Part shown: positions 1-64,000 of the stretch, piece after piece
Numbering within the stretch: position 1 is the stretch's first letter
Layout: every line of letters starts with the position of its first letter
Assembly (NCBI GenBank): GCA_035079385.1
Contig: JAVHKY010000029.1
Span: 2,728,001 to 2,792,000 of the forward strand
Source: Aspidiotus rigidus
Lineage: Eukaryota; Arthropoda; Insecta; Hemiptera; Diaspididae
DNA length: 64,000 bases
Direction of reading: 5' to 3'
Translations under genes and position numbers: made by a program
Notes under the pieces: model-generated
Told to the model about the DNA's origin: nothing
Databases searched by the model: none
The model's input: only the letters and a program-made list of their open reading frames with translations

Positions 1-53
1 GTTGAGAAACAATTTACAGAAATACAATCATATAGGAAAAAACTCATTATAGG

Positions 54-180
54 ATGGTTGGTAAAGTATTAGCTCGGACCACTGAAATTAAACTCGAAGA
101 CAAAATCTTAGATCTACCGCACGTTGGAAAAATCGTAATACAACTTTCTTTGAAAAGTAATAGAAATTTTACAAATTCTG
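54..180 (+). pseudogene. Possible decayed SDR exon fragment
   Basis: The plus-strand frame reads LPHVGKIVIQLSLKSNRNF. This loosely resembles the LPNVGQLIIRELDLGSLKS stretch in exon 2 of the retinol-dehydrogenase-like gene on the opposite strand at 1042-1245, and the usual family form of that segment. No splice sites or further family motifs flank it. It may be an old inverted copy of that exon, or chance similarity in AT-rich DNA. Confidence 0.25.
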
Positions 181-262
181 TCGTCAACCGGGCCAGGCGA
201 CATCTAATCTCCATCGAACTTAAGATTATCTTCACGACAGAACTCTCATGGTAAGAATTCAA

Positions 263-1033
263 AATACGATCTCTCCCCCCCCCCCGTTCAAAATGGGGTC
301 TCTCAAGATGAAGTATTTAGTGTCTTTCTCTCTTACTAGCTACTGATGATGTCACGAAATGGGTCAATCTTCCCTTGATATATAACATCCAAATTTCTTC
401 CGCAATACTACTAGAGCCCACAGGCTCCTCTAAGAAACCCTCCACAAAATTACGACTTTTTTATCCAAATAAAATGGTTTCAGATTTTCTTCTTCCAAAA
501 GCTTGTTTGTAATTTATAATAAAATAAATCTTATACTCTTCACTCGAAAAACTTTCAAATTTCTCATCGCAATTCTGAAAAACTTCTTGGACTCCACTTT
601 GATCATAAACTTACCTCGAATTGGCCACACGCGCAACACTCACTCTCATTTGATCAACCTTCAATTACTAGTTCCTTTATTATCCTGCCCTCACTGTCAT
701 CATGAAAACCTAATTGTCGATCACTTCTTTTCTAGTCCTCTGCTCTCACACTTTCGCTATTCTACGGGGATTCCCCCTCCCTCTCTAAAGCCATAAAAAA
801 TAATTTTGACGCTATATCACGTCCTCTCGAATACCAATACCTCACCTTGTTCTATACTCGCATTTAGGCCTAATTCGTACCTCATCCTCCTATAATAAAG
901 TACTTCTATAGTTTATCAACTCCTGTATAAATTTAAATATAATATATATCTAATAATTTAATTGTAAAGCCGAGCCAATAGCACTACGTCTAGGTAGAGC
1001 TCGTTAAAATAGAATAATGATAATAAATAGAAT
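263..1033. other. No gene recognised
   Basis: This is AT-rich sequence with a C-run near 276-286. The open frame at 503-796 has no recognisable domain. The missing downstream exons of the retinol dehydrogenase gene were looked for on the minus strand and not found, so they probably lie left of the window. Confidence 0.5.
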
Positions 1034-1041
1034 CTACTTAC

Positions 1042-1617
1042 CAGCATTATTCACGAGTAAATGCACAGCCTTCTCGGTTTCCAAAATTTCTTTCGCACAT
1101 TTACGAACTGATTTGAGAGAACCCAAATCCAATTCACGAATTATAAGTTGTCCAACATTCGGCAACCCTTCAGCTGATTTTTTTATATCATCGGCCGCCT
1201 GTTCTGCTTTACTGACGTCGCGACATACCATTATAATTCTACCACCTAATTACGAGCACGTGAATTAATTCCACATTTATCCTCGTGGTGATTAAGATTC
1301 CATAATCCTTAACAGAAATTCAGGGCTGACGCGAGCACAGGGCAAAAGAAATGACTTCCCTGAACAGTTCAAGCAATAAAGAAAAAAAAAAAAATTGTGT
1401 ATCTATACAAAATTTTGTCCACAATTACACCGGCACCGTAAGTAGCTCGCGATAGGCCTGTCTTAATTTATCGTCACCGTCATGTCGTAGGTTTACCTCG
1501 TTTGTAGAATTCTCGGACTGTCTCTTTTCCTAAGCCTGTGTTACAGCCTGTAATCACAACTGTTTTTCCATCCAGACGATTTTGACTTTGGCACATACGG
1601 TTCCACAACCACCCCAT
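1042..1617 (-). CDS. Retinol dehydrogenase-like SDR, 5' exons only
   Basis: This is a short-chain dehydrogenase/reductase of the RDH11-14 type, which interconverts retinoid or other lipid alcohols and aldehydes with NADP(H), usually at the ER or mitochondrial membrane. Two exons can be placed: complement(1497-1617), from ATG at 1617 to donor CGAG|GTAAAC, and complement(1042-1245), from acceptor TTAG|GTGG to donor CTG|GTAAGT. Both junctions are phase 1 and join as ...FYKRG-GRIIMVCRD. Exon 1 has the cofactor motif TGCNTGLG (TGxxxGxG) after RLDGKTVVI; exon 2 has the R-D after strand 2 and the NNAG motif. The YxxxK catalytic exon is absent, so the gene runs off the left edge. A TTTTCAG acceptor about 20 bp upstream of the ATG suggests a further 5' exon. 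The family call is firm; the substrate is unknown. Confidence 0.85.
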
Positions 1618-1710
1618 TTTCACTTGTTCGACTACCTGAAAAATTAATTTAGAATTCACAGTTAGTACTCTTGGCTTGCTTATTATTATTGTTCTTGAAA
1701 ATGATTTCAA

Positions 1711-2441
1711 CATCTCAGCAGTTCCGATGGACAGCAAATAATTTCCAGCACTTGACGTCATCACTAGCCACATTTGTACCAATGACAGTAGAAATTGGTA
1801 AAAATGTCCATTTCCTTGTTTTTTGTCAATCAAACCTATAATATTTTCCAATTCTTGAACTCAGAAATATTTTCATATTCTCGAACTTATAAGTAGGTAT
1901 CTACCAAATCTTGGACTTGAAAATATTTTCCAATTTTTGGACTTCGAAATATTTTTCAATGCTCGGAATTGAAAATATCATTTCCATATTCTTGGAGTTA
2001 AATATATTTTTGGACCTAAAAATATTTTTATATTCTCGGACTTGGAAATATTCTCAAAGTTGGAAATATTCTCGGACTTATAAATATTTTTATAATATTC
2101 TTTGATTTATTTTCCAATTCACTCAGAATATTTTCGGAGTCAAGAATATAAAAATATTTCTAAGTTAGAGTATATGAAAACATTGCCAAGTGCGAGAATA
2201 CGAAAATATTTCCAAGTTCAAGAATTGGAAAATATTTCCAAGTCCGAGAATATAAAAATAATTTTGAAGCCCGAGAATTGGAAAATATTTCTAAGTTCGA
2301 GAATTTAAAAATGTGATAAGTTGAACAAACAATGAGAAAATGGGTGTTTCTACCAATTTCAAGCGTCGTTTGTACAAATGCGGCAGGTGATAACATCATG
2401 TGCCAAAAATTATTTGCTGTCCATCAGAACTGCTGAAATCT
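1711..2441. repeat. Foldback-like inverted repeat with tandem repeats in its arms
   Basis: The outer sequence at 1711-1850 (CTCAGCAGTTCCGATGGACA...) reappears reverse-complemented at 2310-2441, diverged but easily alignable. Inside each arm lie tandem copies of a ~27 bp AT-rich unit of the form AAATATTTTCCAATTCTCGG plus ACTTG. They run one way from about 1850 to 2090 and the opposite way from about 2110 to 2310. Arms are ~360 bp with an axis near 2076. Long inverted repeats built of short tandem repeats are the hallmark of foldback (FB-type) transposons. No ORF is present. It lies just upstream of the recognised RDH exons. Confidence 0.7.
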
Positions 2442-2449
2442 CATAGGAC

Positions 2450-5400
2450 TGATAAAACACAAAGAGGAATGTGAATGAGGGGTGGTGAGCAGTAAGATAT
2501 ATGACTTGCTTAAATTTGATAAGTACCAATGTAAAATAAATCGATCTATCTCTCTATTTTAGAGGATACGTCTTTCTGCATGTGCTTCTCTCACCTACAT
2601 GGCTCAAAACTGCACACTTATACGACTTAAAAGTCGCAAGGCTTACGGATGGATTCTTTATTTCCCCACAACACAATGGAGGAAAAAAAAAGACAAGGTT
2701 TGTGGAAAAACTCCGAGATTCTCTAACAACTCGTTCTATGAGATTCCTAGTGAAAGGGAAACATTTTTTCAAATCCCTATTCTCATAAGTTCAATAGATT
2801 AATGGTCGAGAAGATTTTAAGTCTTTCTCCTATCGTATTATGTTGGTTGAAATTCGTAGTTTTTAAGTCCTTTACCAATCTTACATACCACGAAAGTCAG
2901 AATTTTTCCAAGTCACCCATAAGTTGGGTTATGTTATTTTTTTTATGGTCTTCTCTAATGTGCGAACCATTATATCAAAGAGCGACGACCGAAACGCGTC
3001 GCAATTTTATACTACCATATTTGGGGTATATTAAAAGTCTTTGCGGGTTCAGTATTTCTCCCTCTTTGTTAGTACAGGTTAGTTTTGGTTATTGTTAGAG
3101 GCCAAAGCTGCACAAATGAAAACGTGAAATTTTTTCCAAACAAACAATGTAATTCGTAAGTATTATGAGGTTCTTCTCTTTTCCCTGTGGTCCATAATTT
3201 TTTAATTTTCTGTTTTTATGGTAGGTACCTAGAATAGTACTAAAAGGTTTACTGAGATATCGTAAAATAATTTACAAGCAATTCTTCTATTATCTAGGCC
3301 CGAGTGTAGAATCAGGAGAAAAATTGAAGTTTAATAACACACTATACAATAATCAATACACTATGGAAAAATAGAAACTAAGCATGTTACGTGTGCAAGG
3401 GTAATTATTATCAACAGTTACCGGTACCGAAAGAGTGAAAAAACGGCGTTTCATCGTGTGATGAAATAAGCTTATTTTGATCATTCCTTTCACGCCTTCA
3501 AACCACTAATTGTTTGATTTTATTTATGAAAACGACTTGAGAACGCGCACGTCGTCTAACCTCTCATTTGTAATGTACACGAATAGCACTAATAAACCAT
3601 CATATACCGAGAAGACTTTTAAATTCTTGACTTATTTCATACTGTGCAGTGCAGTGCATAAATCACTAGGCCTACCATTATTGCACAACAAATACGTCAC
3701 GTCGTTTCGAGAATATAGGATTTACTTCCTGCTTTTTTCCTTCGCGCTTTTATAAAACTCCTCTAAATTTAGCCATTAGGGAAAAGTTGGAAAAAAGAAT
3801 AGTGAAAGGACAAGATATAAGATTTCGGTGGTCCGGGCATTTGAAGAAATTTTGTAACAATGAAGGTAGGATTGAGGATCAACGAGGTTCGACATCAGGG
3901 GGTACAAAAGTGCAAGACGGGTATGTTCAATTTGAGGCGGGTTAGCAGGACTTCCTCTCACGTATTGAATAGTGAAGTTCATTATTCGATTGATTTTTCC
4001 CAATTTTCGAAATCAAAATTAGAGATCTATTAAGGCACGAAAAAATGACTTGAGAGGAGAAGCAGGTGACAGGAAGGGGTAAGTGTTTTATAAAATGAGT
4101 TAGCGTGTTTGGCTGCTTCGTCTATTGAATCATGCTTATGGCGTCAAGATAAAGGTGGTAAAGAGCAAGGGAGGGAGGAAGCAAGGCCGGAGATTTCAAA
4201 ATTTTGCAGGAATGACGTAGTGGGTTACGTTTTCGGAATATGACGGGGAAAGTTTTTTTGCTTGTTTCGAGAGTCATGTAAAAGTAGCTTCTAGGGAGTT
4301 CAGGTTGTGAGAAGGATTAGATCTGTAAGTAGACGTTGGTTAAGCGGGACTATAGTTCATGGCTGCCAGACAGAAAGGCACGCTAAATATTTCTCGTTGG
4401 ACGCTTACTTCGATGACTCGTGAATTCTGGCGGCTAGGGTTTGGTGGTGGAAAAATTTTTGCAACGATTTAGGAGGTAAATTAGTGAGGCTTCTTACGTA
4501 TACTCTGAGGCATGCATCTGAAATATCAAAGAGCATGAATCAGAGACAGGAGTTGGAGAGGAAAGCATTATTGGTTCGAGATTGGAGATCTGTCACTACA
4601 TAAATTAGCTGTTGCGACTTTTCTGCGACAACAAAGGATGGAGGATAGAATCTAAAAATCACAGGAGTCGTTTATCTAGTAGTTTTTAGCCCAGTTTAAC
4701 CAATGAGGAGGTTAATACAGTTGGGTGGTGGGAAGGACAGTTTTTTGAAACTTCTGAAATTTTCCCAGCCCCCTACTTTCATGGAACTGCCTTGCAATCG
4801 TGTCCAATCCCCCCCCCCACCCACTCATAAGACTTTGAAAATTTTTCTTACCTACCTCTATCAAAAAATATTGATATTTTTTCATACCTTAATTAGGTAG
4901 CTTGGATTTGAGAATTTTTCCAAATTTTCTGTAGCTTGGAATTCTCCATCATCTACGAAGTTTAAACTTTAGAATATTTGATTCAGAAAACTTACCACAT
5001 TTATTAGTGTAAAAATAGTGGCTCTCCAAGCACGGAGTGACTTTGTGAAAATATGAGTTGACAAACGAACGACAAAAAGTGAAATAAGAAATAAAATGAA
5101 CAAATAAATCAAGGAAAAAATCATTTTAAATAAAATTGATGTTGAAAAAAAATAAATCAATAAATAAAATAGCACAAGTTTAAAAATTGAGGTCTACATC
5201 GAAATTTTGCACGATACGATTTCTGTTTCTTTTTCTATGAATATTTGACAAGCAATCGTTGTATTTTCGTAAGATGTACTATCGATTTTTCTAACCGAAA
5301 AGTTATTTTTTACTATTTAAATATACATTATTGTTTGAGTTCATGCTTGTATAAATAAAAAGTGGTCGATATGATATCAAAATAGGCAAACGACGAACAC

Positions 5401-6290
5401 AAATTTTGTTTCACAAAAATTACCGTCACCATCACGACGCACTTCTTTGACCGGCTTATAGAGAATAGAGACTGACTCTACGTAGTGCGAAACCAGGCAC
5501 GAACAAAACTGCACGCCCACTTCGTAAATTTTACCTCTATTCGATACACATACCATTAGAGGAAAAAATTATTCTAACTTGTACTCGTACATAGGTCGTT
5601 TACTATCATGAAAATAAAATTTGTACAAAAAGAAGAAGAAAAAATTTACATCTACAGGCCATCCGACTTTTTCTTGAAAAAGATGCATTAAGCTAATGCT
5701 TTAATGACTAGCTCTCGTATACACTCGTAACGTAGGTGGGGGAGGGGGGGTGCAGCGAGCTTACTTCGAAAGAACTCAGTCGACTTTAGGTCGATCTCTT
5801 TTCTTCTCTACAATAACTCAAGTCTCATAACTGTTTCAAGCTCGACAGATCGAAGCTCAAAATATTGCTGGACTCCCCTTCAAGTGCTTATATTTCTCGT
5901 TTCTTTTGAAGAGAGGAGACTTGTAACGCCTGTGACTTTAGTTTGTGACGGAAATCACCCATTTTGAAAAGCACAGAGATCCCTCCTTGTGACCCAACTG
6001 TGACGCAAATATGCGCCGTCACAATCCTGTGATGGCATTTTTCGCATCGGGGTGTTTTAAGGCGTCATTGGTAAATCGGTCTATTCTGCACTGGCATTAG
6101 ATAAAGAGTATGACGATTAGGTATCAAAGTACTCAATACATATTTTTGATCTCGGCAAATAAAATAAAAAAGATAAAAGTTGTGAGCTTTGGTATCGAAA
6201 AAATTATTACTCTCGCGACCTTTAAAAATATACGAGTAGTTGACATGAATGATAACGGTAACAAGACGAACAAACCTCAATTCAGAGTAA
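2450..6290. other. No gene recognised
   Basis: Long intergenic or intronic AT-rich sequence. All open frames are under 100 codons and show no domain, repeat or splice-supported continuation that I can recognise. A G-rich run lies near 5737-5750 and a C-run near 4810-4819. Confidence 0.5.
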
Positions 6291-6299
6291 ATTCCCGCG

Positions 6300-7260
6300 A
6301 AAAACATTCACATCTGGATGGAAAAGGGTTTGGGTTGAAATCTCTATGGAGGAGAGACTACGAAGAAACCCCAACAGTACGGGAGGAACTTGGAAAAATT
6401 TCTAGCTCGAATCGGTACGTCATCGGGGTATTGAATGAAAATGAATCTTTGAGCTCAAACCGTCGGTAGAGAAAGAACTCGTAAGAATTTCATGCTTGTA
6501 TGAGACGTTATCAGGGGGCTAGAAAAAATTTTGATTCAAATCTCAACATTAGAGGGACTCAGAAAAATATCGAGTGCAAAACATCAGTAGAGAAAAGATT
6601 CGGAGGAATTTTAAGCTCGGATTATGACGTCATCAGTGAAGTTGGAATAATTTAGCTTGGATTTCTAGAGAGAAAAGACACAGAAAACCTTTAGGGATAG
6701 GAGTCAGAAAATTTTCTAATTCGGATCGTAGCAATACGAGGGGACATTAAAAAATTTTTTGCGGTAGAAAGGACTGGGAAAAAGTTCAGAATCACGAGCT
6801 ATGTACAAAAAAGATGACTCGGAGAAATCCATGTCCGGATCACTCTGACTTAATCACGAGCTGTCTAGAAAAAGGAAATAAGGAAGAAACTTTACTCAAA
6901 AGCAGAGTCGCAGGTAACTGCAATCTAAAGAAAGGATCTTGGAAAGTCTAGACTCAAAAACGGAGAAGGGGTTGACTGACTTATGTGGGGTACTTGAAAG
7001 AATTCTTAGTCGCGAGTTATAGAGAAGGCTTGGAATTAGTTGCGTACCCAGCCAGAAATTGTCGAGGGAGGGGTCAAATACTGGATGGCATGTCGAAGCA
7101 AATTTTTCAGTTCAAGAAAGATCCGAAGCTCTCTCCCTCCTCTCTTCCTTCGCTACACTACTGCTCGGGGAAGGCTCAACTAAAAAACATATGAGGGAGT
7201 TGACTGATCTCCTTGAAAAATTTGAAAAAATTTTAGAATTCTGGGTTACGACATGCTATA
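6300..7260 (+). repeat. Degenerate GA-rich dispersed repeat
   Basis: A loosely repeated phrase of the form 'agaggGACTCGGAAAAATTT..gctcggaTcatgac' recurs every ~60-90 bp (for example near 6375, 6540, 6590, 6660, 6770 and 6820). It resembles the better-preserved stretch at 30100-31260. Copies are too divergent to define a clean unit by eye. Confidence 0.4.
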
Positions 7261-9460
7261 TACTATAGAAGAAGAGAATTTAGAGAAACCGGCGGAACTG
7301 CTGAGTAATTGAGGTTTTAAATAGATTTGACGAGAGATAAACAAAGAAAAACTTGTAGAGTCTCAATTCAGAAACTGCATTATTTTTTTGAAAAAATTTG
7401 GTGAAATAATAGAGCAAAAACCAAAAATTACACCTAGAACATTCAATATTTCTGTATGAGAGAGAGAAATTTTGAAATTCGTGTTAAAATACAAGCTTTT
7501 CCAAGAGCAGAACACTTGAAAAATGAGATAAGAAATTCACATTAAAATTTGAGAAATTTTTTTCGCTTGCCACGTCTACAGCTCGAATTTATCATTTGGA
7601 ATAGAAACATTTTCGCGTGTATCATGGACTGATCTTCACTATGACAACCAAATAAACCAAACATATATTGGTCGAGTACATTTTTCTTAGATTCGCCAAT
7701 AAATAGCATAGAAACTCATTCTGCAAAAACTTTAGACGATAATAGAAGATGAATCAATTTTTTTCCCCTAGCACCATTAATTAGAGACCATACCTATATT
7801 ACTGTGTAATTAATTGTACTTTGAGTAAAGAGATAAATTAATGAGAAAAATTGCACTTACGTATTTGAATCAGACGGCAAATCAAAATTTAACCGGTTTG
7901 CGAAATGATGCAATTTTTCACATCCTCGACTCATCAATGTTTAAATAGGTCACGATAACAAACTTTATCAGTTAGAAATTAGGTATGGAAAAAATGATAT
8001 ACCATTCAACTGAAGAAAAATTTACTTAATAAAATATTTTACGTAAAATGAAAAGAATTACCTATTCACTCAACCATAAGTAATCCAAAGGGAAAACTGA
8101 CCAACAGGCAGAATGTCATAGTTCATCTGCAATTCCTCGGTCTCTTATATATTTACATTCCGCTAGCGTTGTGAAAAATGTGCTGCGCGGGTAAGTGGAA
8201 AACAAACATCACCGTTAGGATATAAATATTATCATTCATTCATGAATCAGAACTTCAAAACGAGACTGCGCGGGAGTTGGATCGCGTTGGTATCAACGAA
8301 AGCTCTGATAGCCGGCCTACGTGAGTGTTACATGAGGTGTAAGATGTCATATCCATACTAATGAGAACCACCCTACTTAATCGTGTCTAGCAGTAGACCG
8401 ACTTCCTAGCGCTCTGTCAAGTACTCGTACCATCGATTTAGATTGAGGAAAATGAAAAACATATCGAATTTTCCTCACTATTGGTCCGAAGAAACTGCAG
8501 TATTTGGGTTCAATATCAAACTCGATCAATAATCCTCATCACGGTATCTAATCAGCATTTCAGCAATATTCTCAAGGGATAATTCTTCAGGTGTAACTAT
8601 CAAAATTTGCAACAAATATATGCACCGGTATTACGAATAATAATTTTAAAAAAACCTATTTCGAAAATCGGTTACCTATCTTGCAAATGATTCTTACGTT
8701 CTCGTAGTTACACCTGAACTCAGAGCTGTATGATGGTATCATATTGTTAAAATGTACACTAATAAAGGTTGACTAGCTTTGTATCATTCTTCTGTGAATT
8801 TGTTTATCGATGAGAGTTTTAAAACCACAGAATTAGCTCTAAGACGAATATTGGGTGCTCCAAAATATCATTACAACATTATAAGTACATATGCATATCA
8901 AGTTATAGAAGCGTAATTAGCTAATTACTTACTAGCGAACTGGTTGACTTTTTTAGAAAATCTTTCCAATAATAACAGACGTTCGATGCTCAATCAACTT
9001 CTCTCAGTAAAAATAGGTATTCTCGACGTTGTCACAAAATACTTCACGACGTATTAATTCGATCATAAAAAACTTTTACATAAATTTTCAATACATTGTT
9101 TTATCTCATTCACTCATGAATAATCATTTAATTGGCAGTCATTAAATGTGCGCAGCAAGACTAACATATTGTTCTTCGATGAAACTTATTTACCGTTAGA
9201 TGAGAGAATTCCGAATCATCAGAATAAAATGACGTCACGTTGATAAAAACCAGTTTTTTCACATTTTAAACAAACGGTACCGCGGGAATACGGATATCTA
9301 TCATAGCGAACCAACAAAAATAGTAGGTATAAGAGAGTTGCTCCGTCATTTTGTACCTCCGACAAAAAACCTAAGATCTATTTTAGTCTCCGAATCTTCC
9401 TCACGTACCGTACGAAGTCAAAAATTGAGCTACTCGTTTATAAAATAAACACTTTCTTCT
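7261..9460. other. No gene recognised
   Basis: AT-rich sequence lying downstream of the PEX19 gene. No coding exon, RNA gene or clear repeat recognised on either strand. Confidence 0.5.
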
Positions 9461-9466
9461 TTTATT
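9461..9466 (-). terminator. Candidate polyadenylation signal for PEX19
   Basis: AATAAA on the minus strand, about 290 bp past the PEX19 stop codon, in an AT-rich 3' context. It is the canonical hexamer in a plausible place, but such hexamers are frequent in AT-rich DNA. Confidence 0.3.
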
Positions 9467-9752
9467 CTCGTAACTTAATATACAAGTACATTATTATTGC
9501 ACAAGGCACAAATTTGAAAAAAAAAAAAAACAATGTTACTAAATGTACATTTTTTTATCACCAACAAAAACAAAAACGTAATGGTAAAGACGTACGAAAA
9601 GTACAAAGAAAAGTCGAACATTCAAAAAAGTCCGGAGAAACTTAGAAACGTAAGTATTCGACAGTCTTTACGATGATTGAAAAAGCAATGATACTTATTT
9701 CGCTAAATACCCGTCCCGATTCTCGACACCCATGCGAAGATACGCTGCTAAA

Positions 9753-10565
9753 TTACATCGGATTACAACTATTTGGATTAAAATTGGAGCCAAGAAGTTC
9801 ATTCTCCATACCAAGCGGCATAGATTCGGCCAAATCTTGCGGTGGTTGTCCTAATTCAGTCATTTTTTGAAGCAAATTCACTAATTCAACGAATCGTTTC
9901 TCTTTGACCTCATCGGAGTCAGAAGTGTTCTCATTTTCAAACATCGTGCAAATTTGTTCGATGATTTTGTACTGTTCTGTATAGCGACGCAGTTCTTCGC
10001 TACCAATTTGACTCTCATTTTCTTCTAGCCAAGCAGGATATTTATCCTTTACATTCCTTAAAGATGGATAGAGTACTTCTTTGCTCATGAGCGTTTGCAT
10101 CATTTGTTCCATAAAGGAATCACCCATATTGAGACCGTCTGGCAATTCGTCTTTCATACCTTCCTTTATTTGTTCCATATTCTGCATCATGGAATTAATA
10201 GCTTGAGAAATTGTATCTGCATTGCCATCCGTCGCCGGAGAATTGGGATCGTTGACGTAGGATTGAATTTCTTTCTGCACTTCGCTCAGTAAATCGGACA
10301 TTTGATTCGAAAAAGTTGAATCATCTATATTGTCTTCAAGGAGTAGATTTTTGAATTTATTTTCAAAATCTTCTTGTAACCTCTCGTTCGTCGATTGCGA
10401 TGTTTCAGCAGAGGCTGCAGTATCCGATGAAGTGGCACATACTACGTCAGTGGTTTTAGAGGGCGGCGAATAAGAATCAAAATCTTCGAGAGCACTCCGT
10501 AGCAAATTGTCCAACGATTCGGAGTTCTCCGAAGGTGTTTCACTATTTCCAGTTTTCTCTGCCAT
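9753..10565 (-). CDS. PEX19: Peroxisomal biogenesis factor 19
   Basis: PEX19 is the cytosolic chaperone and import receptor that binds newly made peroxisomal membrane proteins and docks on PEX3. The 270-residue product (human 299) has an N-terminal PEX3-binding-type helix LDNLLRSALEDF (residues 18-29), a conserved core KEVLYPSLRNVKDKYPAWL (162-180), the RFVELVNLLQKMTELGQPP segment (224-242) and a C-terminal farnesylation box CNPM (267-270). I chose ATG at 10565 because the only upstream in-frame start is GTG. A TTTTTCCAG acceptor sits two bases before this ATG, so a 5'UTR exon probably lies upstream. The CDS is uninterrupted. Its 5' end faces the HTH-array gene 675 bp away, suggesting a shared promoter region. 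Confidence 0.95.
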   Translation of the reverse strand: MAEKTGNSETPSENSESLDNLLRSALEDFDSYSPPSKTTDVVCATSSDTAASAETSQSTNERLQEDFENKFKNLLLEDNIDDSTFSNQMSDLLSEVQKEIQSYVNDPNSPATDGNADTISQAINSMMQNMEQIKEGMKDELPDGLNMGDSFMEQMMQTLMSKEVLYPSLRNVKDKYPAWLEENESQIGSEELRRYTEQYKIIEQICTMFENENTSDSDEVKEKRFVELVNLLQKMTELGQPPQDLAESMPLGMENELLGSNFNPNSCNPM

Positions 10566-11240
10566 TGCTGGAAAAATGAACACGATGTATCAAGTGACAC
10601 TCGCTTACATCATACAATATTTGAGAAAGAATAATATACATCATACCTTTCGTACATGAAGCGGGAGTGGCTCAAAAACGTCTTACGCGGAACTCATCCA
10701 CACATTTTAAAGCAAAAAAAAACTGAAGACGTCCATTTATGCATATGATGAGAAGTTTGTAATTGCACTCTTCTTCTATCTTGGACACCTATATACGACA
10801 TACGTATACGTACACCCGTCTTCACTTCACAATGATGGCTTATCACAATAATTATTATCATCATGAACCTTATAAACACCAGACTAAACAGACGCGTGGA
10901 AACTAGCGCACCTACAGTGACCTACTTCCGTGGACGTATAATTTATCCAAATCATACCATGATCCAAAAAAACGATTAGGTAAAATGTATCTTTCTAATG
11001 ACTGAGAAACAATGTTTCTTCCTGATCGTTGATTTGGATATACGTCCATTCAACTCTGTTTGGCAGTGATGGACTGATGGCAGGCCGCAGGCGTTGCAAC
11101 TTCTTCTTATCAAATTTTACGCGTAGTCGCGTACGGAGTTCACAGAGTCGAAGAAACGAAACGGAATCGCTGAGAATATTGTTGGTGGAACTTTGTTCCT
11201 TAAATTATTTTACTCGAATTATCTATTATATTATGCCAAA
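10566..11240. promoter_or_regulatory. Head-to-head promoter interval between PEX19 and the HTH-array gene
   Basis: 675 bp separate the divergent start codons at 10565 (minus) and 11241 (plus). The interval must hold the promoter and 5'UTR of at least one gene and plausibly both. A splice acceptor abuts the PEX19 ATG, so part is 5' intron or UTR. No unambiguous TATA box or Inr could be assigned by eye. Confidence 0.45.
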
Positions 11241-14200
11241 ATGAATTGGCAAATACTTGACGTAGACGATTCTAATTTTGAGTGTGAAATAATAACGATT
11301 ACCGTTTGCCCCGATGATGTGCCATCTGCCGAGACGTCTTGTGATGCCCCTGTAAAGGTCTCTCCCGTTATCGAGAATCGAGAAGAAAAAGAGATTTCAT
11401 TGGAGCAAAGAAACTGCCTTATTAACTTATTCGAACAACTGAAAACGGAAAACCCAGCTGTTTCTGATGAGGAAGCTGCTTCTACTCTTTCTCATGAAAC
11501 AGGTATATGTTACTCTATCCGTACGTCGATTATAAAGTTCCTGTGATACTGAACGCTTGTTTATTTCACACAGGTATCGAACACGATTCAGTTTGGGCGA
11601 TTATTACTCGATATCTACTGGACCGTTCTGAATCTTCAAGTGACGTCCCATCTACAACAAATACGTGTAGTCCTACTGCGAAAATTTATCCTGTTATTAA
11701 GAATCGAAAAGGGAAGAGGATTTCATTGGTGCAAAAAAAGGCCATTATAAACTTATTTGAGGAACTGCGGTTGAAAAAGCCAGCTGTTTCTAAGAAGGAA
11801 GCAGCTTCAACTGTGTCTCAAAAAACAGGTACGTGTTGAGCACGTTCTAGACAATTAGTGTTGTTGACTTTACAACAAGAATTGAGGCAGAGATCGTGCA
11901 TCAAAAATATCGAAGTGATATTAATTTTCTAATGCCTTCTTTGATATTAATTTACATCCTTCAGGAAAATAATATTGTTTTATGATTCGATTCGTGAAAT
12001 TCCAAAATGATACCAAGTAGAGAACGGAACAAAAAGTCTTTTGGTTTTCGGATTTTTCAGTTATCGATTGTTGGGTCCGATTCAAAATTTTTCCTCCCGG
12101 AGTTTCGCTTCTTGGTACAAGAAAGTTTTCTATCGGATTTTGGTTTTTGTTCTAGTTTTTGCGGCGTTTTTATTTTTCGAGTTTTTTCTTCATTAACAGT
12201 TCGAGAGCTACGGTTCGTAGCTACTTAGCGTAATTCGGCATTTTCATGAAAAGTTCGGTCACTTCACGAAATGCGGTCAAAGATTTTTTACGGTATCTGA
12301 CCGACGTGTTGGTTATTTCATAAACTGTCCATTTTATTTGTGGCCGATAGTATACAAAGCATCTTAACGGTATGTGACCGGGTGTCTGTTCATTTCATGA
12401 AATAGGGTACTTTCTTAATATTCACATTCATTTAGTTATCGGTACCTTGAAACGAGTCAGCTGTTATCTTATCTGTTTCTGTTGAAATACATTTAGAGTG
12501 AATCACGATTGTCGGTCTTGTCACAGATTTTTTTTATCAATGAGAAAAGCTGTGGCTAAAACTACTAACGATCGGGGTTTCTCAAAATTTCATTGCAAAT
12601 CCCGTTGAACATTTGATATCCCCATGGAATAATTACCGGTATCTTGTATGAAAGACACATTAGAATCAATGCGGTTTCTCAATTTATGGCCAGATATACC
12701 AGACGAAGTCATACTCGAGCGAGTAATACAATCGGAGTAATTTACAATAGCCACAGAAATTTTGTAAATTACTCCGATTGTATTACTCGCTTGAGTATGA
12801 CTTCGTCTGGAAAGACACATTACTTACGTGCGGAAATAATATTAGAAGAGGGAAAATTTTACCACCTCGTTGTTCATGAAATGATTAAAAAATGGGTCAG
12901 AAGTCTTTGTTATAGCATCCGACCGCATTTCATAAAACGAACGGGCCTTTCATAAAAAATGCTAAATCATGCTAAGTTGCTATGGCATATCCCGTTGGTA
13001 ATTGAATTTCAACGTGATCAGGAGAAATGGACCAAATTGATCTTTGTCTGCATGATCACTAATGATTGTGTAATCTACACTAATTTTGGCAGTTTTGACG
13101 AAAATTATTGTTTAGTAATTGTTTGAAAATGTGGAATGAAAATAAATTGAAATTTTATGGTCTTTATTCCAGTTTTTTGTTAACATCATCTTTTCTATCA
13201 CTCTAGCAATCTCTTCTCTGGAGCGCTCTTTATGATTTCAATAGTTTCTTTTTTTTTGTGCTCACGTGGAGTTTCTCAATAGTTTACTGCTCCGCAATAT
13301 CAAGATGTTGACCTCAATCGAATAAAATGTGCTTTACACTATTTCATCAGCAATTTTTACAGTACATCAAGAATAAAAAGAAGTTTCTGTAATATTGAAG
13401 ACTATTTATTTCACACAGGTATTGGATATAATTCAGTTTGGACTATAATTACTCGATACCTGTTGGACCATGTCGATAAATCTGCCTGTGATTCGTCATC
13501 TACTGCAACCTCTTGTACTCCTGTTGACGTACTACCTCCTGCCACTCAACATCAAAAAGGGAAGAGGATTTCATTGTCGCAAAAAAATTGCATTTTAAAC
13601 TCATTTGAAGAACTAAGGTTGAAAAAGCCAGGTATTTTGAGAAAGGAAGCAGCTTCAACTCTTTCCCAAAGAACAGGTATATGATACAGTCTTTCATAAG
13701 CAACATTTGCAGTACATCAATAATGAAGAGAAGTTTCTGTAATATTGAAAGCTGTTCTTTCTTCGCAGGAATTGGATACAATTCAGTTTGGACCATTATT
13801 ACTCGGTACTTACTAGACCACGCTGCTGATTCTACCAGTGGTGCATCATCTACTAAAACTCCTTGTACTGCTGTAGATCTTGTTACCACGAATAAAAAAG
13901 GGAGAAGGATTTCATTAGCACAAAAAGAAAACGTTGTAAACTTATTTAAAGAACTAAAGATGAAAAACCTCGATATTACAAAAAAAGAAGCAGCTTTAAC
14001 TATTTCTCAAAAAACAGGTACTTGGTACAGTCTTCCAAAAAGCAACTTCTGGAGTAGAGAAACTTCTATAATATTGAAAGTTGTTTATTTCACGCAGGTA
14101 TTGGATACAACTCCGTTTGGACAATAATTCTTCGGTATTTACTCGGCAATGTTGATGAACCTCCCAGTGGTCTATCCCTTACCGCAGTTTCTTGTAATCC

Positions 14201-15820
14201 TGATGTAAGTCTCCCGCCTGTTACCAAAAATCCGAGCGGAAAAATCATTACATTGGAGCGACGAATTTGCGTTGTAAACTTATTTAAACAACTGAGGATT
14301 AACAAACCAGATATTTCAAAAAGGGAAGCAACGTCAATTATTTCACAAGAAATGGGTATGTGTTATAGTTGCTCATCAATAAATCTCAAGATATCAATAT
14401 TGAAGAGTTATTCCTGTAATATACTTATTTGATGCAGGTATTGGATACAAGTCAGTTTGGGCAATAATCAGTCGGTACCTATTGGACAATGTCATTCAAT
14501 CTCCCAATAGAAAACGTATACGTAAGTCACTTGTCGATAAAGTAGACTCTCCAACAAAAGAAGCAATAAGAAACAAGATTCAACCATACCTTTCTAATAA
14601 AGAGTCCATAAGTTTGAATAAACTGCTTACCGACGTTAATACTGACGATAGTCTTCCAAATTTCAAGCGCACCACTTTCTACAAGGTAAGAGAGAAATGA
14701 AATGCTTCAGTATTACTGTGTAGTTCTACAAACGAAAATTTGTGAACTTTGTGATCTAACATATTCATTCAATCTATATTTTTCATTCAGCTCTTGCAAG
14801 CTCTTGGTTTACAATTCCAAAAGATTGGTAAGCAGTGTGTGCTGTTGCCACCTTCTACTGCTGTGGGTCGCTCTCCTGTTACAAAGAATCCAAAGACAAA
14901 AATCATTTCAACAGAGCAGAGAAACTGTATCCTTAACTTATGTAAGGAACTAAAGAAGAAAAACCCCGATATTTCAAAAACGGAAGCAGCTTCAACTCTT
15001 TCAAAAAAAACAGGTACATGTTACAGTCTTCCAACAGCAATTTCTTTAGTATAACAATTTCCTTGAAAGAAAAATTCCTATAATTGAAAGCTTTCAATTT
15101 CTTGCAGGCATTCCATATAATTCAGTTTGCACAATAATCAATCGGTATTTACTGGACCCTATTAAATCTTCTGGTGGTGCACCCTCTACTGCAACTATGT
15201 CTATTCCTGCTGCAGTTCTCTTTCCTGTTACTAAAAATCCTAGAGGAAAAATCATTACATTGGAGCGAAGAATTTGCGTTGTCAACTTATTTAAACAACT
15301 GAAGATAAAGAACCCATTTATTTCAAAAAAGGAAGCAACGTCAATTATATCACAAGAAATGGGTACGTGTTGTAGTTGCTCATCAACAAATTTCAGTAGG
15401 TCCATATTGAAGAGTTATTCCTGTAATATTGAAAGGTACTTATTTTATGCAGGTATTGGACACAAGTCAGTTTGGGCAATAATCAATCAGTACCTATTAG
15501 ACAAGGTCATTCAACCTCCCAATAGAAAACGTATACGTAAGTCACTTGTAGATGAAGTGGACTCTTCAATGAAAGAAGCAATAAGGAACAAGATTGAATT
15601 ATACTTTTCTAATGAAGAGAGCCCAAGTTTAAATAAACTACTTGCCAACGTTAATGCTGACGATAGTCTTCCAAATTTCAAGCGCTCCACTTTCTACAAG
15701 GTAAGAGAGAAATCAAATGCTTCAGTATTACATACTAAATTTGTTGTTGATTCAATCTATTTTTCTTTTATACAGCTCTTGAAAGCTCTTGGTTTACAAT
15801 TTCAAAAAGGTTTCAATTAA
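11241..15820 (+). CDS. Ten-exon gene encoding tandem transposase-like HTH modules (exon array)
   Basis: Predicted join: 11241-11502, 11574-11828, 13419-13676, 13769-14017, 14098-14355, 14438-14685, 14791-15013, 15108-15362, 15453-15700, 15776-15820. These give one continuous 2301 nt frame (766 aa plus stop). Module A (ISLxQK..INLFEELKxKNPxISKKEAASTLSQKTG, intron, IGYxSVWxIIxRYLLD) occurs seven times, each split by a phase-1 intron. Module B (KRIRKSLVD...EAIRNKI...SLNKLLxxVNxDDSLPNFKRxTFYK, phase-0 intron, LLxALGLQFQK) occurs twice. The order is A5-B-A2-B. A then B resembles the paired HTH DNA-binding region at the N-terminus of Tc1/mariner/IS630-type transposases of arthropods, but no DDE domain follows. 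Exon 1 starts at ATG 11241 (MNWQILDVDD). Donors (CAG|GTAYGTG, AAG|GTAAGAG) and acceptors (TTTCACACAG) are good. Function unknown; a domesticated multi-HTH DNA-binding protein is my inference. Confidence 0.75.
12699..12810. repeat. Near-perfect hairpin (49 bp arms) in intron 2 of the HTH-array gene
   Basis: The left arm from 12699 (CCAGACGAAGTCATACTCG...) and the right arm ending at 12810 are reverse complements over 49 bp with one mismatch, with a ~14 bp loop. The 12-mer AAAGACACATTA flanks the hairpin as a direct repeat (12651 and 12811). It lies in the 1590 bp intron 2. It may be a small MITE or palindromic insertion; the flanking repeat is not immediately adjacent on the left. Confidence 0.65.
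13419..15820 (+). repeat. Tandem exon-intron duplication units (~340 bp) and a 1.01 kb block duplication
   Basis: Exon starts at 13419, 13769, 14098, 14438, then 15108 and 15453, are spaced 329-350 bp. The introns share sequence too (TTTCTGTAATATTGAAAG before each acceptor). Exon pair 5-6 (14098-14685) is repeated as exon pair 8-9 (15108-15700) with a ~1010 bp offset and high identity, including the CCAATAGAAAACGTATACG stretch. This shows a second, later duplication of a block. Confidence 0.8.
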
Positions 15821-17819
15821 AGATGTCATAACTATGTATCTACAAGTCTCATACTACAGCGGTGATTGAGTTCAGGTACGTTCACAAGGATCATGAAGAA
15901 ATTTAATCTTGGGGATGAGAATATTTTAAGAATATATTTTTTGCATAATGTTGAAATGAAGAATAAAATTTTTTCTGTATCGGACAAAACATAGCTTGCC
16001 GGTCAAATAACCGACAAAACATGACCCAATAAAACAATCTTTTGGGCATTTCAGGTTTGTCGAGGTTTGTGTATTGCCTTCTCGTTCATGGCAACATCAA
16101 AATACTAATTGACAAGCGCCAAAATTTTCGGATTACTTGCATTGCTTCTGTGAAACAAGTCTCATCATTGGGGTTACAGACTGGTTTCATGGATGATTGA
16201 AATTGGAGAGAGATCCTGTGGGCGGCCATTGCGCTATTTGATTGGTAGGCCTATTGTTGAATAGTTCCAAAATCCTGTAATATTTTTCTAAAATGTATCC
16301 ATTTGCGCTTGTGTTGAAATTTGAACTTACAAGATTCAACTCTCTAGGTTTTTATAATACCTCAATATTTATTCAAACCCAATTTCTATTATGATCTATT
16401 TTTTATTTGCATTAAAAATTTGAATAATTGTTTCACATACATTTATGAGTTTCTGTAGTTTCTTGAAATATGTACATACTGAAAGTGTGAAGCCAAGTTT
16501 GGGGTCAACTTAGCTCCAGCACTAAAATCTTTAAATTCTTATAAAGTCTTACCAAACACGTGACTTAATGATCAAAATTGGTCAGTTTTTTGAGATCCAC
16601 TGTCTGATACATATCAAGTGATTTTGTTTTGTGAAACTTCTTTGTTATAGTAGAGTTTTATTTGGTTTGATATTTTGAAAAATTTCAGTTCTTGGGCGTT
16701 TGTTAGTCAGTTGCAGTTGCCTTCTATGTAATCAAATGATTTGAGATTATTTGAAGACCTGTAACCCAGCATATATTATAAAACAACAAAACCAGCAAAA
16801 ACTAGCTTGTGCATAAGAATAATTCCAGTCAGTGAGATTGCGATGAACGTTCCTAGAATCCAAACTACTCTCAAAGTTTAGGTACAAGATGGTATTACTA
16901 CAGCAATGTTCAACAAGGGCTAACTTATGCTTCAAATTCCAGATTTTTGCATTGGAGCGCTAGCTGAAAGTCACCGGCATTGTTTTGTACTTTGTTATCT
17001 TATTATTTGGTTGTTTAAATATATATTCATTCTTATAATTAGCATTATTGTTTTTCCAGTTTGTGTTGTCTCAAATTATGGATTTTGTTCCTTATGAGTA
17101 AACTCTATCTTGAGATATACGAGTCAATATTAATATTTTGTAGAATTATAACTTTGTGTACGTTTAACTTAATTTGGAAATATATATAAATAATTTTCAT
17201 ACTCGACTTTTTGTGGTTTATTCCTTCTCCTCATTTGAGGGTTTGAGAAATACTGCGGATATCTGGTTTTTGTATTTAGTGATAGCATGTGAAACAATCA
17301 CTAAGCTTATAACAATTACTGTGAATATTATCAACCTTTAGAACATGGGTATTGTTTACCAACGCAGATATCCTCTCAGAGGAAATGTCTATGAAGTCAG
17401 AAAACCAGGTAAGATCAGATACATTGAAGAAAACCAATAAAGTTGGTGAAAAAGATAATAACATTTTCTTCATTTATTCAACTTCAATGTGTTATACGTT
17501 CTTTACTTTTGGGGAACCAGTTCTCTGATGGTTTTTTGAGAAAATCGCAGTGGCAAAAAACTTGGAAAAATTTCGACTCAACTATAGTCAGTTGACCAAG
17601 TCATCGATTTTTATTAGGTCAATGATTGAGCCTAATTCTAATGTTTTTTAAAGGAGTTGATAAGAACCAATATTTTTTGTTTTAGGTATCTGTGTTACTA
17701 CCGAATGAAAAAAGGAGTCTTAGTATAGGCACCAATGAGACTGGAAGAAGGGTTCTCAGTGGGCAAAATATCCTTGGGTTTGAAGTTTGTTATCAATTTT
17801 ACAGCCTTTCCAAAATGTG
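15821..17819. other. No gene recognised (3' flank of HTH-array gene)
   Basis: Follows the stop codon of the HTH-array gene and probably begins with its 3'UTR. No coding exon recognised on either strand as far as the T-run at 17820. Confidence 0.45.
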
Positions 17820-17945
17820 TTTTTTTTTTTTTTTTTTTTTTCTCTTGTGAGGACGAGAACAAGACGGCTTCCTTAACAAAGTCAAATGAAGAATTCAGGA
17901 GACCTTTTTTATGGGTCGAATTTGGTTTCGATATTGAGAAGTCAG
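17820..17945 (+). repeat. Poly-T run plus copy of an 'acggcttcc' dispersed repeat
   Basis: A ~20 nt T-run is followed by GACGGCTTCCTTAACAAAGT and then gaagaattcaggagacc. Related sequence occurs at 30434-30510 (plus) and around 27200-27330 and 27420-27460 (minus). The short open frames in it are repeat shadows. Confidence 0.45.
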
Positions 17946-18821
17946 TTTAATATTGGGTTCTGACACCTCTGCCTATCTCCTTGGTGAGCCTAATGACTTC
18001 AAACTGGAGACTGGGTGGCGGAGTAAATTTTTCTCAAGGGGCTGGCAGTTTTTTCCCCTAATTTTTTATCTCATCCTATTGCTAAATCGAGCATCTTTTC
18101 ATTTTTTCTACTTTTTTGTGAAGGAGAGGCATTGCCCCATACTTTTCATCTGCCCCCGCTAGTTACTACCTTTGTACAGCGTTAATCAAAATTCATCCAA
18201 GACCTTGCGATAGGGTAGTTGAATCCTGCCTCTGCTCTTGAATCAAAACTTTAGTTTCCTTCCTCTACACAGCAGCGCCCTTGTTCTCCTATTGAATAGA
18301 AATTTCTTCTATTCGCCTATCTTTAGATAGTTCGCGACTTGAAATTTTTTCTATTCTCCAATCAGGTCAAGAACACCTTGACATTAATCTTTCCGAGTTT
18401 CCTTCCTCCATATGGTTGATGCCTTGAAATTTCTTCATCCCTCGTATGATTCGAAGGCTTTTTGTGCAGTGTTGACCCAAGTTATGTTACAAGCTTGGTA
18501 GAGGAAGATTTCTCAAAAATCTCTCCACCTTGACTTGGTTAGAGAATGGAAAAATTTCAAGTCGCAAACTATCTACCGACCTTTTTCCTCCGACTGCCCA
18601 ATGTTACTAATATCGATTGTGATAAGAAAGGCCTCACGATCTAAGCTCGAAATTCAGATAATTCTCTTCTCCGTAAACCAATCCTAATTTAATTCCGAAA
18701 ATGCAAACACTAAAGCTCGACGAACAATCAACGAAATAGAGAAAGTAATTTGGGATGGTTTACGGGGAAACATTGATTATTATAAAATTATATTAGAACG
18801 GCAATAGAAGAATACAACATT
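17946..18821. other. No gene recognised
   Basis: 3' flank of the GMC oxidoreductase gene. It contains loosely repeated phrases such as TCGCGACTTGAAATTTTT and TTGAAATTTCTTC on one strand and GGAAAAATTTCAAG on the other, related to the degenerate GA-rich repeat family. No coding exon seen. Confidence 0.4.
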
Positions 18822-20699
18822 TTACATCATTAACATACTGCGGTCTACATTATCACTTTTCTTAAGCCATTCAGCCTTGATCATATCAGCCGCTTTTTCT
18901 CCGACCATCATACATGGAATATTTGTATTGCCTGCCGGAACATTTGGAATGACGGAAGCATCCGCCACTCGTAACCCAGTTACTCCATACACTTTGAGGG
19001 TAGGGTCCACAACGGCTGTTGAGTCGTGTTTCGGGCCCATTTTACAAGTACCCACGTGATGGAGACCCGACATTGTCATGTGACGTACAATACACTCCCA
19101 AGAACCGTCGCACTCGTTAATTTCTAATTTCATCAATTTTATATTTTCCTTTGTAAAACTTTTTGTTCGATTAAGTTTCATCAAGAAATCAATTCCGGCC
19201 ATTGCTTTTCGTTTGATTTGACTAAAGATTTCCGGATCGGCCGGATAGTGCATATCCACTCCAACGGGTGTAAAAGGATCTACACTTTTTAAATAAACCC
19301 GACCGAGGAGGATAGGTTTCAATACAAACATTAGAGGAATTAGGAGATAATCGCTCTGGATATTCATCATCAGATCGACAATTTCTGGTTTTATTCTGCG
19401 AGCTGTACCAAGACGCGTGATGGCGGGGGATTGTCCTTTTAATATGTCAAAAGTAAATTCTATATCGGCTAGATTGTTAGTCAGTTTTTTCACAGAATCA
19501 TAATACAGAATAGTATCTTGACCACCCGCATTAACACGTTTTGTCAAAAAGTTGTAAAGATTATCTGCATCTGAGGCGTCAAGATGCACCTTTTGCGTCG
19601 GTGTGTGAGAAAATATTCCTCCCAAGAACAAGAGATGATCTTGTAAATTAGAACCCACATTCAATTCTTGTATCACTTTTAAACCAAGATCTTCTAAGGA
19701 TTTTTTTGGACCAATTCCAGAGAGCATCAATAATTGTGGTGAATTGAACGCGCCGGCTGATAGAATAACCTCCTTATTAGCCATTATATCGATGTCGACA
19801 TCATTCTTCCGAATAGTGACTCCATAAGCTTGTCGTAGATCATCGATTAATATCTTAGTTACAAAGGCGTTTTTCATAACGTACAAATTTTCACGTTCCT
19901 TTATAGGAGACAAATAAGACCTAGCTGTGCTCTGTCTAATGCCATTTGCAAGTGTACCCAACAATTTTCCAACTCCATTGATTGCTTTCACTGAAAGATC
20001 CTCCACGAATGGTACGCCCGCTTCTGAAGCGCCTCGGTTGAGCAGTTTGAAAAGCCGGAGGTAGGCTTCTCGTGTTTCGTTCGCTCCGTAGTATTCAATC
20101 CGTTGATAGCCGGAGACACCGTGATTTCCGTTATGACGGAGAATTGGAGGTTCGACGTTTTCCACTTTTTTAAAATACGGTAACAAGTTTGCGTAATTCC
20201 AGCCTTCATTTCCAGCCTCGGCCCATGTATCGTAGTCTCGTGGACTGCCGCGCGCATAAACCATACCGTTTATAGACGTCGATCCTCCCAGTATTCTGCC
20301 GTGCAGGATGCAACATCGGTTATCGATTTGTCCGCGACACAATTCGGCAGATTCGTCGGCCAAGTGCTCGTAAACGTATTTTGATTTCCATAACGAATAA
20401 GCTAGGGAGGGAATGTCTGATTCGATGGGAGGATCGTCTCCAGCCTCGATGAGCAATGTATTCCAGTATGGAACTTCGGTTAAGCGATTGGCGACGATAG
20501 ACCCGCTTGCGCCAGCGCCCACAACGATGAAATCGAACTTGACTGATCGCAAGTCGTCGTTATTGACATCAGCGGGATATGGTGATGTGATATCGCAGGT
20601 TGAATTCAACAGACTGAGTATAAGTTGATTGAATATCGCTCGGTAGACGCCGACGCTGTTTGGAGGACACGCTTCTGTGCAACCTGTACTCGATGTCAT
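18822..20699 (-). CDS. GMC-family FAD oxidoreductase (glucose dehydrogenase-like)
   Basis: A 625-residue glucose-methanol-choline oxidoreductase, a flavoenzyme oxidising an alcohol or sugar; in insects these act in cuticle, immunity, development or hormone metabolism. Visible features: FAD dinucleotide motif GAGASG (61-66) with the acidic E85 of IEAGD; GMC signature 1 GGSTSINGMVYARG (138-151); signature 2 GAFNSPQLLMLSGIG (316-330); C-terminal LHHVGTCKMG, where H547 aligns with the catalytic His; and NTNIP, where N593 takes the second catalytic position as is common in the family. The C-terminal ADASVIPNVPAGN block is typical. The N-terminus has a moderately hydrophobic stretch but no clear signal peptide. 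The CDS is uninterrupted; a TAATTTTCAG acceptor just upstream suggests a 5'UTR intron. The substrate cannot be inferred. Confidence 0.93.
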   Translation of the reverse strand: MTSSTGCTEACPPNSVGVYRAIFNQLILSLLNSTCDITSPYPADVNNDDLRSVKFDFIVVGAGASGSIVANRLTEVPYWNTLLIEAGDDPPIESDIPSLAYSLWKSKYVYEHLADESAELCRGQIDNRCCILHGRILGGSTSINGMVYARGSPRDYDTWAEAGNEGWNYANLLPYFKKVENVEPPILRHNGNHGVSGYQRIEYYGANETREAYLRLFKLLNRGASEAGVPFVEDLSVKAINGVGKLLGTLANGIRQSTARSYLSPIKERENLYVMKNAFVTKILIDDLRQAYGVTIRKNDVDIDIMANKEVILSAGAFNSPQLLMLSGIGPKKSLEDLGLKVIQELNVGSNLQDHLLFLGGIFSHTPTQKVHLDASDADNLYNFLTKRVNAGGQDTILYYDSVKKLTNNLADIEFTFDILKGQSPAITRLGTARRIKPEIVDLMMNIQSDYLLIPLMFVLKPILLGRVYLKSVDPFTPVGVDMHYPADPEIFSQIKRKAMAGIDFLMKLNRTKSFTKENIKLMKLEINECDGSWECIVRHMTMSGLHHVGTCKMGPKHDSTAVVDPTLKVYGVTGLRVADASVIPNVPAGNTNIPCMMVGEKAADMIKAEWLKKSDNVDRSMLMM

Positions 20700-21162
20700 C
20701 GCTTCAATCTTGATTTTCTATCTGAAAATTAAGACGAATACACTTAACGAAGGGTGGAGATGAAACTTGAGAGGTTTTAAAAGTACGCTACCTATAATAT
20801 CGTCATGAGGGAGATTTAGATGTGTGATTTTTTGGGTTAGTCGTTCAGTTCAAACACGCCCAATGCCAACGATCAGCAATAAGGCCTGAAATAAATTTAA
20901 ATGAAATAGGGTTGAAAAAATCGACCTCTCTCTTCCTCTCTTGCCAATGTACAAAATATAAGAGCTACTGGCAAAAAAGAAGTTTGACTTCTGATCACTT
21001 GTAAGAGGTAGAAGGGGGAGCGAGAAAATGTTTTTCAGAGTCGTGAAAATACTATAGGATTAAAGCATTTAAAAAAATTGATTCTCTGGCAGAGCCAAAT
21101 GGATAAAAACATGTGTCATGTCTACTAGCGAGTGGGCTGTACAGTATCCTATGATTAACCTT

Positions 21163-21241
21163 TACGAAACCAGACCTAACATAAGCCTAACATACAGCAG
21201 TATAAAAACCTATACTAAACCACTTATAGATTACAAGGATA
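21163..21241 (+). repeat. Left arm of a dispersed inverted repeat
   Basis: CCTAACATACAGCAGTATAA followed by aaacctatactaaaccacttatagattacaag is repeated, reverse-complemented and ~90% identical by eye, at 23030-23105. Both translate to a similar peptide (ISLTYSSIKTYTK), which explains the short ORFs on opposite strands. The pair is ~1.8 kb apart and could be the ends of a decayed element. Confidence 0.6.
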
Positions 21242-23029
21242 AAGGGAGGTGTATAGAACTCGCAGATTCCAGAAACAGGCTCCAGGTCACTGTTAATGAC
21301 GTCATAGTTGGAGAGGCCTTGGGGTCACGGCTAATAACGTTATGGTTTATTATAAAGGAGGAGAAGAGATACAGTACACAAGACTACTGAGAGGTGGCGT
21401 AAAATCGCAAATTTTGGGATTATAGGGGCAAGGATTCAGGTCTTTTGGAACTCGCAAACTTTCAGAATCATGCCCAGAGTTCTTTTCGAGGGCGGGCTGA
21501 ATTAGGGACTAAGGTTCAGGAAACTTCAGGAAGGATATATTTTTCTGGAAGGAAGGGCGATTTGCTTCACTTTTGACAGACTTTCGAACTAAGTAAATTA
21601 GTCGCCTTGATAGAGGGTTCCACACGTTAACGCGAAAGTGCCTCTGCAAACTGAGAAGGGTCGAAAAATTTTTAGAGGGATCTAGGCTCATCCAACCCTG
21701 CTCTTCTCCCTTCAGCTACGTGTAGGGGCATTCAAGTCATTTTGGTTCCCTTCTGAAGAGAAAGTCTATTTATCCTCCTCCTGCTGCCTGGTCGACAAAT
21801 TTGATGTTAGATGAATGCATAGTAAATATTCAAAATAATTCACCAATATCCGTCTTTAGCTATAGACCTATAATCATGGGATCCAGGCCCAGTTTGAATT
21901 ATAGAAAGCTGGCTCAAAGTAATCGGAGTTATTGACACGTTTCATGTCTTTGCTTTGACCTCTCATCTCCCGTGCCCCGATTCAAGAATTTGCGTGCGCG
22001 TGCGTGCAGATGACCATGGAACTAATATACCCTTCTCTAAGGCTAAGTTACTATAAGTATCACTGGACTCCTGAAGGTGTTACAATTTATGATCCATGTA
22101 ATTCTTCAACGACGCCATGAACAATACTTACAACAACCAGAAATTTATCCTACTTTAGAATATTGATTGGTTTGGATTTGAATAAATTTATGAATACAAA
22201 AAATGAATTATAGATAGGGATGCAAACCACAAGATGGATTTTCAATTGAAATAATATCTTTGGTTCATGACATCCTTCCATTATATCTCCTTCCACGCCT
22301 GTTGATCAAAAGAAGGTGTACGTATTTAGTCGATCCAGTCATTAAAGGATATATCTCCCGTTGTACAGACTACTCGAATGAATTTGATTGTATTTTTCAC
22401 AATTCTTTTCTACTTCTAAAATGACTCAACATCCCTACGGCTCGTTGCAAATTGAGTTTGTGTAATTTAGCTATCATGCTATTAGATAGTACACTAGATA
22501 CGCGCCGCCTTAAGCGACCTAGATTACTGTTTTAAATGAATCAAATGTACCCTAAAATGCTAACGTATTGTTTTTAGACCTCTTATATAACACTCGTTGC
22601 ATACTTCTAAATATCTACACCTATGTAATAAGATAGTCGAAGTATAATATATGATGAAAAAAAAAAAAATTCTATCAATTCTAGGAGGGTACCGCAGCTT
22701 AGAAAACTAAATGTTTCTTATTCCACTTTTACACAGCCTGGCCTTCCCCCGAACATTATTTATTCTAGTTATAGTTTAAGGGTGTGCTTTACTCGTGAAA
22801 ATGTGCTCGTAAAACATGGTACCGAAAATCACATTTTACTGCTTGAATTTTTAACGGATCCTTTCTGAATAATTGAAATGTTTTCCAGAAAGGTCCAACC
22901 AGCAGTGCTATCGAAGCAGAATTAGCCCTGAGATGTGACCTTGCAAAATCATTCCTTATCTTTGTTACGAGGACAACCCACTCACGCCCGACAAGCGTCG
23001 CGTAGTGACCGCTGGCTTCAAACCTTGTA

Positions 23030-23105
23030 ATCTACAAGTAGTTTAGTATAGGTTTTTATGCTGCTGTATGTTAAGCTTATGTTAGGCTTGTTTCCTTGAA
23101 GGCTA
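23030..23105 (-). repeat. Right arm of a dispersed inverted repeat
   Basis: Reverse complement of 21163-21241 with a few substitutions (TACAGCAGCATAAAAACC on the minus strand). Sequence between the arms shows no recognisable transposase. Confidence 0.6.
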
Positions 23106-25255
23106 ATAGTAAGCCAATGACCGGGGACTAGATAGCTCAACTTACAGTACACTATGCCTATCTGCGAGTGAGCTCCTCCCTCACGAGAAAGACACCGCAA
23201 AATTCAGTATACCAAGAACAAGTGAGGCTCCCTTGAGCTAGACACCGCTATACTCTGCCTTCATTATAGTTCAAGAACGGAGCGTTCGCCTCCACGAGAA
23301 AAATTTACGAGCTAGACAGCTGTGTCCTTAAAATATAAAATAAGGTCATTCACTGGTACACATGAAACATTGCATCTGTCAGAAAACCTCTCTTCTACCT
23401 AGTGCTTCTTCTAAGTCCATGAGCAATGTTCTAAGTCCTGCTTCAATGGGTAAATGAGCCCTGATTTCTACAGAATCATCTTTGTGTAAAGAGGGGTTGT
23501 TTTGTTGGGTAACAAGGCGTGGATTCATATTCGAAGAGACAGTGCATAAAGTTGATAGCAGAGGACAAGGTCCGTCTCGAACATTCCGTCTACCAACTGA
23601 GGTTTTCCTCACCTCAGCAGAGAGAGGTTGTGGTCAGTACCAAAAATTAATATACAGTCTGCGACTCTGCGTCTTTGTTCCTGGAATAGTAGAGAAGAAG
23701 GTCGTCTAGTCAGGCATTATGATATCCTTCCTGTGTTTCGGTAACTTCGGATACTCCTTTTATTATGTACCTTTAAATTACTATAATCATTAAAGGATGG
23801 CAATTAGTGCTAATGTTGGCAAGAAATCATATCTAGATGAGGAAAAACGAGGTCTTCAAACTTTTCTTCCAGGGATTCGCGGGTTTTTTCCTCTTTAAGC
23901 TTTGGTGTTCGTTTGCAACTGCGGTCTTCGTACTTCCAATGAAGGCAAAATGACAGTTTGACCCTCGAACCTGATGACGTAGTGCACGGTTATCGCACTC
24001 GTCATGAAAACGAGGAGTCGCGAGTACTATTCTCTCTCATCGGGCTAGGAGATTTTTCGTCATACCTCAAATTATGATTTGCTATCTTTGTTATCGCGCG
24101 CTATACTCTTTTTTCGAGAAATAAAATTTATAACATTGACCTTACCCTTGATTATTGACAAATGTACCGCAATAACGTGCATTAATCACCTACGTTGACT
24201 GTTCATCTTCTCGCTAAAAATATCGAAAATCTTGAGTAGAAATTTGTTCCAAAAAAGAAACAAGCTATTTTGATAGACGCGAATTATTTCAAAACAGCTT
24301 TCGTTGAAAATGTTCAAAAAACATTATCGACTAAGCCCGCAACAAAGTAGCACGATTTTAGTCAAGCATGACTCGCCTGAACCTACGTACGAAAGAAAGA
24401 AAGAAAATGAAATTCAATTAATTGTAATTCGTACAGCTCAGGAGTACCTATCGCTTGGATTTTGCATAAAAGCCAAGCACAAGGGAGAAATTAAGATAGC
24501 TTATTTCATGTTTATCAAATTTCGAGCGACAAATTTTCTCAATCTATTCATTAGCGAACGTTTTGACTTTCTCAGATATATTCATCAAACGGACCTACGC
24601 AACTAATTGACTAATACAGAGTATGTGCGATTTACACAACTTTATCGCCTATAATTTGTTAATACCAAAGTACATTATAATATCTGCAGGCTGGGTATTT
24701 TGCAATAAAGCGCACTTTACCGTAAAATTGAAATGGCAAGTGAAGAGTAACAAGGAAAATTAGAAGGACGCAGTCATATCAAACATTTACTATGAAAGAT
24801 ACGGGAAACAACGTTACGGCTCATGATTAAATCAAAATTCGAGAGTTCATTTTACAAAAAAAGTGTGAATATATAATTCAAAAACCAACAAAATTCAAAA
24901 TCGAAAATTATTAAGATCGAAAATATTTCCTAAAATGGAAGAACGCGAAAAAATTGCAGAAAATTGTAGCCATCATTAAACGACACATAAATTAGAAGTG
25001 AGCTACGACGAAAAAAGAAGTGAAAGATAAGAGAACTAAATTAAACCAGTGGTGACAAGAAAATTAGAATGATTCAGAGTCGTTAGAAGGAGAAAGACGG
25101 TAGGCCTAGAACTTTTTGATTAAATCATTTTCAGGAAGAAAACGATTTGAAAGTAGGTACGACAGCATTACTATTCAAATGGCGAAAATCAAATTTATGG
25201 TCGGAAACCGAGAGGTGCTCTGCAAAGGCTGAGCGTTTACGGGGGAGGGGGGAGA

Positions 25256-25790
25256 ATGGTCATGTCTGAGCACTTGGTCTCGGCGTTCCGAACCACTTGC
25301 TCAACATTTTGGTCCGAGATCTCCTCCACCTGGTCTAACCACCTCTTCGGCGAATGGCCACGAGATCAAGTGTCTTCCACTTTGGCCTGGACAACCAGTT
25401 TCTCCAAGTTGTCCCCTGGTCTCTTTGTAATGTGCCCAAAGAAACAAAGGATTCGTTGGTAACATGCAGGGACAAGCGTTGTTCGATATGATATATTTGT
25501 TCGTTTGGCCGTCCAGGGTATATAGGCTCACATTTCCAGGGCGTCGACCCTCCTTCTATCATCAGATTTTATGGTCCATGTTTCAACGCCATACAGGAAC
25601 ACAGGAAAGAGTAGGGTTTTTAACTGGCGCACCCTTGTGTTGCGCTTTATGACTCGATCTCATATACGCGTTAATTTTACAGTTGTTTCTCTTGCAAGTA
25701 TGATTGTCCTCCGAATTTCCACAGAGCTGCCACCATTGTTGTCCTTTACTGAACCTAAGTAGGTGAACCTGGCTACTCTTAGACCTAGTA
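25256..25790 (-). pseudogene. Non-LTR retrotransposon remnant (C-terminal RT region)
   Basis: Read on the minus strand and allowing stops and frameshifts, this gives the conserved tail of RTE/I-like non-LTR polyproteins: FTYLGSVKDNNGGSSVEIRR, then RETTVKLTRI, then VFLYGVETWTIK, then FFGHITKRPGDNLEKLVVQ and RSRGHSPKRWLDQ. The order and spacing match the family (FTYLGS..EIRRRI, PVFLYGxETW, FGHIxRR, GRxPxRWxDQ). Stops interrupt the frame and no EN or catalytic RT core remains, so it is a dead 5'-truncated copy. Confidence 0.8.
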
Positions 25791-25799
25791 TAAGCCTAG

Positions 25800-26394
25800 T
25801 ATAATATAGTGCACGAAACATGGAGGGTAGGATAAACTAATACAGACCTCCTCTTGGAATAAGCCTATCCAGTATACAGAAACCTTCCGGAAAATTTCGA
25901 TTCAGGTCTCGAGTACCAGTCGGAAATTAACAGGGAACCTGTTCCATGGGTTTTTCTTTTTTTTGAAAAATTTTCCGTCCAACGTCCACTCAAAATGGAC
26001 TTGAAAAATTTTGCTTCTTTTCTTGAGCTATGTGTACGTTTGATAGGAGGAAAATAAGAGAGGGGGACTTGGATTTATTTATTTAATCATTTATTCATTT
26101 ACTAATTTATTGACATGTTCATGTCTTTTCCCTACCCCGACTCCAAGGCGCATGACCTTGGGACTTTGAAAATTTTTAACGTCGAACCTCAGCCCTACCC
26201 CTGATTCCGGGATTTGCGTCCGGGCGTTTGGGCGTCTGTACAGTATACTGGACTTGAACTGGGCTAGCCCTTTCCTTGTATTATTTATCCTAGAATTAAC
26301 TCTGCAAACGAGCGGAGGAAATTCAAAAGTAACTGGTAAAGACGGACATAAATTACGATAGACATGAAACGTGATCTTCATTTATTTGGCTCTG
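25800..26394. other. No gene recognised
   Basis: Sequence with short homopolymers and a local (ATTT)n patch around 26070-26105. No exon seen. Confidence 0.4.
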
Positions 26395-27010
26395 CCAGAA
26401 AATTTTATATATAATTTTAATAATTTTATAAATAAAAATATCAATATTAATATTTCATTATTGATAAGTAAAATTTAATTGAAAAGTTTCAGTAAATCTT
26501 TCAATTTTTATTTTAATGTCATCGATTATTTCAAAATTAGGTAGATTTGATTAAAATTAATTTTTTATTCAAGTTTAGTCGATTACTAATTAAATATAAA
26601 ATGAAAATAATTATAATAATAAGTAAAATTTATAGAGAATTTAGTTTTAAAATAATTTACATTATTAAATCCATAAATTATTTAGGAAAAAAAATTTATA
26701 AAATATAAAAATTATTCTTCATATCATTGATTAAATTTTTGAAATTTAATTTTATTAATCAAGAAAATTTAGATAAGACAATTAAAGCAATATGTATACA
26801 TGTAATAAGAAATTAAATAAAATTATTAAGATTAATATAATTTTTAAATAATTATTCTTTTATTTATTTTTTATTTATTCGTGTAATTAATTAATTAATT
26901 CATTCATTCATTTATTCTATTTATTTATCTACTTATCTATTTATTTCTTCATTTTATTTATATATATTTATTTGTTTATTTATTTACATATTTATTTACT
27001 ATTATTTATT
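26395..27010. repeat. Extremely AT-rich low-complexity tract
   Basis: About 600 bp almost devoid of G and C, merging into (TTTA)n-like sequence (26860-27010). No coding potential. Confidence 0.8.
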
Positions 27011-27026
27011 TAATTTAAATTTCTAA

Positions 27027-27101
27027 TTTCTTTCTTTCTTTCTTTCTTCCTTCCTTCCTTCCTTCCTTCCTTCCTTTCTTTCTTTCTTTCTTTCTTTCTT
27101 T
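27027..27101 (+). repeat. Compound microsatellite (TTTC)n(TTCC)n(TTTC)n
   Basis: TTTC repeats change to TTCC and back to TTTC over about 75 bp, a pure compound microsatellite. A T-run of about 20 follows near 27150-27170. Confidence 0.95.
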
Positions 27102-27171
27102 GTTTTCTTATATAATAGGAAGGCAAGTCCCCTGTCAAACGTGTTCTGTTTTTTTTTTTTTTTTTTTTTTA

Positions 27172-27480
27172 ATTAGGTCTAGGCTTTCTTTATACCAACT
27201 TTATAATAAGTCTAAGCTTCCTTGAATTCTCAATACCAAATCTAATTTGACTCATGATAACAGGTTCCCTGCGTTCCTCGTTTAACTTCGTTAAGGAAGC
27301 CGTCGTTTTTTCCAAGTCCATCAACGGGAGGAGGCAACTTGGAAAATTTCGAATCAGGGAGTAGGCATTTAACATGTCAAAAAAAAAAAATGTCAAATCA
27401 AATCGAACACGTTTCCTCCTCTTTTCAATGAACTCCGTTAATGAAGCCCAATTTTTTTCCAAGTCCTCTTCTCGATTTGT
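27172..27480 (-). repeat. Dispersed repeat copies ('acggcttcc' family)
   Basis: On the minus strand the phrase CGACGGCTTCCTTAACGAAG (27284-27306 region) and a second version (27425-27450) match the plus-strand copies at 17860 and 30434. They sit beside the T-run, as the 17.8 kb copy does, suggesting a short interspersed family with a homopolymer end. Confidence 0.45.
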
Positions 27481-28481
27481 TATATATCTCGATAATCTAA
27501 ATTTTCTTGAAGTTCCTGAGGTAGGTCAGAGTCCCCTATCTCAACTTGCTGTGAGGATGGTTGCAGTTTTCCCCAAAAATAATTTCCTTTCCCATAAAAC
27601 AAATTCCTTTTGCTCAAACTTAACTCCGGTTAAGATAAATTTGAATTACATTTCAGTATACACGAGCTTAATGCCTTTGATTTGTTCATACGGGGTCACC
27701 TTTACACAATTTTAAATTCTTGAGCCTCGCATCAGTTCTAAGAAACAGCCGATAACGACTGAAGATCGAAATCATAAAATCTTACTCGAACGCTGTTCAG
27801 CCATATACCCGTACTCAAGAATTCCTCTTAACAAGAAAGAACCAAACTTGAAAGATATTTTCAGCTTTTCTGTGTTTGTTTTCAGATATTCGCGATTAAC
27901 TTTCGAATCGCCCGACACAATTAGGTACCTATTGATGATCAAGTCTCAATCACGTGATATCTTTCGGACAATAAACTAACAGGCAATTTTGTAATGAAAT
28001 TTCGCGCATCATGTGAGGCAAACTGAATAAAAAAACTTCTATAACGTACTCAACTTGAACTTGACCTGGCGGAATATTCCTCTGACCTTTAGCTCCAATT
28101 TTTTCTCTTTCTAAAATTTAATTTCCTCTCCTCTTTCTCCCTCTGTCTACAAATATGTTTTCCTCTTTAGAGAGGTTTTCAAAAGACAACCGACTACAAA
28201 TTTTCGCAACTCCAACCACACATTACGTCATGCGGTCTATCGGTGAACTTCGTCATAACACTGATACGATTAAACAAGTATGAAATCAATGCGATAAGAT
28301 TTTTTGCCAATATCAGCATTAGGGTTAGCGAATCGAGCTGTTCATTCGCATAGCTGCATTGCTCTATGATCATCTATAGTCTCACGAATTTAAATACAGT
28401 ATTACGAAGTATTACGTTCCTATTATTATTATTTGTTTTTTACGGTTTTATTGCTCGACTTTTTGTACACTAGGCTAGGTG

Positions 28482-29054
28482 ATGAATCGATTTTTTTTTC
28501 TATCGATCATCTCGTTTCCCGTTTCGTATTTCGCGTTAATCACGACTGACGGTATGGAGACATTGACTCAGTTGGCGGACGCCATGAATAAGCGAATGCT
28601 ATCGATGAAAGACGTCGCTGGCTACAAAGCGAAACACGGAAAACTCATAGAGGATCTCGAACGAGAACAGAAAGTATTGGATGAGACCAAAAAGGTGGCC
28701 GAACAGTCGTCTCTGGATCCCTCATCCGTCGCTCAGTTCATTCAAGCGCAGATGGATGTTGGTAAGGCAATACAGTATCGCTACTTTGCACAATGGCTCT
28801 CGGAACCCGAATTTGCCTGGCAGCCCCCCCGGGATCTTGAAGACGTTAGGACTACAATTACCAATCTCGATAAAATCATCTTGCGTCTAATCAGCCAACA
28901 AATCCGTACTGGAAATGGTTTTGGAGACAATCAGAAAAGGGAGCTCATGAAACTTTTGAACGCACCCAACATAACTGATGGAGACAGGCGTCATCTTATC
29001 GGTTCATTAAATTGCGTCAAAATCTTGAGCCAGGAATACTCCTACGCGAAGTAA
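28482..29054 (+). CDS. Secreted AroQ-gamma chorismate mutase, bacterial type
   Basis: Chorismate mutase converts chorismate to prephenate, the branch step to phenylalanine and tyrosine; animals normally lack it. The 190-residue all-helical protein matches the secreted bacterial AroQ-gamma class in length and sequence: NKRML (R38), VAGYKAKH (K49), LIEDLEREQKVL (D58, R61), LDPSSVAQFIQAQMDVGKAI then QYRYFAQW (Q98). R38, K49, D58 and R61 align with the ligand-contacting Arg/Lys/Asp/Arg of the characterised family. The later Arg found in the mycobacterial enzyme is not obvious here (LDKIILRL). N-terminal MNRFFFLSIISFPVSYFAL looks like a signal peptide. The start is ATG 28482; the codon before it is GTG. 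The gene is intronless, unlike several neighbours, as expected for a bacterial acquisition. Whiteflies and psyllids carry laterally acquired chorismate mutase, proposed to serve symbiont phenylalanine synthesis; a secreted or salivary role is the alternative. Confidence 0.9.
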   Translation: MNRFFFLSIISFPVSYFALITTDGMETLTQLADAMNKRMLSMKDVAGYKAKHGKLIEDLEREQKVLDETKKVAEQSSLDPSSVAQFIQAQMDVGKAIQYRYFAQWLSEPEFAWQPPRDLEDVRTTITNLDKIILRLISQQIRTGNGFGDNQKRELMKLLNAPNITDGDRRHLIGSLNCVKILSQEYSYAK

Positions 29055-30099
29055 AATATATGATGGTCCTCTATATTGTCGTGAAAACGATATACTAGAA
29101 GTCAGTAGTACGGGTATAGTTGGGTATAGTTTGATTTTTCACTGTTGAAAACTCTTAAACACGTAGCCTATGTTGGCATAATTACAATATTGTTGTGAAG
29201 TTTGTGAATGCAAACAGTGTTTGGATCAGGTCTATTTTTTCGCAAATGGCACTCAATGTGAACAGCGTATGATCGTGGATTTGGTAACTAATAAACGTCT
29301 AGCAAAACTCATTAACCTAATGCAAACATGAGCAGATTTTTATGCTTTTAATAATGTTCGTAATCAATAAAATAGACATTTGGATCTGGGCTTTGAAATA
29401 ATGTCACTGAGTACGGTATATGCTAGGGAAGGTTACGCTTTTACTAACAAAGCGAGCAAATATCTGCCATAGAGAATAGAAATTTTACTGGGAATTTTGC
29501 AAGATGAGGAAAAATTAGGTCTCACCCATATAAAAGGAGCCCGCCTACGATGGCTTTTATTTATAAATCGTTTAGAAGCCGTCGACCTCTGAACATTTTT
29601 GCGAACGCTAGAAACTGGATTAGGTACTTCGAACACCAAGAAGAAAAAAAAAAATCAAAATAAGAGGGATTGAATAGACGTTGATAATATAAGTTGATCT
29701 TCAGGGGTGTTGTGATCCACTAGTCCAATAAAAAAACCCACCCCCCCTCAAACATTAATTCCTTATAGACAAAAAAAATTATAAGCTCCCCTCCCCTAAA
29801 ATGATTCCGAAAAATCATCTTCACGAAAATGGCCTCACAGCATTCCAGATCTCGGTCATGTTTCAAAACCAAACAAACGTTGAAAATAGAGACGGGTCCA
29901 AAGAATTTTTCAAGAAAGCATTACGTACATGTTTACAAGATGATAAGACCAAATAAATAATTTAAGGAAGATCCAGAACGAGTGTTTCCGAAGTGGAAAA
30001 GTAACAGGTAAATTATTTTAAATGGAATTTTTTACCAAAAATGTCCGTCGTCCTACCAGCGAATCAGGATTCCGAGGTTTAAAGACTCTGACCTAATTT
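29055..30099. other. No gene recognised
   Basis: 3' flank of the chorismate mutase gene. It includes a C-run near 29743 and AATAAA-like hexamers (for example AATAAA at about 29366). No coding exon seen. Confidence 0.45.
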
Positions 30100-31260
30100 A
30101 GGGACGTGGACGATCTTTGAACTTTATACCTGGAAGATGGACGGAATTAGGTTTTCGAGCTATAAATAGGAGAGGAGATGGATTCAGAAAAATTTCGATC
30201 ATCGTATTATAGGACAAGGAGGAGAGAAAAGAGGAAGGGAATTGGAGAAATTTTGATTTGTATGAGGAAAGAAATTTGAAAAATTAGGATTATCCCGACT
30301 AGGAAAAATGCCGATTTTCATGGAAAACAAAAGAGGAGGAAAATTCGGAAAAATTGCGACCATCGATCTGAAGGGGTTTTGGGGAAAATATTAACTGTCA
30401 AGCTACCCATATTAGGATGGGGATCCACAAAAACGACGGCTTCCAAAACAAAGTTGAACGAGGTATTCAGAAATTTTTTATGGGACGTCCCACTTCTGAT
30501 ACAGAAAAGAGAAATAGGTGAACACTTTTCTCAGATTTCCTATTAGATTAGGGCAGGTAGTTTTTGCCAAACGGTGAACGGTGCGACGTCGAAATTTTTA
30601 AGAATACACTCTCTCTAAAGAACAGGTTCTTTGTTAAGATTTTAACTTTGAACTATACATAGAAATGGGATTGTGAAAAATTCCAATTATCGGGCTGTTT
30701 ATAAGGAGAGGACCTGAAGGAATTTCTCGACTTGTAATGTACGCATAAGAGAAGAGTGCATGAAAAAATGTTAAATCATCGAGCTGTATGAATGAGGAGG
30801 AAAATTTGGAAAATTTCCGACCGCCAACAGTACTCATTCAATGACGGGAGAGGAACTAGAAAAAAAAAATTGATTTTCTAGTTCTATACATACAAAAGGA
30901 GTTGAACTCAGAAAAATCTTGATTATTGAGTTGTTCACTGACTAAGGGAAATTTCAACATCAATCTCATGTAAGGAGAGGGACTTGGAAAAATTCTCGAT
31001 CATCAAGCTGTATATGAGGAGGGGAATTTTGAAAATTTCCAACCATCTACAGTATTTATTTAATATTGGAAGGGGTATTAGAAAGAAATTTGATTTTCTT
31101 GTTCTATACATACATGAGGAGTTGAACTCAGTAAAATCTCGAGCATAAAGACATATATATGAGAAGCGAGTGGGGGGGGGGTCATTGACTCAAGGGAAAT
31201 TTCGATCTTCAATCTCATGTAAGGAGGGGATTTGGAAAAATTCCTACTCATCGAGTTAGA
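30100..31260 (+). repeat. Degenerate tandem GA-rich repeat (period ~60-80 bp)
   Basis: The phrase GGAAAAATTTCGATCATC, followed by gagctgtatATGAGGAGGgg, recurs with variation near 30190, 30345, 30680, 30800, 30915, 30985, 31125 and 31225. Two longer stretches (around 30850-31035 and 31080-31250) are clear near-duplicates of each other. An embedded 'acggcttcc' family copy lies at 30434-30510. Confidence 0.55.
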
Positions 31261-33080
31261 TTTTAGGAGACTGTAGAATTGAGAAATTTTTACTGAATAA
31301 TCGATCATAAAACAGATTTCCTGCTCACCTGAATAAACCTCGTTAATGATTGAGACATTGAGAGTAGCGAATGAAGTGAACTCTGCATTTATTAAACGTC
31401 CACAAAATTTGAAAAGAAGTAACAACAATAGACCTATTTGCGTAGGTATCGAAATAAAACCTGCACCGAAGCGACATTCAATGTATGGCCGGTAAATCTT
31501 TGACGGGTGCGGTGACTTTCTCTTCCGTTCACGTCTTGCACGTCTCACCCTGTTCATCAATCGTTCTTCTTTTATGATCCTTTCTTCACCTTCCCTCTTC
31601 AATGCAACTTCCTACTACCTACGTTTACTTTTTGCAAGTCCCAACCTGTTCGTCGTTGTAATCTCAAATCTACTTTCAGCGAATGTATGAGTAATCTCGA
31701 TATAACAGTCCCGTCAATACAAGGAGAGGGTCCGAAGCCTCGCCCGAGTACGTTTCTCTGCATCTTTTATGAGAGGAATAAATAAACAAGAATTTAGTAC
31801 AAGAAATAGCTCATCTCTGAAAGACTCTCAGATAAAGCAACTGGAGGCAAAATGTAGCTCATTATAGATACTGATACTGCAAGGCGTAAGGAAAACTTTG
31901 TAAGTTCCTTCAGACTTCATCATAAAACTAATCTCAGAAATAATACTTTTGCTATGTGAAACCCCTCCAGTCGAAATTTATATTCTTCTTTTGTCGATGA
32001 TTCGAGCTTTAATTAATTTGAGATTCACTAAAACTATTTTTCCTTTTCTTTTTTACCAATACAGTTTTTTCAAAGGATATAAGATGCTAATCCATTCCAG
32101 ATCTGACGCCAAAAGTATTTATAAAATTTTGTCCTGCCACTGAGTTCCACCGAGTTTCGTTTTCAAGAGAGAAATTAGGTAGGTCATACCGATAATAAAT
32201 TTTGCACACTTATTAGTACTTGCATCTTACATTCTTTATCAAGTTTCATCAGACGTTCAATGCCCGATCAATGTATGAGCAAATTTCTCGATGCCGTTGC
32301 ATCACCTAATCGCCCATGAAATGAGATAGGAATTCAAATTGCGAGTAGTTCCTTCATTAGCCCAAAATTGATTTGATTAACTCGAGCTATTTTTTATTTA
32401 CTAGAAACAATTACAAGGTTCAAAGCGCAGAACCTTATTTGTGGGTAGTCGTGGGATAGGCCTTGTGAAATTCTCACGGCGGGTGTGATAAAAAAAAAAC
32501 GGAAATCGGTCACAACATTGAAACTCCAAAACGAGCAATTAATTTGAAATTGATTTTGTTTGAATTTGAAAAGGAGATCCGCGAACTATATTAGGATGAG
32601 CAACTAAAATAGGGGAGTATTTGGTCAGAATATTGCATTCAAAAGTGTACGGAGCAATTCATTGCCTTTAATGTCAAAATTAGGTGGCAAGACCAGGTAT
32701 CTCAATGATAATATTTTTCCGTCTTGATTTAGTACGCCGCGAACATGATGAAAACAAGAGAACCCTTTGTAATAACACATTATAATAATAGAAAACGTTT
32801 ATTGCAAAGATAAAGTATTAAAATATTGTTCTTTGGTAACATTGTTAAGCATACTCTGGGACACGTGCTTGAAAAATAAAATTTCTCGCTGTAAATACCA
32901 CAATTAGACACTCGAATGGATCAACGAATAATAATTTAAGAAATGAAATAAATAAATAATGAAATACAACGAGATGAGAAAAACGGGGGGGGGGGGGGAT
33001 AATTAAAAAAAAAAGAACAAACACAAAAAATAATTTAGAATATAAATCTTCTCACAAAAAATATAAGCAATCAATCTGTC
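31261..33080. other. No gene recognised
   Basis: Contains a 174-codon open frame on the minus strand (31078-31602) with no domain features, overlapping the repeat, and a G-run at 32987-32998. Probably the 3' flank of the acid phosphatase gene. Confidence 0.4.
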
Positions 33081-35545
33081 CTAAATTGCGCAAGCTTCGT
33101 CCCAATTATTAGGAATTAACGGTTTGGTAAATCTCACAAAATCATCCAGCAAACACGGATCACCACATTGTGTGATATTAATAGCCGATGGTGTTCTATC
33201 ATTCTTGTCTAAATAAAATGCCTGTCAAAAGAGAATATCAACTATTAGAATCAACAAAAGAGGAAGCAAGGTTCAAACGATATTTTAAATCCGACAAATA
33301 TGACTCATATAACTCGCAATAATGACTCTGTCAAATCTTCTATCTAAAATATTGTTCCGCTTAGTAGTATTCCAAAGCTTCAGCAGTCAATAATACCATC
33401 GTACGAGTATACATTCAAACGCATTTTTATATGTTCATATACAAATTAATTGTCTCATTTGACACTAGTACGTATACAGCGATTTATGGCCAAAACGATT
33501 TTTTCACCGTAAAATTATCCATGAATTACCCGAAATAACGTGATACCGCTGATCCAAATTTCAAGAAATTGTACTCATACTTTTGAATGATGATCAATTA
33601 AACTACTCCTACCCACGCATCAGAGTCAGTATCTGGTAAATGTAATCCAAATTCTATAGATCTTATGGATATTGCATCCATTTTATCATCTCAACACATG
33701 AGAAAACTTAAAACTCACTGAGGTTTGAACTATTGCTTTTCAGCTTAATAATAATCTAGTAAAATAGTTACTCCATTCGAATATCCAGGAATGCGATAAT
33801 TACCTGCACAAAGGTATCATTATTAATACTGTGTAATTCAATAATGACTGCTGATGAGAATTCTGGTTTCATTTGTACATTAGTGGTCGTTTCTCTATCT
33901 AAAACACGTAACATATTCACGACAGATTTTTCGTGCGAAGAGTATAGGAACATTTTAGAAGATATAGCGTCTTCTCGTTTTTTGATTATATCTGAAGTAA
34001 TTTTTTTCAACAGAGAACCTAAAAAAAAAAAAAAAAAATCACAATTGTAACAAACAAGTAGCTAAAACAGCAATTCAAATGATTATTACAAGTATACGCG
34101 CGAGATTTCTGAAACGAAATTGTGATTGAGTAGGATAGTCTGTAGAAAAAAAAAAAAAAAAAAGCTTAAGACTCAAATAAAAGGTGATGAAACTGACGGT
34201 CGAATCTCGTCTTGAACAATGACGTGATTTTTCAAGTCTCCTTTCAGTTAAACGTATCTACATTAGTTCAAGACTTAAGTTTTAACCAAACGTAAATCGT
34301 TAAGTCAGTTTCGCAATCGTTACGATTTAAAAGAATTCCATTACAAGGACGACTGAATACAAGTATTCTTTCCAGGATTCTTTTTTTTTTATCGCATACT
34401 AACCGGTAGTCAGTTTTGTAATCTCAACAGTTTCGGTTTCCATTTGTAAAGCCTTGACAGCATACTTCAAAAGAATTTTGGGATAAAAATATTCCGACCA
34501 TTCAGGTAGCACCAAGTTATTCTTATCCTAAGAAATTATACAAAGGAATACATTCAGACGATCAGAAATATTCTAAATTCCGCAGCAGAGAGGAGTGTCC
34601 TCAATACCTGAGCAGAAAGTAGATTATACAATGTCAGAACTGCGCTCAAATTACGAATATCCATTCCAGTATGTTCACTCAGATAGTCGTACAACTTCGA
34701 AAGATTTTTATCCTTGTCAATAACATCATTTTCTAAACGTTTCCTCAGTTGAACTAAAGCAGGGCAAGCGCGGGTTACATCGATCATCTAAGAACAAAAT
34801 AACATTTCACTTATTTCCTAAAAGTGGAATAAGGAATTGAATACTCAAAGTGTGCGTACCGTATCAACTTCCGGAGAAATACTTTTCACAGGTATTGGCT
34901 GCCATAAGATATGAGGATTCCAAATTTGAAACTTATGAGGAGGAAATAATCCAGCGAGTAATACTGAAGCGCTCATCAAGCAGGTATCGGCAATTGAACT
35001 TTGTACTTCGAGATCAGAAGGGAAATATAAGTCTGGTAAGAAACCGTTATAACGCTCTCTGAGGAATTTACCTAAACTAAACATATTCTGTTTTCCTTTC
35101 TACAATGCAAGATCAGACGAAGAAGCATTACGAACAATTGTTTAGAATCAGTACCTAAAGTTGAACGTTTTCTACTCACCTTAGATAATTCTCCTAAACC
35201 AATCATCCAACGACTATCATTTCCATAATTGTCTGTAGGATAAGTGAACTTCGGAGGTGTCTGACCATGGTGAATAATCTGAATACGATCACAATTTGTT
35301 AAGACTCGGGCTTCGATCTCACTCGTTCGATCAAATTAAATACTCACGATGTTGACGAGCTTGAGACTGTTGGCGACCTTTTGCGAATCGGTGATGTTTT
35401 CATTGCCAAAAGTTACGTACGCAAAGGCAAAGATTCCGATAATCAATCCGAGAATGACGACAGTAACACAAGTTCCTCTCTTCTGCGTATATACTTCGGT
35501 AAACACGGACTTCGACTTTGACGTTGATTCATAGCTGTTTATCAT
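33081..35545 (-). CDS. Histidine acid phosphatase paralogue, membrane-anchored, probably catalytically dead
   Basis: Predicted complement join: 35348-35545, 35180-35278, 34860-35087, 34608-34787, 34404-34527, 33804-34018, 33081-33221. The frame is continuous, 394 residues, the size of lysosomal/prostatic-type acid phosphatases. Residues 25-46 form a hydrophobic anchor after a basic patch (type II topology). Family landmarks: LKLVNIIIHHG (61-71), LGKFLRERYNGFLP (104-117), LFPPHKFQIWNPHILWQPIP, LVLPEW, YSSHE (302-306), CGDPCLLDDFVRFTKPLIP..W. However, RHGxRxP reads HHGQTPP (both arginines lost, nucleophile His kept), the RSxDVDR segment reads QSSIADT, and the catalytic HD reads HE. These suggest a pseudophosphatase or altered chemistry. 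Introns are GT-AG, with the poly-A-like stretch at 34021-34038 being the acceptor tract. ATG 35545 follows a TTCCAG acceptor, so a 5'UTR exon is likely. Confidence 0.88.
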
Positions 35546-36593
35546 CCTGGAATTGAGATATTTCAACAATTTCAAGAATACTTCTCACAGAGAGACAATT
35601 TTTTCAAGACGGACAGTTACTTTACCTCAATCACTGCGACATAAGCTACTGAGGAGAATATACTATGTACGTACAATGAATAGAGGATTACAAATTTTAC
35701 GATTCATAGTTTCTGAGCATTGGTTTTGCTTACGATACCTGATCAAATCATAAGTGAGAAGAAATACCGCAGCATTACTCACAGTAGCTTTTCGAAGGAG
35801 AAATTTTTTGTCATCTCAAGAACGTACATTTACGACACAACGAAATTATGATATCAATGCGCAAACGCATTAGTTCCAGAAGGTTATTATCAACAATATT
35901 TTTAAAATAATACTATATTTTCTTGTCTCGCATATTAATCGGCTCCCAAGAATTCAATACAGTTGAACACAATGACAAAAATATTGCCCATTACCTTCTC
36001 CCACTGCTGTAGTGCTTTTCAGCTAAATCGAATGTGGAAATTGCATAACCACTCCCGGGAATACAACTAAGGACTGCAATACAACATGGTAGCCGTATCT
36101 AACTTGATGTCGAACATACCAGACCAAAATTTTGGTTTTTCATTGAGACTTTAATATTTTAGAATTTTTTGCTCTGTTGCTCTACGTAATAAACAGGTGA
36201 AAATTGACATACCCACACGCTATCACATGTATATTATCCAAAAATCCTGAAAATTTAATGTATAAAAAGAAGGAATTTTTCAAATAAGTTGTATTACGGA
36301 ATAACATTCACAATTTTCATTAATGGTTAGAAAATAAGAATAATAACGCCGATATTACAGAACGCCAAACGATACGAGTCGTTCGAAGAATATTTTCGAA
36401 CAACTGATACGTAATTATCACAGATGAATACTTCCGTAATTCGCCGTTTTTTTCTTCTCCTTTTTCAAACACATTTTCCTCGCTAAAAACTCTGATCGTA
36501 CATCTCAAAAAAGGAGAATCACTTCTTTCAGTTGCTTCATGATGTACTTGAATCGTGCAAATGAACTGTCGTAAATAGTCATTGCCACCATTT
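35546..36593. other. Intergenic between acid phosphatase and THAP gene
   Basis: Probably carries the 5'UTR and promoter of the phosphatase gene and the 3'UTR of the THAP gene, both on the minus strand. No coding exon recognised. Confidence 0.45.
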
Positions 36594-39007
36594 TTAAATC
36601 GTGAGTAAGAATGTACTCCACTCTTCGCGAGTTGTTATCCTGTCGAGGTTTTCTTTCAGCGAGCGCAAAGCAATGGAAGATGAGCCGTACTCATGGTGCA
36701 ATTGTTTCAGTCTATCGATTACATCATTAAATAAATCGGTTGTATCTGAAGATTCTTCTTCATCCATCTCTTCTTCAGAGATTAAACACTTTATATCATC
36801 GTATTCGTCATTATTTGGTTTAAAATCTTCTTCAAGTTGTTGAAAATCTTCTTCAACATGTTGATAATCTTCATCAACATCTCCCAAAATGATTTCTTTT
36901 TCGTCATCCAGAATTATATTTTCAATTCCACACATTCCTGTCGGGGTAACAGTCACAACAGAAGAAGTGGTAGAAATCCAAGGTTCGAAGTTGATTTGGG
37001 ACAAGTTCTCGTTTTCAAGAAGCGTTTCTTCTTCAGGATTCTGCAAAGGAAAACATCGGTAAATGAAGGTGATCGTTTTCATCTAATAATTTTCTTATAA
37101 GGAGTACATTCGAAGATCTAATCTAGAAATCCGAGCCAGTAATTATGGATTTTTGACAAAAAATATCATCGAAGAGAAACTTGGAGTTTTCACTTATTTT
37201 CAAATTCTCAGGGTCACACAGTATAACGCTCTCACAGTTGACTGACATACAATAAACGAAATTCGCCAAAGAGAAAGTTGTTTCAAAAAAATTTAGATTC
37301 TTTACTCATTCATTGAAATTAATTAAACTATGAATTACCGATTCTTTCAATTCATTTTTGTCCCACTTCCAAATGTTGAACCAATGCATAATGGTTTGTC
37401 TCAGAATATTGATCTGAGTGTTATTCGGATCCAGTCCCGATTCGAAACCGCCAGCAGTTAATTGTAATTTGCAGTCTTTGGTAGGATTGATATGCTTATT
37501 GAAGTATTCGAAAAATATATCCCGTACATTTTCAGCTGCCATTAATTGCTTCAGCGATATCATACTAGGAAACGCATGATTGTGCTCGTTCCTAATCGTA
37601 ATAGTACCAAGTAATCCTTCCTATAAATTTGAATACAATTTTTCAATTCAAGAAGAAATTTACAGACATAAGAATAAGTAACGCCGTTCACCTTTATGTG
37701 AGAATCTTTTTGCCGCATGTAACTCGATGATCGCCGAATTCGTATAATTATTCGTGCTTCACAATTCGTGCTCTTAGAAATACCTTTTTTATGCATATTA
37801 TGATCATTCGTTATCGCTTTATGGTAAGCACTATGTTGGCAAACGTAGTCTTTCCTTCACGAGCATTAGAATTTATGAATTAATACACATGACTATATGA
37901 AAGTAGTAGACTACTTAAAAATCAAATCAGACTTACCCACACAAAATTCTGATACAAGACACCTCCGGTTTACTTTTCCTAACATTCCATCTTGTACCCG
38001 TATTGATACCAAACGTTTTGACCCAGTCATCTATGTCGGATGTACTGGAAATACTGCTCTTGACTACTGTTTCTTTAGCTGTTGAAGAAACTATCGCATT
38101 ACGATATTGTTTGGGGAGTACTTTCGGAGTAATTTCCACGTTAGATGCAGATGAGGCTGGAGTAATCAATTTTTCCAAGTTTATAAGCATGGTGTGAGTG
38201 TTTTCGTTTTTCTAAAATATCGACAAAAACAATGTTAGAATCAACGGAGAATTGACATATTATGCGATGTTCTTCATAGAGTACTTAGATTAAGTTGATA
38301 AGGTGTTACACACTTGAAGATTTTTTTTTAAAACCAGAGAACGACTACAAACGTGCGATAACGAAATTTACGCTTTTATGTTGACGTACCGGTTTACCAA
38401 ATCAATAAAATAAGATACGTACAGCTTTTTATTGTCTTGAAAAAATCGGTTTAGAATTTTTCTTCGTTTTCAATACGTATTTAACCGAAGAATATTTTTT
38501 AGATTTTCATTAATTGAAAAGAAAACTACGTAGGGACCATTAATTTTCTATCTTTGTAAAATATTTTGTTAGAACAACTGGGTTTAGAGTGAAATAATTA
38601 TGTAAATGATCATGAACGATGAGTTACTAACTTCCGAAGCAGGTTTTTTTTCAGCAGCAGCTTGTTCTTTCACCCATTTATCAGGAACAGCGTACCATTT
38701 CAATGGCCTGCGACCGTCTTGTCGATTATTTTCAAATTGGTCCTCGGTAAAATGTTCCTTCGGAAGAGAGAAGAGTTGAGTGAGAACGATTAGTTACAAA
38801 AAGCATGAACATGCGTTGAATCAAACAAGTTTACCAGAAAGAAGTATTCACCTCACACATTTCAGAGTTGTCAGTTGCTTTAAAATCTTTTCTTCGGCAA
38901 AGAGCTTCCCATTTCGCCCGTCTATCTTTATCACGTGGAAAACGGAATGTTCGGAATCCTTTCCTCCGGCTGTTTTTACAATTCAACATAGCACAACGAC
39001 CAGCCAT
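36594..39007 (-). CDS. THAP domain plus FLYWCH-like zinc finger protein
   Basis: Predicted complement join: 38852-39007, 38632-38757, 37937-38211, 37692-37854, 37339-37620, 36594-37040; 482 residues in one frame. Exons 1-2 encode a THAP zinc-dependent DNA-binding domain: C5-x4-C10, C51-x2-H54 and the AVP motif (75-77). Exons 4-5 encode a second likely zinc site, KDYVC (C191), STNCEARI (C217), NEHNH (H253, H255), the C..C..HxH pattern of FLYWCH/WRKY-GCM1-type fingers. Exon 5 continues with an unassigned helical segment (MISLKQLMAAENVRDIFFEYF). The last exon is very acidic (EEDFQQLEEDF, EEEMDEEESSD), then predicted helices. This suggests a transcriptional regulator or a host protein derived from DNA transposons; no transposase catalytic core is seen. 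The acceptor of exon 4 (CGTGAAG|G) is the weakest call, chosen because it keeps phase and includes the first Cys. Confidence 0.75.
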
Positions 39008-40403
39008 ATTCTATTTAGTAAGCAACATAACAATGAGTTTACAGAGATGTAGGGAAGATGGAAGTTTTCCTACACTTATGCCTGAAAAGTGCCCTCTCGT
39101 TGTTTTCGGTAGAGAAAGTGTCGTTTCTCTCGATGACGTGTATTTGTTTTCTTCCAACTACGTTTCTACTTTTCTTAGGAAGCCTCTTTTCACTTTTCTT
39201 TTTCCAGGCATACGTATAGAAAGATATTTTTAAAGAAAATAGGCACGAATGATATTTTCCACAGTTTATTACTCGCTACGTCTTTTTTGCCGCTTATCTA
39301 GAAATATACTATTATTTTACCGTGACAGAAAAAAAGTCGTAATCCGAAGAGGGGTTTTCTTGCATACTTACGAGAAGATGAATTTCAAATTACGAAGTCG
39401 AGACGATAGACACGAACAACTAGAAAAAGAATAAAGAAACATTTTCAATTCGTGCTTTTCAAGGTATCCATTTCTTGAGAAACTAAGCGTTATATTACAT
39501 CTACGCGAAGAAAGAAGGGGAAAAAAGTCAAGTCATTCTAATGAATGATAAATCTCGAAGGCTCATCAGCTGGAGACATTTTAATACAAATAAAAATAAA
39601 AAGATTAGCGACTAAACTGTGCACAACTATCGAAAGTCGTATCAAAAATCTAAATTCGACAACAAGGAGAATAATTTTTAAAAAATGACGTGCCTGCAAA
39701 AGCATACGATCCCTTTGCCGTATTCGGATCGCAAATTCACAATACGACTCGGATTTGGTAAGAGGCAGACCAACACAAGTATAAAATAAAACTTTTAGGA
39801 CAACGACTCACAGCAATTCTCCTTGGACGATCTGTCAATGAACGATGGACTCAACCCATATATTCTTGATTTGAGACAATACAATATTTCGGTGGCTGGA
39901 AACATGATAAGCATTTTTGGAATCTCCGTGCAAATGATAGTGACTGAAAGCAATAACACTATTCCTAAATCGTAACCTCACCTGACTATGGGGCGCAATT
40001 AGCAGAGCTGCAATACAGGCCGAGAATTGAAGAATAGCACACAAGTAAAATTCAGAACAAGGAATGTAACATTGTAACGGAACGCGGAATTATTATTTCT
40101 CCTTTTTCTGATTCTGCAATTTATTACAATGCAATGCAATGTGCGATTCAAACTTGAAGCTCTTTGATAACACCAACACCAAACGGAGAAGACAGAAACA
40201 ATATGGCGTCGCTGAACTAACCAGATTATTTTAATTTTTTTCAACGGCGAAAGAACACTGTTGCCAACTACAATAGTGCGAACTACGCCATTAAAGATCC
40301 GCTTGGAGCGTCTCGGATTGCGTGAGGGTATAACCACGGTATAAGATGAAGAGGTAATGACACAACGCTAAAATCGTGTCCGCAGTTTTGACAAACGGCG
40401 CTG
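39008..40403. other. Upstream of THAP gene; no gene recognised
   Basis: Short open frames on both strands without family features. The 3' part (about 40320-40365, GTATAACCACGGTATAAG) belongs to a dispersed repeat shared with 61640-61685. Confidence 0.4.
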
Positions 40404-40462
40404 GGCAAACCGTTCGACAGGAAAACTGTTCGACAGGAAAACCGTTCGACAAACAGTGTTCC
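40404..40462 (-). repeat. Minisatellite CTGTCGAACGGTTTKC, three copies
   Basis: On the minus strand three copies of CTGTCGAACGGTTTKC (one with A for G) are arranged head to tail. The same three-copy array lies on the plus strand at 61129-61186. Both are followed by a shared GTGTCAYTACCTCTTCATC stretch, so the loci are copies of a larger dispersed element in inverted orientation. Confidence 0.75.
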
Positions 40463-41379
40463 CGGATGGAGCTGTTTTGAACCCGTTTAAAACGTGACGG
40501 ACGTGCATTATTATTTCGTGATATCATGGAATATGTTTTTAAGATGGAGTAATTATTATTTTTCGTAATTATTCAACCTGACTCGCGGAATTGTTTTCCT
40601 GATAATAATATCAAATCAATTATCGTGCTTTCTTTACTAATTTTGCCGTATTAATTATACTTTTGAAATGACCGAAGAAATTGAGGAATATAAGTAGGAA
40701 GACGAAAATCGTTTTAGATGTTGCTCTCTCAATACTTAATTCGTTGTAATTATCACGACTTTTTATCCCAGTTATGATTGGCGGCTACTTATTGGCGATT
40801 GATAGAGTTGGTTGTTTCGTGTATTCCTACGAGTAGAGGAAGAAACCGAGATAAACCGTTTAAGACTCGTAACATGAAGCCTCAATAAACTGTAACAAGA
40901 CGGAGCATTTTGTAAATATTGAATGTAAAATGAACCTAGGCTAATTGACGTGTTATGTAAAGAATGGCAAAGCGACATTGCTTTCTCTTACAAGTTTCAT
41001 ACGGTGATGACGTATTTATCGATACGGATGCACTGAAATATGGATAAAGTATGAAGGACTATACTAGCGAGCGTACTGAGGAATTAGGCCTATCTTTACT
41101 TTAAACTAATAACTAGACTATTAGTATCCAGAAAATATATAGCAAAATGAAAATAATCGAAAATTATGAGCTCACATTCCTGTTTTTTGTATAACACAAC
41201 TGAAGTTGATCCGTCACATACCTAGGATCTTACCTTAAAGCACTGAAGAGGAATATAAGTCGGGGAAAAAATGGAATACCAGAAGATGAAGTAGGAACAT
41301 TTATTTGGCTCAGTACTTTTCATTTTTTCTCGCATCAAAATATCAGGATATGATAGGTACCTACCACAAATATCAAAGA
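40463..41379. other. No gene recognised
   Basis: AT-rich sequence between the minisatellite and the satellite array; a degenerate first satellite unit may begin near 41230. Confidence 0.4.
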
Positions 41380-44300
41380 TGACTATATGTACAAGCCTTA
41401 CCTCATTAGTAAGGATTGTACTAAGGTTGTACAAACCAGTTAGATCGCGCAGAATTTCATCAAAGCTGCTGTCAGATTCCTGACAAGTTCTTGCCTACAG
41501 GTTACCAAAAACCTTTTGATATAACAACTGTATGAGAGATTTTTTAGCACATCAGATTTCAGTCAAAGATATGGCTACAACTTGTTAATATATTTCGCAT
41601 ATTTCATGCTAATTTTGACTGATTTTTCACCGGAATTCTTTGACGTGAGTATCAATGTATTGGGACAGATTGAGGCAGATCCACTGAGGTGTGAAAAAAG
41701 TAAAATGTAGAGTATAGTAATCATTTTTTTAAAAGTACAACCTTACGTACAAACCTTACCTCATTGGTCAGGTTTGTACTAAGGTTGTACAAACCAGTTA
41801 GATTGTGCAGAATTGTATCAGAACTGCTGTCAGATGACTCACTAGGTCTTGCCTATACGTTACCAGAAAAGTTTTGGAATAACAACAGTATGAGAGATTT
41901 TTTAGCAGATCAGATTCATGTCAAAGATATGGCCGGGACTTTTCAATAGGTATATTTCACATATTTAATGCTAATTTTGACTGATATTTCACTTAAAATC
42001 ACTGGCGATGGTATTATGGAGTTGGGAAAGATTGAGGCAGATCCACTGAGGTGCCAAAAAAGTAAAAAGTTGGGTATAGTAATCATTTTTGTCAAAAGTA
42101 CAACCTTATGTACAAACCTTACCTCATTAGTCAGGTTTGTACTAAGGTTGTACAAACCAGTTAGATTGCGCAGAATTTCACCAAAACTGCTGTTAGATAC
42201 CTGACAAGTTCTTGCCTACACGTTACCAAAAAACTTTTGGAATAACAATAGTATGAAAAATTTTTTGGCAGATCAAATTTCAGTCAAAGATATGGCTAAA
42301 ACTTGCCAATATAGGTATTTCACATATTTCCTGCTAGTGTTGACTGATATTTCACTTAAATTCACTGGCGATGGTATTATGGAGTTGGGAAAGATTGAGG
42401 CAGATCCACTGAGGTGCGAAAAAAGTAAAAAGTTGGGTATAGTAATAATTTTTGTCAAAAGTACAACCTTACGTACAAACCTTACTTCATTAGTCAGGTT
42501 TGTACTAAGGTTGTACAAACCAGATAGATTGTGCAGAATTGTATCAGAACTGCTGTCAGATGACTCACTAGGTCTTGCCTATACGTTACCAGAAAACTTT
42601 TGGAATAACAACAGTATGAGAGATTTTTCAGCAGATCAGATTCATGTCAAAGATATGGCCGGGACTTGTCAATATATTTCACATATTTCATGCTAATTTT
42701 GACTAGGTAATTTTTCACCATAATTCTTTGATACGAGTATCAAGGTATTGGGACAGATTGAGGCAGATCCACTGAGGTGTGAAAAAAGTAAAAAGTAGAG
42801 TATAGTAATCATTTTTGTTAAAAGTACAACCTTACGTACAAACCTTACCTCATTGGTCACGTTTGTACTAAGGTTGTACAAAACCAGTCAGATTGTGCAG
42901 AATTGTATCAGAACTGCTGTCAGATGGCTCACTAGGTCTTGCCTATACGTTACCAGAAAACTTTTGGAATAACAACAGTATGAGAGATTTTTTAGCAGAT
43001 CAGATTCATGTCAAAGATATGGCCGGGACTTTTCAACATATTTCACATATTTAATGCTAATTTTGACTGATATTTCACTTAAATTCACTGGCGATGGTAT
43101 TATGGAGTTGGGAAAGATTGAGGCAGATCCACTGAGGTGCAAAAAAAGTAAAAATTAGAGTATAGTATTCATTTTCGTCAAAAGTACAACCTTACGTACA
43201 AACCTTACTTCATTAGTCAGGTTTGTACTAAGGTTATACAAACCAGTTAGATTGTGCAGAATTTCACCATAACTGCTGTTAGATACCTGACAAGTTCTTG
43301 CCTACACGTTACCAAAAAACTTTTGGAATAACAATAGTATGAAAAATTTTTTGGCAGATCAAATTTCAGTCAAAGATATGGCTAAAACTTGCCAATATAG
43401 GTATTTCACATATTTCCTGCTAGTGTTGACTGATATTTCACTTAAATTCACTGGCGATGGTATTATGGAGTTGGGAAAGATTGAGGCAGATCCACTGAGG
43501 TGCAAAAAAAGTAAAGAGTTGGGTATAGTAATAATTTTTGTCAAAAGTACAACCTTACGTACAAACCTTACTTCATTAGTCAGGTTTGTACTAAGGTTGT
43601 ACAAACCAGATAGATTGTGCAGAATTGTATCAGAACTGCTGTCAGATGACTCACTAGGTCTTGCCTATACGTTACCAGAAAACTTTTGGAATAACAACAG
43701 GTGGAGAGATTTTTTAGCAGATCAGATTTCAGTCAAAGACATGGCGGGGACTTGTTAATATATTTCACATATTTCAGGCTAATTTTGACTGATTTTTCAC
43801 TTCCATTGTTTGGTGATGGTATCATGGAGTTGGGAAAGATTGAGGCAGATCCACTGAGGTGCGAAAAAAGTAAAAAGTTGGGTATAGTAATAATTTTTGT
43901 CAAAAGTACAACCTTACGTACAAACCTTACTTCATCAGTCAGGTTTGTACTAAGGTTGTACAAACCAGATAGATTGTGCAGAATTGTATCAGAACTGCTG
44001 TCAGATGACTCACTAGGTCTTGCCTATACGTTACCAGAAAACTTTTGGAATAACAACAGTATGAGAGATTTTTCAGCAGATCAGATTCATGTCAAAGATA
44101 TGGCCGGGACTTGTCAATATATTTCACATATTTCATGCTAATTTTGACTAGGTAATTTTTCACCATAATTCTTTGATACGAGTATCAAGGTATTGGGACA
44201 GATTGAGGCAGATCCACTGAGGTGTGAAAAAAGTAAAATGTAGAGTATAGTAATTATTTTTGTTAAAAGTACAACCTTACGTACAAACCTTACCTCATTG

Positions 44301-46640
44301 GTCAGGTTTGTACTAAGGTTGTACAAACCAGTTAGATTGTGCAGAATTGTATCAGAACTGCTGTCAGATGACTCACTAGGTCTTGCCTATACGTTACCAG
44401 AAAACTTTTGGAATAACAACAGTATGAGAGATTTTTTAGCAGATCAGATTCATGTCAAAGATATGGCCGGGACTTTTCAATATATTTCACATATTTAATG
44501 CTAATTTTGACTGATATTTCACTTAAAATCACTGGCGATGGTATTATGGAGTTGGGAAAGATTGAGGCAGATCCACTGAGGTGCGAAAAAAGTAAAAAGT
44601 CGAGTACAGTAATCATTTTTGTCAAATGTACAACCTTACGTACAAACCTTACCTCATTAGTCAGGTTCGTACTAAGGTTGTACAAACCAGTTAGATCGCC
44701 CAGAATTTCACCAAAACTGCTGTTAGATACCTGACAAGTTCTTGCCTACACGTTACCAAAAAACTTTTGGAATAACAATAGTATGAAAAATTTTTTGGCA
44801 GATCAAATTTCAGTCAAAGATATGGCTAAAACTTGCCAATATAGGTATTTCACATATTTCCTGCTAGTGTTGACTGATATTTCACTTAAATTCACTGGCG
44901 ATGGTATTATGGAGTTGGGAAAGATTGAGGCAGATCCACTGAGGTGCGAAAAAAGTAAAAAGTTGGGTATAGTAATAATTTTTGTCAAAAGTACAACCTT
45001 ACGTACAAACCTTACTTCATTAGTCAGGTTTGTACTAAGGTTGTACAAACCAGATAGATTGTGCAGAATTGTATCAGAACTGCTGTCAGATGACTCACTA
45101 GGTCTTGCCTATACGTTACCAGAAAACTTTTGGAATAACAACAGTATGAGAGATTTTTCGGCAGATCAGATTCATGTCAAAGATATGGCCGGGACTTGTC
45201 AATATATTTCACATATTTCATGCTAATTTTGACTAGGTAATTTTTCACCATAATTCTTTGATACGAGTATCAAGGTATTGGGACAGATTGAGGCAGATCC
45301 ACTGAGGTGTGAAAAAAGTAAAAAGTAGAGTATAGTAATCATTTTTGTTAAAAGTACAACCTTACGTACAAACCTTACCTCATTGGTCACGTTTGTACTA
45401 AGGTTGTACAAACCAGATAGATTGTGCAGAATTGTATCAGAACTGCTGTCAGATGACTCACTAGGTCTTGCCTATACGTTACCAGAAAACTTTTGGAATA
45501 ACAACAGTATGAGACATTTTTTAGCACATCAGATTCATGTCAAAGATATGGCCGGGACTTTTCAATATATTTCACATATTTAATGCTAATTTTGACTGAT
45601 ATTTCACTTAAATTCACTGGCGATGGTATTATGGAGTTGGGAAAGATTGAGGCAGATCCACTGAGGTGCGAAAAAAGTAAAAAGTCGAGTACAGTAATCA
45701 TTTTTGTCAAATGTACAACCTTCCGTACAAACCTTACCTCATTAGTCAGGTTCGTACTAAGGTTGTACAAACCAGTTAGATCGCGCAGAATTTCATCAAA
45801 ACTGCTGTCAGATGACTCACTAGGTCTTCCCTACATGTAACCAAAAAACTTTTGGAATAAAAATAGTATGAAAGATTTTTTGGCAGATCAGATTTCAGTC
45901 AAAGACATGGCTGGGACTTGTCAATATATTTTACATATTTCATGATAATGTTGACTGATTTTCCACTATAATTCTTTGGCGTCGGTATTTTTCTGTTGGG
46001 ACAGATTGAGGCAGATCTACCGAGGTGCGAAAAAAGTAAGATGTCGATTATAGTAATCATTTTTGTCAAAAGTACAACCTTACGTACAAACCTTACTTCA
46101 TTAGTCAGGTTTGTACTAAGGTTGTACAAACCAGTTAGATTGTGCAGAATTGTATCAAAACTGCTGTGAGATGCTTCAATAGGTCTTGCCTATACGGTAC
46201 CAAAAAATTTTGATATAACAAAAGCAGTATGAGAGACTTTTTAGCAGATCCGATTTCAGTCAAAGACATGGCTAAAATTCGTCAATATATTTCACCTATT
46301 TCATGCTAATTTTGACTAATTTTTCACCGTAATTCTTTGACGTGAGTATCAAAGTATTGGGACGGATTGAGGCAGATCCACTGAGGTGCGAAAAAAGTAA
46401 AAATTGGAGTATAGTATTCATTTTCGTCAAATGTACAACCTTACGTACAAACCTTACCTCGTTAGTCAGGTTTGTACTAAGGTTGTACAAACCAGTTAGA
46501 TCGCGCAGAATTTCATCAAAACTGCTGTCAGATGACTCACTAGGTCTTCCCTACATGTAACCAAAAAACTTGTGGAATAACAACAGTATGAGAGATTTTT
46601 CGGCAGATCAGATTCCAGTCAAAGACATGGCGAAGATATT
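41380..46640 (+). repeat. Tandem satellite, ~361 bp unit, about 15 copies
   Basis: The landmark GTACTAAGGTTGTACAAACC recurs near 41421, 41783, 42143, 42508, 42868, 43229, 43595, 43951, 44314, 44676, 45035, 45398, 45760, 46115 and 46480, spacing ~356-365 bp. Each unit has a ~56 bp near-palindrome (GTACAACCTTA...TAAGGTTGTAC, e.g. 42098-42153). Units fall into subtypes: the block at 42253-42696 recurs almost identically at 44783-45226 and largely at 43339-43758, so a higher-order structure of three to four units exists. Open frames of 139-147 codons on both strands are explained by a unit length near a multiple of three; I do not regard them as genes. Confidence 0.95.
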
Positions 46641-47739
46641 GAGGGACGCTTGTACCAAAAATTAAATCGAGTTCAAAAAGCTGACTACGAGTTTATGTTG
46701 ACTGGTCAAAATTGGGCAATCAAGTTAAACCTGGTTTAGCTAGTAATATGCCTAGTTGAACTAGGACCATGTCGGTTGGTACATCTGAACAAAATTTAAG
46801 TCACTTCAATCAGGAGATTAAGAATTTGGTGCAAGTGGTTCTAAAAGAGTTGTACTTGAAAGAGTAGCGTTTTTCAAAGGAAACCAACCAAAATAAGCAG
46901 CTGCGAGCGCTTTCCGTTAAATAACCATCTTCTAAGTGTAAGTGAAGTAGTAAGGTGAGTTATATCGTCCAAATTGGTATGAAGTGCCGTCCAGTGAAAT
47001 ACTTGATAGCATTTGTAATACAATTGCGGACAATCTAACTGGATTGTACAACCTTAGTACAAACCTTAGCACTGGAATAAGGTTTGTACATAGGGTTGTA
47101 CTTCAGGCAAAATAGATTGCTATACTTGACTTCTTATTTTTTGCTCACCTTAATAGACCTCCCTCCAGATGTCCCCAACCTTGGATACATGCGCCAAAGA
47201 ATTGCAATTGAAAATTTGTCGAAACTGTCATGAAATACGTGAATCCAATTGAAAAGTGTTGGATATCCCAGACTAGCATCTCAAAAGGTCGTAATCTAGG
47301 CAAAAATGATATCTATACTCGAGTTTTTCATTTAGGTACCTCGCTTCAGCAGGCCTTACTCTGGAAGTTGGATACATACACCGGAAAATTGAGGTTGAAA
47401 ATTGTTTGAAATCAGAATCAAATGAATTTATAAAGTTTTAGCCATATATCAGACTCACATCTAATTTGCCAACAATTTTTCAAACATTTTCCATTGAAGA
47501 ACTTCTTTAGGGAACGTCTAGCCCACACATGGTGAGACACCCGAGAGCACATTTCATACCAATTTGGACTATATAATTCAACTGTGCCACCCGTGTACAA
47601 ACCTTACTACAATAATAAGGATTGTACGTAAAGTTATTATTATTATTATTAACACAGCTTTATTGTTCAGGTGATTCAAAAGCTTGTACAAAAGCTTATA
47701 CATAGAAGTACAAGTACGACAGGTACGCCGTTGCCTAAA
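46641..47739. other. Spacer between opposed satellite arrays, with degenerate units
   Basis: Includes divergent copies of the satellite hairpin at about 47046-47101 and 47590-47640 and a (TTA)n patch at 47634-47650. No coding exon. Confidence 0.6.
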
Positions 47740-48082
47740 CTACCCATAGTTGAGCATAAGCCTCCGTCACCACTTTCCGCACCTTCTTCTATTTTGGGCA
47801 ACTACCATCCATTGAGGGCCCACCCTTCTTACAATTTCATCGGACCATCTAGTCGCTGGTCCACCCCTACTCCTCTTATTTCCATATGGTAACCAAAAAG
47901 TAGCTAGTACGTTCCACCTGTTCCTATCAGCTCTTGCCATATGACCTGCGTATTTTACCTTTAGTTTTTTGCAGGTATATCCTGCATCCCGTATGAGTGT
48001 TCTTTCATGATTTCCGTTTTCTTGATTCTATCATTCATTTTGATTTGCAGGATTTTCCTTAACATGGCGTAATAGGTAAGAT
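47740..48082 (-). pseudogene. Non-LTR retrotransposon remnant (polyprotein C-terminus)
   Basis: The minus strand reads AMLRKILQIKMNDRIKKTEI, then after a frameshift LKVKYAGHMARADRNRWNVL, GGPATRWSDEIVRRVG and WMVVAQNRRRCGKWW, ending in a stop. This is the conserved tail of non-LTR reverse transcriptases (AML..RIRN..I, WAGHxAR..D.RW, GRPxTRWxDD, W...AQDR..W). Truncated at its 5' side and frameshifted. It sits between the two opposed satellite arrays. Confidence 0.8.
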
Positions 48083-48479
48083 TTTATCTTTTGAATTTGG
48101 GTTTTAATTGCCACCCAAGTCTGCGCACCGGATTTTCAGTCTGGTATTCAAGCTACCCTATTCGTTTAAGTCTCCAAAAGGCTCTCCACGCGTTTGCTAT
48201 TCTCAATTTCATATCCAAGTTCATTCCATCTTGTTTTACTTCAGGCAAAAAGGATTGCTATACTCGATTTTTTACCTCTTTCTCACCACAGAAGAGGTCT
48301 TTCTTTCTCCCCCTGCACTCGGATAAAGAAGCCAGGGAATCGAAATTTCCATGAAATATATGAGTCTTAGGCATGTCCTATACTGATGGAATCACTTTTG
48401 CCGAAAACGTTCCCAATATTTTGAATGGCAAGTTATTGCTTTCCCAAACGTCAAAACAAGACCTAGTGAAACACTTGAC
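48083..48479. other. No gene recognised; degenerate satellite-like sequence
   Basis: Carries fragments resembling the spacer near 47100-47300 (TACTTCAGGCAAAA...GCTATACT). No exon. Confidence 0.4.
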
Positions 48480-50273
48480 AGCAGATTCAATACAATTCCG
48501 GACAATCTAACTGGTTTGTACAACCTTAGTACATACCTGACTAATGAGGTAAGGTTTGTACGTAAGGTTGTACTTTTGACAAAAATGATTACTATAATCG
48601 ACATCTTACTTTTTTCGCACCTCAGTGGATCTGCCCCAATCTGTCCCAATACTTTGAAACTCACGTCAAAGAATTCCAGTGAAAAATTAGTCAAAATTAG
48701 CATGAAATATGTGAAATATATTGACTAGTCCCAGGCATGTCTTTCACTGAAATCTGATCTGCTAAAAAATCTCTCCTCCTGTTGTTATTCCAAATGTTTT
48801 CTGGTAACGTATAGGCGAGATCTAGTGAGTCATCTGACAGCAGTTTTGATACAATTCTGCGCAATCTAACTGGTTTGTACAAGCTTAGTACAAACCTGAC
48901 TAACGAGGTAAGGTTTGTACGTAAGGTTGTACTTTTGACAAAAATGATTACTATACCCAACTTTTTACTTTTTTCGCACCTCAGTGGACCTGCCTCAGTC
49001 TTTCCCAACTCCATAATAATTTAAGTGAAATATCAGTCAAAATTAGCATGAAATATGTGAAATATATTAACAAGTTTTAGCCATGTCTTTCACTGAAATC
49101 TCATCTGCTAAAAGATCTCTCATACTGTTGTTATTCCAAATGTTTTCTGGTAACGTATAAGCGAGACCTGGTGAGTCATCTGACAGCAGTTTTGATACAA
49201 TTCTGCGCGATCTAACTGGTTTGTACAACCTTAGTACAAACCTGACTAATGAGGTAAGGTTTGTACGTGAGGTTGTACTTCTGACAAAAATGATTACTAT
49301 ACCCAACTTTTTACTTTTTTCGCACCTCAGTGGACCTGCCTCAATCTTTCCCAACTCCATAATACCATCGCCAGTGAATTTAAGTGAAATATCAATCAAA
49401 ATTAGCATGAAATATGTGAAATATATTGACAACTTTTAGCCATGTCTTTGACTGAAATCTGATCTGCCAAAAAATTGTTCATACTATTGTTATTCCAAAA
49501 GTTTTCTGGTAACATAATTATAGGGAAGACCTAGTGAATCATCTGACAGCAGTTTTGGTACAATTCTGCGCAATCTAACTGGTTTGTACAACCTTAGTAC
49601 AAACCTGACTAATGAGGTAAGGTTTGTACGTAAGGTTGTACTTTTGACAAAAATGATTACTATACTCGATTTTTCATTTTTTTCGCGCCTCAGTGGATCT
49701 GCCTCAATCTGTCCCAACTCCATAATACCATCGCCAGAGAATTGAAGTGAAAACTCAGTCAAAATTAGCATGAAATAATATGTGAAATATATTAACAAGT
49801 TTAAGCCATATCTTTGACTGAAATCTGATCTGCTAAAAAATCTCTCATACAGTTGTTATATCAAAAGTTTTTTGGTTATGTGTAGGCAAGACCTTGTCAG
49901 GTATCTGACAGCAGTTTGGATGAAATTCTGCGCGATCTAACTGGTTTGTACAACCTTAGTACAAACCTGACTAATGAGGTAAGGTTTGTTCGTGAGGTTG
50001 TACTTTTGACAAAAATGATTACTATACCCAACTTTTTACTTTTTTCGCACCTCAGTGGATCTGCCTCAATCTTTCCCAACTCCATAATACCATCGCCAGT
50101 GAATTTAAGTGAAATATCAGTCAAAATTAGCATGAAATATGTGAAATATATTAACAAGTTTTAGCCATGTCTTTGACTGAAATCTGATCTGCCAAAAAAT
50201 CTCTCCTCCTGTTGTTATTCCAAATGTTTCCTGGTAACGTATAGGCGAGACCTATAGTGAGTCATCTGACAGC
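48480..50273 (-). repeat. Satellite array, inverted orientation (first part)
   Basis: Five units of the ~361 bp satellite, reverse-complemented relative to 41380-46640, with hairpins at about 48520, 48875, 49222, 49584 and 49947. The sixth unit is interrupted after CTGACAGC by the Polinton-type element and resumes at 56508. Confidence 0.95.
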
Positions 50274-50301
50274 AGTAGTAAGGTCCCCCCTTCGGTACAC
50301 C

Positions 50302-50745
50302 TGTACCGAAAGGGTGACTGTATGGAAAAAAAATATTTGGAAAAAAAAAATTGAAAAAAAAAAATAATAAAAAAAAAATTGAAAAAAAAAATAAAATAAA
50401 AAATAATTATATTATTTCAACCTTCGCCACGAGCCTAGAACTGTACCGAAAGGGGGACTGTATAAAAAAATAAAATAATAAAAAAAATTAAAAATTAAAA
50501 AAAAATAAATAAAATAAAAAATAAATATATTGTTTTATATGTCAGTGTGAGCCTAGAACTGTACCGAAAGGGGGACTGGATGAAAAAAGTATATCTAATA
50601 AGTCTATAAGTGTACCGAAAGGGTGACTGAATAAATTAATAAAAATAAATAAATTAATTAATTAATTTAAAAAATAAAATAAAAATAAAAATATATTATT
50701 TCAAACACCCAATGAGTCTAGAAGTGTACTGAAAGGGGGACTACA
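50302..50745 (+). repeat. Subterminal iterons, left end (five copies)
   Basis: TGTACCGAAAGGGGGACTG or a one- to two-base variant appears near 50303, 50441, 50561, 50610 and 50727, mostly preceded by GAGYCTAGAA and separated by A/T-only spacers. All five are in the same orientation. Confidence 0.9.
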
Positions 50746-50967
50746 TGGAAAAAGATGTTTTTCTTTTTTTAGACCTACCTACCTACCTCTATGAACCATG
50801 TTTACAGGATAAGCTTTCAAAAGCAAATGAATACTTTTTTCAAGATACACCTACTTATATACCTACTTTTTGATGAAAATTATCCACTCTGATTTTATTA
50901 AAGGACAGTAATATTTCAACTCTTTGTCTGCACAACCACAAAAATCAAAATCACATCTACATTCACA

Positions 50968-51085
50968 TAGACAGTGGTCGTTTTTCGTCGATTTTGGTCG
51001 TTTTCAGTCGAAATTGGCTCTTTTTGGTCGTTTTTAGTCGATTTTGGTTGTTTTTAGTCGAAATTGGCTCTTTTTGGTCGTTTTT
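50968..51085 (+). repeat. Short tandem repeat GGTCGTTTTTAGTCGATTTT
   Basis: Variants of an ~18-20 bp unit (GGTCGTTTTT, AGTCGATTTT, AGTCGAAATTGGCTCTTTTT) are repeated head to tail, just outside the Cys-rich ORF; the mirror copy is at 55702-55819. The same units reappear inside the 5' end of the integrase gene. Confidence 0.85.
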
Positions 51086-51152
51086 ATTTTGCTTGATTTT
51101 GGTGAAATAAAACTACGAGTAGATTGGATGTCCCGGATGAGGAGAAAATTTT

Positions 51153-51833
51153 CTAGATATATCTCAGGTCGAGTAATTCATCGTCATTGTCCTCGTCGCT
51201 GTATCTTCCAGGTTGTGGCATATAGTAATCACTATCTGTTGTGTAGTATGAATAGTCACTCTCGCTCTCGCTCTCACCCAGTTCTGATGAGTTGTATGAT
51301 TGTAATAGTTCGTATTCAACTAATTTTTGTAGAGTTTGATATAGGTCTGCAGTGATGATTCTACATTCCGTAAGACAGTTGCAATAGAGTGGGAAATCAG
51401 TGATAGTTTCAGTGGAACATGTACATTCTTTACATGTATCTGGACAAAAACAAAATCGATCTGTATGAACGTGATAAATTGGTACTACTTCGACAAATTT
51501 CTTACCATTGTACATTACAAACCCAGTATTTTCAGGTATAGAGTTTGGGGAGATGCGTATAGTAATATTATTTAGAACTAGTGTCTGAAATGTCTCATCA
51601 ATTTCGAATGAATCACCACCATCCAATACACCTCCCTTAACATCTGTATGGTAGCAAATAATATTGTATATTACATTCGGTACCATATCTCGCACATGTT
51701 TCAATGGTCTGTAAATTTTATTACAATCTGGTCTATCGCATTTGTAGGAGTAATTTTTTTCAATGTTTTTAAATGCTTTTTTAGGATCGATATGAATTTG
51801 TTGAATAGCTCGTAAAATATTTGGTTGCGCCAT
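51153..51833 (-). CDS. Polinton arm: uncharacterised Cys-rich protein (left copy)
   Basis: 226 residues from ATG at 51833 (the longer frame begins at a TTG). I do not recognise the family. Visible: CDRPDC near the N-terminus, a CFCPDTCKECTCS cluster and CNCLTEC, which could bind zinc, and a strongly acidic, Ser/Tyr-rich tail (ELGESESESDYSYY, DEDNDDELLDL). It lies 52 bp beyond the integrase stop on the same strand. It occupies the terminal position of the arm, where Polintons often carry lineage-specific genes. Confidence 0.75.
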   Translation of the reverse strand: MAQPNILRAIQQIHIDPKKAFKNIEKNYSYKCDRPDCNKIYRPLKHVRDMVPNVIYNIICYHTDVKGGVLDGGDSFEIDETFQTLVLNNITIRISPNSIPENTGFVMYNGKKFVEVVPIYHVHTDRFCFCPDTCKECTCSTETITDFPLYCNCLTECRIITADLYQTLQKLVEYELLQSYNSSELGESESESDYSYYTTDSDYYMPQPGRYSDEDNDDELLDLRYI

Positions 51834-51885
51834 GTAAGCTGTCTCATAAGACAATGAGTTTAATTATCACATCTCCTCCTTTATA

Positions 51886-52794
51886 TTAAAATTTACTTTT
51901 TTGGAGTTCTTGTTTATAAAATTTACCTAAAATTTTCTCACCATCCAGAGATTCTATGGTATAAGTGATAGGATCTGTATAGTGGATAGCGGTTACAACA
52001 AAAATTTCTCTCGTCCAATTACGTACATATTTATTTGTAAAAATATCCTTCTTTTTAGTTATTCTCACACGGTTACCTATTTGAAAAGTAGGTCTTTGTA
52101 ATTGAAATTTTTCCAGAGGGTACATACGATTATAAACGTTTTCTTCATTTTTCTTCAAGGACGCTTCAACAGGAGTCATACCTATAGTTCGATGTATACT
52201 TTTCTCATTATACTGTTTCAGAATAGAGGGTAAAATTTTAATCCATTGAAAATTTCCATTAATTTCGAAGTGTAGACGTAATTTGTTGTTCAACGATTTA
52301 TTGAAACGTTCCACAATAGAAGATTTCTTCTCACTAAATACATGATAAATTTGTATATGATATTTTCCCAATAGTTTTTTTAGCCTCGAATTTACAAATT
52401 CTTTTCCTAAGTCGGTATTTAGTAAACAAGGTCTCCTTTTACTCTTTAAAAGTACTTGTTCAAAAGCATCCCGTACTGCAGATCCAGTTTTTTTCTTCAG
52501 AGGTACAGACCACGCATACTTTGAAAACATATCTATTATATTTAGAATATATTTAAAATTGAGGTTGTCTTTAGAATATCGCGACATAATTAATAAGTCT
52601 GCAGCCCAGATTTGATCTATTCCTTTCACAATGATACGACGTGTTTTAAAATTCTTAATCACTTTTTTATGCAATTCTTGCGCGAGTAATTCGTTTTTTT
52701 TTTGTCGTTTTTGGTCTTTTTTGACCGTTTTTAAGTGAATCTGGCTTTTTTTGGTCGATTTCAGTCGGTTCTGGTTGTTTCTGGTTGTTTTCAT
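51886..52794 (-). CDS. Polinton arm: retroviral-type integrase (left copy)
   Basis: 302 residues with an rve-fold catalytic domain: D66 (WAADLL), D128 (LLNTDLGKEF) and E162 (SIVERFNKSLNN), a D,D-33-E arrangement. The C-terminal domain (IGNRVRITKKKDIF...GKFYKQEL) is the SH3/chromo-like tail seen in Polinton integrases. Residues 1-36 are Lys/Gln/Asn-rich and derive from the GGTCGTTTTT-type tandem repeat also found outside the genes. No N-terminal HHCC zinc motif is visible. The catalytic triad is intact, so it could act on the element ends or in trans. Confidence 0.92.
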   Translation of the reverse strand: MKTTRNNQNRLKSTKKSQIHLKTVKKDQKRQKKNELLAQELHKKVIKNFKTRRIIVKGIDQIWAADLLIMSRYSKDNLNFKYILNIIDMFSKYAWSVPLKKKTGSAVRDAFEQVLLKSKRRPCLLNTDLGKEFVNSRLKKLLGKYHIQIYHVFSEKKSSIVERFNKSLNNKLRLHFEINGNFQWIKILPSILKQYNEKSIHRTIGMTPVEASLKKNEENVYNRMYPLEKFQLQRPTFQIGNRVRITKKKDIFTNKYVRNWTREIFVVTAIHYTDPITYTIESLDGEKILGKFYKQELQKSKF

Positions 52795-52887
52795 GTCTGG
52801 AAAAACGTAATTTAAAAGTATAAACTGACGAACGTATTTTTGTTAGACAATGACAATAAAAATTACAAAATATTTTTCTGCACATAT

Positions 52888-53280
52888 CTATTCCATCAAG
52901 AATTTTAAACATAAATGACCACAAATCACTTCATCAATTTGTTGGTCCTGTTCGCTATTAAAAAATATCACACTATTTATAAAGTATTTCTGTATTTCAG
53001 TAGGAGGACCGACTCCAAAACTATCGTAATACTGTACTGTTGATCCCATCTTTCTGTATGCTACCCAATGTGAACCACCACCAATGCTCAAATCCATATT
53101 GACAACAGCTGATTCATTTTTACGTGGACCTGTTCTAGGTAGTGTATCTCGCATAAAAACACCTCGGAAATGAGGAATACCCAACTTTTTTGCATAAAAT
53201 AGTATATCAAAATTGCTCAATGGAGTTTTTTTTTTTTTAACATCAATTCTTTCAAAAGACCATTTCCTGACGTAGATTTT
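52888..53280 (-). CDS. Polinton arm: adenain-like cysteine protease (left copy), no ATG
   Basis: The open frame covers 130 codons (stop at 52888) without an early ATG; the longest Met/TTG-started version begins at 53220. Counting from 53220, the catalytic residues of the adenovirus-type maturation protease are present: H51 (GGSHWVAY), D66 (YYDSFG), Q91 to Q94 region (EQDQQIDEV) and C100 (ICGHLC). The family is usually a little longer at the N-terminus. A run of 13 T/A lies at the 5' side. Lack of ATG may mean a lost start, a non-AUG start or homopolymer error; both arms share it. Confidence 0.8.
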   Translation of the reverse strand, partial: KIYVRKWSFERIDVKKKKTPLSNFDILFYAKKLGIPHFRGVFMRDTLPRTGPRKNESAVVNMDLSIGGGSHWVAYRKMGSTVQYYDSFGVGPPTEIQKYFINSVIFFNSEQDQQIDEVICGHLCLKFLME

Positions 53281-53368
53281 TTATTCAAGTATATACCTTT
53301 TCCTTCCATAGCGCGATTATGACGGATTTTTTCCTCGAGTAAACGATTATTTGTTTTTTTATTTTCAT

Positions 53369-53418
53369 AAGCGTTATAAATATTACTGGTTCATTAACCA
53401 GTAATATTTATAACGCTT
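53369..53418. other. Axis of the Polinton palindrome
   Basis: Around 53393.5, ...TTACTGGTT-CATT-AACCAGTAA... forms a 25 bp-arm hairpin with a 4 nt loop that continues outward as the arms. On the right side a frame (…NKKTNNRLLEEKIRHNRAMEG…) is open from the axis to a stop near 53573 and has no start, as if the junction truncated a longer gene whose end overlaps the protease frame. Confidence 0.85.
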
Positions 53419-53506
53419 ATGAAAATAAAAAAACAAATAATCGTTTACTCGAGGAAAAAATCCGTCATAATCGCGCTATGGAAGGAAAAGGTATATACTT
53501 GAATAA

Positions 53507-53899
53507 AAAATCTACGTCAGGAAATGGTCTTTTGAAAGAATTGATGTTAAAAAAAAAAAAACTCCATTGAGCAATTTTGATATACTATTTTATGCAAAAA
53601 AGTTGGGTATTCCTCATTTCCGAGGTGTTTTTATGCGAGATACACTACCTAGAACAGGTCCACGTAAAAATGAATCAGCTGTTGTCAATATGGATTTGAG
53701 CATTGGTGGTGGTTCACATTGGGTAGCATACAGAAAGATGGGATCAACAGTACAGTATTACGATAGTTTTGGAGTCGGTCCTCCTACTGAAATACAGAAA
53801 TACTTTATAAATAGTGTGATATTTTTTAATAGCGAACAGGACCAACAAATTGATGAAGTGATTTGTGGTCATTTATGTTTAAAATTCTTGATGGAATAG
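53507..53899 (+). CDS. Polinton arm: adenain-like cysteine protease (right copy), no ATG
   Basis: Identical mirror of the left-arm protease. The frame is open from 53507 to the stop at 53899 with H, D and C catalytic residues intact. The same absence of an early ATG applies; the A13 run is at 53549-53561. Confidence 0.8.
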   Translation, partial: KIYVRKWSFERIDVKKKKTPLSNFDILFYAKKLGIPHFRGVFMRDTLPRTGPRKNESAVVNMDLSIGGGSHWVAYRKMGSTVQYYDSFGVGPPTEIQKYFINSVIFFNSEQDQQIDEVICGHLCLKFLME

Positions 53900-53992
53900 A
53901 TATGTGCAGAAAAATATTTTGTAATTTTTATTGTCATTGTCTAACAAAAATACGTTCGTCAGTTTATACTTTTAAATTACGTTTTTCCAGAC

Positions 53993-54901
53993 ATGAAAAC
54001 AACCAGAAACAACCAGAACCGACTGAAATCGACCAAAAAAAGCCAGATTCACTTAAAAACGGTCAAAAAAGACCAAAAACGACAAAAAAAAAACGAATTA
54101 CTCGCGCAAGAATTGCATAAAAAAGTGATTAAGAATTTTAAAACACGTCGTATCATTGTGAAAGGAATAGATCAAATCTGGGCTGCAGACTTATTAATTA
54201 TGTCGCGATATTCTAAAGACAACCTCAATTTTAAATATATTCTAAATATAATAGATATGTTTTCAAAGTATGCGTGGTCTGTACCTCTGAAGAAAAAAAC
54301 TGGATCTGCAGTACGGGATGCTTTTGAACAAGTACTTTTAAAGAGTAAAAGGAGACCTTGTTTACTAAATACCGACTTAGGAAAAGAATTTGTAAATTCG
54401 AGGCTAAAAAAACTATTGGGAAAATATCATATACAAATTTATCATGTATTTAGTGAGAAGAAATCTTCTATTGTGGAACGTTTCAATAAATCGTTGAACA
54501 ACAAATTACGTCTACACTTCGAAATTAATGGAAATTTTCAATGGATTAAAATTTTACCCTCTATTCTGAAACAGTATAATGAGAAAAGTATACATCGAAC
54601 TATAGGTATGACTCCTGTTGAAGCGTCCTTGAAGAAAAATGAAGAAAACGTTTATAATCGTATGTACCCTCTGGAAAAATTTCAATTACAAAGACCTACT
54701 TTTCAAATAGGTAACCGTGTGAGAATAACTAAAAAGAAGGATATTTTTACAAATAAATATGTACGTAATTGGACGAGAGAAATTTTTGTTGTAACCGCTA
54801 TCCACTATACAGATCCTATCACTTATACCATAGAATCTCTGGATGGTGAGAAAATTTTAGGTAAATTTTATAAACAAGAACTCCAAAAAAGTAAATTTTA
54901 A
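53993..54901 (+). CDS. Polinton arm: integrase (right copy)
   Basis: Mirror copy of 51886-52794, amino-acid identical over all 302 residues, with D66, D128 and E162 intact. It starts at ATG 53993 and overlaps in another frame an 85-codon open frame that is a shadow. Confidence 0.92.
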   Translation: MKTTRNNQNRLKSTKKSQIHLKTVKKDQKRQKKNELLAQELHKKVIKNFKTRRIIVKGIDQIWAADLLIMSRYSKDNLNFKYILNIIDMFSKYAWSVPLKKKTGSAVRDAFEQVLLKSKRRPCLLNTDLGKEFVNSRLKKLLGKYHIQIYHVFSEKKSSIVERFNKSLNNKLRLHFEINGNFQWIKILPSILKQYNEKSIHRTIGMTPVEASLKKNEENVYNRMYPLEKFQLQRPTFQIGNRVRITKKKDIFTNKYVRNWTREIFVVTAIHYTDPITYTIESLDGEKILGKFYKQELQKSKF

Positions 54902-54953
54902 TATAAAGGAGGAGATGTGATAATTAAACTCATTGTCTTATGAGACAGCTTAC

Positions 54954-55634
54954 ATGGCGCAACCAAATATTTTACGAGCTATTCAACAAATTCATATCGA
55001 TCCTAAAAAAGCATTTAAAAACATTGAAAAAAATTACTCCTACAAATGCGATAGACCAGATTGTAATAAAATTTACAGACCATTGAAACATGTGCGAGAT
55101 ATGGTACCGAATGTAATATACAATATTATTTGCTACCATACAGATGTTAAGGGAGGTGTATTGGATGGTGGTGATTCATTCGAAATTGATGAGACATTTC
55201 AGACACTAGTTCTAAATAATATTACTATACGCATCTCCCCAAACTCTATACCTGAAAATACTGGGTTTGTAATGTACAATGGTAAGAAATTTGTCGAAGT
55301 AGTACCAATTTATCACGTTCATACAGATCGATTTTGTTTTTGTCCAGATACATGTAAAGAATGTACATGTTCCACTGAAACTATCACTGATTTCCCACTC
55401 TATTGCAACTGTCTTACGGAATGTAGAATCATCACTGCAGACCTATATCAAACTCTACAAAAATTAGTTGAATACGAACTATTACAATCATACAACTCAT
55501 CAGAACTGGGTGAGAGCGAGAGCGAGAGTGACTATTCATACTACACAACAGATAGTGATTACTATATGCCACAACCTGGAAGATACAGCGACGAGGACAA
55601 TGACGATGAATTACTCGACCTGAGATATATCTAG
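54954..55634 (+). CDS. Polinton arm: uncharacterised Cys-rich protein (right copy)
   Basis: Mirror copy of 51153-51833, identical in sequence, with the same Cys clusters and acidic tail. ATG at 54954 follows GGAGGAGATGTG by a short leader. Function unknown. Confidence 0.75.
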   Translation: MAQPNILRAIQQIHIDPKKAFKNIEKNYSYKCDRPDCNKIYRPLKHVRDMVPNVIYNIICYHTDVKGGVLDGGDSFEIDETFQTLVLNNITIRISPNSIPENTGFVMYNGKKFVEVVPIYHVHTDRFCFCPDTCKECTCSTETITDFPLYCNCLTECRIITADLYQTLQKLVEYELLQSYNSSELGESESESDYSYYTTDSDYYMPQPGRYSDEDNDDELLDLRYI

Positions 55635-55701
55635 AAAATTTTCTCCTCATCCGGGACATCCAATCTACTCGTAGTTTTATTTCACCAAAATCAAGCAAAA
55701 T

Positions 55702-55819
55702 AAAAACGACCAAAAAGAGCCAATTTCGACTAAAAACAACCAAAATCGACTAAAAACGACCAAAAAGAGCCAATTTCGACTGAAAACGACCAAAATCGAC
55801 GAAAAACGACCACTGTCTA
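55702..55819 (-). repeat. Short tandem repeat, right copy
   Basis: Mirror of 50968-51085 (AAAACGACCAAAATCGACTA units). Confidence 0.85.
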
Positions 55820-56041
55820 TGTGAATGTAGATGTGATTTTGATTTTTGTGGTTGTGCAGACAAAGAGTTGAAATATTACTGTCCTTTAATAAAATCAGAG
55901 TGGATAATTTTCATCAAAAAGTAGGTATATAAGTAGGTGTATCTTGAAAAAAGTATTCATTTGCTTTTGAAAGCTTATCCTGTAAACATGGTTCATAGAG
56001 GTAGGTAGGTAGGTCTAAAAAAAGAAAAACATCTTTTTCCA

Positions 56042-56480
56042 TGTAGTCCCCCTTTCAGTACACTTCTAGACTCATTGGGTGTTTGAAATAATATATTTTT
56101 ATTTTTATTTTATTTTTTAAATTAATTAATTAATTTATTTATTTTTATTAATTTATTCAGTCACCCTTTCGGTACACTTATAGACTTATTAGATATACTT
56201 TTTTCATCCAGTCCCCCTTTCGGTACAGTTCTAGGCTCACACTGACATATAAAACAATATATTTATTTTTTATTTATTTTTTTTTAATTTTTAATTTTTT
56301 TTATTATTTTATTTTTTTATACAGTCCCCCTTTCGGTACAGTTCTAGGCTCGTGGCGAAGGTTGAAATAATATAATTATTTTTTATTTTATTTTTTTTTT
56401 CAATTTTTTTTTTATTATTTTTTTTTTCAATTTTTTTTTTCCAAATATTTTTTTTCCATACAGTCACCCTTTCGGTACAG
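56042..56480 (-). repeat. Subterminal iterons, right end (five copies)
   Basis: Mirror of the left iterons; CAGTCCCCCTTTCGGTACA occurs near 56046, 56159, 56210, 56322 and 56462, separated by T/A-only spacers. The right arm is ~6 bp shorter overall, accounted for by homopolymer differences here. Confidence 0.9.
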
Positions 56481-56507
56481 GTGTACCGAAGGGGGGACCT
56501 TACTACT

Positions 56508-57075
56508 GACAGCAGTTTTGATACAATTCTGCGCGGTCTAACTGGTTTGTACAACCTTAGTACAAACCTTACTAATGAGGTCTTAGGTTGTACATAAGGT
56601 TGTATTTCAGCGGAAAATGGTTGTTACACTTGACTTTTGGTTTTTGCTCACCTCAGTGGATCTCCCTCAATTGGTCCCAACTGTAAGATCTTGACACCAA
56701 AGAATTATAATGAAAAATCAGTCAAAATTAGCATGAAATATGTGAAATATATCGACAAGTCCCAGCCATATCTTCGACATGAATCTGATCTGCTAAAAGA
56801 TCTCTCATACTGTTGTTATTCCAAAAGTTTTCTGGTAACGTATAGGCAAGACCTATTGAAGCATCTCACAGTAGTTTCATTACAATTCCGGACAATCCAA
56901 CTGGTTTGTACAACCTTAGTACAAACCTGACTAATGAGGTAAGGTTTGTACGTAACATTGTACTTTTGACAAAAATGATTACTATACCCAATTTTTTACA
57001 TTTTTTGCACCTCAGTTGGTCTGCCCCAATCTGTCCCAACTCCATGATATTATTGCGAGAGAATTGAAGTGAAAA
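56508..57075 (-). repeat. Satellite array, inverted orientation (second part)
   Basis: Continuation of the unit split by the Polinton plus one more unit; hairpins at about 56546 and 56905. After ~57075 similarity fades. Confidence 0.9.
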
Positions 57076-57690
57076 ATAAATTGGCTTGAAATACTTGAAT
57101 TAGGATGAAAAAGTGTTAGCTATAGTCATTCCAGACTGGAATCTCATGGTTGCCAAAATTCTTCAACGATTCTCAATTGTAAAATTTTCTTGGGTAACAC
57201 TAGACTTCAGTCCATTTTAAACATTTTGAGTAACTTAATTTTAAAAAAATATAGTTTTATTAGGTTGTACTTTAGGCAAAAACAATTTCTATACTGGACT
57301 TTTTATTTTATTTTTTTTTATTTTTCCTCCTCAGGAGACCTCCCTCCATATATCCCGGCAATGGGATGCAGGCGCCGGAAAATTGCATTTAAAAAAACTT
57401 ATTACCTAAAAGAAGACCACACAATAAGGGTCAACATTTGGCTGTTATAAGACCTACAGAAGGGAGTTTGCATTGGGATATTAAAAAATACCGTATCATC
57501 TACAACTTGTTCCAGACCACCTCCTGTACAAGAAGACCTAGCAAACATTAGAAAAGTGTTTCATATTATTCATAATTGTTTGCAAGAGGGTATTCGGTTT
57601 CCATTGATCTTACAGTAAATATTTACTGTCCCGCATTTTCTATAAGGCTGATGTATTCAATACCTGAACATTTTCAACAAAAACGACGAT
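57076..57690. other. No gene recognised; degenerate satellite flank
   Basis: Sequence resembling the non-hairpin spacer seen near 48240 (TTTAGGCAAAAACAATTTCTATACT). No coding exon. Confidence 0.45.
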
Positions 57691-57800
57691 AATTAAACGA
57701 ATCCGTTCCTTAAGGTTACGGCTATCCATCATAAACGAAAAAACGAATACTCCAAGGGGAGAGTAAACAAATGCAAACCGCAGAAAATAAAAACGAAGGG

Positions 57801-57832
57801 AGCGCTTTCGGTTAAACAACCATCTTCAAACC
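57801..57832 (-). ncRNA. Hammerhead-ribozyme-like motif in PLE terminal repeat
   Basis: On the element strand TTGAAGA is followed by a hairpin GGTT-GTTT-AACC and then GAAA. This matches the hammerhead core layout (CUGANGA, stem II, GAAA) except that the first core base is U, not C. PLE terminal repeats are known to carry hammerhead motifs. Stems I and III are not convincing by eye, so the motif may be decayed. Confidence 0.45.
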
Positions 57833-57874
57833 TGAAATGAAAGCAACTGACGAACGAATGAGAAGGAAGAGGTA

Positions 57875-60326
57875 TTAAGATCGTCCGAACGAGAAATCAC
57901 GGTGTGAATCATAAACCTGTTCGATCAAGCCATCTTCCGGAATATACGAGTTGAGTATAGTGATACCGTCAGTGTTGAGGTGACGCAGTATCTCTATATT
58001 CTCGAGGGCGATACGTTTACGGTAGGAATTCTCCTTATGGAGGAGCTTTTCGGATCCCTCGCGGAAACTGTGGCCACTGTTAATCAAATGATCAGCGAAA
58101 GCTGACTCCCCTAAGCGTCCCTTCTTCCAAGACTTCAGGTGCTCAGCTACTCTAACTTTCATCTGGCGGCTGGTCTCACCAATATAAAAGCCTCCACAAT
58201 CCTCACATTCCATCTTATAAACACCACTCCTTTCATCAACCGGTATGGGATCCTTCAGTCTCACAAACAACCTCTTGACTGTGGTGAGGTTGTAAAACGC
58301 GGGTCTGAAACCAAACGGGCGAAGGGCCCGACCCAATTGCTGGGAGAAATTCCCCAGGAAAGGGAGACTGATCCAACGCAAACGGCGATCACGGATCGTG
58401 TCTCGGGGGAGGGAGGTGGTGGAATCAAGAAGGCTCCTCGTAACTTTCCTCCGAACCATCACGTCAACGTCGACATTGACTCCATTCACTCTAGCCAGGT
58501 GTTTTATGGTAAGTAATTCTTTCTTAAAGGCAGATTGACTCAACGGAATACGAGTCAGTCTGTGAACTAGGCTATGAAAAGCAGCCATCTTATGAGCAAC
58601 AGGACCGAACGAACCACCGTGGACTAAAACATCGGTCGTAGTATCTTTCCTGTAAATTCCAAACTTATGGATACCGTCTATTATAGAGATCGATAAATCC
58701 AAAAAGTTGATGGAAAATACCCCTATTTTCAACGTAAATTTGATGGAAGGGTACCAGGAATTGAGATACCTCAGAAACTCACCAAGGAGATCTGGGTGAC
58801 CAGTCCAGGTACATAGAACGTCATCAACGTACCTGTGCCAGTAGTGAATATGATTAAGTAACACCTGGTTCGAGGAAAAGAGGTCAAGTTCAAACTTAGA
58901 CATGAAAACTTCGGAGATAAGAGAGCCTAGAGGTGATCCAATAGGGATCCCTACTTCCTCAGGGAACTCGAAAAATTTCCCTTCAAATTTACAGAAGTTA
59001 GGGGACCAGCAAGTATTCAGGAGATCAAAAAATTCCTGAAGCTCATTGTGAGGAATGTTAGCTCTAATGAGTAGCTCACCCATCCGCTGGATAGTAGCAG
59101 CCTTAGGAATATTTGGAAACAAACCAACAACATCAAACGAGCAGATGGTCGTCCCTGGGGGAAGGCTTACATCCCTGAGGACGTCAGTTAAAAAGGCCGA
59201 ATTCAAGACCGAATGAGGAGATTCGAAATCAATGCGATTTTTGAACCAACGGTCAAGGAATTTGGCAAGGAGGTAGGTAGGAGAGGAGACAAAAGAAACG
59301 ACGGGTCGCATCGGGGTATTCTTCTTATGCACTTTGGGCAACCCGTAGAGGAGGGGGGGGTGTGGGGTTAGGAACCAGGACGGCTTTTTTCAAAGCAGGA
59401 GTTTTGATAATAGCCTTACTCCTGTTGATGACACTCCTAACTTCTCTAACGTGCTTAGGAAAGCTGAAATCCCCACTCTCTTTAGCACCACACTGCTGTA
59501 GGACTTCATGGACCTTAGAAGAATAGGCCGACCTCTCCATCACTACAACAGCGTTGCCCTTGTCAGCCTTAGTGACGATTAGATCTCCCTCTTTCATCTT
59601 CCTCTTTAAACCCTGAATCACTCCTCCCAATTTATTGCTCATACGAGGGAGGGGGTTATTACGGACCAATTCAGCACAGACTTTCTGGGTATTGTAACCA
59701 GGACCAATCTTAACCGCAAGATCCGCAACAACATTCGCCAAGGTTTCATCATTCTTAAGGGGAGGCAGACTGAATTTCAAACCTTTCTCAAGGAGGGCAG
59801 TTTCGTCACTATTAAACACTACCTGACTATTATTTATGAGGGGGGGATGGAATTTGTGAACAACAACACCGTCACTCCCCCCTTCCTCAACCACATCCTC
59901 ATTAACCTTCATTAGGGAGGACAACTTCTTATTTTTCCTCTCCTTCAACTTCACCTCAAACTTCCGACACTTTAAATTGACGTCACGCATGAAGTAATCA
60001 AACTCAAGGGGGGGGGGGAGCACACCGGAGAGTCTCGAATGGACCATAAGGTTTAATCTAGTCGCAATATTAAATTTACCATACCATCTTCGCAACTCCG
60101 TTCTGATCCACTTCTCCCTCATATAATTCTCCAGTTTCTTAGTCGTAATCTTACAATCGGAATAAAACCGGAATTTAACGAACTTAGGTCTCAAATGCAA
60201 AGCTAAACACCGACGAAGAAACCAAATATGAGAGGAAAACGAAGCGCGTTGCTTCCGAAATTTCAGAAAAAGGAACGATAAATACGCCGCAGAAGCGTTC
60301 TCAATTAAACGATACGGTATGCACAT
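57875..60326 (-). pseudogene. PLE polyprotein (RT plus GIY-YIG endonuclease), one frameshift
   Basis: The upstream part from ATG 60326 contains the PLE-typical LIVTKADKGNAVVVM segment; the downstream part has GLPKVHK (TRT-like motif), FDVVGLFPNIP, GIPIGSPLG, RYVDDVL (RT catalytic Asp pair) and at the C-terminus a GIY-YIG nuclease (SGVYKMECEDCGGFYIGETS, then R and H residues). It replicates by target-primed reverse transcription. The two parts are in different frames; the break is in the C8 run at 59352-59359 (minus strand), where one fewer C would restore continuity. Otherwise about 815 codons are intact, so the copy is recent or the frameshift is a sequencing error. Confidence 0.9.
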
Positions 60327-61128
60327 CAACGTGTTGGTGAACGGTATCGTACAAAGACAACGCGTAAAAAGTGAGCTTCCTTCTTAGCCGTTCTTCAGGC
60401 AAATTCATGTTCTCGATATTTTGATATCTGCATGTGTATCGATTCTCGTTCGGCTTTTCACGTTCATAAATCTACCTGATCGTGTTCAATTAATTAGCTA
60501 CGTGGAAACAATCTCAATGTTTATTCATTGTGAGCCACGGTACTTAGTTGGCCTCACTTTTACCTTTCTTTGAAGTAAACAACGTATCACTCCCCAAATA
60601 TGTTTTCTGTAAACCACTAATTGTCGATCGGATTAAATCAAACGAAAACCATTGTGAGAACTGAAGAGATGCCACCTCCTTATTTTGTTCAACGGGTAAA
60701 CTGGCCTAGTAGATAGACTGATATCGTCGATCATGTATTAAACAAAAATTCGATCGTAGGAAATAATAATTATATCACAGCGATACAGCAGTACGTGAGA
60801 ATACCTTATATGAAACACTTGCTCGTTCCCGTGTTCTTTAATATCACGGTATACTTCATATTGATCTGGGTCAAGCGAATTCAAGCACTTCAACATTTTG
60901 GAATGAATTTACGAACTAGCTTTCTTTTGTAATGATACGATAATTTTTATCTACCATCCTCATTCTCAGCAATAATAATATTTATTATGATATAGGCCGC
61001 CTAATCCTTAGTGCCGAATTCCCTACTTCATTATAAAGCTGAGCGTAGTCACGGAAATTATACTGAGTAAAGCGCAACGCATGACATAAACTCGTTTTAC
61101 GGAGTTGATCGCACTCCGGAGCCTTTAT
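60327..61128. other. No gene recognised
   Basis: Possibly the 5' end of the PLE followed by host sequence. No exon or RNA gene seen. Confidence 0.4.
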
Positions 61129-61186
61129 TTGTCGAACGGTTTGCCTGTCGAACGGTTTTCCTGTCGAACGGTTTGCCTAGTACCCG
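61129..61186 (+). repeat. Minisatellite CTGTCGAACGGTTTKC, three copies
   Basis: Head-to-tail copies TTGTCGAACGGTTTGC, CTGTCGAACGGTTTTC and CTGTCGAACGGTTTGC. Counterpart of 40404-40462 in the opposite orientation. Confidence 0.8.
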
Positions 61187-61190
61187 TACA

Positions 61191-61358
61191 AACTTCCGCT
61201 AGGTTTGCAGCGAACACTCGGGCTGTTTCCCTGTTCCTTCTACACCCCACCTGCGCCGAGACGTTACCGGGTCAAACTTCCGCTAGGTTTGCAGCGAACA
61301 CTCGGGCTGTTTCCCTGTTCCTTCTACACCCCACCTGCGCCGAGACGTTACCGTTGGT
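61191..61358 (+). repeat. 84 bp perfect tandem duplication
   Basis: AACTTCCGCTAGGTTTGCAG and the following sequence to ACGTTACCG are repeated with period 84 and no visible mismatch. Because 84 is a multiple of three, open frames repeat a 28-residue peptide, but I see no gene. GC content is higher than the surroundings. Confidence 0.9.
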
Positions 61359-61639
61359 ACCCTAGTATTGATGAAATTTCCAAGGATTATAAAAAATCCA
61401 AGAATTTACTTAGAAGGGTGATTCTTTCAAAATTTTATAGAGTAGATTAAATGGTATTTTTATGCCAAATATGAAATGCATCGGCTGATTCCTGATCCTG
61501 CAATAAATTTTTGAAAGTAGCGGCGTTCCCATAAGACTCTGTACATTACCCATCACTTTCATCACGAGCGCTGCGCTCGGAATGTTCAGAACTACTACAA
61601 AATCACGGACAGCGTTTACCACAGTCAGAATACGTTCGT

Positions 61640-61685
61640 GTCACTACCTCTTCATCTTATACCGTGGGTATAACCAAATGTATAA
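61640..61685 (+). repeat. Second segment shared with the 40.3 kb locus
   Basis: TCACTACCTCTTCATCTTAT followed by ACCGTGGGTATAACC matches the minus strand at 40320-40365. Together with the minisatellite this shows that the loci are copies of one dispersed element, with ~460 bp between the two shared parts here and ~75 bp there. Confidence 0.75.
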
Positions 61686-61699
61686 CACTCACGGCCGTT

Positions 61700-63609
61700 G
61701 GTAACTACAGAGACAGAGTACAGCTACAGAGTACAGACCAAGTAACAGACGAGTTTTTTTATTGGTCGATAGGCAAGCAAAGCGAACAGAAATTGAGCGA
61801 GCGAGCACTACGCAGAAAAAAAGACTCATCAAGAACACTGCACTTCCCGTTTCATTGATCATACTTATTATTTTGATCGGGGGTATTATTTTCAATTTTG
61901 AATATTACCTATTATTTTGAATTTGATGCCATTTCCGTTCGGAGTTTTCCATTTGATTAGACCAGTGCTGCGTTCCCTCATGAGAGATCTTGAGATCTCA
62001 AGATATTTAAGGTGTCCCAAGATCAATTTAAGTGGTCACAAGATTTTTTCCACGTTAAAAATCTCAAGATTCTTCAAAATTTTACAGTATTTTAGATGAA
62101 ACCTCCAGATTTCTCCAGATTTTCGGAGTTCTCTCAAGATTTTTCTTGTAATTGTCCCATCTCAAGATTTTTTTACCTTCTCAGGATTTTTTGAATGACT
62201 TGGTTGGAAGCATTGGATTTGACACCAATAATATTAACTTCACATTTGTAAAGTTAAGCAAGCATCACCCAATTTATTGTTGGGGTCCTTATTAATTAGG
62301 TACCGGTATATTTTCATCAACACTGTGCTTATTAATCTATTTTTTATTTTTTTGTCGATTGTACTTATGGAATTATTAAGCCATTGCCCAATTTGTTTCA
62401 TCAAGTAAGTTCTTATCTTTTCATTATTGTATATAAGTTGGTTAGTCTCGCAATTTTACTAGGTGCGCAATTATTGACGAGTGCATGGTTTGCAAATGTT
62501 TTCTGAATCAGATTAGTACCATAGTTTTGAAAAAAACAAAAAATGCTTAAACTAAGAAATTAAGAATGGTGCTACTACAGACTGCTCTACATTAGTGAGC
62601 TAAATACTTATTCTAGGTATTCATCTGTAGAAGTCATTATTATAATTCCTTATTTTCTTCCAATTGTAGTTGTTCACTGATCATTCATTCATTGAATAAA
62701 TTGTTGTTGACTTTTGATCGCAAGTTGGAGCACTCCGAGTACACAATTCAATTTTAGTTGGAGCTGCGTTTTGCATCTACATAGGTATCCACTTTCATTC
62801 CTTTGAAGTTCAACATAAATAATTGTACAAAAAGTTCTAAGAAGGGCTCATATAAACAAAGCTTGGAATCTATCTCCACAAATATCTGTAAGTATAGAAA
62901 CCGGTATTATTGAGTAATAATTATGTTATTCATCACCATCTATTGCAGGGAATGAAATTATAAAATTTAGTATTTTCGATTTTGAGATTGAATCAGGTCC
63001 CCGTTCTCAATTGTTTCTATAATTCAGAATACTAGTATGATGATGAATCGCCGCTGAATATTTTGAATATTCTCACTCAAATAATAGTGTTGTGAAACCG
63101 GGAATGCGTGTCAGTGAGTGTCATAATGATTGCTCTCGTCAATGCTGGGTTGACATGTTCGGCTATGATTGAGCCAATATGAAGATCTTGAGCGATTCTA
63201 TATCAAAAGAAGGCTATCTCCCTAATGATAGAAAACATAATGGATGATCGGTAACGTACTACCAATTTCAATATTATTATGATCTGAACGAATTTTGAAG
63301 ATCGTATTTTGCGCATTCTGTCTCGATTGTCGTCTGAGTGTCCCATTTGGAGGCGAATTCATATTGGAGATACTCGTACCTAGATACTGATTCAATGGAC
63401 GAGGAATACTATCAGCTCACACTTCTTACTCGTTTCTACTCGACGCTTTTCCTGAAAAAACATGTTGAAATAACGGTTCGGTTCGTCATAGAGTGGAGGT
63501 AAAACATCCACGTTTGGCAAGTTTTGCAGGTTGAGAATCGCACTGTGCACGGGATTCGGTCGCACAAAATGCGGACGATTTCATGGACATTTAGATAGGC
63601 AGAGTCAAG
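61700..63609. other. No gene recognised; local TCTCAAGATTTTT repeats
   Basis: Between about 61985 and 62190 the phrase TCTCAAGATTTTT recurs irregularly (at least six times). The remainder is AT-rich with no supported exon. Confidence 0.45.
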
Positions 63610-63902
63610 GGACCGGACAAATACAAGAAAGAGGAATACTCCGACGTGGAGTAAAACATGCAAACCGCAGAAAAAATGAAAATACGACGAGCGCTTTCGG
63701 TTAAACAACCATCTTCAAGACTGAAATGAAAGCAAGTTGCTTTCATTTCAGTCTTGAAGATGGTTGTTTAACCGAAAGCGCTCGTCGTATTTTCATTTTT
63801 TCTGCGGTTTGTATGTTTTACTCCACGTCGGAGTATTCCTCTTTCTTGTATTATGGATAGCCGTAACTTAAAGGAACGGATTCGTTTAATTGGACCGGAC
63901 AA
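63610..63902. mobile_element. Solo tail-to-tail PLE terminal repeats with target duplication
   Basis: Two inverted PLE terminal-repeat fragments meet at 63736, with ~116 bp arms (one mismatch seen) from about 63619 to 63852. The right one continues to the PLE terminus GGATTCGTTTAATT at 63891. Both ends are flanked by the direct repeat GGACCGGACAA (63610-63620 and 63892-63902), a target duplication. No coding sequence is left. Confidence 0.8.
63752..63783 (+). ncRNA. Hammerhead-ribozyme-like motif, solo PLE repeat
   Basis: CTTGAAGA, then GGTT-GTTT-AACC, then GAAA, as in the 57.8 kb element; an inverted copy is at 63690-63721 on the minus strand. The conservation of this block in diverged copies supports a functional core, though the strict CUGANGA consensus has an extra or substituted U. 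Confidence 0.4.
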
Positions 63903-64000
63903 AATTCGCACTATAGACGGGATCGCATTGCAGGAGCACAGTAACGAGGTTTTACTGTATATTTTTTTCATACGCATTATATGAAAAGAGGTGTGGCCTA

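Follow-up and report, generated by a model that had tools for sequence, protein, structure and literature searches.

Positions 50274-56507 of the window, the whole 64,000-nt stretch of Aspidiotus rigidus DNA that was analysed, hold a 6.2-kb Polinton-type element built as an almost perfect palindrome. Its arms are two inverted copies of the integrase end found in C33, as we call a longer sister element of the same genome. The element has probably arisen by extrachromosomal snap-back synthesis, to be inserted into the chromosome as a finished molecule.

A palindromic insertion in satellite DNA

The left arm (50274..53391, minus strand, 3118 nt) and the right arm (53396..56507, plus strand, 3112 nt) face each other across a 4-nt spacer, CATT (53392..53395). 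Over 3112 aligned positions they show no substitution and differ only by two indels in A/T runs, of 5 nt and 1 nt. The element starts with AGTAGTAAGG and ends with CCTTACTACT, and it is bounded by terminal inverted repeats of ~640 nt (50274..50918 on the left, with internal GTACCGAAAGGG sub-repeats, and 55869..56507 on the right). It lies inside a satellite: a 359-nt satellite array forms the left flank (48457..50276) and the same satellite continues in the same orientation on the right (56506..57158), with GACAGC present on both sides (50268..50273 and 56508..56513). When the flanks (120 nt each) are joined with one GACAGC, they match satellite monomers at 88-91% over 206-216 alignment columns (best five matches in window positions 1-50000); the empty site is therefore ordinary satellite. 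Thus the near-perfect palindrome with 3.1-kb arms and the 6-bp target-site duplication of the original prediction both stand.

Each arm carries three reading frames: a protease-like frame (52888..53280, minus strand; 53507..53899, plus strand), an integrase frame of 318 codons without a stop (51886..52842, minus strand; 53945..54901, plus strand, first ATG at 53993) and a Cys-rich frame (51153..51863, minus strand; 54924..55634, plus strand). These frames were covered by a Pfam scan, in which the right-arm integrase matches rve (PF00665) at 40.4 bits against a cut-off of 32.6 (3.7e-10), and the right-arm protease-like frame reaches 15 bits for PF00770 (Peptidase_C5), below the 21.3 cut-off. 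The listed relatives of the integrase include a 'Putative polinton-1 pi' of Triatoma dimidiata (43%), and searches of viral contigs for its relatives led to no confirmed locus; the Cys-rich frame returned a single, distant database relative. The predicted Polinton affiliation holds in the sense of a Polinton-derived element, given the rve integrase, the 6-bp duplication and the ~640-nt terminal repeats. The predicted absence of polymerase, ATPase and capsid genes applies to the element's listed frames (at least 80 aa), with one correction: a polymerase domain was also looked for in the parent C33 and not found there. Since C33 itself has none, the missing polymerase need not stem from palindrome formation, and we have set aside the idea that it was lost in that process.

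A parental hairpin at the axis

Sister copies occur at no fewer than 13 loci in the same genome among the integrase matches listed. Twelve of these 13 sisters continue without a break across the axis position and read TGGTT-CATT-AACCA there, which makes a 5-bp stem and a 4-nt loop precisely at the turning point of the palindrome; the remaining sister, L020, has no match at this position. In the window element the two sides of this stem are TGGTT (53387..53391) and AACCA (53396..53400), and the CATT spacer occupies the loop of the mini-hairpin sequence found in the parent. In the C33 stretch, 99 of 8569 positions (1.2%) are starts of stems of at least 5 bp with 3-8-nt loops, and 14 (0.16%) are starts of stems with a 4-nt loop. 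Both arms end within 4 nt of one parental position, which is predicted by fold-back and would not be expected if two separate breaks had been joined.

Over 3118 nt, including the terminus, the left arm matches the integrase end of C33 (locus L011) letter for letter, which fits the two mirrored copies of one end and the recent event that had been proposed. C33 is one of the full-length relatives that the suggested search for a parent recovered from the assembly. It is a 12.4-kb element, which we call type A, with a double jelly-roll capsid (PF21738, 1.1e-46), an A32-type ATPase (PF04665, 5.2e-7) and an integrase, and its own target-site duplication is GCTTTA. The ends of sister elements have the ~640-nt terminal repeats in common, but C33's own ends are not identical, and its integrase-side form is the one that the left arm follows, at least up to a 6-nt difference ~130 nt from the terminus. 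The window element accordingly presents one end of the genome twice, head-to-head around a fold-back site of the parent, an arrangement expected of a snapback defective genome. We read the axis at a parental hairpin, the uninterrupted sisters and the identity to C33 together as the signature of fold-back priming, and the snap-back origin of the original prediction gains most from the 12 sisters that carry the hairpin exactly at the axis. Comparable events are described elsewhere: natural inverted repeats of 3-15 bp lie at the centre of inverted duplications in yeast (PMC10622511), and AAV produces both symmetric and asymmetric snapback genomes (PMC8235507).

In the mechanism that we propose, a 3' end would fold on the 5-bp stem during extrachromosomal replication and be copied back to the terminus, giving a hairpin; replication of this hairpin would yield a linear palindrome, which a Polinton integrase is predicted to have then inserted. 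This sequence of events implies a single-stranded intermediate, and a palindrome that formed first and integrated afterwards. The polymerase would most likely be the family B polymerase of a partner element, termed type B; protein priming we only infer, because the polymerase sits on this separate partner.

Other origins have to be weighed against this one. Palindromes are a known type of assembly and library artefact, but an inverted chimera or a missed adapter is a very improbable source here: it would have mirrored the flank too, while the two sides of the insertion are distinct satellite stretches with the same orientation, and joining them gives back an empty site with a single GACAGC. 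The axis, moreover, falls on the parental hairpin sequence, and the flanks of a comparable palindrome on C54, each bearing ATTACC, are likewise not mirror images. We thus take the palindrome to be real. Alternatively, it could have formed in place after the integration of a normal type A element: a strand at a fork or under repair would have folded back at the hairpin, been extended to the terminal repeat, moved by homology to the terminal repeat on the left and been joined to the flank there again. This route would use the same hairpin, could draw on the ~640-nt terminal repeats for the homology of its second switch and would leave the 6-bp duplication in place; nevertheless, two switches are required, and the left arm is of the integrase-side form to ~130 nt from the terminus (with C33 as sole comparator), confining the second switch to that last stretch. 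This makes formation in place improbable.

A third scenario keeps the event extrachromosomal but replaces protein-primed strand displacement by fold-back at a resected double-strand break and fill-in by a host polymerase. It is in line with yeast foldback inversions, which use 3-15 bp repeats after resection and Pol delta synthesis (PMC10622511), and with the absence of a polymerase domain from the parent C33. Nothing specific speaks against it, the end product being the same in sequence, but open polymerase frames are present on partner elements, and we consider host fill-in a rather unlikely course. Snap-back synthesis outside the chromosome, followed by insertion, is the reading that we retain.

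Further palindromes and a possible two-element family

The suggested search for other palindromic copies adds to the case for snap-back synthesis: the assembly contains another three Polinton insertions that are palindromic and flanked by 6-bp duplications, one of them with substitution-free arms. This one, on C54, has arms of 2175 and 2183 nt with two indels, a 2-nt spacer and the duplication ATTACC; for its axis, no matching stem was found in L033, the nearest relative across it (94-95% in aligned pieces). The palindrome on C23 has arms of 94.5% and the duplication AATGTG, and that at C29:8.18 Mb has arms of ~95% and the duplication CTTCAG, a single event present twice with its flanks; counting L035 and L036 as two events was rejected, as one event was copied together with its flanks. 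In the two older palindromes the centre itself is not palindromic, over ~50 nt (L035/L036) and, depending on the criterion, 100-220 nt (L023), so a clean axis is not universal. Two other candidates, C11 and C52:5.709 Mb, were dropped as clean palindromes: they are symmetric polymerase pairs whose centres are unique sequence, that is, long-repeat elements and not palindromes at the axis. The inverted arms at C52:12.895 Mb (99-99.8% in sampled stretches) enclose 109 nt between the aligned parts that hold a smaller inverted repeat; this locus, whose termini were not reached, was left out of the count. Within the window element's own family, the matches listed contain one inverted integrase pair only, that is, one palindrome versus at least 13 sister loci, counted as integrated copies among the integrase matches listed. 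As far as this lower-bound count goes, the ratio speaks against an amplification of the palindromic form over its parent.

Short derivatives of 1113-3396 nt have perfect 6-bp duplications in all four cases examined (L024, L027, L028 and L029). Because such 1.1-3.4 kb derivatives carry these duplications, mobilisation in trans is likely, as originally proposed. Alternatively, an element with two open integrase frames might supply its own integrase. Putative interference with the parent is possible. The type B element is 10.7 kb long, shares its ends with type A and carries the family B polymerase. The two-element type A/type B family is a second and perhaps larger find. We tentatively suggest a multipartite Polinton, in which capsid/integrase-bearing type A and polymerase-bearing type B would have common termini and be interdependent, and the window element would be a third component; the shared polymerase would keep shedding snap-back genomes, whose integrated copies would form a fossil record of defective genomes from an animal element resembling a virus.

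None of the papers listed by the literature searches presents itself, in its title or the opening of its abstract, as an account of palindromic or two-element Polintons. To our knowledge, extrachromosomal Polinton replication has so far been deduced mainly from gene content. Integrated snap-back copies, together with sisters that still carry the parental hairpin sequence, would record single-stranded intermediates of replication or repair in physical form, and could be counted across genomes. A polymerase-less capsid/integrase element with a same-ended polymerase element would make trans-complementation of Polintons directly testable.

Relation to known systems

A hairpin or palindromic derivative of a protein-primed linear plasmid was reportedly described in Kluyveromyces lactis by Kikuchi et al. 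in 1985; that plasmid is said to be cytoplasmic, with no integrase and no chromosomal insertion. With Polintons/Mavericks, the window element shares AG...CT ends, terminal inverted repeats that are hundreds of nt long, 6-bp duplications and an rve integrase, and its parent C33 adds a capsid and an A32-type ATPase. It differs in being palindromic and in having neither the double jelly-roll capsid nor the A32-type ATPase nor a polymerase, the last being absent from C33 as well. As the polymerase is absent from both and present on type B, we class the element as a non-autonomous derivative of a Polinton and not as a complete one.

AAV is a parvovirus that replicates by a rolling hairpin. Its snapback genomes resemble the window element in that one end is present as a self-complementary molecule with its ITR, in symmetric or asymmetric forms, becoming a dimer after second-strand synthesis; these are seen in particles, whereas here we deal with integrated copies with target duplications (PMC8235507). 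The foldback inversions of yeast mre11/sae2 mutants likewise have a short natural inverted repeat at their axis, but they are chromosome rearrangements that lead to dicentrics, and not a mobile element with a target duplication (PMC10622511).

A near-perfect palindrome inserted in satellite DNA

The palindromic element extends from 50274 (AGTAGTAAGG) to 56507 (CCTTACTACT); the spacer CATT (53392-53395) lies between its arms, 50274-53391 and 53396-56507. The arms align over 3112 positions without a single substitution and differ by two indels, of 5 nt and 1 nt, both in A/T runs, so the almost perfect palindrome of the original prediction is borne out. The 6-bp duplication that it also described is found too: GACAGC is present at both ends, the same satellite flanks the element in the same orientation on both sides, and an empty site reconstructed from 120 nt of each flank and one GACAGC resembles satellite monomers (88-91% over 206-216 alignment columns for the five best in window positions 1-50000). 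From axis to terminus, each arm carries a protease-like frame (Peptidase_C5, 15 bits, under the cut-off), an integrase frame (rve, 3.7e-10), open in both arms, and a Cys-rich frame. Named entries noticed among the best 120 of 498 integrase relatives belong to the scale insect Parthenolecanium corni (53-56%) and to Triatoma dimidiata (43%).

No ATG lies close to the start of the protease-like frame, which overlaps, at a homopolymer run, the end of a phospholipase-like frame in another reading frame (53507-53580 and mirror). The integrase frame has its start encoded by 10-nt repeats of the GACCAAAAAC type; past the Cys-rich frame they return as a 50-nt tandem (53993-54100, 55701-55812 and mirrors). 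Left of the element, a 359/363-nt satellite forms two arrays in opposite orientations (41386-46631 and 48457-50276). The frame at 57875-59389 encodes a reverse transcriptase (RVT_1) and also matches GIY-YIG weakly, under the cut-off, a combination known from Penelope-like elements, and at 61189-61353 an 84-nt unit occurs in about two copies with 100% matches.

The parent sequence and its hairpin

The 441-Mb assembly (102 contigs) was searched, the match lists giving lower bounds. At least 13 sister loci outside the window, among 130 integrase matches, carry a 98-100% identical integrase; all 13 were fetched, and one integrase has a stop and one is in two pieces. The search for a full-length parent led to the sister on contig C33 (5190710-5203139, duplication GCTTTA): its integrase end equals the left arm over all 3118 nt, of which 5 + 1 nt are missing from the right arm. 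In global alignments, the other 11 sisters compared with the left arm differ by 13-65 substitutions and 14-343 gapped positions, partly because terminal sub-repeats vary in number; the sister on C50 matches the right arm without mismatch up to the last 22 nt.

The axis position is unbroken in 12 of the 13 sisters, which read ...cgctgcactTGGTT-CATT-AACCAGTAATATT... where the palindrome reads ...ATTACTGGTT-CATT-AACCAGTAATATT; the parent thus holds a 5-bp stem (TGGTT/AACCA) with a 4-nt loop exactly at the palindrome's turn. The thirteenth, L020, gave no match at this position. In the fetched C33 stretch, stems of at least 5 bp with loops of 3-8 nt start at 99 of 8569 positions, those with a 4-nt loop at 14.

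Two element types with complementary genes

Inward from its integrase end, the C33 element (type A) encodes Cys-rich, integrase, protease-like and phospholipase A2-like (PF08398) frames, the latter containing the axis position in its 3' part, then frames of 267 and 234 aa, a double jelly-roll capsid (PF21738, 1.1e-46), an A32-type ATPase (PF04665, 5.2e-7) and a frame starting MTQAF, which has a Rho_N domain and ends without a polymerase domain. In a second type (type B; C21:887342-898057, duplication CTTTTC) the MTQAF frame continues into a polymerase (open frame of 1903 aa); after it come another Cys-rich frame, a TATA-binding-protein-like frame (PF00352, 2.2e-44; L045:889-1422) and a 162-aa frame. 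No integrase or capsid was found in this copy (L044, C21:887300-892600; L045, C21:894434-898100). The C21 and C33 elements have both ends in common: the shared sequence measures about 4 kb at one end (97-99% for the most part, 94% in one stretch) and about 1.2 kb at the opposite end (94-99%). Their gene sets are complementary. In a single comparison, the Cys-rich frame of the palindrome (54924-55634) matched that of type B (L045:464-886) at 24% over 98 residues (E 1e-8).

The type B polymerase subfamily occurs at at least eight loci, its matched part stop-free in 8/8; a ninth match, at C56:5622422 beside a family terminal repeat, has five stops. Among the matches listed, none of the eight has a type A integrase or capsid within 500 kb on its contig. 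Of 14 near-full-length type A capsids, 13 are stop-free in the matched part and 11 lie 4.2-5.0 kb from a type A integrase; a polymerase was seen inside the element of none, the nearest being 10 kb off, outside the terminal repeats (again among the matches listed). At L019 and L020, two of the 13 sister loci, no capsid among these matches adjoins the integrase. In a related family used as control (~52% integrase), integrase, capsid and polymerase lie within 13 kb in 11/11 copies. Type A-family capsid frames at C13:11333953, C13:11390754 and C11:7639825, with no type A integrase listed on their contigs, are possibly further deletion forms.

Origin of the palindrome and related insertions

The two terminal repeats of the C33 element, the only comparator with its far end fetched, differ in sequence, and wherever they do the left arm of the palindrome follows the integrase-side form, down to a 6-nt difference that lies ~130 nt from the terminus. 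Had the palindrome formed in place after integration, a second switch would be needed, and given that form of the left arm it must fall within the last ~130 nt. Comparison with this one element thus favours, short of proof, the proposal that the palindrome was ready-made when integrated.

For such a ready-made palindrome we infer the intermediate, the polymerase used and the order of events as follows. A strand begun at the integrase-side terminus would cross the Cys-rich, integrase and protease genes and stop at the hairpin; there it would fold back through TGGTT/AACCA and be copied as far as the terminus. Once replicated, this hairpin would give a linear palindrome whose two ends are both usable, and an integrase could insert it with a 6-bp duplication. 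Short derivatives with such duplications (L024, CATGGT, 3396 nt; L027, AATTAG, 1291 nt; L028, GTTAAT, 1686 nt; L029, CTTGCC, 1113 nt) suggest that terminal repeats are enough for mobilisation. Since neither integrase frame of the palindrome is interrupted, integrase may not be needed in trans; polymerase would be.

The search for other palindromic copies was also productive. On C54, a palindrome of a different family (L022:2480-6839; integrase 44% identical, duplication ATTACC, 2-nt spacer) has arms of 2175 and 2183 nt that are free of substitutions and differ by two indels, of 9 nt and 1 nt; no stem was seen at the axis position in L033, a relative spanning it, so the fold-back site is not demonstrated there. 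Two palindromes are older: one on C23 (L023; arms 94.5%, duplication AATGTG, non-palindromic centre of 100-220 nt depending on the criterion) and one at 8.18 Mb on C29 (arms ~95%, duplication CTTCAG, non-palindromic centre of ~50 nt), whose two copies, L035 and L036, are one event, copied together with the flanks. A polymerase-bearing inverted element at 12.895 Mb on C52 (C52:12886400-12904420, L046-L048) has arms 99-99.8% identical, reaching at least ~8.9 kb from the centre in the sampled stretches, which stop short of the termini; a 109-nt stretch separates the aligned arms, and polymerase matches lie at mirror positions. Exactly symmetric, inverted polymerase pairs at C11:628614-637077 (duplication CTGGTG) and, at 5.709 Mb, C52:5705411-5713119 each have a unique centre and outer arms 99.9% identical where sampled; these are terminal repeats so long that they take in polymerase sequence. 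Symmetric and asymmetric forms are thus mixed among these Polinton insertions, as they likewise are among the AAV snapback genomes described in one account (PMC8235507).
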